From Flavihumibacter petaseus NBRC 106054 (lineage in GTDB: Bacteria; Bacteroidota; Bacteroidia; Chitinophagales; Chitinophagaceae), in contig NZ_BBWV01000003.1 of assembly GCF_000974785.1 (NCBI RefSeq), positions 124,001-188,000 on the forward strand: a stretch of 64,000 nt of DNA, in the 5' to 3' direction. The translations under genes were made by a program, and so were the position numbers. Position 1 is the first letter of the stretch, and every line of letters starts with the position of its first letter. Shown piece by piece: positions 1 to 64,000 of the stretch. Below the pieces are notes generated by a model. The model was not told where the DNA came from, made no database searches, and saw only the letters and a list, made by a program, of their open reading frames with translations.

Positions 1-1
1 T

Positions 2-196
2 AATTTTTCCGGCAATGTCAATTCCACCAATGCGCTGGTATTTGCTTCGGGCTATGGACAATTGGGCGCCAACGTTGCCGCTTCCGGTGATGTACTGATT
101 GCACCAACTGCTGATGGCTACAAAATGCAGGTATTTACCATTGATTTCAGCGTGGGCAATTTTGCCAGCTACGAATTTGATTGTGTAGACAAATAA
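2..196 (+). CDS. C-terminal end of a surface or secreted protein (5' truncated)
   Basis: Reading frame 2 is open from the window edge to a TAA at 194-196 and gives about 64 residues ending SYEFDCVDK. The sequence is rich in Gly, Ala, Asn and Ser with alternating beta-like segments, as in the last domain of SusE/F-like or other surface glycan-binding proteins of Bacteroidota. It lies 13 bases before the start of the glycan operon and may be an earlier member of it. The family cannot be named from this fragment. Confidence 0.6.
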   Translation, partial: NFSGNVNSTNALVFASGYGQLGANVAASGDVLIAPTADGYKMQVFTIDFSVGNFASYEFDCVDK

Positions 197-209
197 TCAA
201 AATTATTTT

Positions 210-1598
210 ATGAAGCGTAATCACTTTACTGCCTTTTTGCTGGCGCTGACACTGCTGACCATATTGTCAGCAGGCTGTAAAAAGGAATACAAAAATCCTG
301 AATGGACCTGGGATGGTGACCCGGCCATTGATAAAAACAGTATGCCCAGGATCGTATGGATCGATGCGGCTGCCAATTTCCCCGACTATGCCAATGATAA
401 GTCGAATATCCAGCGGGATGTAAAGAAGATGAAAGAAGCAGGGCTTACTGGCTTCGTGGTGGATGTGCGTCCGTCAATGGGTGATGTGTTGTTTAATTCA
501 ACCCATGCAGAACCGGTGCACAAACTGGACTACTGGAGCGATGCCGGGTATACTTTTTTCGAACGAACCGCAACCTGGGATTACCTCCAGGCCTTTATTG
601 ATGCAGGCCATGCGGAAGGATTGAAAGTATATGCTACCATTAATACTTTCGTGGCGGGCAACAAGTATTCTTATGGCCTCGGGCAGCAGGGACTGCTGTT
701 CAGAGATGCCTCCAAAAAGGATTGGGCCACTACCCTGAACCTTCCCTCCGGGCTCACCAATGTAATGGATGTGGATGCCACCACTGATCCGGACAACAGT
801 TACGGTACCAAATTTCTCAACCCGCATAACGATGAAGTACAACAATACCTGTTGAACATCCTGGGCGACCTGGCTGCCTACAATGTGGACGGCATTATTC
901 TTGACCGTTGCCGGTTTAACAACTTCAATACCGATTTTTCACCGATCGCCAAATCGAAGTTCGAAACCTTTATCGGGGAAACGGTAGCCAACTTCCCCAA
1001 TGATGTGATTGTGCCGGGTACACCCAGTTACCCGCTGCCCGCAACCCTGCCCAGATACTTTAAGCAATGGCTGGCATTCAGGGCAAAAACAACCCGGGAC
1101 TTCATGGAGAAAGCCCGGACCAAAGTAAAATCCGTCAACAGTAAGATCGAATTTGGCGTGTATGTGGGCGGTTGGTATTCCACCTACTACGATGTAGGCG
1201 TGAATTGGGCAAGTACAGGTTACAACACTGCACAGGATTATCCCACCTGGGCAAGCGCGGATTACAAAAACTATGGCTATGGCGACCTGATGGATATTAC
1301 GATGATTGGTGCCTATGCAGGAACCACGAGCATTTATGGCAGCGAGGAGTGGACCGTGGAAGGATTTTGCAAAAAGGCGAAGGCGAAGATCGGCAAAGGC
1401 GTAGTAATCGGCGGGCCGGATGTTGGCAATGGTGCCGGCTGGGGTGACGGCGGAAAACAAACAGAGCTTGGTCAATCTATAGATGCGGCCATGGGCGCAT
1501 GCGACGGGTATTTTGTGTTCGACCTGGTTCACATAAAAAAATATAACTATTGGGACGGCTTGAAAAAAGGCATCGACGCATGGCTCGAAAAGAAATGA
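210..1598 (+). CDS. GHL10-type glycoside hydrolase-like lipoprotein
   Basis: This 462-residue protein begins with a lipoprotein signal peptide (hydrophobic stretch, then LSAGC with the lipid Cys near residue 23), so it should sit in the outer membrane or periplasm. The rest resembles the glycosyl-hydrolase-like GHL10 / alpha-amylase-like TIM-barrel family: an early strand GFVVDVRPSMGD near residue 80, a mid-barrel VDGIILDRCRF near residue 230 and a late MDITMIGAY. The Asp of GIILDR is at a usual catalytic-strand position of such barrels. Exact substrate is unknown. It opens an operon with a sialate esterase, an AGE epimerase and a DUF4434 protein, so an acetylated or amino-sugar glycan is the likely target (inference). 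Its stop codon overlaps the next start by ATGA. Confidence 0.75.
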   Translation: MKRNHFTAFLLALTLLTILSAGCKKEYKNPEWTWDGDPAIDKNSMPRIVWIDAAANFPDYANDKSNIQRDVKKMKEAGLTGFVVDVRPSMGDVLFNSTHAEPVHKLDYWSDAGYTFFERTATWDYLQAFIDAGHAEGLKVYATINTFVAGNKYSYGLGQQGLLFRDASKKDWATTLNLPSGLTNVMDVDATTDPDNSYGTKFLNPHNDEVQQYLLNILGDLAAYNVDGIILDRCRFNNFNTDFSPIAKSKFETFIGETVANFPNDVIVPGTPSYPLPATLPRYFKQWLAFRAKTTRDFMEKARTKVKSVNSKIEFGVYVGGWYSTYYDVGVNWASTGYNTAQDYPTWASADYKNYGYGDLMDITMIGAYAGTTSIYGSEEWTVEGFCKKAKAKIGKGVVIGGPDVGNGAGWGDGGKQTELGQSIDAAMGACDGYFVFDLVHIKKYNYWDGLKKGIDAWLEKK

Positions 1599-3031
1599 TC
1601 AGGAATGTTGCGGGCATGGTATTGTTGGCAGCCACCTTGTTGTTCAACGCAACAGCCTATTCCCGCGTGACGCTGCGTACTATCTGGGGAGACAATATTG
1701 TGATCCAACAGAACAGTGAGATCCTCATCAGCGGCACTGCCAACCGCGCATCAAAAGTGGTTGTTACAGCCTCCTGGAACCCGGGAAAACGGGTGGTGGT
1801 GTATGCGGACAAAGACGGATCATTCCAGGCAAAGCTGTTAACCCCCAAAGGTTCTCAGCAATATTACCAGGTCTGTTTTGATGATGGAGAGACGCTGTGC
1901 CTGAACAATATCCTGGTTGGCGACGTGTGGTTTTGTTCCGGTCAGTCCAATATGGAAATGCCCGTCAAAGGCTTCAGGGGGCAACCGGTAACAGGGTCAC
2001 TGGATGCGATTGTAACGGCAAAGGCTACCCGCAGCATCCGGTTATTTACCGTGAAGAATGCCTGGAGCACCACGCCAGCCTTTAACAGCGTGGAAGGAAA
2101 ATGGTCTGCTGCCGGTCCCGAAGCTGTTGCAGATTTCAGTGCAGCTGCTTATTTCTTCGCCAACAAGCTGAACCAGGTAGTGGATATTCCCATCGGGATT
2201 ATCAACTGTTCCTGGAGCATGTCAAAAATAGAAGCATGGATGAGCCGGGAAATGCTGGCTGGCTTCCCGGCCATCGCCATGCCCGACCCGGAGCAGAAGG
2301 AATTTGGCTGGACGGCAGGCACACCCACCTTGCTGTTCAATGCCATGGTGCAGCCCTGGCAAGGATTTCCGGTAAGGGGAATGTTATGGTACCAGGGAGA
2401 AGCCAATACAGGCAACCCGCAGTTGTATAAAAAACTGTTCCCGGAAATGCTGAAAGGTTACCGGGCATTCTTTCACCAGCAGCAAATGCCTTTCTATTTT
2501 GTACAGCTGGCTCCCTGGAAATCGGACCATAAGGATTCACTGGACTGGGCACAGTTCCGCCAGGTACAACTGGAATTGTCGCAGGAGCTGACCCATGTAG
2601 GCATGGTACATACAGTTGATTTGGGAGACGAGGTATTTATTCATCCGCCGCGCAAAAAAGAAGTGGGAGAGCGGCTTGCCCTATGGGCACTGGCGGATGC
2701 GTATGGCGTTAAAGGTTTTACGCCCACAGGCCCTGTATTCCAGTCAGCAAGCGTGAAAGACGGCGCAGTTGAAGTCACCTTTAAGTATGGTGAGTTTGGA
2801 TTGAACCCTGAGAACGCCCCGGTTGAAGGATTTGAAATTGCCGGAAGTGACGGGCATTTTCTGCCTGCACAGGCGGTTGTCATCAATGCAACCGCCGTGG
2901 TTAAAGTATGGAACGAAGCTGTTTCCATGCCCGTGCAGGTGCGCTATTGCTTCCGGAATTACAAAACCGGTAACCTGGTGAACAACTTCGCACTGCCAGC
3001 TGCTCCATTTTCGTATACCCTTACAAAATGA
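1595..3031 (+). CDS. Sialate O-acetylesterase (SASA/SGNH family)
   Basis: Predicted 478-residue secreted esterase that removes O-acetyl groups from sialic acids or other sugars. A longer reading from 1550 exists, but the ATG at 1595 overlaps the previous TGA as ATGA and gives a clean signal peptide, so 1595 is chosen. Family motifs are intact: the nucleophile block SGQSNMEMP near residue 115, the oxyanion block WYQGEANTG near the middle, and the Asp-His block with DLGDE followed by IHPPRK and VGERLALWA. Length fits the family, which often has split SGNH motifs. It is translationally coupled to both neighbours (ATGA at each end), implying shared expression. Confidence 0.88.
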   Translation: MIRNVAGMVLLAATLLFNATAYSRVTLRTIWGDNIVIQQNSEILISGTANRASKVVVTASWNPGKRVVVYADKDGSFQAKLLTPKGSQQYYQVCFDDGETLCLNNILVGDVWFCSGQSNMEMPVKGFRGQPVTGSLDAIVTAKATRSIRLFTVKNAWSTTPAFNSVEGKWSAAGPEAVADFSAAAYFFANKLNQVVDIPIGIINCSWSMSKIEAWMSREMLAGFPAIAMPDPEQKEFGWTAGTPTLLFNAMVQPWQGFPVRGMLWYQGEANTGNPQLYKKLFPEMLKGYRAFFHQQQMPFYFVQLAPWKSDHKDSLDWAQFRQVQLELSQELTHVGMVHTVDLGDEVFIHPPRKKEVGERLALWALADAYGVKGFTPTGPVFQSASVKDGAVEVTFKYGEFGLNPENAPVEGFEIAGSDGHFLPAQAVVINATAVVKVWNEAVSMPVQVRYCFRNYKTGNLVNNFALPAAPFSYTLTK

Positions 3032-4422
3032 AAAGGAATTATAGCATAGACCTGTTCCGTGGGTTCACCATTATCGGGATGGTGTTAGCTGCCGTGATCC
3101 CCTGGAGCAGGGAATTTCCGGGATGGATGTACCATGCACAGGTGGGGCCACCCGATTTTACCTTTCACCCGGATCATGCCGGTATTACCTGGGTAGACCT
3201 GGTATTCCCGTTTTTCCTGTTTGCCATGGGCGCAGCGTTTCCCCTGGCGTTAAAGAAAAAGCTCGATACCGGGAATTATCGTGTGATCGTTCCCGGTATA
3301 GTCAGAAGAGGCTTCCTGCTCGTCTTTTTCGCGATTACCCTGGCTTATTTTAATCCGGGTAACCTGGATGGACCCCTATGGGTGAATTATATCACGGCGA
3401 TATTGGTCTTTATCGCGTGGTTCCTCATCTTTATGCGTTTTGAAGGTGCTGCGGTGAAACGGTATGCCATCCAGTTTACCGGCTTGCTGTTGGTTGCAGC
3501 ACTCGGCTATTGTCACAGCCAGGTATTCCATCATCCTTTCGATAAGGCCAACAGTGATATCATCATCCTGATCCTGGCCAATATGGCTGTCTTCGGTTCG
3601 CTGGTATGGCTGTTTACAGCAAACAACATACTCGCAAGGATCGCCGTCATGGGCGTCGTGGCTGCACTGTGGCTAACCAAAGATGTCGAAGGAAGCTGGC
3701 CGGCGGTGATTGCGCATGCGGGAAAGCAATGGAGCTGGATCTATGATTTTTCCTTCCTGAAATATCTTTGCATTGTATTGCCTGGTTCGATCCTGGGCGA
3801 CCTGCTGGTCAGGGATAACGAAGACAATACCCCTTCCGGCACCGCTGAGGAAACGAGGCAGATCCACCTGTTGGCATCGGTTAGCCTGTTGCTGTTGGTA
3901 TTTCACCTGGTGATGCTCTATACCCGAATGCTGAGGCTTGATCTTGGCGGTCATTTGCTTATGGGAATCGCCGCTGGGTTGTTGTGTAGAAAATGGCGCA
4001 CCGGCCAGCCGGCTTTTTATAAAAATCTGTTTGGTTGGGGATTTGCGTTGATCACCATCGGCCTTTGCGTGGAACCCTGGGAAGGCGGCATTAAAAAAGA
4101 TCCTTCCTCCTTTGGTTATTGGCTGGTGACGGGCGGATTGGCATTCCTGTTTTACCTGGTATGCGACAGCCTGGTAAAGCAATTTCCGAAGTCCCGGTTA
4201 AATGCAACCGTAATCAGGGTCGGACAAAACCCTATGCTGGCCTACTGTGTGGTGCTGTTTTTTGTAGTGCCGGTACTGGGCCTCTTACAATTGCGGCCGG
4301 TACTGGATACACTTGCCGGCAAAAGCCCTTACCTGGGATTGATCCGTACCGCTGTGTATATGGGGTTGATGATCGGGATCACGGGCTTTGCCACACAACG
4401 CAAATGGTTCTGGCGTTCTTAA
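3028..4422 (+). CDS. DUF5009 / heparan-alpha-glucosaminide N-acetyltransferase-like membrane protein
   Basis: A 464-residue polytopic inner-membrane protein with about ten to twelve hydrophobic segments. The start, RNYSIDLFRGFTIIGMVL, is the typical DUF5009 / NagX / HGSNAT opening, and VDLVFPFFLFAMGAAFPLAL follows in the second helix. Family members are thought to move acetyl groups across the membrane onto amino sugars; the activity of this copy is inferred only. It overlaps the esterase stop by ATGA. In Bacteroidota glycan loci this family often accompanies sialate esterases and AGE epimerases, which fits its position here. Confidence 0.8.
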   Translation: MKRNYSIDLFRGFTIIGMVLAAVIPWSREFPGWMYHAQVGPPDFTFHPDHAGITWVDLVFPFFLFAMGAAFPLALKKKLDTGNYRVIVPGIVRRGFLLVFFAITLAYFNPGNLDGPLWVNYITAILVFIAWFLIFMRFEGAAVKRYAIQFTGLLLVAALGYCHSQVFHHPFDKANSDIIILILANMAVFGSLVWLFTANNILARIAVMGVVAALWLTKDVEGSWPAVIAHAGKQWSWIYDFSFLKYLCIVLPGSILGDLLVRDNEDNTPSGTAEETRQIHLLASVSLLLLVFHLVMLYTRMLRLDLGGHLLMGIAAGLLCRKWRTGQPAFYKNLFGWGFALITIGLCVEPWEGGIKKDPSSFGYWLVTGGLAFLFYLVCDSLVKQFPKSRLNATVIRVGQNPMLAYCVVLFFVVPVLGLLQLRPVLDTLAGKSPYLGLIRTAVYMGLMIGITGFATQRKWFWRS

Positions 4423-4451
4423 CCTGACAAAATGAATTACAAAGTTGTTAT

Positions 4452-5387
4452 ATGAAAATAACGGGAACATTTATTGATGAGATCTCCCACGATATTCCTC
4501 ATCAGAACTGGGGGCGTGCCGAGTGGGACCGGGATTTTGAACACATGAAAGCCATCGGCATTGATACCGTGATCATGATCCGCAGTGGCTACCGCCGGTT
4601 TATTACCTATCCCTCTGCATGGTTGCAGCACAACATGCGCTGCTACGCACCGCCGGTTGACCTGGTGGAAATGTTCCTGCAGTTGTCAGAGAAACACGGG
4701 ATGACATTCTATTTCGGCTTGTACGACAGCGGCAGCTATTGGGATACCGGCAACATGCAGCACGAGATTGATGCCAACCGTTATGTAATCGATGAAGTGT
4801 GGCAGCGCTACGGTCATTACAAAAGCTTTGGGGGCTGGTACCTCAGCATGGAGATCAGCCGCAAGACCAAAGGTGCCGCCCGGGCATTCCGCATCCTGGG
4901 AGAACAGTGCAAAGGAATCAGCAATAACCTGCCCACTTTCATTTCGCCCTGGATCGATGGGAAAAAAGCCGTGATGGCCGCGTCTTCAGCACTCACCAGG
5001 GAAGATGCGGTTTCCCTGCGCGAACATGAGCAGGAATGGGACGAGATCTTTCACGAGATCCATACAGCCGTGGACGCAGTAGCCTTCCAGGATGGACATA
5101 TTGATTACAACGAACTGGAAGATTTCTTTTCGGTAAATAAAATGCTGGCGGATAAATATGCGATGCAATGCTGGACGAATGCGGAATCTTTTGACCGCGA
5201 TATGCCGATAAAGTTTTTGCCTATCAAGTTTGAAAAGCTCCGGTTAAAACTGGAAGCTGCCCGCAAAGCGGGATACGATAAAGCCATTACGTTTGAGTTT
5301 TCACATTTTATGAGTCCCCAGTCGGCTTATCTGCAGGCGGGCCATTTGTATAACCGCTATAAAGAGTACACGTTAACGTTGAAATAA
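4452..5387 (+). CDS. DUF4434 domain protein (GH-like TIM barrel)
   Basis: A 311-residue protein without a signal peptide. The opening MKITGTFIDEISHDIPHQNW, the following HMKAIGIDTVIMIRSGYR and the middle GGWYLSMEISRK are characteristic of the DUF4434 family, a predicted TIM-barrel group related to glycoside hydrolases. The Glu in YLSMEIS and the Asp of SPWIDG are candidate acids. The lack of a signal suggests cytoplasmic action on small imported sugars, alongside the AGE epimerase that starts 16 bases downstream. The catalytic reaction is not established. Confidence 0.75.
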   Translation: MKITGTFIDEISHDIPHQNWGRAEWDRDFEHMKAIGIDTVIMIRSGYRRFITYPSAWLQHNMRCYAPPVDLVEMFLQLSEKHGMTFYFGLYDSGSYWDTGNMQHEIDANRYVIDEVWQRYGHYKSFGGWYLSMEISRKTKGAARAFRILGEQCKGISNNLPTFISPWIDGKKAVMAASSALTREDAVSLREHEQEWDEIFHEIHTAVDAVAFQDGHIDYNELEDFFSVNKMLADKYAMQCWTNAESFDRDMPIKFLPIKFEKLRLKLEAARKAGYDKAITFEFSHFMSPQSAYLQAGHLYNRYKEYTLTLK

Positions 5388-5403
5388 ACTTAAAAAAAGC
5401 AGG

Positions 5404-6570
5404 ATGAATAGTTACGCGGAGAAGTATAAGAATGAATTATTGCAGCATGTGATGCCGTTTTGGGAAAAGCATTCTCCTGATCAGCAGTATGGCGGATTTT
5501 TCAGTTGCCTGGATCGGGAGGGGAAGGTATTCGATACGGACAAGTTTATGTGGTTACAGGGCCGGCAGGTTTGGACACTGTCATCGTTGTACAGCGAACT
5601 GGAAACAAACGAACGCTGGAAAGCCATGGCTATTCACGGCGCTGATTTCATGCTGAAACACGGACGGGATGAACAGGGGGACTGGTATTTTTCTTTGGAC
5701 CGCAGCGGGCGCCCGTTGGTTCAGCCCTACAACATATTTTCTGATTGCTTTGCCAGCATGGGATTGGGGGCATTGTATAAAATTACCGGGAAGGATGAAT
5801 ATGGCGATGTGGCGTACAGAACGTTCAACAGGATCCTGGCGCGGCAGGAGGATCCCAAGGGCAAGTTCAACAAAACATTTCCCGGAACGCGGCCTTTGAA
5901 AAGTTTTTCCCTGCCGATGATCCTGAGTAATCTTTCGCTGGAACTGGAGCATATTGTGGGTACACCCATGGTAGAGGAGCTGATCGATAAAGTAGTGCAG
6001 GAAGTGATGGAAGTCTTTTACCAGCCGTCAACCGGTTTAATCATGGAAAGCGTAGGCCTCGACGGGTCTTTTTCAGATAGTTTTGAAGGCAGGCTGGTCA
6101 ACCCGGGTCATACGATTGAAGCCATGTGGTTTATGATGGATATCGCTTATCGCAGGGGAGACAGCGTGTTGATGGAGAAGAGCATTGACATTGCATTGCG
6201 GGCCCTGGATTATGGCTGGGATGATGAGCACGGCGGGATCCTCTATTTTAAAGATATCCTGAACAAGCCGCTGCAGCAATTGGAGTGGGATCAGAAACTG
6301 TGGTGGGTGCATGTGGAAGCGCTGGTATGCATGGCGAAGGCTTTTGCCTATACCGGCGACCTGCGTTGCCGGCACTGGTTTGAACGGCTGGATGCCTATA
6401 CTTTTTCCCGTTTCTCTGACCCGCAGTACGGGGAATGGTTTGGTTACCTCGACCGCCGTGGCGAACCCTTGTTTACGTTAAAGGGAGGGAAGTGGAAAGG
6501 ATGTTTTCATGTGCCGCGCGGCCTGTACAAAGTATATGAATCGCTGAAAGCTGTTGCCGTTGAGGCTTAA
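5404..6570 (+). CDS. AGE family epimerase/isomerase (N-acylglucosamine 2-epimerase type)
   Basis: Cytoplasmic 388-residue alpha6/alpha6-barrel protein of the N-acylglucosamine 2-epimerase superfamily, which interconverts sugars at C2 (for example GlcNAc and ManNAc, or glucose- and mannose-type sugars). The start carries FWEKHSPDQQYGGFF and MWLQGRQVW. The two expected catalytic histidines appear in NPGHTIEAMW and in WWVHVEALV, and the C-terminal WFGYLDRRG and CFHVPRGLY match the family. Length is normal. With a sialate esterase nearby, a GlcNAc/ManNAc 2-epimerase is attractive, but AGE members acting on other sugars cannot be told apart by eye. The start has a weak AGG four bases upstream. Confidence 0.88.
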   Translation: MNSYAEKYKNELLQHVMPFWEKHSPDQQYGGFFSCLDREGKVFDTDKFMWLQGRQVWTLSSLYSELETNERWKAMAIHGADFMLKHGRDEQGDWYFSLDRSGRPLVQPYNIFSDCFASMGLGALYKITGKDEYGDVAYRTFNRILARQEDPKGKFNKTFPGTRPLKSFSLPMILSNLSLELEHIVGTPMVEELIDKVVQEVMEVFYQPSTGLIMESVGLDGSFSDSFEGRLVNPGHTIEAMWFMMDIAYRRGDSVLMEKSIDIALRALDYGWDDEHGGILYFKDILNKPLQQLEWDQKLWWVHVEALVCMAKAFAYTGDLRCRHWFERLDAYTFSRFSDPQYGEWFGYLDRRGEPLFTLKGGKWKGCFHVPRGLYKVYESLKAVAVEA

Positions 6571-6578
6571 TTTTATTT

Positions 6579-7646
6579 ATGAAGCAGTGGTACGTTACGC
6601 CATTATTCCTGTTGTTCCTGCTGCCGGGTTTAGCACAGGTCCGGTTTTACGATGCCGTTGATTTTCCCCTTCTCGGGAAGATCAACGATAGTACGGAGAC
6701 CCGCTATGAACGTCTGCCCGCTTCATTGAAAGGTATAAGCCGCCAACCGGTATGGGAGTTGGGAAAGAATACCTCGGGGCTGGCACTTCGTTTCCGGACG
6801 AACAGTACCAGCATCGCAGCGAAATGGAAAGTGCTGAATGATTACAGCATGAACCACATGACCGCTACAGGAATCAAGGGGCTGGACCTGTATGCCTGGA
6901 CCAACGGGAAATGGCAGTTTGTGAACAGTGCGCGGCCCGGGGGCAAAAGCAACCAGCAGACCATCATATCCCATATGGCAGCCGGCGAGCGGGAGTACCT
7001 GCTTTACCTGCCGCTATATGATGGGGTAGTGGGGTTACAGGTCGGCGTTGACTCAACAGCCTTTATCGGAAAGCCTTTGTTGCAGTTGCCATCTACCCAA
7101 AACCCGGTCGTCTGTTATGGCACCAGCATCACGCAGGGCGGCTGTGCCACCCGGCCCGGCATGTCTTATACCAGTATCCTGGAACGAAAGCTGAACCGTG
7201 AGGTGATCAATTTGGGATTCAGCGGCAATGGCCGCCTGGACTATGAGATTGCAGAGCTGATGGCGCGCCGTACCGATGCCGGGCTTTTTATCCTGGATTT
7301 TATTCCCAATGTAACGCTGGAAGAGGTGCAGGGCAGAACGGCAACCTTCATCCGGAAATTGCGCGCGCACAACCCGGAGATCCCGATCCTGATGGTTGAA
7401 TCCATCATATTTCCCCATTCGTTATTTGATCAACAGATGTTCAACACCGTAACCGACAAAAACAAGGCCCTGCGCAAGGAATATGAGTTGTTGCGAAAAA
7501 CAGACAGGAACATCTATTATTTGTCCGCCGCAACACTCATCGGCACCGACGGCGAACCAACCGTTGACGGCATTCACCTGACCGACCTCGGGTTTTTAAG
7601 ATTCTCCGATGCGCTGCAGCAGGTCGTGCGGCGGATTATTCGGTAG
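6579..7646 (+). CDS. SGNH/GDSL esterase with N-terminal GxDLY domain
   Basis: A 355-residue secreted esterase. Residues 1-19 form a signal peptide. The N-terminal beta domain contains GIKGLDLYAW, the GxDLY signature of the SGNH_N domain. The C-terminal catalytic domain has the nucleophile block PVVCYGTSITQGGCA, the GFSGNGRL block, and the Asp-His pair in VDGIHLTDLGF. Such two-domain enzymes deacetylate sugars or polysaccharides. It is last in the operon, 8 bases after the AGE gene, and complements the sialate esterase at the other end of the cluster. Confidence 0.85.
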   Translation: MKQWYVTPLFLLFLLPGLAQVRFYDAVDFPLLGKINDSTETRYERLPASLKGISRQPVWELGKNTSGLALRFRTNSTSIAAKWKVLNDYSMNHMTATGIKGLDLYAWTNGKWQFVNSARPGGKSNQQTIISHMAAGEREYLLYLPLYDGVVGLQVGVDSTAFIGKPLLQLPSTQNPVVCYGTSITQGGCATRPGMSYTSILERKLNREVINLGFSGNGRLDYEIAELMARRTDAGLFILDFIPNVTLEEVQGRTATFIRKLRAHNPEIPILMVESIIFPHSLFDQQMFNTVTDKNKALRKEYELLRKTDRNIYYLSAATLIGTDGEPTVDGIHLTDLGFLRFSDALQQVVRRIIR

Positions 7647-7831
7647 TTAAGTTCTTCCTGTTTTCCCCGGCGATGACCCGCTGCATTGCTATAATAAATC
7701 AAAAATCTTTTCGAAGGGACGACAGCACTTTGGATGCAGCGAAATCAATTGTCAGACACAATGACCGAAAACATCAAATCAATTGAACACCCCGGTCAAA
7801 TGAAATGCGTACCGGGCTGCTATTTTTCAGC

Positions 7832-8113
7832 ATGGAAAATTATAATTCGCTGATCGAAGCGCTCGAAGAACTCCGGAAGAAAGGATACACAACGGATTTT
7901 TCTGCTTCCGAACTGAGTTTACATACAGACGAATTTACTATCGACGCGGTCTACAGGTTCGAAGTAGACTCGGATCCCGGCAACGACGCTGTCCTTTACG
8001 CCATCTCCGACGCCAGCGGCAGGAGAGGTACCGTAGTGGACGGGTATGGCGTTTACAATGACCACCTGAGCTTTGAAATTGCCAGGCACCTCCATAGCGC
8101 CATCACCCTGTGA
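7832..8113 (+). CDS. Small conserved protein, often labelled phosphoribosylpyrophosphate synthetase-like
   Basis: A 93-residue acidic soluble protein. A longer reading starts at 7805, but MENYNSLIEALEELRKKGYT at 7832 is the usual start for this Bacteroidota family of about 95-105 residues. The family pattern is seen: a short helix, a basic GYTTDF, then FRFEVDSDP, AVLYAISD and a VDGYGVYND ending. Databases often call these proteins phosphoribosylpyrophosphate synthetase, but at this size they lack the PRPP-binding loop and the enzymatic name is doubtful. It is a single gene between the glycan operon and the histidine kinase. Confidence 0.65.
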   Translation: MENYNSLIEALEELRKKGYTTDFSASELSLHTDEFTIDAVYRFEVDSDPGNDAVLYAISDASGRRGTVVDGYGVYNDHLSFEIARHLHSAITL

Positions 8114-8169
8114 ACCGGCCATAAACAATATCTTCGTCTGGCGGCCACTGAATCACTGCCAGGGTAACT

Positions 8170-10578
8170 ATGCGAAAGAAAAGTTTCATTGGAGTTTTGC
8201 CGATCTTATTCGCCCTCCCGCTGTTCGCCCAGCGCGGCGCCTCATCGCCCGCTGACTCAGCATGGCTGCATAACATCCCGGCCTCCAAAAGAAACCCGGC
8301 AGAAGTGCACCGGCTCATCGACCTGAGCAACCAGTACATCAACAAAGAAGGAGAAAATATAACCGACCTCGATATGGCCTGGCAACTTGCCGCTAAGGCC
8401 GGAAAACTCAGTCAACACCTGCAGTATGACGCTGGCTACCAGCAATCCCTCCAGGCCCTCTGCCTGACGCAGATCGAAAGAGGCGATAGCCGGTCCGCCT
8501 GGAAGCTCATCGAACAGGCCCAGGACTCTACCAAGGCGGAAATGCTCTACGCGTTACAGCGCTATTATTTCTACGGCGGACAAATCAGCCAAAGCCTCGA
8601 CAGTTCCATCCTGTGCCTGGAAAAAGCTGCCACCATAGCAAAATCGCACGGTTTTGTTGCTTTGGAATTTCATGTGCGCAGTGACCTGGCCACCAGGTAT
8701 ATCGACGCCCGGAAAAACGCCAGCTTTACCGAACAGCAAGCCCGCGTCGTTCAACTGCAAAAAAGCGTTTCATCCAGGGCGCTCCTCGGCCACTACGAAA
8801 ACGTCGCCCTGTATTTGTTTAACAATGGGGTGTACCGGCAGTCCCTCGACATGGCGTTAACCGGGCTGCGGCTTTCAGAAGACAACAAGGCGCTAAAAAC
8901 AGATTTAAGTACTGCAGCACTCTACAACCTGCTGGGTGTGATCCATTTTACTGAAAAGCAATACCAAAAGAGCATCGATGCGCTCACCAGGGCCTGGGAA
9001 ATCTACAAGGCGGCTGGTGAAACCAACAGGATCTGGAATGTTTGCGAATCAATGGTGTACGACTATATTTACCTGAAGGAGCCGGAAAAGGCACTAGAGA
9101 TCATCGAACGAACGCTACATGAAGTTGGCTATACCAACACGAACGAGGAAATCGCATACTTGCGGATCCTGTCGTACTTCCAGCAGAAAACGGGACAGGC
9201 CGTCCTGACAGAGCAGACCATCAACCGCCTGGTGACCCTGGTTGAAGAAACCGGGATCATCGACGCACAGCTGTACAACCGGATCGCCAACTTCTACCTG
9301 GAACGGAAGGCATTCAGTAAAGCACGTTACTACCTGGAGAAAGCAGTGGTGCAACCAGGCACCCCGCCCCACTTCCAGGCTTCCGTTAACCGGTCACTAT
9401 TCTTCCTCGACTCTGCTACCGGCAATTATCTTTCCGCCATTCAATACCTCCGCCGATCCCAACAGCTGGATGACTCCATGAATAACCTTGATAAGGAAAA
9501 ACAAATTCGCGGACTGCTGGTGCAATATGAAACGGAAAAGAAAGACCGGGACCTCCGCCTGAAAGAACAATCGATCACGCTGCTCTCCCGGCAAAGCGAA
9601 CTGCGCCAGAAAGACCTGGAACGCGCACGGCTTGAGCTGGATTATGAAACGCGCGACAAACAGCAGCAGCTCCAGATGGCCGGCATGGAAGCCAGGGCAA
9701 AAGACAAAAATATCCAGCTGCAGAAAAAGAATATCGAACTGCTGGAGAAAGATGGCCAGCTGCAGCGCAACAATCTCCAGCAGGCCAACATCACGCGCAA
9801 CCGCAGCGTTGCCGGGGCCGTGTTATTGCTCATTATCCTGCTGCTGGTATACAACAGTTACCGCCTGAAGAAAGCCGCCAGTGTTGAGCTGGACAAAAAG
9901 AATGGCAAACTCGAGCGGCTGATCAATGAAAAGGAACTGCTGCTCCGGGAAGTACACCACCGGGTAAAGAATAATTTGCAAACAGTGGTCAGTCTGCTGG
10001 AACTCCAGGCCGATTCGCTGAGCAGTGATGCCCTTGCCGCGATCCAGGCCAGCCAGAACCGGATCTATGCCACTTCACTGCTGCACCAAAAGCTCTACCA
10101 GGATGACACCATCTCGTCCGTCAACATGAGAAGCTACCTGCCGGAACTGGTTTGCCACCTGAAACAGGCTTTTCACGTGCGGAACGAAATTGAATTCACG
10201 GTGAACATCGATTCCATCGACCTGGATGTGTCCCAGGCGGTGCCGGTCGGCCTGATCGTAAATGAAGCCATTACCAACTCTATCAAATATGCGTTTCCGG
10301 ATGGTCACCCGCAGGCACGGATCAGCGTGTCGCTGGCGACCCATGCCAACGGAACAGCCCTGCTGGATATTGCCGATAACGGCATAGGGCTTCCCGCCGG
10401 TGTCGAAAATGGCACGACAGGTTTGGGACTCACCCTGGTAAAAGGACTTGCTGAAGACATCGATGGCGAACCCCATATTGCTTCGGTGAACGGAACAAAA
10501 GTGTCCGTCCGCTTTAAAACAATGGCACCGCTGGCAACCATCAACAATCCGTTAAATCCTTCAAATTTGCAGGCATGA
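8170..10578 (+). CDS. TPR-containing membrane sensor histidine kinase (HisKA_2 type)
   Basis: An 802-residue sensor with a signal peptide (residues 1-20, cut after LFAQ), a periplasmic array of TPR-like helical repeats to about residue 430, a long charged coiled coil (about 435-540), and one membrane helix near 550 (AGAVLLLIILLLVYNSY). The cytoplasmic part has the HisKA_2 box LREVHHRVKNNLQTV near residue 595, with the phospho-accepting His, and an HATPase domain with NEAITNSIKYAF (N box) and DIADNGIGLP and GLGLTLVKGL (G boxes). All catalytic boxes look intact. It overlaps the next gene by ATGA, so that regulator is its probable partner. Confidence 0.9.
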   Translation: MRKKSFIGVLPILFALPLFAQRGASSPADSAWLHNIPASKRNPAEVHRLIDLSNQYINKEGENITDLDMAWQLAAKAGKLSQHLQYDAGYQQSLQALCLTQIERGDSRSAWKLIEQAQDSTKAEMLYALQRYYFYGGQISQSLDSSILCLEKAATIAKSHGFVALEFHVRSDLATRYIDARKNASFTEQQARVVQLQKSVSSRALLGHYENVALYLFNNGVYRQSLDMALTGLRLSEDNKALKTDLSTAALYNLLGVIHFTEKQYQKSIDALTRAWEIYKAAGETNRIWNVCESMVYDYIYLKEPEKALEIIERTLHEVGYTNTNEEIAYLRILSYFQQKTGQAVLTEQTINRLVTLVEETGIIDAQLYNRIANFYLERKAFSKARYYLEKAVVQPGTPPHFQASVNRSLFFLDSATGNYLSAIQYLRRSQQLDDSMNNLDKEKQIRGLLVQYETEKKDRDLRLKEQSITLLSRQSELRQKDLERARLELDYETRDKQQQLQMAGMEARAKDKNIQLQKKNIELLEKDGQLQRNNLQQANITRNRSVAGAVLLLIILLLVYNSYRLKKAASVELDKKNGKLERLINEKELLLREVHHRVKNNLQTVVSLLELQADSLSSDALAAIQASQNRIYATSLLHQKLYQDDTISSVNMRSYLPELVCHLKQAFHVRNEIEFTVNIDSIDLDVSQAVPVGLIVNEAITNSIKYAFPDGHPQARISVSLATHANGTALLDIADNGIGLPAGVENGTTGLGLTLVKGLAEDIDGEPHIASVNGTKVSVRFKTMAPLATINNPLNPSNLQA

Positions 10579-11936
10579 AAAAGATCCTCATCGTGGAAGA
10601 CCAGTTCGTTGAGGCGGCTAACCTGGAGCGTATGCTGGTGAAAGCAGGCTATTCCGTTTGCGGAATTGCCCGTTCCGTAAAAGCAGCGCTGGATATCCTG
10701 AACTCCGTACGGCCCGATTTTGTGTTGCTGGATATCTACCTGAAAGGGGACCAGACCGGCATTGAGCTGGCTGGGATATTGAAAGAACAGGGTATCCCGT
10801 TTTTGTATTTATCTGCCAATTCCAATAAGTCCACACTCGATGCAGCCAAGGCAACACGCCCATACGGCTTCCTGGTAAAACCTTTTCGCGAACAGGACGT
10901 GCTGGCCATGATGGAGATCGCAGCCTACCAGCAGGAGAACCGGCATCAGCCTGCAGCAATAGGAGGATCGCCGGAAACTCAGGTTGCAGACATTGTCGGC
11001 GGGAGTGAAGCGCTGCAACAAACCCTCCGGCTCACAGGCATTGTTGCGCCTTCCGATACCACGGTGCTCATCCTCGGGGAAAGCGGAACTGGTAAGGAAA
11101 AAATAGCATCCGCCCTTCACCTGTTGTCCCGCAGAAAAAACAACCCGTTCATTAAAGTGAATTGCGCTGCCATGCCGGCATCACTGGTTGAATCCATCCT
11201 GTTCGGTCATGAAAAAGGAGCATTCACCGGGGCCACCAGCCGGGCGATCGGCAAATTCGAACAGGCACATGGTGGCACCATCTTCCTCGATGAGATCGGT
11301 GAAATGTTACCGGAGGTTCAGGTGAAGATCCTCCGCGTATTGCAGGAAAAAGAGATCGAACGGATCGGGGGAAGAGAACTGATCAAAACGGATGTGCGGG
11401 TGATCGCTGCAACGAACCGTAACCTGGAAACGGAAGTAGCGGAAGGAAGATTCCGGATGGACCTTTATTACCGGCTCAACGTTTTCCCGATCCAGGTAGC
11501 ACCATTGCGGGAAAGGAAGCAGGATATCATCGCGCTCACGGAACATTTCATCCGGCAATATTGCCAGATCGAAGGCCGGGAACCCATCCAGCTTCAGCCT
11601 GCACTCCGTGAGAAGCTGCTGGGCTGGCACTGGCCCGGCAATATCCGGGAACTTGAAAATGTCGTCAAAAGAATTGTGTTGCTGGGTGCTGAATCCGGAA
11701 GCGACTTCATTCATTATTCCGGGAACAATATCGCCCCGGTTGCCGCGTCACAAACCCTGCAGGAGAACGAGAGAGCCTATATCATATCCACGCTGAAGCA
11801 ATGTAACGGGAAGATCAGTGGCGCTGGTGGCGCTGCGCAACTCCTGAACCTGCCTGCCAGCACACTGGAATCAAAAATGAAAAAACTCGGCATAACGAAG
11901 GAAGATTATGCACCGGCCACGGGATCAGGCAACTAA
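10575..11936 (+). CDS. Sigma-54-dependent response regulator (NtrC family)
   Basis: A 453-residue regulator in three parts. The receiver domain (1-120) has the acidic pocket E8/D9, phospho-acceptor D53 in VLLDIYLKG and Lys102 in LVKPF. The AAA+ domain has Walker A GESGTGKE at 168-175, the sigma-54 contact loop GAFTGA at 215-220 and Walker B IFLDE near 236-240. A Fis-type helix-turn-helix lies at the C-terminus ([19 protein letters not shown]). It should activate sigma-54 promoters when phosphorylated by the upstream kinase. No obvious -24/-12 promoter was recognised close by. Its 3' end overlaps the convergent AraC gene by 12 bases. Confidence 0.92.
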
Positions 11937-12791
11937 TGTTTTCAGCCGCAGGTCTGAAGGAGAATTGCCAAAGTATGATTTAAACGCACGGGAGAAATGT
12001 GCCAGGTTTTCGAATCCCATCGTATAACAGATATGCGTAACCGTCATGTTGGTGCTGTACAACAATTCCTTTGCTTTTTCCAACCGCCGCTGCCGGATCC
12101 ACCGCGAAGGTGGCATGTTGTAAATCGCGAGAAAATCCCTCCTGAAGCTCGATACACTTCTTCCGGCCAGGCGCGCAAGCTGTGTCAACGAAACCGCCGC
12201 CATAATATTTTCTTCCACGATGGCAGTGATATCGGGTCGGTAATGTTCCCTGATGTCCAGCAGCTGACTGAATAAGGCCTGGTGCGATTGTGACAGGCAA
12301 AACAACAACTCCAGCAGTTTGATCCTTACCAGGCCGGCGGTCAGTACTTCATGGTCAATAAAATATGGCATCAGCGAACGCATGCAGTTCAGGGCGGTCA
12401 AAGCCGGTTTACAAATTTCAATCACACCACTGTTTACCCCGTTTGAAGTAGTGATGGAAGCGAGTTTAGTGAACTCCATCAGTGTTTCTTTCCTCACTGT
12501 CATCACGACGCATGCCGCACCGGTATCTGCGGCACTGGCCTGGTATTGCAGCAGGACGTTCTTCCTGATGCCGGCCAACTGCCCTTTCCGTGCTTCAAAT
12601 TGCTGGTCACCAAAACGGAACATAAAACTTCCTTCCACTACATAAATGAGCACATTACCGGTTACCAGCACGAGATCTTCCCGGCAGTCCGCATGGCTGA
12701 CCCACTGTACGGGCAGCGCGGGAGTGGGCTGAAACGTGGCGGCAATGGCGTCTTTTAATTTTCGGTGCTGCGTGGACGTTAGCATAAGCAT
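11925..12791 (-). CDS. AraC family transcriptional regulator
   Basis: A 288-residue regulator with an N-terminal cupin-like sensor half and a C-terminal AraC double helix-turn-helix (from about SLTQLARLAGRSVSSFRRDF to TVTHICYTMGFENLAHFSRA and YFGNSPSDLR). Two Met codons (12791 and 12785) sit in MLML; an upstream reading to 12851 adds residues without the look of a domain, so 12791 is used. It is divergent from the cyclase gene, and two near-identical 16-bp palindromes lie between them. Effector unknown. Confidence 0.85.
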   Translation of the reverse strand: MLMLTSTQHRKLKDAIAATFQPTPALPVQWVSHADCREDLVLVTGNVLIYVVEGSFMFRFGDQQFEARKGQLAGIRKNVLLQYQASAADTGAACVVMTVRKETLMEFTKLASITTSNGVNSGVIEICKPALTALNCMRSLMPYFIDHEVLTAGLVRIKLLELLFCLSQSHQALFSQLLDIREHYRPDITAIVEENIMAAVSLTQLARLAGRSVSSFRRDFLAIYNMPPSRWIRQRRLEKAKELLYSTNMTVTHICYTMGFENLAHFSRAFKSYFGNSPSDLRLKTLVA

Positions 12792-12880
12792 GATTTTTCT
12801 GGAAATTCGCTTTCCCAAACCCGTGCCGATTTCTAAAAGACAGTTTCTCAATGCCCTATGGCTGATGATTTTTTGGCTTG

Positions 12881-12928
12881 TCCCGGTATTTCGGGAATAC
12901 CCCTGTTTTCAGTCCCGATATATCGGGA
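12881..12928. promoter_or_regulatory. Tandem 16-bp palindromes, candidate operator pair
   Basis: TCCCGATATATCGGGA at 12913-12928 is a perfect palindrome. TCCCGGTATTTCGGGA at 12881-12896 is the same element with two changes. Their start-to-start distance is 32 bp, about three helical turns, so bound dimers would lie on one face of the DNA. They occupy the divergent region between the AraC gene and the cyclase gene, which suggests dimeric operators for one or both. AraC proteins usually bind direct repeats, so another dimeric regulator is equally possible. Confidence 0.5.
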
Positions 12929-12996
12929 TTGATTTGATCAATTTATTTGGATGACCCGGTCAAACGTGAGCCTCACCACGGTGATAATATTGGTGC

Positions 12997-14193
12997 ATGA
13001 CTATCCATACTGCTCCCTACGCTATTTCCCTGGTGCTGACAGCTTGCAGCCTCTTGCTTTTTGTTTGCTGCAGTACGTTTTACGAAATGACAAAAGTGGT
13101 CGGCGACCGTTGGTTCGAAAAAATCGTGCTCGGAAAGTATCGGCATCCCCACGTCGAGGAACGGATTTTTATGTTTGTTGACCTGACAGATTCAACCAGG
13201 CTTTCCCACCAGCTGGGTGCCCGGAAATTCAGCCGGCTGTTAAAGGACTTTTTCCTGGAGATGGACCGTGTAACGCGGCGTTATGGTGGCGAAGTGTACC
13301 AGTATGCCGGCGACGAAGTCATTATTCACTGGCCTGCTTCCGCACGGCATTATGATGCCGCTGTGAACAGCTTTGCCGCCTTCTATCGCAGGATTGAAGC
13401 AAGACAACATTCTTATCATTCCCGGTATGGCACCGTTCCCCGTTTCAAAGCCGGGATGCATAGCGGAGAGATCGTCGCCACCTGGGTAGGCAGATCAAAA
13501 AGAGAAATCCTTTACCAGGGCGAAGTGCTGAACATCGCGGCGCGCATCGCTGAACTCGCCAAACATCTATCCTTTCCCCTGCTGGTGTCCCGCGCAATTG
13601 CGGACGGACTTTCACCTGGGGGAAAAGCGCGGTTGCACTATGGTGGAGCGTATGCTGTAAAAGGCCTGGACAATTTGCTGCCGGTGTATGTAGCACTTTG
13701 CGAAAATCCTGAACGAAATAATCAACAGAATCGGCTTTTACAGGAAAATCAAAGCGAGGCGATTGTTACAGATTTGTGTTGTCAATCAAACAATACAATC
13801 ATGAACATAACACTCAAAGCGGCCATGGATGCCGCACAACAGGCACAGGTAAAGGCAAGGGAAATCAATGTGGCCGCCAATATTGTCGTGCTCGATACGG
13901 CAGGTTACCTGAAGTATTTTGAACGCATGGACAATGCCTACCTGGGCTCCATAGATATCGCGATTCAGAAAGCTAAAACAGCTATGTTGTTCCGGATGCC
14001 TTCGGAAGCAGTAGGAGAGTTCCTGAAACCTCAGGCTGCTGCCTATGGACTGGAAAATACCAACGGCGGACTGGTCGGCTTTCCGGGAGCAAAGCCCATC
14101 GTAAGCGATTCCCGGATCATCGGGTATATCGGTGTATCGGGTGGCGCACCTGCCCAGGATGCCGAGATCGCTTCAGCAGGCAGCGCACTCTAA
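12997..14193 (+). CDS. Class III nucleotidyl cyclase reading in frame into a GlcG/HbpS domain
   Basis: One 398-residue frame. Residues about 8-30 form a single hydrophobic helix. Residues about 55-235 are a class III adenylate/guanylate cyclase domain: metal-binding Asp in MFVDLTDSTR and YAGDEVIIHW, and the transition-state Asn/Arg pair in LNIAARIAEL. The usual Lys before GD is a Gln (YQYAGDE), as I recall in a Bacteroidota cyclase subgroup. That subgroup normally has several N-terminal helices; only the last seems present. Residues about 269-398 are a GlcG/HbpS-like domain (NIVVLDTAGYLKYFERMD and IGYIGVSGGAPAQDAEIA). The linker 240-268 is low-complexity and looks like intergenic DNA without a stop, so two separate genes remain possible. 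Confidence 0.7.
   Translation: MTIHTAPYAISLVLTACSLLLFVCCSTFYEMTKVVGDRWFEKIVLGKYRHPHVEERIFMFVDLTDSTRLSHQLGARKFSRLLKDFFLEMDRVTRRYGGEVYQYAGDEVIIHWPASARHYDAAVNSFAAFYRRIEARQHSYHSRYGTVPRFKAGMHSGEIVATWVGRSKREILYQGEVLNIAARIAELAKHLSFPLLVSRAIADGLSPGGKARLHYGGAYAVKGLDNLLPVYVALCENPERNNQQNRLLQENQSEAIVTDLCCQSNNTIMNITLKAAMDAAQQAQVKAREINVAANIVVLDTAGYLKYFERMDNAYLGSIDIAIQKAKTAMLFRMPSEAVGEFLKPQAAAYGLENTNGGLVGFPGAKPIVSDSRIIGYIGVSGGAPAQDAEIASAGSAL
13801..14193 (+). other. Alternative independent start for the GlcG/HbpS domain
   Basis: ATG at 13801 begins MNITLKAAMDAAQQAQ, the usual start of stand-alone GlcG/HbpS family proteins (haem- or glycolate-associated, about 130-160 residues). The frame from here is 130 residues, a complete domain. 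If translation starts here, the gene is the first of a pair with the SDR 34 bases downstream, and the cyclase frame runs on only because no stop codon occurs. Confidence 0.5.
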
Positions 14194-14227
14194 GGCAGGT
14201 AATTTATTCACTATTCAATTTAATATT

Positions 14228-15037
14228 ATGGCAAGCAAAAAAATCCTTATTACCGGCGCAGGTTCCGGTTTCGGTGAAGGCACAGCAATTGGACTCGCTA
14301 AGCTGGGGCACAAGGTAATTGCAGGGGTGCAGATCTCACCCCAGGTTACCGCCCTGCGTCAGAAAGTGGCAGAACTGGGATTGACAGATAATCTCCGGGT
14401 AGAAAAACTGGATATTCTTGATCCCTATGATGTCAGCTATGCGCTCACATGGGATGTGGATATCCTGTTCAGCAACGCTGGTATCGGTGAGGCAGGACCA
14501 GTATTTGAAATCCCTGTTGACCTGGTGCGGAGAAATTTTGAAACCAATGTATTTGCACCCCTGGCACTCGCGCAGCGTTTTATTGCCGGGTGGATCAAGG
14601 AGAAAAGAAAAGGCAAAGTGGTATTCACCTCTTCCATGGGCGGATTGTTTACGCCGGATGGCTACGGGATCTATGTGTCCACCAAACATGCACTGGAAGC
14701 AATTGCCGAAGCACTGTCGTCTGAGCTGAAAAAATACAATATCCAGATCCAGACGATCAACCCGGGTGCTTATCTCACCGGTTACAATGAAACCATGGCC
14801 GACAATCCATTCCGCTGGCTGGATGACAGCAAGAACTTCACCAAGCGCGCGGAAATGAAAGCCACATTTGATGCGCTGCTGGGAACGCCACAGGGCCGAC
14901 TGGATCCCCGCGAAATGATTGATGCGATGATCAGTATCGTGCCGTCGGACAAGGGCAAGTTCAGGAATGTGGTGCCGCAGTTTGTAGAAGATATGCTTAA
15001 GGAGCATCAGTTGAAAGCCTGGGATGTTACTATCTGA
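14228..15037 (+). CDS. SDR family oxidoreductase
   Basis: A 269-residue classical short-chain dehydrogenase/reductase. It has the nucleotide motif TGAGSGFG at residues 9-16, NAG at 83-85, catalytic Ser at TSSMGG (about 135-136) and the active pair Y149 and K153 in YVSTKHALEA. The start is set at MASKKILITG because the longer frame overlaps the upstream gene without family similarity. Substrate is unknown. It follows the GlcG/HbpS domain by 34 bases and ends at a hairpin terminator. Confidence 0.87.
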   Translation: MASKKILITGAGSGFGEGTAIGLAKLGHKVIAGVQISPQVTALRQKVAELGLTDNLRVEKLDILDPYDVSYALTWDVDILFSNAGIGEAGPVFEIPVDLVRRNFETNVFAPLALAQRFIAGWIKEKRKGKVVFTSSMGGLFTPDGYGIYVSTKHALEAIAEALSSELKKYNIQIQTINPGAYLTGYNETMADNPFRWLDDSKNFTKRAEMKATFDALLGTPQGRLDPREMIDAMISIVPSDKGKFRNVVPQFVEDMLKEHQLKAWDVTI

Positions 15038-15050
15038 CAGCTGGTTCACC

Positions 15051-15089
15051 AATTCCCGGTTGCGGTTGCAGACCGGGAATTACTTTTTT
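15051..15089 (+). terminator. Rho-independent terminator after the SDR gene
   Basis: A perfect 10-bp stem, AATTCCCGGT at 15051-15060 and ACCGGGAATT at 15072-15081, with an 11-base loop, is followed by a run of six T. It lies 14 bases after the SDR stop and before the next start at 15105. Confidence 0.85.
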
Positions 15090-15104
15090 CATGCTTTTAA
15101 CCGC

Positions 15105-15746
15105 ATGCATCTTTTTCTGTTCGGCCTGATAGGTATTGTTTGTACTGCCAGTGCCCAGCCGGACCAACCGCCAGTTTTCACTTGGATGTTTCCGGGAATC
15201 AATTACAAGCCGGATGCCAAAACAGCTTACTGGGCGCAATATGGTGTTAGTCCGCCGTTACACCTGCAGGCTTTGTACCTGCAGGCCTATATCAAAACGG
15301 GCAAACATGTTATCCTTAATCCCGCCTACCTATACCTGAACAACAAACCGCCGGGTCAACCCCGGTTGCAGGAGCATACCCTGATGAATGCTGTGATTGT
15401 TTATTTCCCGGTACACCGGCTGGTGGTCGATGACCGGAATATGATCTGGAATCGTTTTCGCCGGTACGGTAAGGATCTGCACTTTTACCGCAACCGGCTG
15501 CGCGTCAGCTGGCCAATACCAAACAGGGCTGTTCAGCTCAAACCCTACCTGTTTGATGAGCTGACTTTCTCGTTTACTGAAGGCAGCTTTACAAGAAACC
15601 GGGTAGCAGCGGGTCTGGTCATTAAACCGGCAAGATGGTTTCAGTTGGAAGTGACCTGGCTGCGGGAATATAACCGGTACTACAACAATGTTAACCTGTT
15701 ATTTGTCATGACGACCATAGAACTTGGCGAAAACCGGCATTTATAA
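15105..15746 (+). CDS. DUF2490-like exported protein
   Basis: A 213-residue protein with a signal peptide (MHLFLFGLIGIVCTASAQ). A longer frame from 15024 reads through the terminator and the SDR end, so the start is placed at 15105. The rest shows alternating beta strands with aromatic ends, such as HRLVVDDRNMIWNRFR and WFQLEVTWLREYNRYY, as in the DUF2490 family of small outer-membrane-barrel-like proteins. Function unknown. Confidence 0.6.
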   Translation: MHLFLFGLIGIVCTASAQPDQPPVFTWMFPGINYKPDAKTAYWAQYGVSPPLHLQALYLQAYIKTGKHVILNPAYLYLNNKPPGQPRLQEHTLMNAVIVYFPVHRLVVDDRNMIWNRFRRYGKDLHFYRNRLRVSWPIPNRAVQLKPYLFDELTFSFTEGSFTRNRVAAGLVIKPARWFQLEVTWLREYNRYYNNVNLLFVMTTIELGENRHL

Positions 15747-15778
15747 CTACAGCCTATTCAATCAGCAAATAAAATACC

Positions 15779-16192
15779 ATGGAAAAGAGACATCCTTTGC
15801 CTCCATTCACTTTGGAGACAGCTATCGAGAAAATTCAACTGGCCGAAGATGCCTGGAACAGCCGCAATCCGGAAAGAGTGGCGTTGGCGTATACGATCGA
15901 CAGTGAGTGGCGTAACCGGACGCAGTTTATCAACGGCAGGGCGGAGATCATCGGGTTCCTCACCGGAAAATGGGAAAAGGAACTGCATTACAAACTCAGG
16001 AAAGAGTATTGGGCGCATGCCGGCAACCGGATTGCCGTCAGGTTCGAATACGAATACCAAAATGAAGCCGGGAAATGGTTTCGGGCTTATGGTAATGAGA
16101 ACTGGGAGTTCAATGAAGATGGCCTGATGCAACGGCGGTTCGCCTGTATCAACGATGCCGAGATAACAGAAGGGGAGCGGAAATTCAAATAG
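15779..16192 (+). CDS. DUF1348 family NTF2-like protein
   Basis: A 137-residue cytoplasmic protein that closely follows the DUF1348 pattern: [20 protein letters not shown], then [33 protein letters not shown] and [17 protein letters not shown]. The family has the cone-shaped NTF2 fold and no proven reaction. It sits six bases before another NTF2-like gene, so the two are probably co-transcribed. Confidence 0.85.
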
Positions 16193-16197
16193 GTACG

Positions 16198-16662
16198 ATG
16201 AAAACGATAATACTGGTCATGATGATTACTGTGTTTACCGGTATTGGCCTGGAACAAGCCAAAACAAAAAAGGAGATTGTGCGGAATGCGTTTGATGCAT
16301 GGGCGGCAAACGGCACGAGTGATGTATTTGATTTGTTGTCGGATGAGTTGCACTGGCGGATCAACGGCAGTACCCCCTGGTCGAAGACCTATACCAGCAA
16401 ACAGCAGTTTATGGAGGAGGTGATTATTCCCTTGAATAAGAAGTTATCGGCAAAGATCAAACCGACTGTGCGTAGCATTTACCAGGATGGCAACACAGTT
16501 ATCGTAATCTGGGACGGGCAGGCCACCGCTTTGGATGGGCGGCCTTACCGTTCCACCTATTCCTGGAACATGACCTTCGACGGCGATAAAATTGTTCGTG
16601 TCGAAGCTTTTCTCGACACCCAGGAGTTCGGTGATATCATGCGCCGGATCAGGGTAGAATGA
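16198..16662 (+). CDS. Exported SnoaL-like (NTF2-fold) protein
   Basis: A 154-residue protein with an N-terminal hydrophobic signal (residues 1-18) and an NTF2/SnoaL-like domain: EIVRNAFDAWAANGTSDVF, LHWRINGSTPWS, VIVIWDGQATALDGRPY and a C-terminal FDGDKIVRVEAFLD. Proteins of this type bind small molecules or act as isomerases or cyclases; no function can be assigned. Five bases separate it from the upstream DUF1348 gene. Confidence 0.72.
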   Translation: MKTIILVMMITVFTGIGLEQAKTKKEIVRNAFDAWAANGTSDVFDLLSDELHWRINGSTPWSKTYTSKQQFMEEVIIPLNKKLSAKIKPTVRSIYQDGNTVIVIWDGQATALDGRPYRSTYSWNMTFDGDKIVRVEAFLDTQEFGDIMRRIRVE

Positions 16663-16680
16663 AATGGTTGGAATTATGTA

Positions 16681-17964
16681 TCAATCCCCGGACCTGTCAA
16701 CCCACCCTTCCTTCAAAAGATCCTTCAGATTTTTCAACTTCTGTTCCGTGAGGCGGGTGATCAGTTTTTCGAATGCGTCCTTTTCTTTTTTCTCTGAAAG
16801 ATTATTTACTAGTTCCTGGATTTTAGTAAGGTTTTGAATTTCCTGTTGCATGGTAAAGGCTTCACCAACCAGGTCAAAGGGCAGCGGGTCGGGCAAAGGG
16901 AAAGGAAATTCTTCCGGCCAGCCTTTGGGTCTGGGTGCGTCATATGCCTGTCCCGGCCATAAAATATGCGGCAACATATAATCAACAACAAGCGGAATCC
17001 TGAAGGATACTAATTTGGGGTTAGGTTGCAGCATCCAGGGCGATTCATTTCCATTAACGATCCCTGTGCCAACGATCTGGCCCTGGTCATTGATACTTAA
17101 CGCAGTGGTAAGATCCCACCCTTTTGCCTGTGCGTCGCTGATCAACGGGCTGTTCAGTTTCACTTTTACCAGGCCTTTCCAGGTTACGGCGCCATCGTTA
17201 GCAGATTCTCCGGCAATTACACCGTGGTTATTGATGTCATAGGCATAGCTGTCGTCACCGGGTACATTAAGGTCACTTGTTTTATTGTTTAGCGTATCAA
17301 ACATATACGATTTATACTTGTTCGTGTTTTTGTAGATCAGTACCTGGGGCTTTGGATGATCAGTAATCGCAATACAGCCATTACAATTGGCTATCAGTGT
17401 TTTGATCTGTGTCGCGGAGTCTTCAATGAAGCCCTGGAACCCGGTTGAATTGTAAATTGATCCGATGATAATCCCGTTATTATTGATGCCAACAGCCCAT
17501 GAATCGACAATTTGATTTGCGGAACCGACAGGATTGCTGTTTAATCCGCTCCAGAATAGATCTAAAAGGGAAGGGGAGCCTGATAATTGCTCTGCATAGC
17601 CAGCCATTTGGTTGTTGTCGTTAATGGCGTTCACGATGGCACCCCCGCTATTGCTGTTCTGAGGGGGTAAGTTTAAAAGGGTTAATGTCCCGGTAGCACT
17701 ATCCCAAACGAAGGGATGGGCGATATGCTTGTCGTCCACATAGTTTCCTGTCAATAGCTGTTTCGAATTTAGTCCTGAAGCGTGGGAATAGAATCCGGGC
17801 GGGCCGATGAGGGTATAGCCGGCGGCATCCCAGGCCATAGCTTTAGTGGTACCGTAATAGTGGTGGCAGGTTCCTGCAATTTGTCCGGTTGAATTGATCT
17901 CAGCTGGGGTAGCACTTACATAGCCAACCGGAACAGGCAGTCCGACTAAAGTGTATAAAGGCAT
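16681..17964 (-). CDS. HAF-repeat protein
   Basis: A 427-residue protein made of repeated units around the pattern INxxGxIxG, for example AEINSTGQIAGTC, AINDNNQMAGYAEQ, GINNNGIIIGSI, DINNHGVIAGES and SINDQGQIVGTG. These match the extracellular HAF repeat, expected to form a beta-propeller-like fold. The last 90 residues are helical and charged. No signal peptide is visible, which is odd for a repeat usually found in exported proteins. Binding partner unknown. It is convergent with the NTF2-like pair. Confidence 0.65.
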   Translation of the reverse strand: MPLYTLVGLPVPVGYVSATPAEINSTGQIAGTCHHYYGTTKAMAWDAAGYTLIGPPGFYSHASGLNSKQLLTGNYVDDKHIAHPFVWDSATGTLTLLNLPPQNSNSGGAIVNAINDNNQMAGYAEQLSGSPSLLDLFWSGLNSNPVGSANQIVDSWAVGINNNGIIIGSIYNSTGFQGFIEDSATQIKTLIANCNGCIAITDHPKPQVLIYKNTNKYKSYMFDTLNNKTSDLNVPGDDSYAYDINNHGVIAGESANDGAVTWKGLVKVKLNSPLISDAQAKGWDLTTALSINDQGQIVGTGIVNGNESPWMLQPNPKLVSFRIPLVVDYMLPHILWPGQAYDAPRPKGWPEEFPFPLPDPLPFDLVGEAFTMQQEIQNLTKIQELVNNLSEKKEKDAFEKLITRLTEQKLKNLKDLLKEGWVDRSGD

Positions 17965-18275
17965 AACAGGCGATTAAAGAAAGGGTGTATGGCGAAGATT
18001 GTCTTGCGGGTAGAAAAAGTAACGGCCTTTCAGTTCAGAGGGGAGAGATGAATATGCGTCACACTAAGTTATGAATATTGGCGAAAAGTTTTCAGGGTAG
18101 CTGTAATTTCAATTACTTGTCTTCGGTATTTTTGATCATTTCCTATTACAATGTCGACAATTCAAAGGTGCGGGGGTGGGTTTATTTCTTTCCGTATGAC
18201 AAAGAAATTGCAGCAAAGGTTGAAAAGCTTAGGGCAATCTTGTTATTGCAACATTGGAAATGATGGCTTCACAAA
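17965..18275. other. Intergenic region without a convincing gene
   Basis: A 311-base gap between the HAF-repeat gene and a small lipoprotein gene. A 61-codon frame at 18078-18263 has no family pattern and seems random. No hairpin or clear promoter was recognised. Confidence 0.5.
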
Positions 18276-18857
18276 ATGAGAGTCATGCGTTATGTAAAGA
18301 GAAAGCGTTTGTTCCGGACGCGAATGGTTTATAGTTGTCTGGCTTTGATATTGATTCTGACCAGTTGTAATCCGGTAAAATATTCCAAGACAGTACCTGG
18401 TCAGCCTGACGCAGATTCTTATTCACTAGGTAAATCTGTCGATTTTGGATATAGCAATAGTATTGATACTTCGGTCATTTATATCTATTATGGGGAGCTG
18501 GTATTTACCACTAGGAGCGGTAAGTCTGAAAAAGTTAACACTTATGATTTTTTAGCGTTTAAGAGTAATGGAATAGTGCTATTTAGTCGGTTTAGCAGAG
18601 TGCCGGTTACTAATGAAAATGTCCAGACAATAGGAGGTCAATATTGTTATTATAAAGTAATTGATGATGAACTTGTGCTTGAAATGTATGACTATAGCCT
18701 TAAGTCATTTTTCCTGATGTATGCGAAGATTTATGAAGATCGTATCGTCTTTTACAAAGACAGGGTTCGACGATTTGCAGGCGGCAAGAGTAAGTTGAAT
18801 ATGAGATTTAATAAGTCTGCTATCAGGTATCCGACGTCCCTAATATGGCCGCTTTAG
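18276..18857 (+). CDS. Small hypothetical lipoprotein
   Basis: A 193-residue protein with a basic N-terminus, a hydrophobic segment and a lipobox-like LILTSC (Cys about residue 31), so probably a lipoprotein. The body is beta-rich (VIYIYYGELVFTTRSG, YYKVIDDELVLEMYDY) and unrecognised. Start could be 18276 or MRYVKRK at 18285. The gene is clearly AT-richer than its neighbours, which hints at separate acquisition. Confidence 0.6.
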   Translation: MRVMRYVKRKRLFRTRMVYSCLALILILTSCNPVKYSKTVPGQPDADSYSLGKSVDFGYSNSIDTSVIYIYYGELVFTTRSGKSEKVNTYDFLAFKSNGIVLFSRFSRVPVTNENVQTIGGQYCYYKVIDDELVLEMYDYSLKSFFLMYAKIYEDRIVFYKDRVRRFAGGKSKLNMRFNKSAIRYPTSLIWPL

Positions 18858-18901
18858 TTTGTGCTGCTACCCGATATAGCGAAGCCGGTCGAATCAGCCG
18901 A

Positions 18902-19813
18902 TCAAACAGTAACCAATTCCCATTTGTCTTTAAACAGGGCTTCCAACTGTTGAATTTCCTTCTGGTACATGGTTTTTTTCCGGGTACCGAAATACAGGGT
19001 GTTTTCCACCGGGTCGCTACCTTCCCACACGAGTTTTATTTTACCCGATTCAATAGCTTCCCGGCAAAGGAAATCCGGCACAACGGAAAATCCGGTACCA
19101 TCGCTCAGGCAGCGGATAATGGAACTGATATTGGGAACAATATAGTTGGGACTGAAATCGGGATGTGCACCAAAATGCTTCAGCCAGAAATTCTTCAGGT
19201 GTTCCATGTCCGCAGCCGTGCTGTACCAAAGCTGCTGCTTTAAGCTATGGGCTGCCCCAGTAGTATCGCCTGCTGACAGCAAAGCCTCCAGTGCGGTGGT
19301 ATCGGTTTTGTTCCCGGCGATCAGTACAATGCGCTCTTTGGAAAAGGGTACATATTCCAGGTTCTGCTGGGTGCCGTTTTGCGGCGTCACGATCAGGTCG
19401 AGCAACCCGTTATCCAGGTCTTGCTGCATCTGCGGGTATTCACCGAATTTGATGATCAGGTTAAACGGCAATTCGTTGATATGTTCTTCCAGGGTGTATT
19501 GAAATGTTTCAAAGCACATACCCACGCTGATCGTTGCCCTTTCTTCATTGGCGCGTTTATGGAAATGCTGTTCACCTGCCTCCAGCTTTTTAAGTGGCTC
19601 CAGGATATAATTATACAGGATCTTCCCTTTTTCTGTCGGCACCATTTTCCTGGCGGCACGGTCGAACAGTTTATAACCGGTATAGGCTTCCAGCGAGTTC
19701 AGGTGCAGGCTCACCCCCGGCTGGGACACAAACAACACCTGCGCCGCTGCCGACAAAGTTCCCGTTTCATATATGGCCTTGAAAGTACGTAGCCATTCCA
19801 GGTTCCATCCCAT
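18902..19813 (-). CDS. LysR family transcriptional regulator
   Basis: A 303-residue LysR-type regulator. The N-terminal winged helix has LEWLRTFKAIYETGTLSAAA, VSQPGVSLHLNSLE and LFDRAARKMVPTEKG; the rest is the usual ligand-binding domain (DNGLLDLIVTP, SDGTGFSVVPDFLC). MGWNLEW at 19813 is preferred over upstream Met codons because it matches the family length. It is divergent from the quinone reductase gene, the usual arrangement for a LysR regulator and its target. Confidence 0.88.
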   Translation of the reverse strand: MGWNLEWLRTFKAIYETGTLSAAAQVLFVSQPGVSLHLNSLEAYTGYKLFDRAARKMVPTEKGKILYNYILEPLKKLEAGEQHFHKRANEERATISVGMCFETFQYTLEEHINELPFNLIIKFGEYPQMQQDLDNGLLDLIVTPQNGTQQNLEYVPFSKERIVLIAGNKTDTTALEALLSAGDTTGAAHSLKQQLWYSTAADMEHLKNFWLKHFGAHPDFSPNYIVPNISSIIRCLSDGTGFSVVPDFLCREAIESGKIKLVWEGSDPVENTLYFGTRKKTMYQKEIQQLEALFKDKWELVTV

Positions 19814-19906
19814 AACTATCATTATTATGATACAAAGGTACAATTTAAGTTATTTGTATGATCATTATTTCTGATAGAAATTTGCACTATCAATAATAAT
19901 AGTTAT
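19812..19906. promoter_or_regulatory. Divergent LysR/mdaB control region
   Basis: The 97-base divergent region is AT-rich and symmetrical. ATACAAA at 19830-19836 pairs with TTTGTAT at 19853-19859. A second inverted pair, ATAACTATCATTATTAT near 19812-19828 and AATAATAATAGTTAT near 19892-19906, flanks the whole region. On the minus strand TACCTTTG (complement of 19833-19840) fits the Bacteroidota -7 consensus TAnnTTTG and would serve the LysR gene; it overlaps the first half-site, suggesting autoregulation. Sites are seen; their use is inferred. Confidence 0.5.
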
Positions 19907-19910
19907 ACAA

Positions 19911-20522
19911 ATGAGAATATTCATTATCAACGGGGGACAGGTATTCGCACATTCCGGCGGGCTGTTTAACAATACCCTCGCAGGCTGGACCACTGCCTTC
20001 CTGGAGCGCGAGGGCTTTGAGGTGCGCATTTCGAATATTAATGATGAATTCGATCCCTTCGCCGAAGTAGAGCATTTCAAATGGGCTGATGTGGTCATTT
20101 ACCATACGCCGATATGGTGGTTCCAGGTGCCCAACCGGTTGAAAAAATACATTGACGATGTGTTTACAGCAGGCCACCAGAACGGGATGTACACCAGCGA
20201 TGGCCGGAGCCGCACCAACCCGGCGATCAATTACGGAACTGGCGGATTAATGCAGGGCAAAAAATATATGGTCACGACTACCTGGAATGCCCCGGACACG
20301 GCCTTTACCCTACCGGGAGAGTTTTTCGGGGAAACCTCAGTGGATGATGGCGTATTGTTTGGGTTCCATAAAATGAACCGCTTTGTGGGCATGGAACGGA
20401 TCAATGGTTTTCACTTCCATGACCTTGAAAAGAATGCCACCGAAGAACGCATTGAAAACTACCGCCGGGACTATACCAGGCATTTAAAAGCAGTATTTAC
20501 CAGCGAAATGCAATTATCATGA
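19911..20522 (+). CDS. mdaB: MdaB-like NAD(P)H:quinone oxidoreductase
   Basis: A 203-residue flavodoxin-fold reductase (Flavodoxin_2). The start MRIFIINGGQVFAHSGG, the strand WADVVIYHTPIWWFQVP with LKKYIDDVF, the MVTTTWNAPDTAF segment and the FVGMERINGFHFHD ending match MdaB, a FAD-dependent two-electron quinone reductase. It overlaps the next gene, an ABM-domain monooxygenase, by ATGA. The same pair (mdaB, ygiN) lies side by side in E. coli, where the products are thought to form a quinone redox cycle. Probably under control of the divergent LysR. Confidence 0.85.
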   Translation: MRIFIINGGQVFAHSGGLFNNTLAGWTTAFLEREGFEVRISNINDEFDPFAEVEHFKWADVVIYHTPIWWFQVPNRLKKYIDDVFTAGHQNGMYTSDGRSRTNPAINYGTGGLMQGKKYMVTTTWNAPDTAFTLPGEFFGETSVDDGVLFGFHKMNRFVGMERINGFHFHDLEKNATEERIENYRRDYTRHLKAVFTSEMQLS

Positions 20523-20806
20523 ACATTTATTTAACAGCAATCATCACTGCGAAGCCGGAGCATCACCAGGAAGTCCTTGCGGTGTTGCAAAATATGGTAA
20601 GCCAAAGCAGGAAGGAAGAAGCCTGTATCCAGTATGACCTGCACCAGGGAACGGAGAACCCTGATGTTTTCATCTTCTATGAAATCTGGAAGAGCAAAGA
20701 GGGGTTGGCTGCGCACAACCAGCAACCCTATATCCTCGAATTTGGTCGTCTGGTACCGGAGAAACTACAGGAACCCCCGGCAATATACCTGGCTCATAAA
20801 ATATAG
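20519..20806 (+). CDS. ABM-domain monooxygenase (YgiN-like)
   Basis: A 95-residue single-domain protein of the antibiotic biosynthesis monooxygenase family. It has the ferredoxin-like pattern with AIITAKPEHHQEVLAVLQNM, a QYDLHQGTENPDVFIFYEIW central strand and AAHNQQPYILEF. Small ABM proteins of this kind, such as YgiN, oxidise quinols without a cofactor. It is translationally coupled to the mdaB-like gene. The 267 bases after it hold no gene that I can support, only weak short hairpins. Confidence 0.82.
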   Translation: MNIYLTAIITAKPEHHQEVLAVLQNMVSQSRKEEACIQYDLHQGTENPDVFIFYEIWKSKEGLAAHNQQPYILEFGRLVPEKLQEPPAIYLAHKI

Positions 20807-21073
20807 AAACGGGTACCTTTCAGTAAGCTATTGTTATTCCAGTGTCTAAGAGCTGGAGGTTCTCTCACACGTATATGAATGTTTGAAAAACGAAGGCCTC
20901 TCAATACGGGGTTTCCTTCACTCCAAAGAACTGCCTATTGGATGGCAGCGGAGTTGTAACAGTCAATAGCCTGGATCTTCAGTGGCTTTTTTCACTGAGT
21001 TTTGGAAGTTGCCCTCTGTCGCTAAAGCTAGAGTGGGCAAAGCTTGTTTGGCCAAATATTTCAACGCGCTTTT

Positions 21074-22294
21074 TTAAAGTCCAAGCTTCAAACACATTTC
21101 CTGATCAATTTCATTAAAAATCGAAGGGGGCAGGTAAAGTGTGGAAATGCCGGTAAGGTCTTCTTTTCGAATGGTGTCAAGCGTGCTCTTAATTATTTTA
21201 GGTCGACCCTGGGGTAATGATGCTGCCTCGTAGATAAATACCGGGTGATCTGCCGGGTAAAATTTCTGTAGCTGATTAATAAGTATGTCAAAATTATGCC
21301 GTTTATATCCTGCAAAATTGAACCCCGGATCACCTACACATTCAGCTTGCCACACCAGTAAATGTGATGAAGTATCCGGTACACGCCGGTGAATCAGGAA
21401 TTCTGTAGCTTCAAGTGAATGGCAGCCTGGCTGGGATGGATCAATACCAAGGTCTGCAAAAAGTGATGCATCGGCCGAAACCGAAGCATGCATTTCCGCC
21501 TTGAAACCATCTCTGCGAGCTACTCTTATGGCCTGGTGTGTAGGCCAGGCAAAACTCCCCGGATGTCCATAAAAAACTCCGCATACCCGTAAGCCAGCTC
21601 TTACAGGAGCAAGCAATGCATCCACCATAGCATGGTAGGTCTCGATACGGGGTTTATTGTTACCATACAGCCCGTATAACGATTCAGCGGTTGAATTCAG
21701 TAAGTGGAGCCGTCGTTCAATTACCGGGTCGGCTACACAATACAAAACTTTTTGGGCCGTCCGTATCTGGGCTTCAGCATCAAAGGTCAGATCAGCAATA
21801 GCCCGGATGCCACTACCAACAATAACAAGTTGTCCGGCTTTGCGCGATCGGCCTTCCTCGAAGTAACGAATGGCTTCTTCAACAATGTCGATTGTTGTGA
21901 AATCGCCCGGAAATTTGTTGTGCGTGGTGGTTGTGGTGGTATCGCTGGTTGTCGTTACAAAATCTGTTGTGTTAGAAGTAAATGTTGTGCTGGTAGAACT
22001 GTTTGCAGTGTATGTGCTGGATGTATAGGAGTTCATCGAAATGGACATAGGCTGCTGACTTACCTGGTCTGCAGGATTGAATTTATCGCTAACAACAGGT
22101 GAAAGGCCTGCCCGTTCCAGTTCCCGCACCGCCTCGATTCGTATGGCACCCGAATGACCCCTAAGAATAAGATTCGTAAGCTCCTGGGAAAGGCCGGCTT
22201 TTTCAAGGTATGCAACAGGATTTTCTGTAAAAAGCTCAAGTTTGACCGGGTCTGCAAGACTGGCAAGAAAATCAGTAAGTGGTGTATCAGGCAT
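21074..22294 (-). CDS. Borosin-type peptide backbone N-methyltransferase with fused N-terminal precursor/binding domain
   Basis: A 406-residue protein in three parts. Residues about 5-62 are a small helical LigA-like domain (FTENPVAYLEKAGLS, LILRGHSGAIR), like the borosin binding domain of split-borosin precursors such as SonA. Residues 84-126 are almost entirely Ser/Thr. Residues about 154-392 are a tetrapyrrole-methylase-fold SAM methyltransferase very like fungal OphMA and bacterial SonM: VIVGSGI, YCVADP, catalytic Y207, Y210, R216 and Y220 (LYGLYGNNKPRIETY), GVFYGHPG at 239-246, LFADLGIDPSQPGC, and ISTLYLPP. No clasp domain follows. Known relatives alpha-N-methylate the backbone of a ribosomal peptide. 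Order BBD, S/T segment, enzyme is the reverse of the fungal order. A cobalamin role is unlikely: no such genes are near. It is last in a five-gene operon with PatA/PatG-like proteins. Confidence 0.82.
   Translation of the reverse strand: MPDTPLTDFLASLADPVKLELFTENPVAYLEKAGLSQELTNLILRGHSGAIRIEAVRELERAGLSPVVSDKFNPADQVSQQPMSISMNSYTSSTYTANSSTSTTFTSNTTDFVTTTSDTTTTTTHNKFPGDFTTIDIVEEAIRYFEEGRSRKAGQLVIVGSGIRAIADLTFDAEAQIRTAQKVLYCVADPVIERRLHLLNSTAESLYGLYGNNKPRIETYHAMVDALLAPVRAGLRVCGVFYGHPGSFAWPTHQAIRVARRDGFKAEMHASVSADASLFADLGIDPSQPGCHSLEATEFLIHRRVPDTSSHLLVWQAECVGDPGFNFAGYKRHNFDILINQLQKFYPADHPVFIYEAASLPQGRPKIIKSTLDTIRKEDLTGISTLYLPPSIFNEIDQEMCLKLGL
21917..22045 (-). other. Ser/Thr-rich segment between binding domain and methyltransferase
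   Basis: Codons 84-126 of the N-methyltransferase gene encode a stretch dominated by Thr and Ser, with a few Tyr, Phe, Asn and Asp and a final run of six Thr. It could be a flexible tether that lets the leader-like domain reach the active site, or it could itself be the methylated core. Nothing in the sequence alone decides this. Confidence 0.6.
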
Positions 22295-22357
22295 ATTCTT
22301 ACTTTTTTATGTTATATGGAATTCAAAAACCGTGAAAGAACATTTCATAGCGCTACC

Positions 22358-22648
22358 CTACCAGTCAAAGGGATTGCCACATGCTCCGCAGATATACCAT
22401 CCACTATCTTTTGTAATGACATTCAAATTACTGTCATACCCGCATGCGAAAATGTTATTGCACCACATCGTAAATAAAATACATTTTGTTTCCGTTCTTG
22501 AAAACGTGCAGTTCCTTCCCTGGGAGTTGTCTCCCCCTGTTAACCAATCCCAGAATCCCGCCGGGGACACGATTGCAGTTGATGGTAACTTTGTTGGAAC
22601 AGCGGTAAAACCAGGAAGCAGGCTCCCTGGGATCTCTGTATTTTTCAT
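22358..22648 (-). CDS. 96-residue six-cysteine peptide, candidate RiPP precursor
   Basis: A small protein in the middle of the RiPP-like operon, two bases after the 281-residue gene and 63 bases before the methyltransferase. The first 45 residues are Pro/Thr/Gly-rich (IPGSLLPGFTAVPTKLPS); the second half has six Cys at 47, 56, 63, 69, 87 and 90, aromatic residues and a C-terminal ICGACGNPFDW. The size and leader/core contrast fit a precursor peptide. The CxxC near the end could instead bind metal. It has no clear LigA-like binding domain, so if the methyltransferase acts on it, recognition would differ from SonA. Confidence 0.55.
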   Translation of the reverse strand: MKNTEIPGSLLPGFTAVPTKLPSTAIVSPAGFWDWLTGGDNSQGRNCTFSRTETKCILFTMWCNNIFACGYDSNLNVITKDSGWYICGACGNPFDW

Positions 22649-22650
22649 TG

Positions 22651-23496
22651 TTAAAAGGTTATATTGTAGTTAATAGAATTTGCTGCATGTTTTTTTGAAA
22701 TCACCAGGTAAGCTTTCCAGCCACATCCTTGCTGGTTAAATTTTAGCCCCAGGTAATTAAGCGCTGGTTGCCTTAATTTCCGGCAAAGCGATTTCATTTC
22801 TTTTTTTCTGCACTCCTGTGTAGTAAAACTATCAAGGCAAGTTCCGAAGTCACGGACAGATACTTTTGGATAACTGATCTTGATCGCCTTATCGGGTATG
22901 CCAATAGCCATATACTGAGGATGCCCAATGCCAGTCATGAAATCAAGTTTACAAAGCATGCTTTGTATTGCATCTGCAGGCCATTGCATCATCTCAGCAA
23001 TACCCGTCAGGATATTTTCTATTTCGCCAGCCGTTTTCCCTGAAATTTCATAGTATATCGAAACAGACATCGCTTCACTTCGATGAATCCTTATGCTAAT
23101 ACATACTGGCAGACCAATTGCATATTTTTTGGAAATCGCCACCGGGATAGTTCTCAACGCTTCATATCGCGCCAGGAGGTGAGCCATCGATTCCTCACTA
23201 ACTCCGGTTACATAGCGGAAATATAAAGTTTCATTGTTCGACTTGTTATTCTTCCAATCAACTTTAAAAAGAAAGGAAGTGGGTGCTGTTCGCTCCAGCG
23301 TTTCCTGTATCAATTCTTTCCACTGTTCAAATCCGTTCCGGCCAGTTGCACACTCGATGGATTTGTTGACAAAGCTTTTTGAATTCCCAAAGACAAGGGT
23401 TCCAAGTTTATCTGCATCTTCAGTCACACTGATCTCTACCAGGTCGAACAGCTGCAATCTGAATTTCTCCAAAAAAGGTTCTGAACTTGTTACCAT
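22651..23496 (-). CDS. Unrecognised 281-residue protein of the RiPP-like operon
   Basis: A soluble protein with no signal peptide or membrane segment. Alternating strands and helices appear, for example FLFKVDWKNNKSNNETLYF, ICISIRIHRSEA-like segments, IYYEISGKTAGEIENIL and YLGLKFNQQGCGWKAYLVIS near the end. The repeated strand/helix rhythm loosely recalls ABBA-fold prenyltransferases such as PatF, but I see no diagnostic motif and do not assign it. Gene spacing (21 bases upstream, 2 bases downstream) places it firmly in the operon, so a tailoring or carrier role is likely (inference). Confidence 0.7.
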   Translation of the reverse strand: MVTSSEPFLEKFRLQLFDLVEISVTEDADKLGTLVFGNSKSFVNKSIECATGRNGFEQWKELIQETLERTAPTSFLFKVDWKNNKSNNETLYFRYVTGVSEESMAHLLARYEALRTIPVAISKKYAIGLPVCISIRIHRSEAMSVSIYYEISGKTAGEIENILTGIAEMMQWPADAIQSMLCKLDFMTGIGHPQYMAIGIPDKAIKISYPKVSVRDFGTCLDSFTTQECRKKEMKSLCRKLRQPALNYLGLKFNQQGCGWKAYLVISKKHAANSINYNITF

Positions 23497-23517
23497 TTAA
23501 CGATGCTGTTGAAAATA

Positions 23518-24429
23518 TCAGGAATAAGATGCGTCCGTAAAGTTCAGCATAGCCAGGGGAGCTGTATCGGTCAGGTTTGCCCCCACAGTAAATGGCCATT
23601 CCTCGGTTACATCTACCTTGGTATATACCTGTTGTGGCACCCCTGTTAATCTGTCAATAAACCTAAGGATCACTGTCGCAATCCGCTGACCGGATGGTCC
23701 CTCCATTACCCTCGTATCGATCGACTCGAGGATGGCTTTCTCATCAAATTCCATGGCCGCCAGATATGGCCCGGGATGTTGAACAGCCAAATAATTGAGC
23801 GCTCTTTGGCCATCCATCGACCCAAGATTATCAGGCGAACCAACAATGGTGTAAAACACGTTTTTGCCCTTTTGCTGAAACACGCTCTTGTCCCATTTCC
23901 TGGAGCCGAGGATTTGTTTTACCTGGTTCACCAGGTTATCCATTAATTGTGATACGGTGAACACATATGCAACATCACAGAACATTTCCGGCGCAATGAC
24001 TCCATTTGTATGGGCAGGATCAGCCAATTGCCCTCTTTTACCAATGATCGTGATCCATTTTTCGTTATTTACTGGGTCGAGTGCATCAATCAGTTTTTCA
24101 AGAATAGATGAACCGGTTGGTCTCACGATGTAAGCAGGTATGCCATCGATCGACAGCACAAAACAGGAGAATTTTGCTATGTGGAAGTTTGCTGCAAGAA
24201 CCTGGGCTATACTTGCATTGCTGCCTTCAGATCCATGAAGCAATGCTCTTTGGCGTTGCTGAAACTCTCTCTCCAGGCCCATCGATGGCCACCTGACAGA
24301 TAACTTACCTATTGCATACACGTATTTCTCTTCCTGCAGTCCTTTTGATTTATTACAGGAACATCCGTCATGTTGTGTTGCCACCCGGGACAAATCAATA
24401 CTAGTCTGTACAGGAGTCTGGATTTCCAT
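23518..24429 (-). CDS. PatG C-terminal domain-like protein (stand-alone)
   Basis: A 303-residue protein that follows the C-terminal domain of cyanobactin maturation proteases PatA/PatG: an early Cys-x-Cys (GCSCNKSKG), then YVYAIGKLSVRW, FVLSIDGIPAYIVRPTGS, a late RALNYLAVQ, LESIDTRVMEGPSGQR, TGVPQQVYTKVDVTEEWPF and TVG. In cyanobacteria this domain is fused behind a subtilisin domain and its role is unclear. Here it is a separate gene 23 bases after the subtilisin gene, as if PatG had been split. It may position the precursor for cleavage or macrocyclisation (inference). Confidence 0.75.
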   Translation of the reverse strand: MEIQTPVQTSIDLSRVATQHDGCSCNKSKGLQEEKYVYAIGKLSVRWPSMGLEREFQQRQRALLHGSEGSNASIAQVLAANFHIAKFSCFVLSIDGIPAYIVRPTGSSILEKLIDALDPVNNEKWITIIGKRGQLADPAHTNGVIAPEMFCDVAYVFTVSQLMDNLVNQVKQILGSRKWDKSVFQQKGKNVFYTIVGSPDNLGSMDGQRALNYLAVQHPGPYLAAMEFDEKAILESIDTRVMEGPSGQRIATVILRFIDRLTGVPQQVYTKVDVTEEWPFTVGANLTDTAPLAMLNFTDASYS

Positions 24430-24452
24430 AATAGCAGGTTTATAAGTTTATA

Positions 24453-25352
24453 TTAGTTTTTTAACGAAAAGCATTTTTTATTGTTACGCAGAAATGTTTG
24501 TACATGTTTTATATTGAAGCACGGGGGTACTATGCTGCGTCTTCCCGCTGCGATGGAGTGGCTTTCGTAAATGACATCCCAGGCGTGATCCGCCTCCATA
24601 TGCAAATATTGCCTGGTCACCAGGTATCCTGCTGTAACAAATGCAGCAGCATAACTACTGCCACTTTCAAGCGTATATTCATTCGACGGTACAGCGACTG
24701 GTATGTTAAAACCAGGCGCCTGAAACCCCCGCAATCCTACGGTGTTCCCCAGGTTGGTAGTGATCAAATTCATTTGGTCCTGGTTATTTGAGCATACGGG
24801 TACCACTCCCGGTGTGGCCAAAACTTTATTATACCCGATCCTTCTACCATTACCAGTCGATACTATAATCCGAATACCATTTTCTGCAGCACATTGCATT
24901 GCACGGATGAGAAAGCAGAAGCCACCGGTATAATCAGGATTGAAATCAAGACTCATCTGGATAACCTGTACTTCTTGCTTCACCGCCAGCATAATGGCAT
25001 TGGAAAGCCGGAAGTCCAGGTCTTTGACGCCCAGCAAATTATTTGCCCACATGCGGTCGAGCACAGGGATGCAAATCAAGGTGGAGTCCTTGCATAGGCC
25101 CAGGGAATCTCCAACATTACCAGTCAGCATAGACGCAACTGCCGTTCCATGAAACTGGCTCGCCACATCAGGTTCACTGATTAATGAGCTATCCACAATG
25201 ATCCTGGCACCGGTAAAGCATTCATGCGACAGATCAGGCATACCATCAATGAGTGCCACACGACTTTGAGCTGCGCCTGGAAGCGATTCAATGTCATTTG
25301 GTAAGGCGTAGTTCCGCAGTTCGTTCTTCCTTTCTTGATATCCATTATCCAC
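24453..25352 (-). CDS. PatA/PatG-type S8 subtilisin-like protease
   Basis: A 299-residue serine protease without signal peptide, so cytoplasmic. The triad is visible: D36 in ALIDGMPDLSH, H68 in FHGTAVASM and S233 in LESGSSYAAAF (GSS in place of the usual GTS); the oxyanion Asn is N168 in STGNG. The VALIDG and PVLDRMW segments resemble cyanobactin PatA/PatG protease domains rather than secreted subtilisins. The start is a GTG directly after an in-frame TAA, so it cannot start further upstream. It is first in the operon and would cut, or cut and cyclise, the precursor. Confidence 0.82.
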   Translation of the reverse strand: MDNGYQERKNELRNYALPNDIESLPGAAQSRVALIDGMPDLSHECFTGARIIVDSSLISEPDVASQFHGTAVASMLTGNVGDSLGLCKDSTLICIPVLDRMWANNLLGVKDLDFRLSNAIMLAVKQEVQVIQMSLDFNPDYTGGFCFLIRAMQCAAENGIRIIVSTGNGRRIGYNKVLATPGVVPVCSNNQDQMNLITTNLGNTVGLRGFQAPGFNIPVAVPSNEYTLESGSSYAAAFVTAGYLVTRQYLHMEADHAWDVIYESHSIAAGRRSIVPPCFNIKHVQTFLRNNKKCFSLKN

Positions 25353-25500
25353 TTAACGTGTTTTAACCGATAGACAGGAAATGCACGCTCGCCCATTAAG
25401 GGCTTAGATTAACTTCATTAAAAAAGTGTACAGATTTGTTGTATTAACTGGGGAGGGATGTAAATGTGTCACGTAAACTAGTAAGAATAGTATTAACATA

Positions 25501-25520
25501 CAACGGGATTTTTCCCGTTG
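25501..25520. terminator. Perfect hairpin, possible bidirectional terminator or operator
   Basis: CAACGGGA and TCCCGTTG form an 8-bp stem around a TTTT loop. On the plus strand TTATTTATG follows, a weak U-rich tail. It sits about 150 bases upstream of the RiPP-like operon start, so it could also be a regulatory palindrome. Confidence 0.4.
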
Positions 25521-25812
25521 TTATTTATGATAAGAAAGACTATTAAACGAGGGTGTGAACCAACTGCTATGAAGCAAGTCCGGGGGGCGACTTACTGTCG
25601 TGAAATCTTTCCGGCAAAGCGCAGGTAAAGAACACAAGTTTGACTGACCGGATGGAATTGGCACCGCATATTTCTGAGCAGCAAAAAGGAGGCAATAGAA
25701 TACCAGTTATTCGTTCGATTCTGAAGGATTTTCAGTAAAAAATTTATTGCCCTTGAAACACTTTCCCGTAAAAATACTGTTGTAACAAATATTTATTTAA
25801 TTAATATAAGAG

Positions 25813-25914
25813 GTTTCCAGGATCGGGATTTTAGCCGTCAGAAATCAACGGAAAACCAATACGAGCCTGTATTACGATCTGGTGTACCCGAAAATTGAAT
25901 CCGCTGCCTCATAA
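25813..25914 (+). pseudogene. Possible 3' remnant of a lost gene
   Basis: A short frame with no start codon gives RIGILAVRNQRKTNTSLY and then YDLVYPKIESAAS before TAA at 25912-25914. The composition looks protein-like, but it is cut off upstream by a stop. The source gene is not recognised. Confidence 0.25.
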
Positions 25915-26030
25915 GGAAAAAACTACAAAAAGTCAATCCGTATTAATACGGGTTGCAAATTTCGGGTTCTGTTATTTCATTTGTTTCCGGTTGTTGCTAC
26001 CCAAAAACAACCAGACCAACAAACCTGTTT

Positions 26031-28388
26031 ATGCGCAGAAACCTTATCCTGGTGTGTACCCTGGTGCCATGCCTATATGGATATGCCCCCCGGCTTTCCG
26101 ACAGGAAAGATTCTGCTGCAAACCTTATCGACCACTTCCGGAAAATCGTTATTGTCATCCTTGTAGTCGTATTCGCCGGTACGCAGGCTTTTTGCCAGGA
26201 AAAATCAATCCCGAAACACGTTCGCGTGGTGCCGGTTCTCGACACCATCTGGAGCAATAACACTATTTGCAAGGCGCCATCCCCCATTCACTTTAAAACC
26301 GGGGATAAAGTTGTCCAGGTTGCCCAAAGGCAGACCACACCCGGGAAGCCGCTGCCGATCTCCATACATGGAAATGTTCAATACGATTTTCTCTACCGTT
26401 CTTTCATCGATACGCCCTATTCCCAAAAAGACTATCAACAGCATACTGTCCGGACCAACCTGACAATCACCGTCCGGGACCAGTATCCGATCCGGCTCAA
26501 TACCGCCCTTCGCCTTAGCAACTCACCCTGGTTCACCAATTTTTTTGATGTGGGCGCACAGTTCGATCAAAGTACTTATCTGAACCATGCAAAGCAGGCG
26601 TTGCTGGAAAAAGCCTCCAGGAAGTTGATGGCATTACCTGATCTGGATCAACTGCAACAGCAGATCCGGGACCAGGCCGATAAAATCAACGCATTAAAGA
26701 AGAAGTTTAAATCACCGGATCCCAACCAGCAGGTCATTAAAGACCGGGAAATGGAATTGTTCCGGCTGGACAAAGGTTCCGCTGAAACTCAATTGGCTGA
26801 TTTGTCGCTACCATCCGGGCTGGATGGTTTTGACAGGATAGTGCTCAACAAAGGAAAAGCTGCCCTGACAGACAATGAAAAATTGCAGCAGATTCAACGG
26901 GAAGCGAACCGCCGGCAGCAAACCATCGATAGCCTGGAAGCCGCTGTCCGTCAGCTGCAGGGCAAATATGACAGTCTTCAGCATAGTGTCGGCAGCAGGT
27001 TATCAAAACTTCGCCAACAGGTAAATAAAGCAAAGAGTTTGCAGGAATTAAATCAAATCGGCGAAAGCAATGAGCTGCCTGATGAAAGTACAGGCTTTAA
27101 AAAATTCCTGACGAATATAAAATCAATTGGTGTCGGCCGTACAATGATCAATTATTCCGAACTGACGGCGTGGAATGTGGCCCTGACCGGTGGGCATATC
27201 GAATACAACAAGAATATTTATGCTGCTGTGGCCGTGGGTAAGATTGACTATGGCTTCCGCGACTTTTTCAATAAAAATACCCGGCAGAACGGGCAACAAC
27301 TCGCCATGGTCAGGTTTGGTGTGGGTGACATCGACAGGAAGGCACTTATATTCTCTGTATTCAGCGGTCGGAAATATTCCTATGGCAGTGTGGTGTCTGA
27401 TTCCGTCAACAACTATGTGAATGTAATGGGGTATGCACTGGAAGCTATCCTGAAGAAAGACAACAATACCGGTGCTTCTGTTGAAGTGGCTAAAACGACC
27501 ATCCCCATGAGCGGTTCGTTTAAGGAAAACAATGGTTTGAACAGCCTGGTGAATTTCTCTGATCAGTCTAACCTGGCCATCAGTCTTAAGGGGCAGACGG
27601 TCATCCAACCCACTGATACGCGACTGAGCGGGTTTTTCAGGAAAAGCGGCGAGCATTTCCAGTCCTTCAGCTTATTCTCCTACAACACCGATCAGACAGC
27701 CTGGATGATTAAAGCTGACCAATCGCTTTTTAAAAACAGGATCGGCATCGTAGCCTCCCTGCGCAGGAATGATTTCACCAATCCCTTTACCGAAAAAACA
27801 TTTAAGACCAGTACAGTATTCAAAAGCTTCCAGGTTACTATAAGGGTACCAAAATACCCGGTGCTTTCAGTAGGATACTATCCTGGTTCCCAATTGTATA
27901 TCATCGACAAAGACAGGATCCGGGAGAATGCTTACTATGTGATGAATGCTTCGCTGATGCATCAATATAAAGCCGGTTCCGTCCGCATGTTGTCTTCGCT
28001 TTTGTATAACCGTTATGCTTCCAAAGGCACAGATACCGGCTTCATCGCCTATAGCGGCACCAACTATATGGCTGCTCAATCGGTGATCCTCCCCAAACTG
28101 CAATTGCAGGGCTTGTACATGTTTACCGACCAGGAGCAGATGCAATACAACACGATGGAATTATCCGGAGACTGGACAGTGTTACAAACTATACGGGTAG
28201 GGGCTGGCGCCAAATACAATAAAATCCTGGAGGGTGCCGGGTACTGGGGGGGGAGGGGCCAGTTGACGCTTACCCTCAAAGCGATTGGTATGCTCCAGTT
28301 TCAATACGATAAATCTTATTTACCAACGATATACCAAACCCTTTTTCCTGTAGAGATGGGAAGGGTTACCTGGACTAAATTTTTTTAA
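26031..28388 (+). CDS. Exported coiled-coil and outer-membrane-barrel-like protein of the RHS locus
   Basis: About 785 residues. A frame from 25953 is longer, but MRRNLILVCTLVPCLYGYA at 26031 is the better start. A strong hydrophobic segment near residues 38-57 (KIVIVILVVVFAGTQAFCQ) is the probable signal peptide and sits unusually far in. Residues about 180-330 are coiled coil (LDQLQQQIRDQADKINALKK). The C-terminal 400 residues alternate short strands with aromatic ends, like an outer-membrane beta-barrel, and end in TKFF. It is followed after two bases by the next gene and probably helps display or export the RHS proteins (inference). Confidence 0.65.
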   Translation: MRRNLILVCTLVPCLYGYAPRLSDRKDSAANLIDHFRKIVIVILVVVFAGTQAFCQEKSIPKHVRVVPVLDTIWSNNTICKAPSPIHFKTGDKVVQVAQRQTTPGKPLPISIHGNVQYDFLYRSFIDTPYSQKDYQQHTVRTNLTITVRDQYPIRLNTALRLSNSPWFTNFFDVGAQFDQSTYLNHAKQALLEKASRKLMALPDLDQLQQQIRDQADKINALKKKFKSPDPNQQVIKDREMELFRLDKGSAETQLADLSLPSGLDGFDRIVLNKGKAALTDNEKLQQIQREANRRQQTIDSLEAAVRQLQGKYDSLQHSVGSRLSKLRQQVNKAKSLQELNQIGESNELPDESTGFKKFLTNIKSIGVGRTMINYSELTAWNVALTGGHIEYNKNIYAAVAVGKIDYGFRDFFNKNTRQNGQQLAMVRFGVGDIDRKALIFSVFSGRKYSYGSVVSDSVNNYVNVMGYALEAILKKDNNTGASVEVAKTTIPMSGSFKENNGLNSLVNFSDQSNLAISLKGQTVIQPTDTRLSGFFRKSGEHFQSFSLFSYNTDQTAWMIKADQSLFKNRIGIVASLRRNDFTNPFTEKTFKTSTVFKSFQVTIRVPKYPVLSVGYYPGSQLYIIDKDRIRENAYYVMNASLMHQYKAGSVRMLSSLLYNRYASKGTDTGFIAYSGTNYMAAQSVILPKLQLQGLYMFTDQEQMQYNTMELSGDWTVLQTIRVGAGAKYNKILEGAGYWGGRGQLTLTLKAIGMLQFQYDKSYLPTIYQTLFPVEMGRVTWTKFF

Positions 28389-28390
28389 CC

Positions 28391-29461
28391 ATGATCAAGA
28401 AACTCATTTTTTATTGCCTGCTGGCGCTGCCGCTGATGGCTGAAGCACAAGTGACGGTCAGCATCCAGCTGCCGGCAGCGGGGATGGTGACCAAAGACCA
28501 GTTGTGGAACCTGGCGCTGGTGAACAATGGGAATGCTGCCGAGACAGTCAGTATATCGTTATCCCTGCAGGATGCAGTATCCGGACAACCGGTATTGTCA
28601 GCCACAACCAGGAGCTTCCTGCTGAATAAAGGAATGAAACTCCTTTCAGTGCAAGACGTTCAACCTGTACAATACAATTATGGCTCGATGGCATTTAACA
28701 ACACCCTTCTGCCGCTGGGCTCCTATATCGCCTGTTACCAGGTTAATTCGATCGACTCCAAGGAACATCCCGTGCTGGCCGAAGAATGTGTGCGGCTCAA
28801 TATTATTCCCCTGAGTCCACCGTTGTTAACCAGCCCGGCTGACAAATCGGTGATCACCACAGCATATCCCCAGTTTACATGGATGCCTCCGACACCGGTG
28901 ACCATGTTTGACGACCTGAGCTATGATCTTTCCGTCGCCGAAGTGCTGCCCGGGCAATCCGCCCCGGAAGCCATCCTTTATAATGCGCCGTTGTATGTGC
29001 GGGGCATGCTCAGGGTAACGACTGACAATTACCCCGCCAGCTATAGCCAGCTGGAGGCCGGTAAAACCTATGTATGGCAGGTGACCGCAAAAAATGGTGT
29101 CAACTATGCAGCCACAACAGAAGCCTTCACATTCAGTTTGCCCACTGATACGGCAAAAGCAGATACTGTCAACGCCGCCTACATTGTGCTGACTGGTAAA
29201 ACAGCTGCCAGTGGTATCAACTATCTCAACGAAAGCAACCTCTATCTCAAGTATTATTCCTTTGACCCGGCGTTTGAAGCGGTTATCCGCTTTACAGGCA
29301 GAAACGGTGCTATCGTTGAAGAACGTAAACTGCGTGTGATCTACGGTGATAATTTTTTGAAGTTGCGGTTAGGCAACAAATACCAGAAAGGGGAGACCTA
29401 TCAACTGGAAATCACCGATCTGAAAAACAACCATCATTCCATCGCTTTCAGCATCAAATAA
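28391..29461 (+). CDS. Exported Fn3/TANFOR-like protein of the RHS locus
   Basis: A 356-residue protein with a clear signal peptide (KLIFYCLLALPLMAEAQ) and beta-sandwich domains: an N-terminal VTVSIQLPAAG stretch, then an Fn3-like unit with PQFTWMPPTPVTMFDD, YDLSVAEVLPGQS and KTYVWQVTAKNG. The architecture resembles TANFOR-type proteins next to Bacteroidota RHS genes; the family name is tentative. Two bases after the barrel-like gene and 19 bases before the first giant RHS gene, so one transcript is likely. Confidence 0.6.
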   Translation: MIKKLIFYCLLALPLMAEAQVTVSIQLPAAGMVTKDQLWNLALVNNGNAAETVSISLSLQDAVSGQPVLSATTRSFLLNKGMKLLSVQDVQPVQYNYGSMAFNNTLLPLGSYIACYQVNSIDSKEHPVLAEECVRLNIIPLSPPLLTSPADKSVITTAYPQFTWMPPTPVTMFDDLSYDLSVAEVLPGQSAPEAILYNAPLYVRGMLRVTTDNYPASYSQLEAGKTYVWQVTAKNGVNYAATTEAFTFSLPTDTAKADTVNAAYIVLTGKTAASGINYLNESNLYLKYYSFDPAFEAVIRFTGRNGAIVEERKLRVIYGDNFLKLRLGNKYQKGETYQLEITDLKNNHHSIAFSIK

Positions 29462-29480
29462 ATTCCAACAGCCTTATCGT

Positions 29481-32400
29481 ATGATTCAAATACTTGCGTC
29501 CAGGTACCCCAGGCATATCGCCAGCTTTATGCTGATCCTGTTTAGTTACTCGTTTGTACCCGCCATGGGCAACAAACATGTTTTGCCTGTTTCCGCCAGC
29601 AAACCTTACCGCTTTACTGCCAGCAATAAGCCCCGTGATCAAAAGCCTTCACCTGCGCCCGCTTTCAAAACACCCGCTGCTGCGGGTACAAACCGCCTGG
29701 TTAAAAGGCATCCTGACAGCAGTGCTATCGGTGGACCCTCACAACCTGAAATGAGTTCGTTCAAATCTGTAGGAACGGACAATATGGTGAACCTCTTTAC
29801 CGGGGACTTCAGTTATAACATTCCCTTGCTGGACGTTGGTGGCTATCCCGTCAATATTTTTTATAACGGCGGTATTTCGATGGAACAGGAAGCCAGCTGG
29901 GTTGGACTAGGCTGGAACATCAATCCGGGGAACATCAACCGGAACATGCGGGGCGTGCCAGACGACTTTAATGGCGAAGACCTGATGGTACAGCGGCAAA
30001 AAATGAAGCCCAACACCACGTGGGGGGTGAGCCTTGCGGGAGACTTTGAAATGGGAGGTGTCAAAAACATGGCTGGTATTTCGTTTGGCGGGTCAGTTGG
30101 AATTTCGAACAATAGCTACCTGGGACCTGCCCTGGAACTTAGCACAAAAGGCGGCGTTAATCTTTCAATAGCAAAGAAGACGGTTGGGGAAAAATCAGCT
30201 ATGGGAGTCGGGGCCGGACTGAGCGCTACGGTTAGTTCAAGAGATGGTCTTTCTTTATCTCCCAATGTATCGCTGACATCTCAGTCTTTCGCCAATGCCA
30301 AGGGATTGTCAGTAGGTATCGGCCTCAGCACCAGTTACAATTCCCGCACTGGCATCAAACAACTTCAGATTGCCGAGCAGGCGAGTTTTAATATGTCCAA
30401 TTCGAAGTATCAGGATGATTACTACCTGCTTCAAAAAGGCACTTCTGCCGGCGCTTCTTTGCGTTCAACCTCAATTAGCTTCAACAAGCCCAGCTATATT
30501 CCTTCCATCAGACTTCCCATTACCAATGAAGCTTATGCCGGACATTTTCAACTGGGAGGTGCCATGTGGGGAATTTACGCTTCCGCAGAAGTAGAAGCCT
30601 ACCAGCAAAAATCCGAGATCGCTCCTGAAGATGAAGTGCAAACCAAACCAATGGTAGGTTACCTCTATTATCAAAAGGCAGCATCTGACCCGAATGCCGT
30701 AATGGATTTCACCCGTTTCAACGATAACGAGGTAACCAACAATACACCCATTATCTCTGCGCCCCAATTCAGCTATGATGTGTATTCCATCCAGGGTGAA
30801 GGAACCGGCGGAACGATCCGGCCTTACCGCGATGACCTGGGAACTGTGCGGGATAACCTTACCAAATCAAAAGATAAGAGCCTGAGCGCGGGGGGTGACA
30901 TCGGTATCCCTGGTCATTATGGCGGCAATTTCAATATCATTAAAACACCATCGGTAATTGGTGAATGGATCAGGGGCAATAAGCTGAAAAATCTCATTGG
31001 CTTCAGTGACGCGAAAGGTATTGATGAAAATGTATACTTCCGAAATCCCGGTGAAACAAGTGTGTTGAACAAGAATCAGTTCGACTATATCGGTGGTACA
31101 AACCTGGTGCGTTTCCGTTTAGGGACATCGACCACCAATCCCACGATCGAACCCTACCTCGAACAGTTTTCAAAGGACAGTAAACAATTAACGGCAACCA
31201 GCCTGCTCTCTACACTCCCCGTTACTGAACGGAAAAAACGGACGCAGGTCACCAGTTACCTGACTGCAGAGGAAGCGACCCTGATCGGACTGGATACATC
31301 GATCAGGAGTTACCTGACTGGTATGTCCGCCGCCAAAAACTTTCAGTTTGACAATATTTCCCGGGTGAGCGACTACCGGAAAAAGCACCATATCTCCCAG
31401 ATCAGTGTAACAGAGGCGAACGGCCGGCGCTACGTCTATGGCATCCCGGTCTATAATATCGCGCAACGGGATTTCAGTTTTTCTGTTGACAATACAGAAA
31501 TCGCAGACGACAAAGTGACTTTCAATGCTGCCGATACCCTGAATGTCAAAACGGCTAACGGTAAGGAAGGACTGATCCAGATCACGGAAACACCGGCCTA
31601 TGCGCATTCCTTCCTGCTGACGGGTCTCCTGTCTCCCGACTACATCGATATTACAGGCGACGGCATCACAGAGGATGACCTGGGTACAGCAGTTAAATTC
31701 AACTACTCACGTACAAAGCAAGGTGCACAATGGGCGGAGCATGCCTGGAGAAGTCCGCACACCACCGGTACTACTCCGACAGCCAACTTCAATGCCGGCA
31801 ACCGCACCGAAACCAAAGATGATAAGGGCATCATTTCTTATGGCATCAGGGAATCCTGGTATGTCCATTCCATTGAGTCCAAGTCGATGGTAGCCATATT
31901 TACACTGGAAGACCGCAATGACGGCAAGGGGGCAACCAGCCCCGTAGCAGGTGTCAATACTGCAGACCTTTCTTTGAAACGCCTGAAAAAAATTGACCTC
32001 TACAATAAGGCAGACCTGAAGAAGAACGGCCTTTCATCGGCAAAGCCGATCAAGACCGTGTGGTTTGCCTACAGCTATTCGCTTTGCTCCGGTACGCCGG
32101 ATAATGCTTCCGGTGGCAAACTGACACTGGACAGCATTTATTTTACCTACAACGGAAAGGACCGCGGCAGCAAGAACAAATATGTATTTTCTTACGGCAG
32201 CACAGGTACCAATCCTGCCTACGCTTTCAACGCTTCTGATCGCTGGGGAAATTACAAGCCCAAGTCCATGAACCCTGCGGGACTGAAAAATGCTGACTAT
32301 CCTTATGCCATCCAGGATAAAACGCAAAAAGCCGCCATCGACAGTAACGCAGCAGCCTGGAACCTGAAGAAGATCCTCCTGCCATCAGGGGCTCAACTGG

Positions 32401-35400
32401 AAGTTTCCTATGAAAGTGATGATTACGCGTTTGTTCAGAATCGCCGCGCGACAGACATGATGGAGATCGCGGGTCTGGGAAAAGATGCAACGACCATTAC
32501 CAGTAATTTGTATACAGTAAATGGCCTTGGTATTACAACGGACCATGATTATGTATTCATCAAAGTGCCGGAGGCCTGCACCACTAAAGCGGAAGTGCTT
32601 CAAAAATATTTGCTGGGAATTCAGCAGCTGGCGTTCAAACTCTCCGTAAACATGGAGAAAGGTCCGGAGTTTATTCCATGTTATGCAACCATCGCCGACT
32701 ACGGTGTATTTGATGCCACGCGGATCTGGGTGAAGCTGAACCAGATGGACGGCCTCTCGCCATTGTCCCTGGCAGCATTGGAGTATTTGCGGCAGCGCCT
32801 GCCTGGACAGGCGTTTCCCGGTTATGATGTATCGGAAGGAAACAGCCTGGAAAAAACCGCCAAGGTGCTCGACGGTATGCGTACAGCGCTCACCAGTGCG
32901 TTTAAAGACCCGGTGAATTACCTGCGTAAGGTTGGCAAGGCGCAAACAATCAACACCACCAAAAGCTTTGTGCGCCTGAATGACCCGGACGGTGTCAAAT
33001 ATGGCGGTGGCTATCGCGTAAAGTCGGTGATCCTCAAAGATAACTGGCACCTGATGTCTGCACAGGATTCGGCGCAATATGGGCAGGTCTATGATTATAC
33101 GACGACGGAAACCCTGAATGGCGTAACCCGTAAGATCAGCAGTGGTGTGGCTTCCTATGAGCCTTCCATCGGGGGAGAGGAAAATCCTTTTCAAACCATT
33201 GTACAGGTAACCAATACCCTTCCACTGGGACCAGCGTCCTATGGCGCCATTGAGATGCCGGTGCTGGATGCTTTCTTTCCTGCTGCTGTAGTAGGTTACA
33301 GCAAGGTCACGGTAACGGCTTTAAAGAAGGCGACCGCCGACGTGACCAAAAAATCCCGTTCAGGCATCGGCAGGCAGGTAACTGAATTCTATACTGCCAA
33401 AGATTTCCCGGTTTACTACAGCCACACCACCCTGGATGCCGCTTCTGATAAACAGGAGCACAAAAACTCCATGACCAATTTCTTCTTTAAATATGCTTTC
33501 GACAGCCGTGCCCTGTCACAGGGTTTCCTGGTGGAAACGAATGACATGCACGGTAAAATGAAGTCGCAATCCTCCTATGCAGAAAATGATACCGCAACCC
33601 GGATCAACTATACCGAAAATTTTTATCGGAATACAGGCGCAAGGGGATTGAATGACAAATTTGATTTTGTATATGCGGCACAGGGAGGTTTGGTGGAAGC
33701 GGGCAACATGGGCATAGATGTAGAATTGATGACCGATACCCGTGAATTCGCAGTAAAAACGTCAAGCCTGGAGGTTCAGGGTCAGCTCGACTGGTTTGTG
33801 TTCGGACCTGTTTCTTTCTGGCTGCCATTTATCTGGAAAGTAAATGGAGTCAGCGAAACCAATTACCGGGCGGTGACCACCACCAAGACTGTGGAGTACC
33901 ATGGTGTGCTGGACAGTATAGTGGTAATCGATAAAGGCAGCCAGGTATCTACCAGGAATCTTGTGTATGATGCGGAGACGGGTGAAGTGGTGGTTACCAG
34001 GACGAACAACGAGTTCGATAAGCCGGTATACAACATCAACTATCCCGCCTATTGGGCATACAGCGGCATGGGTCTGGCGTATAAAAATATTGACGCTGTT
34101 TATTCCAATGTCATTTTCCTGGATGGAAAGATCACCAGTGGCAATGTACCGGCAGGCGACCTGGAAAGTGGTGATGAACTCTACCTTGTGAATCCTGGAA
34201 CGATTCCGGCGAATTGCAACAAGCCTGCTGTTCCGATGACGAACAGGCTGGTTTGGGCCGTAGACAAGAACAAGAACTCCTCTGGCCTCACCAATACGAC
34301 TACTGATTTTATAATTATGGATTCCGCAGGTGCCTTTCTTTCCAGGAGTGGCGCAACGGTCCGCATTGTGCGCAGTGGGAAAAGAAATCTGTTGGGAACT
34401 TCCGCTGCCAGTGTGGTAAGCATGACCGATCCAGTGGTGGTAGTTGGCCCGGTGAGAGAACTGTCCATACCCTCCACGCACAAGGTGATCAGTGCATCGG
34501 CTACTGAATACCGCGAAAAATGGCAGGCCGATGATGGTGTTATTCAGAAACGCAGCCTGCTTTTTAATTCAAGCACTTGTACATCATCCGAAATAATCGA
34601 TTGCAGTGGTTACCTCGAAAAGCATATCAATCCCTATAAAAAAGGATTGCTGGGTGATTTCGCTGCAAGAAGGGCTTTGCTGTTCTATGGCAGCCGCCTG
34701 GAAAAAGACCCGCTGGTGATAACCAATCTGCCTGCCAACGGATTCCTGGAAAATTTTAAACTGTATTGGGATTTCAATGCGTCGAATAACCTGGTGCCTG
34801 ACCTCGCCAACACCCAATGGGTCTGGAATACCGAAGTGACCCGTGTCAATGCAAAGGGGCTTGAAGTGGAAACAAGAGACGCGCTGAACATCTATACCGC
34901 CGCGCAGTACGGATTTAAGCGCACCCTGCCGGTGGCAATCACCACCAACGCCCGTTCCAATGAAACCGTGTACGAAGGATTTGAAGATCTTGATTACGAA
35001 GAAACCATCAACAATGCTCTGTACAATACCTGCGCACAGCCCCAACTGGACCTGCGCAACCTGTCGAATTCGTCAATCGTCAACACCGACCTTCAGCCGT
35101 TCAAAGCGCATTCAGGCAACTACGTACTGTCGGTAGCTGCCAGCAGTACGGCTTCGAAACAGGTAAAAGTGAACGTGCCCATCCTGACTGATTTCTCCTT
35201 TGACTATAGTAAAAAGGATACGGTTAAATCGCTGTACCAGACAGGACAAAACGTGGGCAACAAGTCCTGGCAACCGGCCAATTCTCTTTCCAATTCCACA
35301 GATTTTGTTTTTGCGTCAACCAATACCTTACTCAATTTCGAGGCACATCCCCTGGATTCCAATACCTCCTATGGCAAGTATCACCGGTTCAATATCGACT

Positions 35401-36332
35401 ATACCTTTTATATGGACGTACCTGCCAGTGGTAACTATCCGTTTGGTTTCAATTTTGGCGGTACTGATCATACGGATGATGTAACGGCTACCTGTACAGT
35501 AAGTGCGTTGTCAGGAGAAGGGCCTACCGGGATGATCTTCTATGCAAAAAATTGTTTCTGGACTTATCCTAATACAGGCTGTAGTGGCGGGTCGGACAAT
35601 ACAAGCAGAACCGTCTATTTGTGTAAAGGCACTTACCAGATAACCCTGAACCTGACGTCGATGTTTACCTGCGGCAATGTTAATCCGCCGCCGAACAACT
35701 GCAGCCAGGTTTCACATAATGTGGTTTTCCAGTTGCAAACGCCGTTTACCCGGTACAAATCACTTACCACGCAAAATGGATGTATTTCCACCATCCCGGT
35801 GGCAGCGACCGATTCGATGATCAACCCGGTATTCAGTGTGCCCGTTGGTAAGCGGATGGTGTTCAGTGCCTGGGTGCGGGAAGATTGTGCCAGTCCCATC
35901 GGTGGTGTCTCCTGTTCCGATACCGGCTATGTCAAAAACAAAGTGATCCTGTCCTACACCGGCAGCAGCCAGCGGGATACCTTATATCCGTCCGGCGCCA
36001 TCATCGAGGGTTGGCAGCGGTACGAAGGCTATTTTGTACCACCTCCTGCGGCGACACAAATGACCATGGACTTCGTCAATTCAAACAACCGGCCGCTCTA
36101 CTTTGATGATATCCGCCTGCATCCCTTTAATGCCAATATGAAAAGCTATGTCTACGATCCCATAACGCTTCGGCTGGTAGGGGAGCTGGATGAAAACAAC
36201 TATGGCCGCTATTATGAATATGATGAAGAAGGAACCCTGATCCGGACCAAGGCGGAAACGGCGGAAGGCGTGAAAACGATCAACGAGACCCGGAGCTTCA
36301 AGCAAAGAAAAGTTAATCAGATTCAGCCCTAA
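29481..36332 (+). CDS. Giant RHS/YD-family secreted protein (N-terminal partner, no toxin tip)
   Basis: 2283 residues with an N-terminal signal-like helix. The conserved start of Bacteroidota RHS proteins is clear near residue 95: NMVNLFTGDFSYNIPLL, then EASWVGLGWNINPGNINRNM. Long beta-rich middle parts follow, and the C-terminus has the typical YDPITLRLVGELDENN and YYEYDEEGTLIRTKAE before a short end. It lacks the RHS core and toxin tip; those are in the next gene, six bases downstream. The pair probably builds the sugar-wall-like RHS shell in two polypeptides. Confidence 0.85.
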   Translation: MIQILASRYPRHIASFMLILFSYSFVPAMGNKHVLPVSASKPYRFTASNKPRDQKPSPAPAFKTPAAAGTNRLVKRHPDSSAIGGPSQPEMSSFKSVGTDNMVNLFTGDFSYNIPLLDVGGYPVNIFYNGGISMEQEASWVGLGWNINPGNINRNMRGVPDDFNGEDLMVQRQKMKPNTTWGVSLAGDFEMGGVKNMAGISFGGSVGISNNSYLGPALELSTKGGVNLSIAKKTVGEKSAMGVGAGLSATVSSRDGLSLSPNVSLTSQSFANAKGLSVGIGLSTSYNSRTGIKQLQIAEQASFNMSNSKYQDDYYLLQKGTSAGASLRSTSISFNKPSYIPSIRLPITNEAYAGHFQLGGAMWGIYASAEVEAYQQKSEIAPEDEVQTKPMVGYLYYQKAASDPNAVMDFTRFNDNEVTNNTPIISAPQFSYDVYSIQGEGTGGTIRPYRDDLGTVRDNLTKSKDKSLSAGGDIGIPGHYGGNFNIIKTPSVIGEWIRGNKLKNLIGFSDAKGIDENVYFRNPGETSVLNKNQFDYIGGTNLVRFRLGTSTTNPTIEPYLEQFSKDSKQLTATSLLSTLPVTERKKRTQVTSYLTAEEATLIGLDTSIRSYLTGMSAAKNFQFDNISRVSDYRKKHHISQISVTEANGRRYVYGIPVYNIAQRDFSFSVDNTEIADDKVTFNAADTLNVKTANGKEGLIQITETPAYAHSFLLTGLLSPDYIDITGDGITEDDLGTAVKFNYSRTKQGAQWAEHAWRSPHTTGTTPTANFNAGNRTETKDDKGIISYGIRESWYVHSIESKSMVAIFTLEDRNDGKGATSPVAGVNTADLSLKRLKKIDLYNKADLKKNGLSSAKPIKTVWFAYSYSLCSGTPDNASGGKLTLDSIYFTYNGKDRGSKNKYVFSYGSTGTNPAYAFNASDRWGNYKPKSMNPAGLKNADYPYAIQDKTQKAAIDSNAAAWNLKKILLPSGAQLEVSYESDDYAFVQNRRATDMMEIAGLGKDATTITSNLYTVNGLGITTDHDYVFIKVPEACTTKAEVLQKYLLGIQQLAFKLSVNMEKGPEFIPCYATIADYGVFDATRIWVKLNQMDGLSPLSLAALEYLRQRLPGQAFPGYDVSEGNSLEKTAKVLDGMRTALTSAFKDPVNYLRKVGKAQTINTTKSFVRLNDPDGVKYGGGYRVKSVILKDNWHLMSAQDSAQYGQVYDYTTTETLNGVTRKISSGVASYEPSIGGEENPFQTIVQVTNTLPLGPASYGAIEMPVLDAFFPAAVVGYSKVTVTALKKATADVTKKSRSGIGRQVTEFYTAKDFPVYYSHTTLDAASDKQEHKNSMTNFFFKYAFDSRALSQGFLVETNDMHGKMKSQSSYAENDTATRINYTENFYRNTGARGLNDKFDFVYAAQGGLVEAGNMGIDVELMTDTREFAVKTSSLEVQGQLDWFVFGPVSFWLPFIWKVNGVSETNYRAVTTTKTVEYHGVLDSIVVIDKGSQVSTRNLVYDAETGEVVVTRTNNEFDKPVYNINYPAYWAYSGMGLAYKNIDAVYSNVIFLDGKITSGNVPAGDLESGDELYLVNPGTIPANCNKPAVPMTNRLVWAVDKNKNSSGLTNTTTDFIIMDSAGAFLSRSGATVRIVRSGKRNLLGTSAASVVSMTDPVVVVGPVRELSIPSTHKVISASATEYREKWQADDGVIQKRSLLFNSSTCTSSEIIDCSGYLEKHINPYKKGLLGDFAARRALLFYGSRLEKDPLVITNLPANGFLENFKLYWDFNASNNLVPDLANTQWVWNTEVTRVNAKGLEVETRDALNIYTAAQYGFKRTLPVAITTNARSNETVYEGFEDLDYEETINNALYNTCAQPQLDLRNLSNSSIVNTDLQPFKAHSGNYVLSVAASSTASKQVKVNVPILTDFSFDYSKKDTVKSLYQTGQNVGNKSWQPANSLSNSTDFVFASTNTLLNFEAHPLDSNTSYGKYHRFNIDYTFYMDVPASGNYPFGFNFGGTDHTDDVTATCTVSALSGEGPTGMIFYAKNCFWTYPNTGCSGGSDNTSRTVYLCKGTYQITLNLTSMFTCGNVNPPPNNCSQVSHNVVFQLQTPFTRYKSLTTQNGCISTIPVAATDSMINPVFSVPVGKRMVFSAWVREDCASPIGGVSCSDTGYVKNKVILSYTGSSQRDTLYPSGAIIEGWQRYEGYFVPPPAATQMTMDFVNSNNRPLYFDDIRLHPFNANMKSYVYDPITLRLVGELDENNYGRYYEYDEEGTLIRTKAETAEGVKTINETRSFKQRKVNQIQP

Positions 36333-36338
36333 AGTAAA

Positions 36339-39300
36339 ATGATAACCATGTTTTCTATAATAAATCGCCTGACTTCCTTTCAAAGAGCAAATCGCTTCAG
36401 GGGCATTGCAGCAGCGCTGCTGCTGCTGGGCAGTATGATCTCTTCTCCGTCAATGGCCGGGGGAGACGAAGGCATCAAAGATGATCCGGTGGTGATGCGG
36501 TTAACGGGCACATCCGGATCGACCGGCCTGCTGCTCAATAACACTGCTGCCATCACTTTTGCTGCCGGCACGGAAAGCAGCAAAACGATCAAAAACATCA
36601 TTACCCTGGGCATCAAGGAAGAAACACCCCTGGTGATTCCTGCCGATTTCACTGCTGTGGTGAAGGTGAAGATCGAGTATGGCCCCAACGCCTCCTCCGT
36701 CAATACCATCAGTTCGCAGACGTTGACCGTTACCTATACCAAAGCGGAAGGATTAAAGTACAATGCCCGGAACTATTTTCATTTTGATGGCGCCGCCTAT
36801 GTAAAAATTACCCTGGTGGAAGTGCCTTCCAATTTATCCGGAACCATTGATGTGCGGAACCTGATTTACGTGGAAAATGAAATGCGGGTGACCCGGTATT
36901 ACAAACTGTCCACCAACCTGGCCACGCTGAAGCCTGCGACGTTTACGCATACCGCGCCGGCAGCCGGCGCAGATGAAATGGATGTTGCCTGGACCTGGCA
37001 GGCCGGTACGGGACATAATGCAGCACAGTTGGAGTGGAGCTGGGTGGAAGACGAACTGATTACCAATTACTATTCGGGAGGATCACTCGATTCCAACCTG
37101 TTGTTCAAGCTGAATGCCACGCGCATCGACCTTCCGTATAACCGGAACAGTTATAAGATTCCGCTTTTGTATGGCGGTAAGGGAAAATTGTTTTTCCGGG
37201 TAAGGCCAGTCAACCAACGGACTTCAGGAACCAGGACGGATGGTCCCTGGTCCTGGGTGCGCTCACAGGCCTTTAACGGCCATGACAGCACCCTCAACTG
37301 GCAGTCTACGATCACATTTGCGGAGGAAGGAAAGCGCAAAGCGGTGATGCAATATTATGATGGTTCTTTACGCAGCCGGCAAACGGTAACCAAAGACAAC
37401 GTAACCAATACGGTAGTTTCCGGCGAGACCCTCTATGACGGGCAGGGAAGGCCTGCGGTGCAGGTGTTACCGGTACCGGGAACCGGCACAACCATCAAGT
37501 ATACCAATGACCTGAACTTTTTCAGCGGGCAATTGACGCTGGCCGAGGATCCGGGGAAGTTTTTTGACCTCCAGCCGATTGCTACCCCGAACAGCCTGAC
37601 CACACCCATGGATACTACCAGGGGAGCCGCGAAATACTACAGTGCACTCAACCCGGAATTGGCTACCGGGTCCAACAATACCATCCCTAAAGCCGAAGGG
37701 TTTCCGTATACCTATACCCGGTATACCCCGGATGGCACCGGGAGGGTAATGGCAAAAAGCGGTGTGGGAGCTGCCTTCCAGATGGGCAAGGGACATGAAA
37801 CCAAATATTATTATGGCTCTGCATCCCAGGAAATGCTCGATGGACTATTCGGTACCGAAGTCGGTATTTACAGCCACTATTTTAAGAACATGGTGCGCGA
37901 TGCCAACGGCCAGATGAGTATCAGCTATGTGGACATGCACGGCAGAACGATTGCTACTGCGCTGGCGGGCGAAAGTCCCGCGAACCTGGCAGCATTGGAT
38001 CTGAATGCCACCAGTTATCCGAACCAGGCCGGCCGGTATGTTACGCAGAACCTGTTGTCCGGCAGCACGAACCTGGTGAAGAACAACAGCATCGAAGCGA
38101 TCAATACACTGTTGGTGCCAGCCAGGGGATTGTACAATTTCCGGTACGAACTCAATCCGCAGAGCCTGCAGCTGACGGTAGGTACAGCCGTTTGTTACGA
38201 CTGCATGTATAACCTTGAAATATCCATAACGGATGAGTCAGGGGATACTCCACCCATCGTTAAAAAGTACAACAATATCAATCCTACTGCTGACGACAAT
38301 TGCGCCACCGCCATCAAGCAATTCGAGAATGACACGACCGGCACAGTCTCCAATATTGCCCAGTTTGCTGTGACCCTGGAGCCTGGTTCCTATATTGTTC
38401 GCAAATCACTCACCCTGAGTGAGGCTTCCCTGCAGAAGTACCGGGAGGAGTATTTGACCAAAGCCATTGGTAAAACAGAGCAGCAGGTCATTGATTCCCT
38501 GCATGCAGTGATGAAGGTAGCGTCTGGTTGTGCCACAGCACCTCCCGTGGTTACCTGTAAAACCTGTCTTGATTCCCTGGGAACACTGGGTGTTTACAAA
38601 ACCAAATACCTGAATTCGATCGGAAATCCAGCAGTTACACCGCAAATGGATTCCAGCATCAAGTACAACTATAAAGCGGATAGTCTTGCCTGCAGCCGGA
38701 TGTGCGACACCCTTTCGCATGACCTCGAAATCAAGCGGCTGATGATGCTGGCCGATATGATGCCCTATTCGGGGCAGTATGCGCGGGACTTTGTTCCTGT
38801 AGGCACCAATGCCATTAACCTTTACAACAAGTACAATATTTTCTCTACCTATACACCGGCCACACAGCCGTTTTACAAGAAGCCTAAGAATGGCAACAAG
38901 GTGGTGGATTATTACCGCACAGATGACATGATTATCGATCCTGTCATCCACCCGGATCCAGCCAACCTCAATGCTAAACTGAATGTTACGACGAAGGCAG
39001 AATTTGAAGCAATGTTTACCAGCTCATGGGCGGAACAGCTGTTGCCTTACCATCCCGAATATGACAAACTGTTGTTTGCAGAAGCCAATCTTGCAGCGAG
39101 TTACAACTGGATGACCAATTTTAACCGGGTAACCACGTATGCTGATGCGACAGCAAAGGGCTATATTTTCACCAGTGCCGCGAACATCACCGACCCCTTG
39201 TACAGCAAAGTGCCGGCTGCAGACAAAACGATCATGGCTACCAAAGTAGGAACTGATCTTTCCGGCGGACTTAGTATATGGCAGATGGCTTACGGGAATG

Positions 39301-42300
39301 TAAAATGCAAGGACATCATTTCTCCCGACCACCAGAAAGCCTGTTATTTGGGCGCACCGAAAATCCCTCCATATAACGACCTGACCACCGCCGAAAAAGA
39401 CCAGATTTGGGCGACATTTAAAACCTTGTACGGCAATGAAAGAGACAGCAGCCTGATAGCGTATATCAATTCAAACAATCCACTGACGGACGCACAAACA
39501 CTGGTGGACGAAAAATATATTCTCCAGTTCCCGCTGAGCAACAAACAGCTGGCGCAACAGGCAGGCGCTGACTGGAACTGGTATCCTGCTACTACCGGCG
39601 GTGCCCCCAATCTCGCGGGTCTTCCCGGCGGCTCAACACCCCAGGACGTATATGCCAGCCGGTGCGCCAGTTATATAGATCAGTGGAAAAAAGCCCTGGA
39701 GCGTTGCGCGGTGCTGGCGGCAAAGCCCAATAAGGATGCCATCATTACCTCCATTACCGACGGTATGAAAGCTGTATGTATCAAGGGCAGCGATGCGGCC
39801 AACCCTTATGGTTCTTCCAACGTAGCACCCACTACGCCGGTAGATGGTTCACCGCGAAGCTTCGAGGAAGTGATCAATGCAGTCTTTGCGGCGAACAGCA
39901 TTTCCATCGACTCGCTCTGCAACCCTTTTGTGATGGAGTTTCCTAAGCCCTATGGAAAAGGCACGGCTTTCATTGCAGACCAGGTAACGATAGTAGATAC
40001 CTGTAACTGCAACCGGTTTGCACAACTGAAAGCTGAAGCTACGGCAGCCGGAAAAGATCCTAACGTGCTGACCAGTATGAACCAGTACCTCAGTACTGCT
40101 TACGGTGATACCCTTACCACAGCGTTGTATTCGGCCATGGTGCTGAACTGTTCCAAACTCAGCACTACAGCTTGTATCGATTCCATCATCCGCACGCCCA
40201 TCAGCTGCGCAGAAGTACTTACCTGTGATTGCGCACTGGTTAATATATCCGGAACCTGTTACAAAGATTGCGTGAAGCGGGTTTGTACGACCACCGGATC
40301 AAGTTTTGCTTTGTCCGCCCCGCAACCCTTCCCGGATTTTCTCAAGTGTGGCAGTATGACTGCGTCGAAATGTTTCGACTGTGCACAGATCAGTGCGCTG
40401 GTAACAGAATTTAAGGCGATTTATCCTGCACCCTATGATAGCGGTCCCGATTTTGCTGGCACCAATCTTACACCCGCTACCCTGCGCAACAATATCCTTT
40501 TCGAGCAGTTTGTGAATTACCGTACTGGTTACCAGTACAGCTGGATCGAATATTCCAAAGCTGCCACTGCAGCAACCTGTAACCTGGCCAACTATGCCAG
40601 CAATTCAGCCCTGCACCAGAGCGTCATCTGCCGTCCCGTAAAACCACTTACGGATACAACCGGTTTATTTGTGCTGGACAGCGCCTGCGAGAAAACTTAC
40701 AATACGGCAGTGTTTGCCGGGCAGGGGATCTACCAGGCGAGAAAGGATCTCCTCCTGGCCCGCTTTGATTCCCTGTACCGGGATAAATGTATGTCGGCAA
40801 AAAACATTGAGACCTTTGCGGTCAGCGATACGGTGAAGGAATATCATTATACCCTGTATTACTATGACATGGCCGGAAACCTGGTGAAAACAGTTCCGCC
40901 TGCAGGTGTGCGTCCGGATTTTGGTGCAACCTTCCTGAACAGCGTCAAAACAGCCCGGGCTGCGGGAACTTCTGTACCGCGCACCCATTTATTGGTTACC
41001 AACTACCGGTACAATAGTCTCAATGCACCTGTTCAGCAGAATAGCCCGGATGCCAAAAAATCCAAATTCTGGTATGACCGGCTGGGCAGGCTGGCCGTGA
41101 GCCAGAACGCGCAGCAGGCGTTGGATGCAGAATATTCCTACACACTCTATGATGTTTTTGGACGCATTACAGAAGTAGGGCAGAAGCCCCAGACCACGGT
41201 CATGACCCAAACCATCAGCCAGGATACCACGGCGCTGAAAGACTGGGTACTGACGACTGGCGGAGTGCGTGAACAGATCACCCAAACGGTGTATGACCTG
41301 CCTTATGGCTACAGCGCCCAATACCCGCAGGGGATCCTGTATGGCGCCAAACTCACCCAGCGCAATCTCCGTGGGCGCGTGAGCTACGCGACCACGATGA
41401 ACCTGGCCACGGATCCATTGCATTATACGGGCACCTTCTACACGTACGATGTTCATGGCAATGTGGATACCCTGTTGCAGGACTATAACGGTGTGGCGGA
41501 AACCGGTACCACGGATCGGTTTAAGAAAGTGGTCTATGAATATGACCTGGTCAGCGGGAAGGTGAATACCGTGCAGTATCAGCCGGACCTGGATGATGCC
41601 TTCTATCACCGCTATTCCTATGATGCGGAGAACCGCCTGACCAGGGTGGAGACGAGCCGCGACAAAGTGTATTGGGAGGAGGATGCCCGTTACAATTACT
41701 TTAAACACGGCCCGCTCGCCCGGACAGAACTGGGGCAATTAAAAGTGCAGGGGCTGGACTACGCGTATACCCTGCAGGGTTGGCTGAAAGGAGTGAACAG
41801 CACTACGGTCTCCGATGGTACTTATGATGTCGGCAAGGATGGAAAGTCCGGGTCATCGAACGTGAACACTGCCCGGGATATCTTCGGTTTTGCGTTACAT
41901 TATTACGATGGCGTGGAAAACGGCAACACCTGGGTGGACTACCTGCCCATCGGAACGGCCAGCAATTTTGCACGGGTGGATGCAGGTCACAGTTTCGTTT
42001 CATTGTACAATGGGAATATCAGTGCCATGACGGTGAACAATGCGGGGCTCACGCGGGGCGTACCGGCGAATACCAATTCGCTTCCCTTAATGTACCGCTA
42101 CAGCTATGACCAGTTGAACCGGCTGGTGGGAATGCAAACTTACAAAGGGCTGACTCCCGCAACCAATACCTGGACGCCGGAACCGCTTAATGATTATAAG
42201 GAGGTAGTAAAATATGATCCAAACGGGAATATAGTTTACTACAACCGCAGAGGTGCCCCCGAAATCGGCAAGCCATTGCTCATGGATAGTCTCTCTTATG

Positions 42301-43991
42301 TGTATTGGAGTGGAACGAATCAACTCAGGCAGATCAGGGACAACTCGGGCTATACCAGCAATTATACGGAGGATATCAATCACCAGGCGAAGACCAATAA
42401 TTACCTGTATGATTCGACGGGTAACCTGGTAATGGATTCCTCGGAAAGCAATATGGCGGTGACCTGGACGGTGTATGGCAAAATTGCCACGATCAACAAA
42501 GGCGGGAATATTATTACTTATACCTATGATGCTACAGGCAACCGGATCACCAAAACAGCATCAGGCAAAACGACCTTATATGTACGGGATGCCAGTGGCA
42601 ATGTGTTGGCGGTATATGAAAAGACAGCGTCAACAGCGATAAAGCAAACAGAAGTTGACTTGTACGGCAGCAGCCGGCTGGGGATCTTGAATGAGTTGAC
42701 AGTAGCGCCAACAGCTGTTGCCCTGGCTTCCGGATACAATCCTGCCAAAGTAAGCGTCTTCTCACGCAGTGAGAAGGTCTTTGAGCTAAGCAATCACCTG
42801 GGGAATGTCTTGGTGACGATAACGGATAAGCGCACCCCTGTGGATGCAGCTACCGACGGCAACCTGGATTTCTATACGGCGAACGTGGTAACTGCGCAGG
42901 ATTGCTATCCGTTTGGCATGTTGATGCCAGGAAGAACATATAATGCCGATTTATATAAGTATGGTTTTAATGGAAAGGAAAATGATAATGATGTAAAGGG
43001 TATTGGTAATCAACAGGACTATGGCATGCGGATCTATGATCCGAGAATAGGGCGCTTTTTAAGTGTAGATCCTATTTCTGAGAAGTATCCGATGTTGACG
43101 CCATTTCAGTTTAGTTCAGATAATCCCATTCAGAATATTGATATAGATGGACTAGAAGGTGGATCATCAAATGGAGCCCCTACGACAACAAATTTATATC
43201 ACGTTACTACTCCTGAAAATGCAGAATCCATAATTAAAAAGGGTTTCAATGCCACTGAAAACGGTACGTATTCAAACTATAGTTGGTTTAGCCCAAAGAG
43301 TTCAGCTACAGGAACAGGAGTTCCTTTTGATCAAGAAAAAAATGTAGAAATTAAGGTTAAAGGTGTTGATACAAAAGGCGCTTATGTAATTACTAATTCT
43401 AAAGTTGCCGAAATCGAACAACAAGCATTTAAATCTTTAACACAGGAATTTGGAAGTTTCAACTCACTGGACGAGGCAAAAAGTGCGCTGAGTAGTAATA
43501 AATATAACGCCTTTCGAAGAAGGTTTTATGGTACTAAATACAACTTACTTGGGCAGTTCATGGATAATTTGAAGCAACCTTCTTATTTTTTGGAATCTGA
43601 AGGAACATTTGCTTTTAGTGATGCTGCTTTAAAAGGTAAGGTGCAGCTGTGGGGTTTTAAAGGAAAAGCTGCAGGTGTCTTAGCTAAAGGGTTGAACGGT
43701 CTTAAATACGCGGGCAAAACCTTAATCGTCGTTGGTGTAGCGACGGATATTTATGAAATTGCAACTACACAGAATATTTCTAAAACGATTACTCGTAAAG
43801 CAGGAGGATGGGCTGGGGCTACATTGGGAGCTGAAGGTGGTGCAGCCGTTGGTGCCTGGTTTGGTGGTTGGGGAGCGATTCCAGGAGCAATAATTGGAGG
43901 AGCAATCGGTTACTGGTCTGGTGAGAAGGTTACTGAAACTATTTATGAGAAATTGGAAACAAGCGGTTGGGTTCCTTCGGGTAAAGAATAG
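36339..43991 (+). CDS. Giant RHS protein with C-terminal ART-like toxin tip
   Basis: 2550 residues. A signal peptide is near the start (GIAAALLLLGSMISSPSMAG). A DUF6443-type N-terminal region contains GETLYDGQGRPAVQVLPVP. A very long Cys-containing middle region follows, then YD repeats (YTYDATGNRITKTASG), and the RHS core signature about 2205-2270: GFNGKENDNDV, QQDYGMRIYDPRIGRFLSVD. After the core comes a variable tip of about 265 residues. The DNA turns AT-rich from about 42,930, just before the core-tip junction, as expected for exchanged toxin cassettes. A small gene follows at once and is the immunity candidate. Confidence 0.9.
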   Translation: MITMFSIINRLTSFQRANRFRGIAAALLLLGSMISSPSMAGGDEGIKDDPVVMRLTGTSGSTGLLLNNTAAITFAAGTESSKTIKNIITLGIKEETPLVIPADFTAVVKVKIEYGPNASSVNTISSQTLTVTYTKAEGLKYNARNYFHFDGAAYVKITLVEVPSNLSGTIDVRNLIYVENEMRVTRYYKLSTNLATLKPATFTHTAPAAGADEMDVAWTWQAGTGHNAAQLEWSWVEDELITNYYSGGSLDSNLLFKLNATRIDLPYNRNSYKIPLLYGGKGKLFFRVRPVNQRTSGTRTDGPWSWVRSQAFNGHDSTLNWQSTITFAEEGKRKAVMQYYDGSLRSRQTVTKDNVTNTVVSGETLYDGQGRPAVQVLPVPGTGTTIKYTNDLNFFSGQLTLAEDPGKFFDLQPIATPNSLTTPMDTTRGAAKYYSALNPELATGSNNTIPKAEGFPYTYTRYTPDGTGRVMAKSGVGAAFQMGKGHETKYYYGSASQEMLDGLFGTEVGIYSHYFKNMVRDANGQMSISYVDMHGRTIATALAGESPANLAALDLNATSYPNQAGRYVTQNLLSGSTNLVKNNSIEAINTLLVPARGLYNFRYELNPQSLQLTVGTAVCYDCMYNLEISITDESGDTPPIVKKYNNINPTADDNCATAIKQFENDTTGTVSNIAQFAVTLEPGSYIVRKSLTLSEASLQKYREEYLTKAIGKTEQQVIDSLHAVMKVASGCATAPPVVTCKTCLDSLGTLGVYKTKYLNSIGNPAVTPQMDSSIKYNYKADSLACSRMCDTLSHDLEIKRLMMLADMMPYSGQYARDFVPVGTNAINLYNKYNIFSTYTPATQPFYKKPKNGNKVVDYYRTDDMIIDPVIHPDPANLNAKLNVTTKAEFEAMFTSSWAEQLLPYHPEYDKLLFAEANLAASYNWMTNFNRVTTYADATAKGYIFTSAANITDPLYSKVPAADKTIMATKVGTDLSGGLSIWQMAYGNVKCKDIISPDHQKACYLGAPKIPPYNDLTTAEKDQIWATFKTLYGNERDSSLIAYINSNNPLTDAQTLVDEKYILQFPLSNKQLAQQAGADWNWYPATTGGAPNLAGLPGGSTPQDVYASRCASYIDQWKKALERCAVLAAKPNKDAIITSITDGMKAVCIKGSDAANPYGSSNVAPTTPVDGSPRSFEEVINAVFAANSISIDSLCNPFVMEFPKPYGKGTAFIADQVTIVDTCNCNRFAQLKAEATAAGKDPNVLTSMNQYLSTAYGDTLTTALYSAMVLNCSKLSTTACIDSIIRTPISCAEVLTCDCALVNISGTCYKDCVKRVCTTTGSSFALSAPQPFPDFLKCGSMTASKCFDCAQISALVTEFKAIYPAPYDSGPDFAGTNLTPATLRNNILFEQFVNYRTGYQYSWIEYSKAATAATCNLANYASNSALHQSVICRPVKPLTDTTGLFVLDSACEKTYNTAVFAGQGIYQARKDLLLARFDSLYRDKCMSAKNIETFAVSDTVKEYHYTLYYYDMAGNLVKTVPPAGVRPDFGATFLNSVKTARAAGTSVPRTHLLVTNYRYNSLNAPVQQNSPDAKKSKFWYDRLGRLAVSQNAQQALDAEYSYTLYDVFGRITEVGQKPQTTVMTQTISQDTTALKDWVLTTGGVREQITQTVYDLPYGYSAQYPQGILYGAKLTQRNLRGRVSYATTMNLATDPLHYTGTFYTYDVHGNVDTLLQDYNGVAETGTTDRFKKVVYEYDLVSGKVNTVQYQPDLDDAFYHRYSYDAENRLTRVETSRDKVYWEEDARYNYFKHGPLARTELGQLKVQGLDYAYTLQGWLKGVNSTTVSDGTYDVGKDGKSGSSNVNTARDIFGFALHYYDGVENGNTWVDYLPIGTASNFARVDAGHSFVSLYNGNISAMTVNNAGLTRGVPANTNSLPLMYRYSYDQLNRLVGMQTYKGLTPATNTWTPEPLNDYKEVVKYDPNGNIVYYNRRGAPEIGKPLLMDSLSYVYWSGTNQLRQIRDNSGYTSNYTEDINHQAKTNNYLYDSTGNLVMDSSESNMAVTWTVYGKIATINKGGNIITYTYDATGNRITKTASGKTTLYVRDASGNVLAVYEKTASTAIKQTEVDLYGSSRLGILNELTVAPTAVALASGYNPAKVSVFSRSEKVFELSNHLGNVLVTITDKRTPVDAATDGNLDFYTANVVTAQDCYPFGMLMPGRTYNADLYKYGFNGKENDNDVKGIGNQQDYGMRIYDPRIGRFLSVDPISEKYPMLTPFQFSSDNPIQNIDIDGLEGGSSNGAPTTTNLYHVTTPENAESIIKKGFNATENGTYSNYSWFSPKSSATGTGVPFDQEKNVEIKVKGVDTKGAYVITNSKVAEIEQQAFKSLTQEFGSFNSLDEAKSALSSNKYNAFRRRFYGTKYNLLGQFMDNLKQPSYFLESEGTFAFSDAALKGKVQLWGFKGKAAGVLAKGLNGLKYAGKTLIVVGVATDIYEIATTQNISKTITRKAGGWAGATLGAEGGAAVGAWFGGWGAIPGAIIGGAIGYWSGEKVTETIYEKLETSGWVPSGKE
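43193..43988 (+). other. RHS toxin tip: ART-like fold plus glycine-zipper helix
   Basis: Downstream of the RHS core the protein begins LYHVTTPENAESIIKKGFN, matching the opening of ADP-ribosyltransferase-superfamily toxins (HxT, then IxxxGF), followed by SWFSPKSSATG. The last 90 residues are a hydrophobic Gly/Ala repeat (GGWAGATLGAEGGAAVGAWF and GAIPGAIIGGAIGYW), a glycine zipper that could insert into membranes. A catalytic Glu cannot be fixed by eye. Confidence 0.55.
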
Positions 43992-43995
43992 TAAT

Positions 43996-44415
43996 ATGAA
44001 CAGAATATTATACAAAACAAATAATGAAGGTGAATTGTCCTTGCTGTTTTTAGGTCAGCCTGGGCAAAAAAACCTGCTTTTCAGTGGTGATGAGTTTTAT
44101 TTTATTTTCTTCGAACAAATAGCTGATATAGGGGAATACGGGGAGTTAAAATATTCAATCGACATCAAGGACAAGAGCGGACTTAGTGTAAAGGAAATTA
44201 GGCATACTAACGGGCAAGTCTTTTTCGTGGAACTAGAGAATGGCGATATTCTGGAAATTAAATTCACAATTCAGGGTTACGGTGAGATAGTTCAAAGATT
44301 GTTTGTGGTTGAAAGAAAGAAGTTAACAAAAAAGGGTGATACTTATGGAACGTTTGTATTAGAGGAATATGAATTAGCAAAACGCATTGATCCTACTTTA
44401 TTTATCGGTGATTGA
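43996..44415 (+). CDS. Candidate immunity protein for the RHS toxin
   Basis: A 139-residue soluble acidic protein. The longer frame from 43894 overlaps the RHS gene, so ATG 43996, four bases after its stop, is chosen. Beta-rich segments such as EFYFIFFEQIADIG, LKYSIDIKDKSG and VFFVELENGDILEI are seen. No family recognised. Position directly behind the toxin tip, small size and AT-rich DNA are typical of immunity genes. Confidence 0.65.
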   Translation: MNRILYKTNNEGELSLLFLGQPGQKNLLFSGDEFYFIFFEQIADIGEYGELKYSIDIKDKSGLSVKEIRHTNGQVFFVELENGDILEIKFTIQGYGEIVQRLFVVERKKLTKKGDTYGTFVLEEYELAKRIDPTLFIGD

Positions 44416-44528
44416 TACTAGTTATTTAGACTGTGGAGTGTTAAGTAGCAACGATATTTGATATGTAAGTTGCCGCGGTTAACAAAACTGATTTCAACAG
44501 CCTACAACCAGAATACCACACTTAATTT

Positions 44529-45965
44529 ATGAATCGGAAAATTGATATGATGTTGATAAGATTTATCTTAATAACTATTTTTTTGATGCTTTCCGGAATA
44601 TTAATGAGTAGTTATTGTCAAAGTGATACAACAGCACTAAAAAAATACTACGTCGACAAAACAAAGAAGCGACCTGCTAGCAATAGCAGTTCAACCGCAA
44701 CAACCAAAGCAGCGACAGCAACAGCGCTGCTCGTCCCTCCTGGATGCTCAATAGTGGGTCCCAACTCAGCGAGTTACGGAAGTACGCTCTACAACTATGA
44801 ACTGGTCTGCGGAGATGGCACCCTCGCTGATTATTGGACGATTTCCTGCGGTACTATAGTAAACCTATATGCTGAGGGAATTGACGTGCGCTTCAATGTT
44901 ATAGGCTGTACCAGCTCAATTATCAGGGCTTATGATCCGTCAGGGGCGTTACTTGCTTCCAAAACGGTTACAGTTACTACATCGGCATTGGCCGGTGGTA
45001 CCATCAGTAACCCGACGCAATCCATCAGTTGTGGCAACATTCCCGCACAGATCCTGGCATCGGTGGCTACCGGCGGTATTTGTTCACCCACCTACGGTTA
45101 CCAATGGCAGCAATCGTCCGACAACGTAACGTTTACAGATATTGCCGGTGCAACCACCCAAAACTATCAACCGCCCGCCCTGAGCGCAACTACTTATTTC
45201 CGGAGGATGGTGACCTGCGGTTGCACCTCCTGTAAAATCGAAAGTCTTTTACCAGGAGAATTGTTTACATCAGCAGATCAGCATCACAATGAACAACCTA
45301 ATGGGCCTAACACCGGTATAATGGAGGAATCTTCTGAGGATGCCTCCACCTATTTTGATGAAGTAGCCTATACGACCAATACCGCGACAGTTACAGTAAC
45401 AGCCATCACCGGCGGTGGAACCATCAGCAATCCCACCCAAAGCATTGCCTACAATGCGAGTCCGGCGCAAATCCTGGCCAGCGCAGCAACCGGGGGGACT
45501 GCCAGCTACCAGTGGCAGCAATCTACCAACGGGACAACCTATACCGACATATCCGGAGCGACCAGCCAGAACTACCAGCCGGGTAACCTGACTATAACTA
45601 CTTATTTCAAACGGAAATCCAGTTGCGGTGCAACAGTGTTGTATACGACCAATGGAGCGACGGTCACAGTGGCCATTCCACCATTCAATGGTGGCTGTAT
45701 CACCAGCGGCAGCCAGACGATCGCTTCCGGCGCTACGCCGGCCACCATCGTGGCGTCATTGCCCACGGGGGGTACCTGTGGCAGTAGTTATACATACCAA
45801 TGGATGAGTTCGACGGACAATATTTACTTTTCGAACATCAGCGGTGCTGTGTCACAGAACCTGACCTTCAGCAGTGGTATAACCAAAACGACGTACTACC
45901 AGCGTAAGGTAACCTGCAGCGGACAGACGATTGTTACAACCAGTACTGTGGTTACCGTGAATTAA
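44529..45965 (+). CDS. Secreted repeat protein (Ig-like repeats)
   Basis: A 478-residue protein with a signal peptide and a Ser/Thr/Ala-rich linker, then three repeats of about 85-110 residues. Each repeat carries GGTISNPTQSI or GSQTIASG, then PAQILAS, a TGG turn, YQWQQSxxNxxF or similar, a GAxxQNYQP segment and TTYFxRK. Paired Cys occur in some repeats. Such immunoglobulin-like adhesion repeats are common in Bacteroidota surface proteins. An acidic His/Asn insert in the second repeat (HHNEQPNGPNTGIMEESSED) breaks the pattern. Confidence 0.65.
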   Translation: MNRKIDMMLIRFILITIFLMLSGILMSSYCQSDTTALKKYYVDKTKKRPASNSSSTATTKAATATALLVPPGCSIVGPNSASYGSTLYNYELVCGDGTLADYWTISCGTIVNLYAEGIDVRFNVIGCTSSIIRAYDPSGALLASKTVTVTTSALAGGTISNPTQSISCGNIPAQILASVATGGICSPTYGYQWQQSSDNVTFTDIAGATTQNYQPPALSATTYFRRMVTCGCTSCKIESLLPGELFTSADQHHNEQPNGPNTGIMEESSEDASTYFDEVAYTTNTATVTVTAITGGGTISNPTQSIAYNASPAQILASAATGGTASYQWQQSTNGTTYTDISGATSQNYQPGNLTITTYFKRKSSCGATVLYTTNGATVTVAIPPFNGGCITSGSQTIASGATPATIVASLPTGGTCGSSYTYQWMSSTDNIYFSNISGAVSQNLTFSSGITKTTYYQRKVTCSGQTIVTTSTVVTVN

Positions 45966-46007
45966 TCGGCATTGGAATGTAGTTGATGTCGATTGCCCGG
46001 ACCTCGG

Positions 46008-46070
46008 CTTGCCGATTTGGGCATACAACGCCTCGATCAGCTTGTCCTTCTCTTTTCCACGGTCGCAGGC
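46008..46070 (-). pseudogene. Remnant of an IS3-family transposase OrfA
   Basis: On the minus strand this short stretch reads CDRGKEKDKLIEALYAQIGK, the conserved leucine-zipper-like end of IS3-family OrfA proteins (KLIEALYAQIGxL). The similarity stops at the following PRSG, and no OrfB is present. It lies between the repeat-protein gene and the 3' end of the next minus-strand gene, marking an old insertion at the edge of the accessory island. Confidence 0.45.
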
Positions 46071-46074
46071 AATA

Positions 46075-46719
46075 TTATGCTTTCAACTCATACCACCACT
46101 CGGCTTTCGCCTTACCTAATTTCGGGACCTTATCGTTTTTCAACTTGGTTGGCGTTCCGTAGTCATCATAATACCCGTTCGATACCGCTACAACATGCGT
46201 CGGACTATATAAGATCAATGCTTTCGCGGTCCTGATATAGGGTAAGTGCTTTTTTTTGAAGTCCGTTATTTCGTCATTTCTTGTCAGACCTAGAAATAAG
46301 TACAAATGGTCGGTATTAAAAGGATGTTTTTTGCCAAACCCGAACTGCAGTAGTTTTTTTGCTTTTGATATTTTGAAGTGTTGGTCTCTGAATCCGATTT
46401 CATGCAGATACTTAACCATAATAGCGTAGCAAATTTTGACGTATTTTTTCAGTCGTTTCAGGTCTTTTTGTTTATTCCCCGATGTATACCGACTATAGAC
46501 AAATGAACAGCCTTTATAAAGTTGGTCGACTTCCAGTGTTGTAAGGTTCAGGCTTTCTCCGTTGCGTAACCTGACTAAATAGTTTTTGTTGGTCTTCCTT
46601 AGAGAAAATATTTTACCGATACCATATTGCAGGATGGCCGTCTTAATCACTGCAACAACAGCACAATTGTATGCTTCCGGATGTTGCCAGAAACTTTCCA
46701 TTATAAAACGGTCGGTCAT
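46075..46719 (-). CDS. Possible papain-like cysteine hydrolase
   Basis: A 214-residue protein. The start MTDRFIMESFW at 46719 follows the stop of the previous gene after one base, so it is preferred over a longer frame. A Cys in YNCAVVAVIKTAI heads a helix and a His lies in PTHVVAVSNGYYDDYG, the Cys-helix / His-strand order of papain-like folds. The middle is Lys-rich and helical. Family not recognised; the enzyme call is inference from two motifs. Confidence 0.5.
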   Translation of the reverse strand: MTDRFIMESFWQHPEAYNCAVVAVIKTAILQYGIGKIFSLRKTNKNYLVRLRNGESLNLTTLEVDQLYKGCSFVYSRYTSGNKQKDLKRLKKYVKICYAIMVKYLHEIGFRDQHFKISKAKKLLQFGFGKKHPFNTDHLYLFLGLTRNDEITDFKKKHLPYIRTAKALILYSPTHVVAVSNGYYDDYGTPTKLKNDKVPKLGKAKAEWWYELKA

Positions 46720-46720
46720 G

Positions 46721-47941
46721 TTATTCCCAGTAGAAGTCATCAGGATAGCCGGGTTGCTCATTTAAATCTATTTCCAACTCCGTTCCATCTTCAGTCAATG
46801 CACCTGCAGTAAAAGCTTCATAAGCAACCAGGGGAATCTCGGCAATGCCTTTTTCGTTCACTTTTGCGTACACCGTATCATTTTTAAAGCCAAGGCTATC
46901 GTGAACAAAAAATGCCACCCATCCTTTAAGCGTTGGACTATTCTCATCTGCGTAAACCCGAATCCTGATATCGAAGAACTTAACATATAGTTTGCTCGCA
47001 GTAACTGTTGCTTCAATCTTTTTGCCGCCATTTTCTACTTTGCCTCCCCACCGGTTTTTTTGCATGTCATCGGATACGGTTACTGGTTTGGCAGCCAGTT
47101 TTTCTGCTACCATTTTAGTAAACTCAGGTGTAGCTCCTTCGCCCAAAGCTGTTTTTTCATCAAGCTGGTCAATATCCACAACATCTGCATCCATTTGAAC
47201 TGCATTTTGAGAGGCAATTGAGGAAATTGTATTGGTAAGCGCTGTTTCCTGTCCTTTTATTTGCTCCAGTTGAGTTTGCTTCTTTTCCAGGAGCGCCTCT
47301 TTCTGCTCTACAGCATTCTCGAGCTGTTCTTTTTTCTTTTCAAATGTGGTAATTTCACTTAATCTCTTTCGGCTTACAGTTAGAATCAAAGCGAAGTTTA
47401 TCCTGGTCCATAAATAGCTGATGACAAACCCAATGGCAACAAAGAAAATAATGAGACCATAAGCCCATGAATAGTAGGCGCAACCTGATTTACAATCCTG
47501 TAATAAAAATGATGCTGCTATACTGCGTGCGGATACGTCCAGCAGGTACTGAATTTTATCAAATTGAACTAAAGTTATGCCCACTATTATTTTGGTCAGC
47601 CAATCCGATATTTCTTCCAGGTTGGTATTGTCATCATACCAGGAGTTTGGGTTTTCATTTCCGGGTTTGTACCGAAAAGTTCCACTTCTGGGGATAGCGA
47701 ATAGAAATCCAACAATGGCGCCTCCTAATAAATAGGCACCGCTTATCATTAGCAATCCAGCTATAGCAGTAAGTGCCTGGTTGAAAGAGTATTTTGCCCA
47801 GAAAGCAAACAGGATGAGCAATACCAGTAGAATAATTACCGCGTTGAGAAACACAAACAGACCATATAAGGTCTCGTCTATTTTTGATTCTTCTTTTTCA
47901 CGTTTGAGGTCATCGGAAGATTTTGTGAATTTGAAGCTCAT
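46721..47941 (-). CDS. Membrane protein with coiled coil and C-terminal pYEATS domain
   Basis: A 406-residue protein. Three to four membrane helices lie in residues 25-180 (for example ALTAIAGLLMISGAYLLGG and YGLIIFFVAIGFVISYLW). A coiled coil follows at about 190-235 (EKKKEQLENAVEQKEALLEK), then a linker and a C-terminal domain from about 300: VKFFDIRIRVYADENSP, WVAFFVHDSLGF, YEAFTAGALTEDGTELEIDL, ending DDFYWE. The strand pattern and the GAFTxGA-like and ELEIDL ends match prokaryotic YEATS (pYEATS) domains, known mostly from predicted conflict and signalling systems. It sits in the middle of a degradative-enzyme operon. Confidence 0.7.
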   Translation of the reverse strand: MSFKFTKSSDDLKREKEESKIDETLYGLFVFLNAVIILLVLLILFAFWAKYSFNQALTAIAGLLMISGAYLLGGAIVGFLFAIPRSGTFRYKPGNENPNSWYDDNTNLEEISDWLTKIIVGITLVQFDKIQYLLDVSARSIAASFLLQDCKSGCAYYSWAYGLIIFFVAIGFVISYLWTRINFALILTVSRKRLSEITTFEKKKEQLENAVEQKEALLEKKQTQLEQIKGQETALTNTISSIASQNAVQMDADVVDIDQLDEKTALGEGATPEFTKMVAEKLAAKPVTVSDDMQKNRWGGKVENGGKKIEATVTASKLYVKFFDIRIRVYADENSPTLKGWVAFFVHDSLGFKNDTVYAKVNEKGIAEIPLVAYEAFTAGALTEDGTELEIDLNEQPGYPDDFYWE

Positions 47942-47975
47942 CGTTTTGGGTTTTAGGTTCTGAAAACTAATTTGG

Positions 47976-48842
47976 CTATTCGACCTTCGTGAAATGATCT
48001 GTAAACAGGAGAGTTTGTCTGTGTTTATTAATATTATCCCGCATTAATGTTACCTGATCTTTGGTGAACATCTTTCTGCAACCTGAGTAGTCCATGAAAT
48101 TGTTATAGTTGGAAGGTTCTCCCGGAGTGCATGATTTGTCAACAGCATTCCCGAAAGGTGGCGGGCAGGTTTCACACTTGGCATCAAGTTCGGTGGCTTC
48201 TTTCTGGGCCGGAGTATCCCGAAGTCCATCTCCTGTTGAACAGCTTTCTGCGTCTCCGGTGGCATTGCCTGTTCCCCAGGGATGCAGTAAGCCAAGCCAA
48301 TGCCCAACTTCATGCGTAAAGATCCTGTATCCATGCCCCACCCATTTGAATTCTACATAAACCGCGTCTTTTCTGGGAAATTCCCAGGGTGTATCGCTGG
48401 GCGAAAAACTCCCTGGTATGTTGCCGATATAGATGTTTAGATATCGTTCATGGTTAATGATGCGGCTTTTATTGTACAACTTTGACCTGTTGTTTTTATT
48501 GATGCGTTTAATTCCAGGCTCGCCACCTTCCTGAATAATAGTGTCTGCCAGGTAGAATTCTATGTCTGGATTTGCAATCTTTGGCTTGTAGATGGGGAGC
48601 ACGCCAGAAGTGTCTGCATTCAATAACAGGAAGTCATCATGCAGGTCTTTTAGTTCATTAAGAATCGTTTGTCTGGAAATATTTTCAATGGTATTTTCTC
48701 TGTCATTTTCAGCTTGATGGGCTCTGTCAGTATAAATAACGTGGACTATGATTGGGATTCGTATCGTCTGGCTGTATGAAATGTTTGCTGTCGCCAGAAT
48801 ACTTGCTGATAGTATCAATAAAAGTTGGCTCACCTTTTTCAT
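47976..48842 (-). CDS. Secreted M43 (pappalysin/cytophagalysin-like) zinc metalloprotease
   Basis: A 288-residue protease with a signal peptide (KKVSQLLLILSASILATAN). The zinc-binding motif HEVGHWLGLLH is complete, followed by a Cys-rich insert and the NNFMDYSGCRKMFTKDQV segment carrying the Met-turn. This is the M43 pattern (HExxHxxGxxH plus SxMxY-like turn). A frame from 48884 overlaps the upstream gene by 8 bases; the shorter start is used because of the signal peptide. Family members cleave extracellular proteins. Confidence 0.85.
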   Translation of the reverse strand: MKKVSQLLLILSASILATANISYSQTIRIPIIVHVIYTDRAHQAENDRENTIENISRQTILNELKDLHDDFLLLNADTSGVLPIYKPKIANPDIEFYLADTIIQEGGEPGIKRINKNNRSKLYNKSRIINHERYLNIYIGNIPGSFSPSDTPWEFPRKDAVYVEFKWVGHGYRIFTHEVGHWLGLLHPWGTGNATGDAESCSTGDGLRDTPAQKEATELDAKCETCPPPFGNAVDKSCTPGEPSNYNNFMDYSGCRKMFTKDQVTLMRDNINKHRQTLLFTDHFTKVE

Positions 48843-48876
48843 ATTAGCGTCCATAATATTGGTGTCGAATTGGTTT

Positions 48877-49623
48877 TTAGCCATTAGGCATTTGAAACTC
48901 TTGTGGAAATTTTTGTTGGATTAAGTTCTCAGCCTTTATTAGCATATTTGAAACTGCGTTTATTTCAAATTCAATGCCCAATTCTTCTAATGCTTTTTGC
49001 GTTTTACGGCCAATAAGCCCATCCAGGTTTCCAATATTTTTGCCTAACCGGATCAAGCAGGATTGAAGGGCAGCTTCGCTTTGATTTTCACCAAATGCGT
49101 CAACTAATATGCCATCGGAGAGAATAGCACTTGCAGCCGCTGCAGTGTAAGGTTTGAAATTAGTTCCGTGTTTGTCAGCGTAGTATTGATAGACAATTTG
49201 ATGGCTTCCCCTGCAGTCAAAATGCCATGCCTCGTCAAGCGTAGATTTCGGTTCTTTGATGATTGGTATCACGCCGAATTGGGCTGCTATTTTCCAGAAT
49301 TCAGACAGACGCATTTTTAGTGCACCCAGATCGAGGTCGAACGCCCGTCCTGCTTCGTGGAAGCTGCCTCCTGGTGGGGGGCTGAAAGCTTCTTTTTTTC
49401 CTGATATATAATCCTGGTAGGATTGCCACTGCATATCCCGGCTACGGAATAGATCACTTAGAATTAGTTTGCCACCATTTTTCGCGACAGCCTGGGCGAT
49501 TTTATAAATGGCATTGTAGGTGTCCGGAGTACATTTTGCCATCCTGCTCGGCAGCGGGAGCCGGTCGCCTAATTTGTTTTTATAGATGGATAAGATTTCA
49601 ATCGACAACAATGGAGATTTCAT
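48877..49623 (-). CDS. M15-family peptidase with peptidoglycan-binding-like C-terminus
   Basis: A 248-residue protein with the D,D-/L,D-carboxypeptidase fold of family M15: LILSDLFRSRDMQ, the zinc site SFHEAGRAFDLDL, and EAWHFDC. The expected His, Asp and His ligands are present. The last 80 residues (ALQSCLIRLGKNIGNLDGLI, RKTQKALEELGIE) resemble a peptidoglycan-binding domain. No signal peptide is visible, which is unusual for a wall enzyme unless it is delivered by lysis or a dedicated system. Confidence 0.8.
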   Translation of the reverse strand: MKSPLLSIEILSIYKNKLGDRLPLPSRMAKCTPDTYNAIYKIAQAVAKNGGKLILSDLFRSRDMQWQSYQDYISGKKEAFSPPPGGSFHEAGRAFDLDLGALKMRLSEFWKIAAQFGVIPIIKEPKSTLDEAWHFDCRGSHQIVYQYYADKHGTNFKPYTAAAASAILSDGILVDAFGENQSEAALQSCLIRLGKNIGNLDGLIGRKTQKALEELGIEFEINAVSNMLIKAENLIQQKFPQEFQMPNG

Positions 49624-49679
49624 AATATCAGGTATGAAGGTGATGTCTGTGATTGTTGCTTTAAATCCACTTTGGTCAC

Positions 49680-50498
49680 TTACATATCGAGCCAGTCTCT
49701 GGCTTTTCGTTTATCTGACGGACTTGGGCGGTCGTCGACGTTGGTTATCTGGAATTTTTCCTGGTAATATTTCGGGATCAGACTGGTATTTAACCCCAAA
49801 CCAGCAGCCGTTTTCAGTGCATCTACAATACTTGCTCTTTCACCTACCTGTTGATAAACAAAGATTAACGTTCGGTCGTCTGCTATTGGATCTATACTTG
49901 TTTCTGAGGGAACCTGAATTCTTAAAGGCTTGTAGATGACACCAACCGGATCTTTTTTGACGGCGAAAGCGCGTATCTGATCTCCGATCGCTAATATTTC
50001 TTTATAGGATTTGATGTTGAGATCTATTGGTGCCGGCAGGAGGTCGAAAAGTACACTATCCGATATGCCGATACAGTCAATATTAAATTCAGCATCAAGG
50101 TAACCGAGTTGGGCTGCAGCGGCAACCGCCCCCCAGTTAATGTTGAGCCCAAACTCGGCGTTTTTAATGACTATAGTCAACCGTAGTCCGTATCCCCACC
50201 AGGTACCTTTTATCAGATCACTGTTCTGATTCGGGTCTCTCGAAAGTTTATAGACTATTGAATCATGTATAAATGTTGTTGTACCGTGACTTGCCTCGAT
50301 ACCACCAATAGCTGCAATTTCCAGTTTAGAGGATGTTGACAGATTATACCTGTATTCTTCGCCAAAATAGCTGGGTGCGCCTGTGGCATATTGTAAAGCA
50401 TCAGGTCTTGGAGAATTTGTGTATTGTTTAAGTGAAATAAATTCACCTGTATCATTCAAGAGAGGATTTACAGGAATCACTTTTAAAAGAGGAGGCAT
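49680..50498 (-). CDS. Unrecognised protein, paralogue of its upstream neighbour
   Basis: A 272-residue soluble protein. The central part is strand-rich (YGLRLTIVIKNAEFGLNINW, FNIDCIGISDSVLF and LLPAPID), and the C-terminal third is helical. The neighbouring 274-residue protein shows the same layout with GLGIEIELKVTN, a Gly/Ala segment and LLPPIG at matching positions, so the two are probably diverged copies. Family unknown. Ten bases separate the two genes. Confidence 0.6.
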   Translation of the reverse strand: MPPLLKVIPVNPLLNDTGEFISLKQYTNSPRPDALQYATGAPSYFGEEYRYNLSTSSKLEIAAIGGIEASHGTTTFIHDSIVYKLSRDPNQNSDLIKGTWWGYGLRLTIVIKNAEFGLNINWGAVAAAAQLGYLDAEFNIDCIGISDSVLFDLLPAPIDLNIKSYKEILAIGDQIRAFAVKKDPVGVIYKPLRIQVPSETSIDPIADDRTLIFVYQQVGERASIVDALKTAAGLGLNTSLIPKYYQEKFQITNVDDRPSPSDKRKARDWLDM

Positions 50499-50508
50499 AT
50501 GACTGCAA

Positions 50509-51333
50509 TTAGTTGTTGATTAATTTTTTGGCAGCATCTTTAGATGTGCTGGTTGGTTTTTCATTGAGCGATTTGACACCGCATCGGGCATAGACATATT
50601 GTATCGCATCTTCGTTGTATCGTCCTGGTGATGATCGTGCTGACAGTACAGCATCAGATAATGTTTGGTCATCTAGTAACCTTTTCGCGGCGAAATAGTA
50701 GGAAGCTGCATTTGCTCCATTACTATTCATTGGTGCTTCATCTAAAAGGATTTCTATGGCCACCAGGTCAATATTTCCATTAGCTGATTTGTATAGTTGT
50801 TTGAGTTTGTTAACCAGTAGTTTGAACTTTTCAATGGCTTCCGAATTAAATTGACCAATGGGAGGGAGTAATGTGTTGAAATCGCCATCAGGGAGAGATC
50901 GGATATGGTATTTGTAAGAAGCATCAGCCAGCTCCATGTCTATTGCAGCGCCAATAGATGCAAAACCTCCTTTAATGGATGTTTTTAAATTGGTGACTTT
51001 CAATTCAATTTCAATTCCCAATCCGAAACGCTCAGCAATGATTGACGAGCCACTTCCTTTCGTGAACCTGTATTTGTCCGAGAAAGCTCCCAGAAAATAG
51101 GTATAGGTGAAATCGTCATAACTTCCGTCACCCTTAAAGAATGGAGATATACTGATGGCGGTATTGAAATTTTTGGATACCTGCCGTTGATAAGTTTTGA
51201 ATTCTGTCAACGTTTTGTCATCATTAGGTATCGTTTCATTTGACAATTCTTCTATTCGATTTAGGATAGTTTTGTCGTTGCCGGTCAATGAAGACACAAT
51301 AGCTTTATCGATGGGAAGCCATTTGGTTGCCAT
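50509..51333 (-). CDS. Unrecognised protein, paralogue of its downstream neighbour
   Basis: A 274-residue soluble protein: helical N-terminus (KTILNRIEELSNETIPND), strand-rich centre with YTYFLGAFSDKYRFTKGSGS, GLGIEIELKVTN and IKGGFASIGAAIDMELAD, then helical C-terminus with VAIEILLDEAP and RLLDDQTLSDAVLSARSS. The central and late parts line up with the next gene. No family recognised. Part of the minus-strand operon of degradative enzymes. Confidence 0.6.
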   Translation of the reverse strand: MATKWLPIDKAIVSSLTGNDKTILNRIEELSNETIPNDDKTLTEFKTYQRQVSKNFNTAISISPFFKGDGSYDDFTYTYFLGAFSDKYRFTKGSGSSIIAERFGLGIEIELKVTNLKTSIKGGFASIGAAIDMELADASYKYHIRSLPDGDFNTLLPPIGQFNSEAIEKFKLLVNKLKQLYKSANGNIDLVAIEILLDEAPMNSNGANAASYYFAAKRLLDDQTLSDAVLSARSSPGRYNEDAIQYVYARCGVKSLNEKPTSTSKDAAKKLINN

Positions 51334-51454
51334 GCGGGGTGGGTTTAGGTTGTTGCTTAACAGTTTCTAAGATTGCATTTTAATTTGATCCGTGGTAGGG
51401 GATTATTACGGATAATTAAACTAAAGAAGTTAGTAGATATCTGCCGATTTCTTT

Positions 51455-52042
51455 TCAGCCTACCTTTAATAGGTTGTAGGGGATGTCTGTGCTCTTCCAC
51501 TCCTTGCCAAAATATTCCTGTGCAAGGGCTGTGACAGTATTGATGAACTCTTTCCATTGGTCGGGGTAAATGGTTTGGCAACCTACGCTTGAAACTTTTT
51601 CATAACCACCTCTATGAATATTGATTCCATGGTTGCCGGTATCCGGACCTGTTTGATCTCTTTCGACTGTAACAGGACCACCTCGCTGACATAGCGCGGG
51701 GTAATGGGGAGCACCGCTTACCGGGCGGTGGTCATCTAATCTGTAAACTGTCCATATTCCTGGCAGTAAGGTTGGCATTCCTTTTTTATATACTGCCGGA
51801 TCTGTATTTGCGTTGAAAGCGAGAAAGATGCGATTCGTGATGATAAAAAGGGCGTCGTCGTAGATACCCCTGTCATTTCTTGTCGGGTCTCCCATTGATT
51901 GAAGATAGTAGCCACGCAAGCCTACTACCCAGATAGGGTGTTTTTCGAAATCCAAAGGCGCTTGTCGGTCCTTGCATAAATTAATTAGTTCTGTATCGGT
52001 CATCCTGGGTCTCATGTCTGGGACAAAACCATAAGTAGGCAT
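51455..52042 (-). CDS. L,D-transpeptidase-like protein
   Basis: A 195-residue protein. The C-terminal half has GINIHRGGYEKVSSVGCQTI, a His followed after a dozen residues by Ser-Ser-x-Gly-Cys, as in Cys-dependent L,D-transpeptidase (YkuD-like) and related phage-type proteins; the early WVVGLRGYYLQSMGD and FIITNRIFLAFNANTD strands fit that fold. No signal peptide. It would act on cross-links or stem peptides of peptidoglycan. It leads the operon that follows on the minus strand. Confidence 0.65.
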   Translation of the reverse strand: MPTYGFVPDMRPRMTDTELINLCKDRQAPLDFEKHPIWVVGLRGYYLQSMGDPTRNDRGIYDDALFIITNRIFLAFNANTDPAVYKKGMPTLLPGIWTVYRLDDHRPVSGAPHYPALCQRGGPVTVERDQTGPDTGNHGINIHRGGYEKVSSVGCQTIYPDQWKEFINTVTALAQEYFGKEWKSTDIPYNLLKVG

Positions 52043-52298
52043 AATTGGAGTTATTTAGTCGGTTTATTGAAGGGGTTTGTATGACAATGGAGGATTGACT
52101 GATTTTGGCATCGGGTCGTAGCAGGTTTTGGGTTGTTTCGAAAGCAGGGCAGGGGACTATTTGATCTGTTCAGATGAAGTTTTAAAAATGGGTAAATAGT
52201 TCGAAAAAAAGTTCAGTATTAATACCCTTGACAATGCGACAATAATGTTTTATTATATAGTCGGTATATTGGAAGTGGTTGTGCACGAGGATCTCTAA

Positions 52299-53288
52299 CT
52301 ACAAAGCTGATTTTTGTTTTTCAAGGAAGGCTATCAGGTCAGATTCATTGGGAAAACCTTGTTGATCCAGCCACATCAGAATTCTTTTCTGGATATTAGC
52401 CTGGGAATATGGTTTTTCGGGGTTGTAATTCCTTGAACCCGGTATTATACAAATGACAACGTCACCGCTAATCGTTAGATTATTGGTATCTTTTCTTTTT
52501 ACAGGGAATGTGTCTTTCCCCTTTAGTTTCATGTTTAGAATGACTGATCCTTCCCCCAGATTACCGGCCGGACCCACGTCACCTACGATAGCGTAGACTA
52601 GTTTCTTGTTTTTCGTATTATAGGCGATCGCCAAATCTCCTACTGATCCTCCGTAAGTTCTGATTGGATTTTTAGCGTTCTTTCCGTTTTTTGCTAAAAC
52701 AATAGTTGGAACTTCAAAGGGATTCACCTGGTCATTGCAGCTACATTCTCCCTTGTTGGTTGTTAAATTATTTTTTAATGCTGTGGCAGATGCGTAGTAC
52801 CCTTTGTAGGGCCCTGAGGTCAAAATGCAAGGTTTCCCTTTTGATTCAACCAACACGTTTTTCCAGGCAATTCTATATCCCGGTAGTATACTATCATAAT
52901 TAGCGTCTCGCCACTGTTCGATTACCGAGTACGCTTCTGCCGCCATTTTTGACCTTTCCGGTTTTGAGTATTTCGTAAGTGGTCTTGGAACGCTTAAGTT
53001 TATATTGTCCCTGGAACGATACACAAATACTGCATTGAGTATTGAGTTTAAAGCTATAGAATCACCTCTGAGATCCTGTGGATGATAAGAAGTGGGAATG
53101 CCATCGGTGTTTACCTTTAAATCGGTTTTAAACAGTATCAGTTTGTCTTCCCTTTGATTTTTAAAAAGATAGATTGTTTTTTGTTCAGGGGTAAATATGC
53201 TGGAATCAATGATGGAAAAGGTTTGCGCCTGACCGGCGCAGGCGAACAGAATAAATGCCATGAGCGGTGTGATAGTTCTATATTTCAT
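52299..53288 (-). CDS. Secreted GH75 (chitosanase)-like protein
   Basis: A 329-residue protein with a signal peptide (ITPLMAFILFACAGQAQ). The C-terminal half has PTIVLAKNGKNAKNPIRTYG, SVGDLAIAYN, and VYAIVGDVGPAGNLGEGSV, which follows the GH75 chitosanase pattern of GDxGP followed by GE; the Asp and Glu are candidate catalytic residues. The N-terminal 100 residues are a separate strand-rich part. The substrate could be chitosan or a wall polymer. It is 256 bases upstream of the L,D-transpeptidase-like gene and may have its own promoter. Confidence 0.65.
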   Translation of the reverse strand: MKYRTITPLMAFILFACAGQAQTFSIIDSSIFTPEQKTIYLFKNQREDKLILFKTDLKVNTDGIPTSYHPQDLRGDSIALNSILNAVFVYRSRDNINLSVPRPLTKYSKPERSKMAAEAYSVIEQWRDANYDSILPGYRIAWKNVLVESKGKPCILTSGPYKGYYASATALKNNLTTNKGECSCNDQVNPFEVPTIVLAKNGKNAKNPIRTYGGSVGDLAIAYNTKNKKLVYAIVGDVGPAGNLGEGSVILNMKLKGKDTFPVKRKDTNNLTISGDVVICIIPGSRNYNPEKPYSQANIQKRILMWLDQQGFPNESDLIAFLEKQKSAL

Positions 53289-53726
53289 TGCCGTGTTTAT
53301 TTATGGGTCCATAAAGCACTGGAAGTGAAGGTTTCAATTGGTAGGGATTGTCGTGGGCGAGGCAGGCGGTGCGAGATGATGTCCACAAGTTGATCTTCAC
53401 CTTTTAAATTACTTAGTTGGAATCGACTTTCTATCCGTAGAATTACCCTTTTTTGGCGCACGATAGGGATTTCCCAGTATTGTCATTCCCTTCTGATAAC
53501 TCAAAACTGCCGTTTATTCCCGGTTTTCTTGTAAAACTTTAGACAATAGCATCTATAGGGATGTTATATATCCGTAACGGAAGCTGTTAATTTTTAACCA
53601 TTAACCAAAATTATGCTGTCAACTGTCAGCGGGAATCCTGTGCCCGTACGAGAACGGTATGCGCTATCGTGCCAATTCTTAAACGGCTTCCTGCATAGTC
53701 CCGGCATCACCTTGAAAGGGTCTGGT
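53289..53726. other. Divergent intergenic region, no gene seen
   Basis: 438 bases between the GH75-like gene (minus) and the TlpA-like gene (plus). A frame in register with the TlpA-like gene begins at 53613, but its first 38 codons have no signal-peptide or domain character. It must hold divergent promoters, but no strong -7 or -33 elements or inverted repeats were recognised. Confidence 0.5.
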
Positions 53727-55007
53727 ATGCCACTATTCCGGAGATTTTTTGGCGGTACTAAAATAGTAGTTGCTGCATTCCTGGCGCTGGAGTTGTGCCT
53801 TCCCGGACCCTTGCCTGCGCAACCCCGGCCAGACTCAATTACCGGCGATATTATCAACACCAGTTTCTCCATGGTCAATTATTCCCAGTTCAACATGCGG
53901 CTGTCTGACTTTAAGACCAAACTGATCATCCTTGACTTTTGGGCTACCTGGTGCAGCTCCTGCCTGAGTGCTTTCCCGAAACTGGAAAACCTCCAGGAAA
54001 CATTTAAGGATGAGCTGCAAATAGTGCTGGTCAACGGAAAGGCATCCGGCGATTCAAAAGAGAAGGTCTCGCAATTCCTACGTTCATGGCAAGCCCGTAA
54101 TGGCCGACAGTTGAAACTGCCCATCATTGTAGGAGACTCTGTACTCAGTCACCAATTCGCCCATAATATTCTTCCACATTATGTCTGGATCGGTCAGGGC
54201 GGAAAGATCCTGGGTACTTCGGCATCAGCAGATCTTACTGAACCGGCTATCCGGGCCGCACTCAGTAGCCAGCAAGTATTATTTACCGGCAAACAGGACA
54301 TTAACCCGGTAAACCCCCTTTATTTATCCGGACTACCGGATCCGGCCCAGGTTCAGCAATTCACCATTTTGCTGAAAGGATGGCAGAAAGGCCTTCCCGG
54401 AGGCATATTTTACCGGTCAGCCAATGGCATAAAAAATGGCCTTGCCATTACCAATATGCCCCTTCTGAAAATTTACGAATTGCTTATCGGGCAACTTAAT
54501 CCCAATATTGGACCGGATCAATTCATCCTGGAAGGATTAGACAGCGCCAGCTATTTCGCTCCCAACGATACAGCAGATTTTGAAGCGTGGTACACAAAAC
54601 ATCTTTACTCCATTGACCTTGTGGCACCAGGCCTGCCCATTGCTGTTGTGCTCGAACGCATGCTCACCTACCTCAATGACTATTCCTGCCTCTCCGCTAA
54701 AATCACTACACGGCCGATGCTTTCATGGATACTGGTCAGCGACAGGGAGAATATGGGAAAGAAAAAAAATGTTCGTGCAGGCAACATCCGGATGTCTTTG
54801 ACTGAATGCCTGGATGAATTGAAAAAGATAAAACATACGCAGTTTTGCATCGACGAAACAGGTCTTTCACCCGGATTTACATTAAGTTTAGCCGGACCTT
54901 TGAACAACGAATCTGTTACAGGCGCACTCAGGAAAAACGGACTGAAACTAGTCCCTGAATGGCGGCATACTGACGTGGTGGTAGTCACCGAAAACCAGAA
55001 AGACTGA
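53727..55007 (+). CDS. TlpA-like thioredoxin with C-terminal STN-like domain
   Basis: A 426-residue periplasmic protein. MPLFRRFFGGTKIVVAAFLA at 53727 starts a good signal peptide, so the longer frame is dropped. The thioredoxin domain (about 40-190) has LIILDFWATWCSSCLSAFP with the CxxC active site and a late VWIGQGGKI. The C-terminal third resembles secretin/TonB short N-terminal (STN) domains: LPIAVVLERMLTYLNDYS, then NIRMSLTECLDELKKI and VTGALRKNGLKLVPEW. It precedes SusC and SusD genes, and the SusC itself has no STN domain, so a signalling domain may have moved to this protein (inference). Confidence 0.78.
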   Translation: MPLFRRFFGGTKIVVAAFLALELCLPGPLPAQPRPDSITGDIINTSFSMVNYSQFNMRLSDFKTKLIILDFWATWCSSCLSAFPKLENLQETFKDELQIVLVNGKASGDSKEKVSQFLRSWQARNGRQLKLPIIVGDSVLSHQFAHNILPHYVWIGQGGKILGTSASADLTEPAIRAALSSQQVLFTGKQDINPVNPLYLSGLPDPAQVQQFTILLKGWQKGLPGGIFYRSANGIKNGLAITNMPLLKIYELLIGQLNPNIGPDQFILEGLDSASYFAPNDTADFEAWYTKHLYSIDLVAPGLPIAVVLERMLTYLNDYSCLSAKITTRPMLSWILVSDRENMGKKKNVRAGNIRMSLTECLDELKKIKHTQFCIDETGLSPGFTLSLAGPLNNESVTGALRKNGLKLVPEWRHTDVVVVTENQKD

Positions 55008-55032
55008 TTCATATACTATTGATCTTACTCCA

Positions 55033-55302
55033 ATGAACGCGCAGCAGCAACCTTTCGATGAAGGTGATTATGCTCAGGCAAAGCGGATCGCTTACCTGAT
55101 CACGGGCTACATCCGTAGTACCCTGTCCGACCAGGAAAGAGATGAACTGGATGCGTGGGTCACCGCCAGCGATCAAAACATCCGTTTGTTTGCTGACCTC
55201 ACTGATAAGCAAAATGCCAGCAAAGAATTTCAGGCCTTTGATTCGATCAATTCAGAGGCCGTCAGGCAAAAGATATTGGTAAAATTAATTGCGGCCTTGT
55301 AG
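55033..55302 (+). CDS. Orphan FecR N-terminal domain (anti-sigma fragment)
   Basis: An 89-residue protein whose start, AKRIAYLITGYIRSTLSDQE and RDELDAWVTASDQN, matches the cytoplasmic N-terminal domain of Bacteroidota FecR anti-sigma proteins. The membrane helix and periplasmic FecR domain are missing and no ECF sigma gene is present. It is either a remnant or a shortened regulator acting in trans. It lies between the TlpA/STN gene and SusC, where a sigma/FecR pair is usual. Confidence 0.65.
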   Translation: MNAQQQPFDEGDYAQAKRIAYLITGYIRSTLSDQERDELDAWVTASDQNIRLFADLTDKQNASKEFQAFDSINSEAVRQKILVKLIAAL

Positions 55303-55393
55303 GATGGAAAAATCCACTACAAAAAATGGTCTCGCTGCCCGTATTGTTTACTCTTAAATAATCGCCTATGCACTAAACTCGCCATACGGTCAT

Positions 55394-55425
55394 AAAAAAC
55401 CGCTCCGTGAATCAGACGAAGCGGC
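55394..55425. terminator. Hairpin upstream of susC, possible terminator
   Basis: CCGCTCCGT and ACGAAGCGG form a stem with one mismatch (5 plus 3 pairs) around a 7-base loop; six A precede it on the plus strand, so as a terminator it points to the minus strand. It may also fold in the susC leader as a transcript control element. Confidence 0.35.
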
Positions 55426-55503
55426 TTGCTGAATGGCAAACAAATAACTGTTGAATAGCTCCGGAAGAGCATAGTATTTATTAAACCAAACTAACCAAAG
55501 TTA

Positions 55504-58500
55504 ATGGAAACGAGTTTTTTATGCAATAACTTCACCCGACACAACTGTCTGTCCTTATTCCTGGTGACGCTACTGGTGCTGGCAATGATCGCATCACCGG
55601 ATATCTTAAATGCACAACCCGACACGACCAGGACCGGTAAACTGACTAATGATATTGGAGAACCCGTCGCCGGCGCAACGATACTAAACCCTCGAACGGG
55701 ACAATCGGCTGTTGCCAATGCAAAAGGCGAATTTCAGGTCACTACTTTCCGAAAGGGCGACAGGCTGATCATCACCAGTATCGGATACGAGCAAAAAGTA
55801 TACTTATGGTCCGGCACAAACCCGGTTGTCATCGTGATGCAAAGGACAGCCCAGGGCCTCGATAATGTAACGGTAAGATTGAATTCAGGTTACCAATATA
55901 TTCCGAAAGAACGTTCCACAGGCTCATATGTTTCTCTCGATGAAAAGCAACTGAACCTGCAACCCGGTACCAACATTATCAACCGGCTGGAAGGCGTTGC
56001 AAACAGTGTACTGTTTGACAAGGATCCCAACCGACCACCGGTCACCATCAGGGGCTACAGCAGCATCAATGGCCCAAAGAATCCCCTTATCGTGCTGGAC
56101 AATTTTCCCTACGAGGGTGACATCAACAATATCAATCCCAATGATGTAGAATCTATAACAATACTTCGGGACGCTGCCGCAGCATCTATCTGGGGTACCC
56201 GGGCAGGCAATGGCGTAATCGTGATCACCACCAAAAAAGGGAAACTCAATCAGCCGCTGAAAATCGAGTTGAATGCCAACGTAACCGTCACTGGTAAACC
56301 TGACCTGTTTTACCTGCCGGAGATAAATGCATCAGATTTTATAGACGTTGAACAGGCATTGTTTGATCGCGGTTTCTATCAGAGCCAGATCAGCAACAGG
56401 GGCAGGCCGCCATTGAGCCCGGTGGAAGAAATCCTGGTCAAAAAAGCCAACGGAGAACTCACCGCAGAAGAAGCCACGCGCCAGGTAAACGCCTATCGCG
56501 ATTTGGATGTCCGGCGGGATTTCAATGAATATCTATACCGTCCGGGCATAATGCAACAATATGCCCTGAACCTGCAGGGCGGCACAGCAAAGGCATCCTG
56601 GTTTGTTTCAGGTGGCTACGACCGCAACAGTGATGCGCTATCCGCGGAGTATGAAAGGATCAACCTAAGAGTCCGCAACAGCTTCCGGCCGCTTCCCAAA
56701 TTCCAGGTCCAGACAGCCCTTGCCTACTGCCAATCGAAGACGGAGAGTGGCAAGTCCGGATACAATTCAATAAGGGTAGGGACCAAAAAACTATATCCTT
56801 ATGCGCAATTCAGGGACGGTGATGGCAACCCGGTACCCTTGTACATGAACCGTCAGCCTTATATTGATACGGCAGGAGAGGGATTATTGCTGGATTGGAA
56901 ATATTACCCGTTGGAGGAGTATCGGTACAACACTGCGAAATCTGACCTGAATGAAATAACCGCGAATGTATCCCTGCAATATGAACTGTTGAAGGGACTC
57001 ACGCTGGAAGGCAATTACCAGTTTCAAAAACAACTGGTCTCCCGGCTTAACCTCCAGGAACAGGAAAGTTATGTGGCACGCGACCTGATCAACAGCTTTT
57101 CCCAGGTGGATTATTCAACCGGCATTGTATACCGTATTGTACCACTGGGAGCCATCAACAACACCAGTACAACAGATCTCACCGCCCACCAGGGCAGGGG
57201 CCAGCTGAATTATTCCAAAACAGCAGGCCGCCATGAACTGGCGGCGCTGGCCGGTATGGAGATCAGGCAAACAAAAACCGAAACCAATCGCTACCAGTAT
57301 TATGGCTTTGACCCCGAGACCCAGACCATTGGTGCGATCGACTATACCAAACCCTATCCGAATTTTATCCGGGGCAACCAGTTCATTCCCAAAGGTTATG
57401 GCGCTGGCTTCCAGGTGCAGCGTTTCACAGCGGCTTTTGCCAATGCGGCGTATACCTATGACAACCGCTATACGGTGACGGGAAGCATCCGGAAAGACGC
57501 TTCCAACCTGTTTGGGGTAAAGTCCAATGAAAAGGGCATACCACTCTGGTCGGCAGGTTTGGGTTGGACCATTTCAAAAGAGGGATTTTACAACAGCACG
57601 TTTTTGCCGATGCTCAGGCTCCGGACAAGCTATGGTATCAATGGCAATGTTGACAATTCAAAATCAGCCGTCACCAGTATTTTCCACCTTGGCAACGACA
57701 CCTATTCCAATTTGCCTTTCTCAAGCGTTGCGCAATATCCTAATCCCAGCCTGAGCTGGGAAAAAGTGCAAATATTTAATGTCGGGCTCGATTTCCAATT
57801 GAAGGATAATGTCCTGTCGGGCAGTATAGAATACTTCAATAAAACCGGAACGGACCTTATTGGCCTGGCGCCCGTTGACTACACGACCGGTGTGGGCAGT
57901 TCAACCGGCGCGGTCATACGCAATGTCGCGGATATGAAATCAGCGGGTGTAGACTTGCAGCTCAACGCCCGCCTCCTGAACCGTTCGTTGAAATGGTTCC
58001 AGTCCCTAAACCTCAACTTCAATAAGTCAAGAATCACCCAGTATTACAACGCGACCCAGCTGGCACGCATCTATGTGAGCAATGGAACGGCCATTAGTCC
58101 GCTCGTGGGTAAGCCCATCTATTCCATTCTGAATTATTCCTGGGCGGGACTTGATCCTGGAACCGGCGATCCTCTTGGATATGTAGACGGCAAGCCGGGT
58201 AACGACTATATCGCTATCCAGAATGATTCCGCCAAGAACCTGGCCTATGCCGGTCCGGCTACGCCGACCTGCTACGGAAATTTCATGAATACTTTCAGCT
58301 GGAAAAACTTTTCCTTATCCATCAACCTGCAGTACAAGCTGGGCTATTATTTTCAGCGCCCGTCAATTTCCTACGATGCCTTGTATTATAGCTGGGCAGG
58401 GCATGCAGACTACGCGCGCCGCTGGCAGAAACCAGGAGATGAAGCGTTCACTACAGTACCGTCCATGCCTTACCCGGCTGACGGCAATCGGGACGCTTTC

Positions 58501-58743
58501 TACCAGGCATCTGAAGTACTGGCCACCAAAGCCGACCATATCCGGCTGCAGTTTGTGTCTCTTAGCTGGGACCTGCCAACGGCAAAATCTGGCCGGTCAC
58601 CATTCAGGCTGCTGCAGGTCTATGGTAATGCCAGCAACCTTGGTATTATCTGGAGCGTCAATCACAAGGGCCTCGATCCCGACTTCCCTTCATCCATCCC
58701 CAATCCAAAGCGCTTTACCATCGGGTTCAGGGCTCATTTTTAA
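55504..58743 (+). CDS. SusC/RagA-type TonB-dependent outer membrane transporter
   Basis: A 1079-residue protein with a signal peptide, an N-terminal carboxypeptidase-regulatory-like domain (GKLTNDIGEPVAGATILNPR to ITSIGYEQKVY), a plug domain (VTIRGYSSINGPKNPLIVLD, VESITILRDAAAASIWGTRA, GVIVITTKKG) and a 22-stranded barrel ending in PKRFTIGFRAHF with the expected final Phe. No STN domain lies in front of the plug. It imports a glycan or peptide with the adjacent SusD. A TTG-N18-TAGTATTT stretch about 60 bases upstream is a weak promoter candidate. Confidence 0.93.
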   Translation: METSFLCNNFTRHNCLSLFLVTLLVLAMIASPDILNAQPDTTRTGKLTNDIGEPVAGATILNPRTGQSAVANAKGEFQVTTFRKGDRLIITSIGYEQKVYLWSGTNPVVIVMQRTAQGLDNVTVRLNSGYQYIPKERSTGSYVSLDEKQLNLQPGTNIINRLEGVANSVLFDKDPNRPPVTIRGYSSINGPKNPLIVLDNFPYEGDINNINPNDVESITILRDAAAASIWGTRAGNGVIVITTKKGKLNQPLKIELNANVTVTGKPDLFYLPEINASDFIDVEQALFDRGFYQSQISNRGRPPLSPVEEILVKKANGELTAEEATRQVNAYRDLDVRRDFNEYLYRPGIMQQYALNLQGGTAKASWFVSGGYDRNSDALSAEYERINLRVRNSFRPLPKFQVQTALAYCQSKTESGKSGYNSIRVGTKKLYPYAQFRDGDGNPVPLYMNRQPYIDTAGEGLLLDWKYYPLEEYRYNTAKSDLNEITANVSLQYELLKGLTLEGNYQFQKQLVSRLNLQEQESYVARDLINSFSQVDYSTGIVYRIVPLGAINNTSTTDLTAHQGRGQLNYSKTAGRHELAALAGMEIRQTKTETNRYQYYGFDPETQTIGAIDYTKPYPNFIRGNQFIPKGYGAGFQVQRFTAAFANAAYTYDNRYTVTGSIRKDASNLFGVKSNEKGIPLWSAGLGWTISKEGFYNSTFLPMLRLRTSYGINGNVDNSKSAVTSIFHLGNDTYSNLPFSSVAQYPNPSLSWEKVQIFNVGLDFQLKDNVLSGSIEYFNKTGTDLIGLAPVDYTTGVGSSTGAVIRNVADMKSAGVDLQLNARLLNRSLKWFQSLNLNFNKSRITQYYNATQLARIYVSNGTAISPLVGKPIYSILNYSWAGLDPGTGDPLGYVDGKPGNDYIAIQNDSAKNLAYAGPATPTCYGNFMNTFSWKNFSLSINLQYKLGYYFQRPSISYDALYYSWAGHADYARRWQKPGDEAFTTVPSMPYPADGNRDAFYQASEVLATKADHIRLQFVSLSWDLPTAKSGRSPFRLLQVYGNASNLGIIWSVNHKGLDPDFPSSIPNPKRFTIGFRAHF

Positions 58744-58755
58744 ACACATTCAATC

Positions 58756-60105
58756 ATGAAAAAGAAATTGCTGATCTATATAACACTGGTATTGTTTAAC
58801 GCTTCCTGCAAAAAATACCTGGATGCAAAACCGGATTCAAGGCTGGATGTACCGTCGACAATAGTAGACTTTCAAAGCCTGCTGGACAATAGCAGTATCA
58901 TGAATCGGAATACATGCTGGTCAGGGGAAGGCAGTGCAGACAATTACTTTCTGCCGGAAAACTTTTTTGAATCCCTTGAACCCTACCAGCGTTATGTTTA
59001 CACCTGGTCCGAGAACAGCGTTCCGGATGATCTTCCCAATGACTGGTCGCTCATCTATCTCCCTGTTAATTATTCGAACCTTGTTTTGGAAGGTCTTAAT
59101 AAGATCGACCGCACCGAGAGCAACCCGTCCGATTGGGATAATGCCAAAGGGTCAGCGCTTTTCTTCCGGGCAAAATATTTTTCCGACGCTTTAACCCTCT
59201 GGTCAAAATCCTATGACGTGTTAACCGCTGCCACTGACCCTGGTGTGCCCCTAAGGCTGACGGCCGATTTTAATATTCCTACGGAAAGAGCTTCTGTACA
59301 GCAATGCTTCGACCAGGTCCTTTCAGATCTGCGTGGCAGTATTCCCCTGTTGCCTATTGTGCCGTTACATGTTCAAAGGCCATCCCAAACAGCAGCCTTT
59401 GCCCTGTTGAGCCGGGTGTTCCTGGATATGCGGCAATATGACAGCGCACAATGGTATGCGGACAAAGCACTTCAGAACAAGGACGAACTGATGGACCTGA
59501 ACAACCTTGACCTTACGGCGAACCTTCCTTTTCCGGCATTCAACGAAGAGGTGATCATGCATTTCTCCATGCAATCAAATGTCTATTGGCTTTCTTATTA
59601 TGCAGACTCCATCCTGTACAATAGCTATGACGACGCGGACCTCCGCAAGCAGGCCTACTTCCGGCCCAACGGCGATGGAACCTATAATACCTTCTCCTGT
59701 TCCTACGCAGGGGATTATTTGAACTTTACCGGCCTGGCAACGGATGAAGTACTGCTGACCCGCGCAGAATGCCGGGCCAGGCTGGGAAATGTAAGCGGGG
59801 CGATGGATGATCTCAACCACCTGATGCAAAGGCGGTGGAAAAAGGAGGATTTCACCCCGTTTGATGCAGGTTCGGCGGAAGCGGCATTGCTGATGATCCT
59901 GGAGGAACGAAGAAAAGAATTGATATTGCGGGGATCGCGCTGGTCGGACCTGAAACGCCTGAATAAGGATCCGCTGACAGCGACTACACTGAAACGCAGT
60001 ATCGAAGGTCAGCAGATCAGTCTTGCTCCCAATTCAAATCCCTACCAGCTGCCGATCCCCAACAATATTATCCAAACTGCAAATCTCAATCAAAACCCCA
60101 GGTGA
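58756..60105 (+). CDS. SusD/RagB-type surface lipoprotein
   Basis: A 449-residue lipoprotein with lipobox NASC (Cys about 18) and the SusD-like layout of TPR helices: FQSLLDNSSIMNR, AKGSALFFRAKYFSDALTLW, AAFALLSRVFLDMRQYDSAQ, and the late EERRKELILRGSRWSDLKRL and YQLPIPNN. It captures the substrate at the surface for the SusC transporter 12 bases upstream. The substrate is unknown; no glycosidase lies in this short locus, and the nearby TlpA protein suggests peptide or protein substrates as an alternative. Confidence 0.92.
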   Translation: MKKKLLIYITLVLFNASCKKYLDAKPDSRLDVPSTIVDFQSLLDNSSIMNRNTCWSGEGSADNYFLPENFFESLEPYQRYVYTWSENSVPDDLPNDWSLIYLPVNYSNLVLEGLNKIDRTESNPSDWDNAKGSALFFRAKYFSDALTLWSKSYDVLTAATDPGVPLRLTADFNIPTERASVQQCFDQVLSDLRGSIPLLPIVPLHVQRPSQTAAFALLSRVFLDMRQYDSAQWYADKALQNKDELMDLNNLDLTANLPFPAFNEEVIMHFSMQSNVYWLSYYADSILYNSYDDADLRKQAYFRPNGDGTYNTFSCSYAGDYLNFTGLATDEVLLTRAECRARLGNVSGAMDDLNHLMQRRWKKEDFTPFDAGSAEAALLMILEERRKELILRGSRWSDLKRLNKDPLTATTLKRSIEGQQISLAPNSNPYQLPIPNNIIQTANLNQNPR

Positions 60106-60110
60106 AAGGT

Positions 60111-60140
60111 AAGGGAGCAACAGTAGTCGCTCCCTTTTTT
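60111..60140 (+). terminator. Rho-independent terminator after susD
   Basis: AAGGGAGC at 60111-60118 pairs with GCTCCCTT at 60129-60136 around a 10-base loop and is followed by six T. It closes the SusC/SusD operon just before the convergent DUF6520 gene. Confidence 0.88.
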
Positions 60141-60144
60141 GTGT

Positions 60145-60459
60145 TTACTGCTTGAAAACCTTGCTGAAAATGATCGTGTTGTCCGTACGAACATTTCCAC
60201 CGCCCGGCAGTGCAGAAAAATCCGGGTTATCGCTACCATCGTCCGGTGCGACGATCGTACACATTTTGGTGCCGACGGCGCCGCAATTAGTTCCCCCTTT
60301 CTCCCAGTTCTGTTCATTGTTGTACTCAGCGTCTGTGTACAAGTTGCCTACATAATGGTAGGTATTTGTACTCCGCCCGTTTTTTGCCGGCGCATAGGTG
60401 AATGCGCTTAAAGATGCTGCCATTACCACAGCAGCGATTCCTGTGATGTACTTTTTCAT
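60145..60459 (-). CDS. DUF6520 family small exported protein
   Basis: A 104-residue protein with a signal peptide (ITGIAAVVMAASLSAFTYA) followed by a short exposed part with NNEQNWEKGGTNCG and MCTIVAPDDGSDN. This matches the DUF6520 family of Bacteroidota, which is regularly next to MauE/DoxX membrane proteins. Two Cys (64 and 72 of the longer frame) may form a disulphide. Function unknown. The start MKKYITG at 60459 is chosen over an upstream Met. Confidence 0.75.
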   Translation of the reverse strand: MKKYITGIAAVVMAASLSAFTYAPAKNGRSTNTYHYVGNLYTDAEYNNEQNWEKGGTNCGAVGTKMCTIVAPDDGSDNPDFSALPGGGNVRTDNTIIFSKVFKQ

Positions 60460-60569
60460 AGAAAGTATCTTTAACATGAAGAAAATAATTGCTTACTCTT
60501 TTGCAGGTTTTCAGCTATCACCCTGCTGCATTCCCCGGCCGGAGAAAGCAGTTTGATTGCAACCAAATT

Positions 60570-61013
60570 TTATGACGAAGGGGCAGGAAGCACTGCCTGT
60601 TTCAGGTTTCGATCCATCCATACACCAACTGTTGCCAGGAGTATCAGCATGAAATTCAGCAAGAGATGCTCACGCCAGGTCAGCCCGCTGAACACGCTGC
60701 CACAGGAACACGGTAAGGCACCAGTAAACGACATATACCAGATAAATCCATTATAAACCGTAAGCAGAAATATTGCCAGGAGCCAGCCAGTCAATCGTGT
60801 AGTTGAAAAAAGCAGCAGCAGTGCCACGGCACCTTCCAAAAGTGGAACTGCCACTGCTAAAACGGTTGCTGGAAAAGAATCTGAAAGCCCCTGGATCAGG
60901 ATGTTTTCGAATACGGCATGCAGCACAATTTTATGAACCGCGGTATACATGAAAAGCGAACTGTATGCCACAGACAACAAGTGCGCTATAATTTGCCTGT
61001 GTTGAATTTTCAT
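60570..61013 (-). CDS. MauE/DoxX-like redox-associated membrane protein
   Basis: A protein of about 147 residues with four membrane helices (for example TVLAVAVPLLEGAVALLLLF and LTGWLLAIFLLTVYNGF) and a short Cys-containing loop PCSCGSVF between helices 3 and 4, as in MauE and DoxX-like proteins linked to thiol redox or lipid metabolism. It is 110 bases upstream of the DUF6520 gene on the same strand, the standard partnership in this phylum. Confidence 0.75.
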   Translation of the reverse strand: MKIQHRQIIAHLLSVAYSSLFMYTAVHKIVLHAVFENILIQGLSDSFPATVLAVAVPLLEGAVALLLLFSTTRLTGWLLAIFLLTVYNGFIWYMSFTGALPCSCGSVFSGLTWREHLLLNFMLILLATVGVWMDRNLKQAVLPAPSS

Positions 61014-61123
61014 GATGCTTGTTTGTACCATGAAGTTCGCTACGGTTACACCCCTTGTCCAAATCTCTTTATACCGCTTTCAGGAATAGAAATACCGGAT
61101 TCAGGCTACTCCGTGGAAGTGAA

Positions 61124-62085
61124 TCATTTGCGTGGCTTTTGCTGCCCTGGGGTTATACCATACCGTTCCCTGTAAGCGACAATGAGGTCTGTTGGCCGCC
61201 AGCCGGTTGCAGCTGCCGCTTCCTTGACGAGGCATCCACCTGCAATCATGTCCGCTGCTTTCTCCAACCGGATTTTCCGCAGGTATTCATAGGGTCCCAC
61301 ATCAAAAACATTTTTAAACACCATTTTAAACCGCGCTTCATTCATTAACACCATCCTAGAGAGCTGACGAATAATAAAGTGCTTCGTGATATCCTGGCAG
61401 ATCAGCTTTTCAGCCGCAACTACTTTCTCCAATTCAGCAGCAGTATATGGGAATTTCAACGGATCGTCGCGGCTAATGGCTACGTTGAACTTAAACAACA
61501 GCTCCTCTGCCCGGCTATCAAAGAAATGCTCCCGCCAGGCTGGTTCATAACGGCAGGTCAAAATGCTCTGTACCAGCCGGTTCAATTCATGATCAATTGC
61601 GCATACGGTTTCTTGCAGCAGGAAAACAGTTCCCTCGCTTTGCAGCTTTTTATCAACGACCGGAAAAAGCGGTAATAACCGCGCTACAAAGGATGGGGTA
61701 AAATGTACGGTGAGCGCCTGGTAATGTTTGCCTGCATACAGTCTTGTATCCAATGGACTGTTTAGACCACGGGCAATCCACCAATGGCCTTCCTTCGAAC
61801 ACAACGTAGCTTCAGGAGAAATGATCTGATCGGCAATTCCATTCAGAACAATATGGGCATATAGCCCTTGCTTGCAATGCTCACTGGTTAAAACGAAGTC
61901 TTCCTGAATGAAAAAAACTGGTAAAAGAAGTGATAGTCTTCTCCCTGGTATTCCTGGATGCACAGCTCGCCAAAGTCACCCCTGGCTGATCGAACGATTC
62001 CTCCGGGGAATCGAACGCCGCCAAAATCACCAGGAAACGCGCCGCTCCAATCCAGCTTGTGCGTTACAGCTGAGAGACAGTTCAT
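61124..62085 (-). pseudogene. AraC family regulator with a frameshift in the N-terminal part
   Basis: Two overlapping frames together form one AraC gene. The N-terminal frame (62085 to about 61911) reads GDFGGVRFPGGIVRSARGDF, LCIQEYQGEDYHFFYQFF, then goes out of phase; the other frame resumes with FIQEDFVLTSEHCKQG and runs to the C-terminal AraC helix-turn-helix (RQLSRMVLMNEARFKMVFKN, PYEYLRKIRLEKAADM). The break sits at a run of seven T on the coding strand (61911-61917); eight T would restore one frame. It may be inactivated, phase-variable, or a sequencing error. Confidence 0.75.
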
Positions 62086-62187
62086 AACTAATTGGGAGAA
62101 GCAGCACCTTTAAATTAGGAAAAAAAATTTATTTGCAGGAGGTTGCTGCCCAATTTTCCCGGTTGGATTCAATTCGATATTTTATTT

Positions 62188-62668
62188 ATGAGAAGATATC
62201 TATTGCTGGCAATTGCAGCTGTCGCTACTGTTGGGATCGGTGCTTGGTTACTTGTCTTCCTATGTCGGTTGGTATGGGTATGAAAAATGGCGTAATAGAG
62301 TAGCAACACACAGTATTGATGAATCTAAAAGTCGTGGTGTCTTTGAGAAGGTGTTGAATTTCCAGGTTGATAGTTTTGCTGGCTCATTAGGCGACTTCAA
62401 ACCCTATATGGAAAGGGGGTTTCGGTATGGCTATCATTCGTCGGAAGAGACTGTACCGTTAATTGACAGCCAATATCCCTGGCAACTCGGTTTCAATATC
62501 ATACCAAATGAAAAGTTCGGTGTATTTATCAGGAAAGATCAGCTGGTTAAGTTTGATAGCTCAAACAGTGTCTGGGGCTATCTAAAAAGCCCGCATCTAA
62601 AGGATACCATCATTCTGGTTATAAGAGGCGAGCAGGTACGGTCGGGTCAAATCAGGGTGTGGGAGTAG
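62188..62668 (+). pseudogene. Small exported protein, probably frameshifted near its start
   Basis: An ATG at 62188 opens MRRYLLLAIAAVATVG, a good signal or anchor sequence, but this frame stops soon after. From about 62235 the reading moves to a second frame: SVLGYLSSYVGWYGYEKWRN and onward for about 140 residues to 62668. That second frame has only a TTG (62213) as a start. Removing one G from the GGG near 62233-62236 joins them. Function unknown; the body is beta-rich. Confidence 0.55.
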
Positions 62669-62730
62669 TTGGCAGGTAAGGCAAACCCAGTCGGCAGACT
62701 TATATTTGCCTTCAACAATCCCCTTTCAGG

Positions 62731-63400
62731 GTGGAAAAAAGGCATTCAACGATATTGGTAATAGCTGCAGCCATCAGCTGCATTGTTGCCTGCGGCGGCG
62801 ATTTTGCAGTTACTTTCATCATCGGGGCGATGTTCAGAGGATATGACTTTCTCAACCAGGCGGAAAGCTACCTGGGCCGGGCCGGAAGCCCTGTAGCGGC
62901 ATATATGAAAGCATGGGGAATAGCCTTTAGTATATTATTTTTAGTGTATGCCTGTGCTTTGCGGAAAACGATATTTTCAAAAAAAGGGCTTCTGGCAACA
63001 TGCAGCCGTCTGGCTCATTGTCATTTACGGATTGGGAGAGGGAATAGGTTCCGGTTTGTTCCCCTACGATCACACCGCCAGCGGGCTCACACTGTCCGGC
63101 AAACTGCACAATGTATTTAGCGGCATCGGTGTTGCCGCCCTGGTGCTTTTGCCTTTATCGCTGTGGCGCGTGTTTCCAAAGCAGGAGTTCCCCGGGATGA
63201 ATGCCTGTATTCATTTCGTGGGGTGGAGCGGATTGCTGCTGGTTTTTGTTTTTATGCTCTCCCGGCAAAACATCCTGCCTTTGAAGGGGCTGTGGCAGCG
63301 ACTTTTTATCCTGGATTACTATATCCTGATGATCGTCATCGCCATGGATATGCTGGTCACCCATTTCAGGGCAGGACCAACGCCGGTTAAAAGACATTAA
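62731..63400 (+). pseudogene. DUF998-like membrane protein with a frameshift
   Basis: A GTG at 62731 starts a frame with two or three membrane helices (ILVIAAAISCIVACGGDF, AWGIAFSILFLVYACAL) that turns to nonsense after SKK. The next frame resumes with GFWQHAAVWLIVIYGLGEGI, FPYDHTASGLTLSGKLHNVF and three further helices to 63400. The switch is at a run of seven A (62979-62985); six A restores one protein of about 220 residues like the DUF998 family. Confidence 0.7.
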
Positions 63401-63411
63401 ACGATAAAAGA

Positions 63412-63687
63412 TTGAATGATATGCAAAAATTAGTTTTTTGTAATGTCCTGGCTGTTTTTGTATCGGCTTCCGCTTGTTACCTGAGTTCGTTTTTACTTGG
63501 TTATGGTTCGAATGAGACACATGTTATAGATCAGAAGCGATTGGTTTTAAAATTTGTATTTGTTCACCTTTTGATCGCTTTGGTGGTGGTTAGCCTAAAA
63601 AGAAAGGGGGATTTTAAATCGTTCTTCTTAACAGCAGTAATTGTTATTAGTCTTTATTCGTTTTTGTGGTGGTATTGGTTCACCTAA
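63412..63687 (+). CDS. Small three-helix membrane protein
   Basis: A 91-residue protein with three hydrophobic stretches (KLVFCNVLAVFVSASACYL, FVFVHLLIALVVVSL and FFLTAVIVISLYSFLWWYW) and short charged loops. No family recognised. Start at 63412 or MQKL at 63421. It follows the DUF998-like gene by 11 bases. Confidence 0.55.
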   Translation: MNDMQKLVFCNVLAVFVSASACYLSSFLLGYGSNETHVIDQKRLVLKFVFVHLLIALVVVSLKRKGDFKSFFLTAVIVISLYSFLWWYWFT

Positions 63688-64000
63688 TTCTATTTCTTCT
63701 AATTTGAATAAGATTCGAACGCAATAGTAATTAGGTGTTGGATTATAACGGTGAAGCGGTTAGTTGACTATTGAGTATTATGGTTACAATGCTAAACTTC
63801 GACCAAACGATTAAAGCCTAAAATAGTAACATGGAGTTCGAAGAACTTCTATTTTAACAAGTGAATAGGATTCACTTACTATTTGATTATATAGATCAGA
63901 AGTACCATCTGAATGACATTCCTTATAAAGTCGCAGGAAAGCATTTTCCCAGGGCTGGTGAAGAAATGATTTCAAACGTAAACGTTAGATATCGTTTTCA
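63688..64000. other. AT-rich end of the window with a possible 5' gene fragment
   Basis: The last 313 bases hold no complete gene. A frame open from a GTG at 63862 to the window edge gives HLLFDYIDQKYHLNDIPYKV and then AGKHFPRAGEEMISN, which looks protein-like and may be the start of a gene that continues outside. Its start codon is uncertain. Confidence 0.3.

Follow-up and report, generated by a model that had tools for sequence, protein, structure and literature searches.

The locus raises the question of whether five closely spaced genes in the window, the 64,000-nucleotide stretch of Flavihumibacter petaseus DNA analysed here, form a single RiPP pathway joining borosin N-methylation to cyanobactin-type proteolysis, as the original prediction held, or whether they serve separate products. 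The best explanation seems to be two RiPP units arranged head to tail, a cassette for a prenylated six-Cys peptide (unit 1, 22358-25352) and a self-contained fused borosin (unit 2, 21074-22294), to which we assign a probability of about two in three. The two units need not share one product, and a joint pathway is unproven. The enzyme families, the catalytic residues, the leader motif and the occurrence of unit 1 in other genomes that lack unit 2 beside it were established by sequence or fold. No described system joining borosin with cyanobactin/PatG chemistry was found in the accessible parts of the literature searched; no description of a prenylated six-Cys RiPP cassette was found in that literature either, and the parts of the locus look partly new.

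Gene layout

The five genes were taken from the ORF list and all lie on the minus strand (24453-25352, 23518-24429, 22651-23496, 22358-22648 and 21074-22294). The gaps between them, recomputed from the coordinates, are 23, 21, 2 and 63 bases, identical to those first given. The nearest neighbours are on the opposite strand, at 20519-20806 and 19911-20522 downstream and at 25953-28388 upstream. Because each of the five encoded proteins has homologues elsewhere and four relatives keep all six Cys of the peptide, the ORFs are more than chance, and we confirm all five as real genes. The shared strand, the 63-base gap between the two units and the opposite-strand genes on either side are compatible with a single operon, and both units may lie on one transcript. 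Promoter-like sites were rarer than in shuffled sequences, terminator-like sites were about as numerous as in shuffles, and no Bacteroidota-type promoter pattern was found within the window. The limits of the operon were therefore drawn from spacing and strand.

Protease, prenyltransferase and peptide of unit 1

The most upstream gene (24453-25352, minus strand, GTG start) encodes an S8 protease of 299 residues (Peptidase_S8, 1.3e-8, Pfam) with the catalytic Asp36, His68 and Ser233 present. Its top PDB match is the cyanobactin N-terminal protease 4h6w (1.6e-13), and the four top-scoring chains in the profile search against the PDB are PatA-type proteases; 3zxx, 3zxy and 4h6v are presumably PatA. 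For chains of the PatG macrocyclase, the alignment begins only near the catalytic His and the scores are lower. In PatG the Asp and the His are separated by an insert; the Asp36-His68 spacing here is 32. The adjacent gene (23518-24429, minus strand) encodes a 303-residue protein with PatG_D (PF18047, 9.5e-16) and PatG_C (PF18065, 8.4e-13) domains (Pfam) and no protease domain, the probable partner of the S8 protease. A profile search with this protein against the PDB gave one weak unrelated match and nothing useful among solved structures. The Pfam and PDB matches to cyanobactin maturation proteins bear out the cyanobactin kind predicted for both genes. For the protease, predicted as PatA/PatG-type, the PatA part stands but the PatG macrocyclase part does not, and the operon holds only this one, PatA-like, S8 gene.

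YcaO heterocyclases occur in many cyanobactin pathways, not in all of them, and no YcaO gene was detected in the F. petaseus genome by a search that was positive in 5 of 14 control genomes. The possible macrocyclisation suggested earlier is unsupported, as is a macrocyclase role for the S8 protease: YcaO is missing, the protease is PatA-like, the PatG chains align to it poorly, and the peptide contains neither G(L/V)E(A/P)S nor AYDG, the PatE-type recognition sequences described for cyanobactin precursors (PMC10885120).

The third gene (22651-23496, minus strand) encodes a protein of 281 residues originally listed as unknown. It indeed belongs to no Pfam family and to no NCBIfam family up to E 10, but it could be identified from its fold. 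The predicted model (pLDDT 76.1, pTM 0.76), built from four sequences that are 20-24% identical, has ten long strands with a repeated strand-strand-helix-helix order, and all of the 50 Foldseek matches listed against the PDB were prenyltransferases (best E 1.5e-8). By this predicted fold the protein is an ABBA-type (PT-barrel) prenyltransferase. A profile search against PDB sequences returned only weak unrelated matches and none of the PatF/PagF type, and the protein falls outside that sequence family. As the prenyltransferase had been missed, the expected product of the locus changes. The prenyltransferase profile was recovered in 1 of 394 genomes of the source organism's family, the window's own, and in 3 of 245 genomes in the family of Telluria.

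The peptide gene (22358-22648, minus strand) encodes 96 residues without a Pfam family. The six Cys that had been predicted are at positions 47, 56, 63, 69, 87 and 90. Homologues of the peptide adjoin the prenyltransferase at four other loci (L025, L026, L027 and L113). All five peptides associated with a prenyltransferase end in DW and have two more Trp positions in common, and the three homologues without a prenyltransferase all end in PF. The 96-residue peptide is likely the precursor for the prenyltransferase. It carries the leader motif LPGFTA at residues 11-16 (22601-22618), similar to a motif at other PatG-domain loci, and a candidate cleavage region, VSPA, at residues 27-30 (22559-22570), which we infer from the [VILMA]xP[AQ] motif of the wider class; the C-terminal Trp96 (22361-22363) is the proposed prenyl acceptor. 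In unit 1, the LPGFTA leader would serve for recognition of the precursor. The ABBA-fold enzyme would prenylate a Trp, with Trp96 as the most likely acceptor, and cleavage of the leader, perhaps near VSPA, would fall to the PatA-like protease and its PatG_D/PatG_C helper. The product would be a linear Cys-rich peptide, probably disulfide-bonded.

Compared with cyanobactin maturation (PatA, PatG, PagF, LimF, KgpF), the PatA-like protease, the PatG_D/PatG_C domains and the ABBA fold are alike. However, there is no macrocyclase domain arranged as in PatG, the peptide lacks PatE recognition sequences, YcaO is absent from the genome, the six-Cys precursor is of another kind, and the prenyltransferase lies outside every NCBIfam family. 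Hubrich et al. 2024 reportedly described RiPPs with polycyclic isoprenoids (NctPC, ChrPC). With NctPC, a polycyclic-isoprenoid RiPP system (PMC13290415), and ChrPC, the locus shares an ABBA-fold enzyme of low similarity to the cyanobactin enzymes and a Trp-containing peptide, and the relatives of the cassette also share an MstE-like cyclase. The enzymes here are free-standing and not one fusion, and the operon in the window has no cyclase; the comparison is with the systems as described and not with their original clusters. PalQ of Paenibacillus prenylates a ribosomal peptide at its C-terminal Trp, the site that is proposed as acceptor in the peptide of the window, but PalQ is a member of the isoprene synthase superfamily without the ABBA fold, and it acts on a precursor with an NHLP leader (PMC10853753).

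Around the 80 PatG-domain loci surveyed, the PxFTA leader motif was found in 81 small ORFs at 46 loci from many phyla, archaea included; all 81 were on the PatG strand and none on the opposite one. The second motif, [VILMA]xP[AQ], was present in 49 of 79 cases against 8.3 ± 2.6 in shuffles, with Cys at 5 of 1377 residues before it and 299 of 2674 after it. Across many bacterial phyla and archaea, the non-cyanobacterial PatG_D/PatG_C proteins of this survey adjoin small ORFs with the leader motif, the second motif and Cys-rich cores, which suggests a substrate for them and makes this class searchable. Papers matching the PGFTA strings concerned other peptides, judging by title and abstract.

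The fused borosin-type methyltransferase

The last gene (21074-22294, minus strand) encodes a borosin-type alpha-N-methyltransferase of 406 residues (TP_methylase, 6.4e-17, Pfam) with a fused, 'type 0'-like layout. In the PDB, the 25 sequences with E<=0.01 are without exception borosin enzymes, in line with the original prediction; the three profiles that it proposed for searching (TP_methylase, PatG_C and Peptidase_S8) were all matched in the operon. A cobalamin-type methylase was considered for this gene and rejected, with none among the 25 matches. The enzyme domain starts at about residue 151; this domain matches OphMA in the range 2.8e-63 to 7e-62 and SonM at about 1e-48. Tyr207, Tyr210, Arg216 and Tyr220 are kept and align to OphMA Tyr63, Tyr66, Arg72 and Tyr76, with mutants of OphMA named in PDB titles. 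The SonM equivalents are Tyr58, Arg67 and Tyr71, the roles of which have been described (PMC8429565).

In the model, residues 1-62 (22109-22294) resemble a borosin binding domain with five helices, located at residues 5-61. The matches of this stretch were weak, with SonA at E 0.36-0.46 (7 of the 8 listed) and LigA at 0.004, below the cut-off. Residues 66-133 (21896-22099) are predicted to be disordered (pLDDT <50) and are a candidate core for self-methylation; the second half of this stretch, residues 96-133, contains 17 Thr and 5 Ser. The unit 2 borosin would methylate itself, on backbone amides within this Thr/Ser-rich stretch. Type 0 borosins are said to have been defined by Lee et al. 2024. 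Their layout, with the core N-terminal and the methyltransferase C-terminal (PMC11395268), is like that of our protein, a likeness to the description of the class and not to individual members. The homology of the enzyme domain and the active-site Tyr/Tyr/Arg/Tyr are common to our protein and OphMA or SonM, and the five-helix N-terminal stretch may have its counterpart in SonA. Known fused borosins differ from it in its Thr/Ser-rich candidate core and in the adjoining prenyltransferase/PatG-domain cassette.

Relation between the two units

The same four-gene cassette (S8, PatG-domain, prenyltransferase, peptide) was found in four proteobacterial genomes, those of the four loci above, and an MstE-like terpene cyclase follows there in place of the methyltransferase. 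The PatG-domain proteins of the cassettes form one group with support 100/100 in a tree of 83. A search for the cyclase with an E<=0.1 cut-off gave nothing in the window and was positive in 4/4 relatives. The methyltransferase was absent from all 80 PatG-domain loci and from 10 PatG-bearing genomes (a search without a positive control of its own), and PatG-domain genes were absent from the stretches around five methyltransferase loci outside the window, in four genomes. Co-occurrence, one of the tests proposed with the joint pathway, thus speaks against it. The methyltransferase was found in 2/395 genomes of the phylum, 2/395 of the class, 3/244 of the family and 1/15 of the genus, in samples that overlap and each include the window's own genome, and PatG_D in 5/244 of the family, again with the window's own. 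With both genes this rare in the family, coincidence alone is an unlikely reason for finding them side by side, which weighs against two separate units. A single hybrid RiPP pathway employing the whole operon, with ABBA Trp prenylation, PatA/PatG-domain leader removal and borosin N-methylation, the borosin replacing the cyclase of the relatives, nevertheless seems unlikely.

One pathway could also handle two precursors, with the S8/PatG pair freeing the N-methylated Thr/Ser segment as well, so that methylated and prenylated peptides share a protease. Besides the strand, the short gap and the rarity of both genes, it is consistent with this that fused borosins require a protease to release the core and that an S8 protease adjoins. 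The absent co-occurrence (0/80 and 0/5) argues against it, as does the fused borosin itself, where neither residues 1-62 nor residues 66-133 contain a PGFTA-like motif, and we regard it as quite improbable. It is likewise doubtful that the Thr/Ser-rich stretch is a mere linker and the methyltransferase has its substrate elsewhere or is a relic. The low complexity and disorder of residues 66-133 would fit a linker, as would the reported preference of KchMA, a fused bacterial borosin, for nonpolar residues (PMC11395268). Yet the active-site residues are intact, the L014 split precursor likewise has a Ser/Thr/Asn-rich tail at its end, and a fused borosin-like relative (L022), with helices and a disordered stretch of its own, is Asp/His/Val-rich at the equivalent place. 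One hybrid product, for which the methyltransferase would work in trans so that the six-Cys peptide is both N-methylated and prenylated before leader removal, is very improbable: the methyltransferase gene directly follows the peptide gene, and in the relatives its place is taken by a different tailoring gene, that of the cyclase, but a borosin-binding-domain-like region, predicted in the enzyme, is not apparent in the peptide on inspection of its sequence, and no homologous peptide beside such a methyltransferase was found at the 80 PatG-domain and five methyltransferase loci.

Under the preferred reading of two units, the compact cassette supplies a protease, a peptide and an ABBA-fold enzyme of its own. 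It was seen in two phyla and offers a new system that can be tested; the relatives add a terpene cyclase to it. Both peptide prenyltransferases and N-methyltransferases are wanted as tools for drug-like peptides.

The cyclase search also found an MstE-like cyclase elsewhere in the F. petaseus genome (L108). Among plasmid records, the PatG-domain protein was present in 4 and the methyltransferase in 13; in the one plasmid region inspected, the PatG-domain gene is annotated as a hypothetical protein.

Gene content and predicted products

Reading the ORFs of the window reproduced the claimed layout of five minus-strand genes with gaps of 23, 21, 2 and 63 bases, which encode an S8 protease (24453-25352), a PatG-domain protein (23518-24429), a 281-aa protein (22651-23496), a 96-aa six-Cys peptide (22358-22648) and a methyltransferase (21074-22294). 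In this order, Pfam gave Peptidase_S8, PatG_D with PatG_C, no family for the next two, and TP_methylase. Upstream of the five genes lies a plus-strand protein of 811 codons, and downstream, on the plus strand, a flavodoxin-fold and an ABM-family protein, followed by a LysR-type regulator.

The nearest solved structure to the S8 protein is a cyanobactin N-terminal protease, and its catalytic Asp36, His68 and Ser233 are kept. The PatG_D/PatG_C protein is free-standing, without a protease domain in Pfam. The original prediction envisaged a possibly macrocyclic product, but we found no sign of macrocyclisation; PatG macrocyclase chains align to the S8 protein only from about the His onward.

The 281-aa protein was listed as unknown in the original prediction. 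Neither Pfam nor NCBIfam gave a match, but its predicted fold identifies it as a prenyltransferase. AlphaFold2, run with three proteobacterial homologues, produced a model (pLDDT 76.1, pTM 0.76) with a regular series of strand-strand-helix-helix. Foldseek recovered 110 PDB matches at E<=0.001, and the best 50 of the 110 were all prenyltransferases, including LimF, PagF and KgpF, with EpzP and a Streptomyces CL190 enzyme at the top ranks (TM-scores near 0.6). The polar residues Glu21, Asp80, Thr90, Tyr92, Arg94, Arg136, Tyr148, Lys206, Tyr248 and Tyr263 are invariant in five homologues and located on strands of the model; Arg230 and Arg242 are also invariant but lie off the strands.

Related cassettes and the proposed prenyl acceptor

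We scanned genome contigs with a PatG-domain alignment and analysed the best 80 of 87 loci. The prenyltransferase and the peptide occurred together at three of the 80 (L025, L026 and L027), and a fourth set, L113, was found among 245 genomes of Telluria's family, three of which matched. Each of these four loci contains S8, PatG-domain, prenyltransferase, peptide and cyclase-like genes; the window has the other four but no cyclase. Comparison of two of these cyclases with PDB sequences returned MstE for five of five matched sequences both times, and the L113 cyclase has a DADTT motif aligned with MstE. In a tree of 83 PatG-domain proteins, the window and these four loci form one group (support 100/100), apart from the other Chitinophagaceae. 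The window protein has a long branch (2.91), and a program warning indicates that the bootstrap was not yet stable. A likely cause of this placement may be transfer between phyla.

The peptide ends in DW in all five cases with the prenyltransferase and in PF in all three homologues found without it (L084, L094, L103). Because of this difference, we infer from the sequences that the C-terminal Trp would be the prenyl acceptor; the assignment stays conditional, since two more Trp positions are common to all five prenyltransferase-associated peptides. PalQ is a precedent for a C-terminal Trp (PMC10853753). Another is NctPC, in which an ABBA-fold enzyme and an MstE-like domain form one fusion, for the prenylation of a Trp with subsequent cyclisation (PMC13290415).

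A possible second prenylation site lies on another contig of the same genome (C18 91500-110500, locus 6678-11288). An MstE-like/SQHop_cyclase protein is encoded there at 8369-9382, together with a 357-aa protein whose Asp-rich stretch, judged by eye, is maybe trans-IDS-like, a 70-aa ORF with C-terminal GGGGW and, on the other strand, a radical SAM/SPASM gene.

A wider class of leader-motif peptides

S8 matches were present at 75 of the 80 PatG-domain loci (best 80 of 87). When ORFs of 30-200 aa were searched for [ILVMF]PxFTA close to their start, 81 at 46 of these loci carried it, all on the PatG strand and none on the other; five control loci, 98,605 bases in all, gave one match. The motif ORF is downstream of the PatG ORF at 40 loci (median distance of the nearest one, 39 bases; within 500 bases at 31) and upstream at three. 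The strict motif is absent at 34 loci, at least two of which (L094 and L103) display the looser form PxFSAE.

The set used for counting letters (n=81) excludes duplicates and includes two additional peptides with internal starts. Glu follows FTA in 53 of them, and a second motif, [VILMA]xP[AQ], occurs in 49 of the 79 sufficiently long peptides; 500 shuffles gave 8.3 ± 2.6, with a maximum of 15. Of the 1377 residues that precede the second motif 5 are Cys, compared with 299 of the 2674 that follow it. The peptides look like a leader plus core, which the S8/PatG-domain pair may process. The leader motif of the window peptide, LPGFTA, fits the class; its second motif, VSPA, lies 16 residues after the motif start versus 20-37 in the others. 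Small ORFs near the PatG-domain gene at L028-L104 combine a PGFTAE-type leader, a VxP(A/Q)-type second motif and a Cys-rich core. The genomes in which such ORFs adjoin S8/PatG-domain pairs belong to many bacterial phyla and also to archaea. Ten peptides were scanned, with no match in NCBIfam and one under the cut-off in Pfam; the PGFTAE-type peptides are possibly a broad RiPP-like class without an entry in either.

The borosin-type methyltransferase and its neighbours

All 25 PDB sequence matches of the methyltransferase at E<=0.01 were borosin enzymes of fungi or bacteria, with E-values between 2.6e-63 for dbOphMA and 1.5e-47 for a SonM mutant, and Tyr207, Tyr210, Arg216 and Tyr220 are kept in place. 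The 50 Foldseek matches listed were likewise all borosin enzymes, with TM-scores near 0.3, but this contributes little as the model is weak overall (pLDDT 63.5). Its N-terminal part, modelled as five helices (residues 5-61) and a disordered stretch (66-133), would fit a binding domain and core ahead of the enzyme. This part weakly matched the precursor SonA (E 0.36; seven of eight sequences listed) and LigA (0.004, under the cut-off). PMC11395268 assigns fused borosins with a C-terminal methyltransferase to type 0 and those with an N-terminal domain of unknown function to type XI. Taken alone, the gene is a further borosin of an already known sort.

The original prediction united borosin N-methylation and cyanobactin-type proteolysis in one RiPP pathway. 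The observation behind it was sound, and the 63-base gap, the shared strand and the rarity of both genes speak for a joint pathway. However, no second case of the gene pair was found: the methyltransferase matched no ORF of the 80 PatG-domain loci (best of 87) even at E 10, nor was it found in 10 whole genomes, a search with no positive control of its own, whose query recovers the window's own copy in a separate search. The union of chemistries is the weakest part of the proposal, and we consider the two joint readings, even together, unlikely. The stronger new elements seem, with reserve, to be the cassette for a predicted prenylated six-Cys peptide and the class of peptides with a PGFTA leader, Hubrich et al. 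2024 and Lee et al. 2024 being outside the comparison.

Judging from two cases, the window and a relative in the same family, fused borosin genes may preferentially occur next to genes of other RiPP pathways. The latter (L022, 4686-10279) has a fused borosin-type gene of 428 aa with the same layout but a stretch rich in Asp, His and Val. About 0.5 kb upstream of this gene is another RiPP-like set, which encodes a small peptide ending in a Cys-rich part, a radical SAM protein and a protein with weak similarity to C39 peptidases. In another Bacteroidota family (L014, 9705-10899), there is a split borosin pair, with an 83-aa precursor carrying a Ser/Thr/Asn-rich tail and a 282-aa methyltransferase amid histidine kinase-like genes. 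Three further loci (L023 9484-11697, L024 7897-10107, L106 8315-10528) encode borosin-type methyltransferases that are extended far at the C-terminus, to 736-737 aa, and adjoin several proteins of unknown function, each about 600 aa long.
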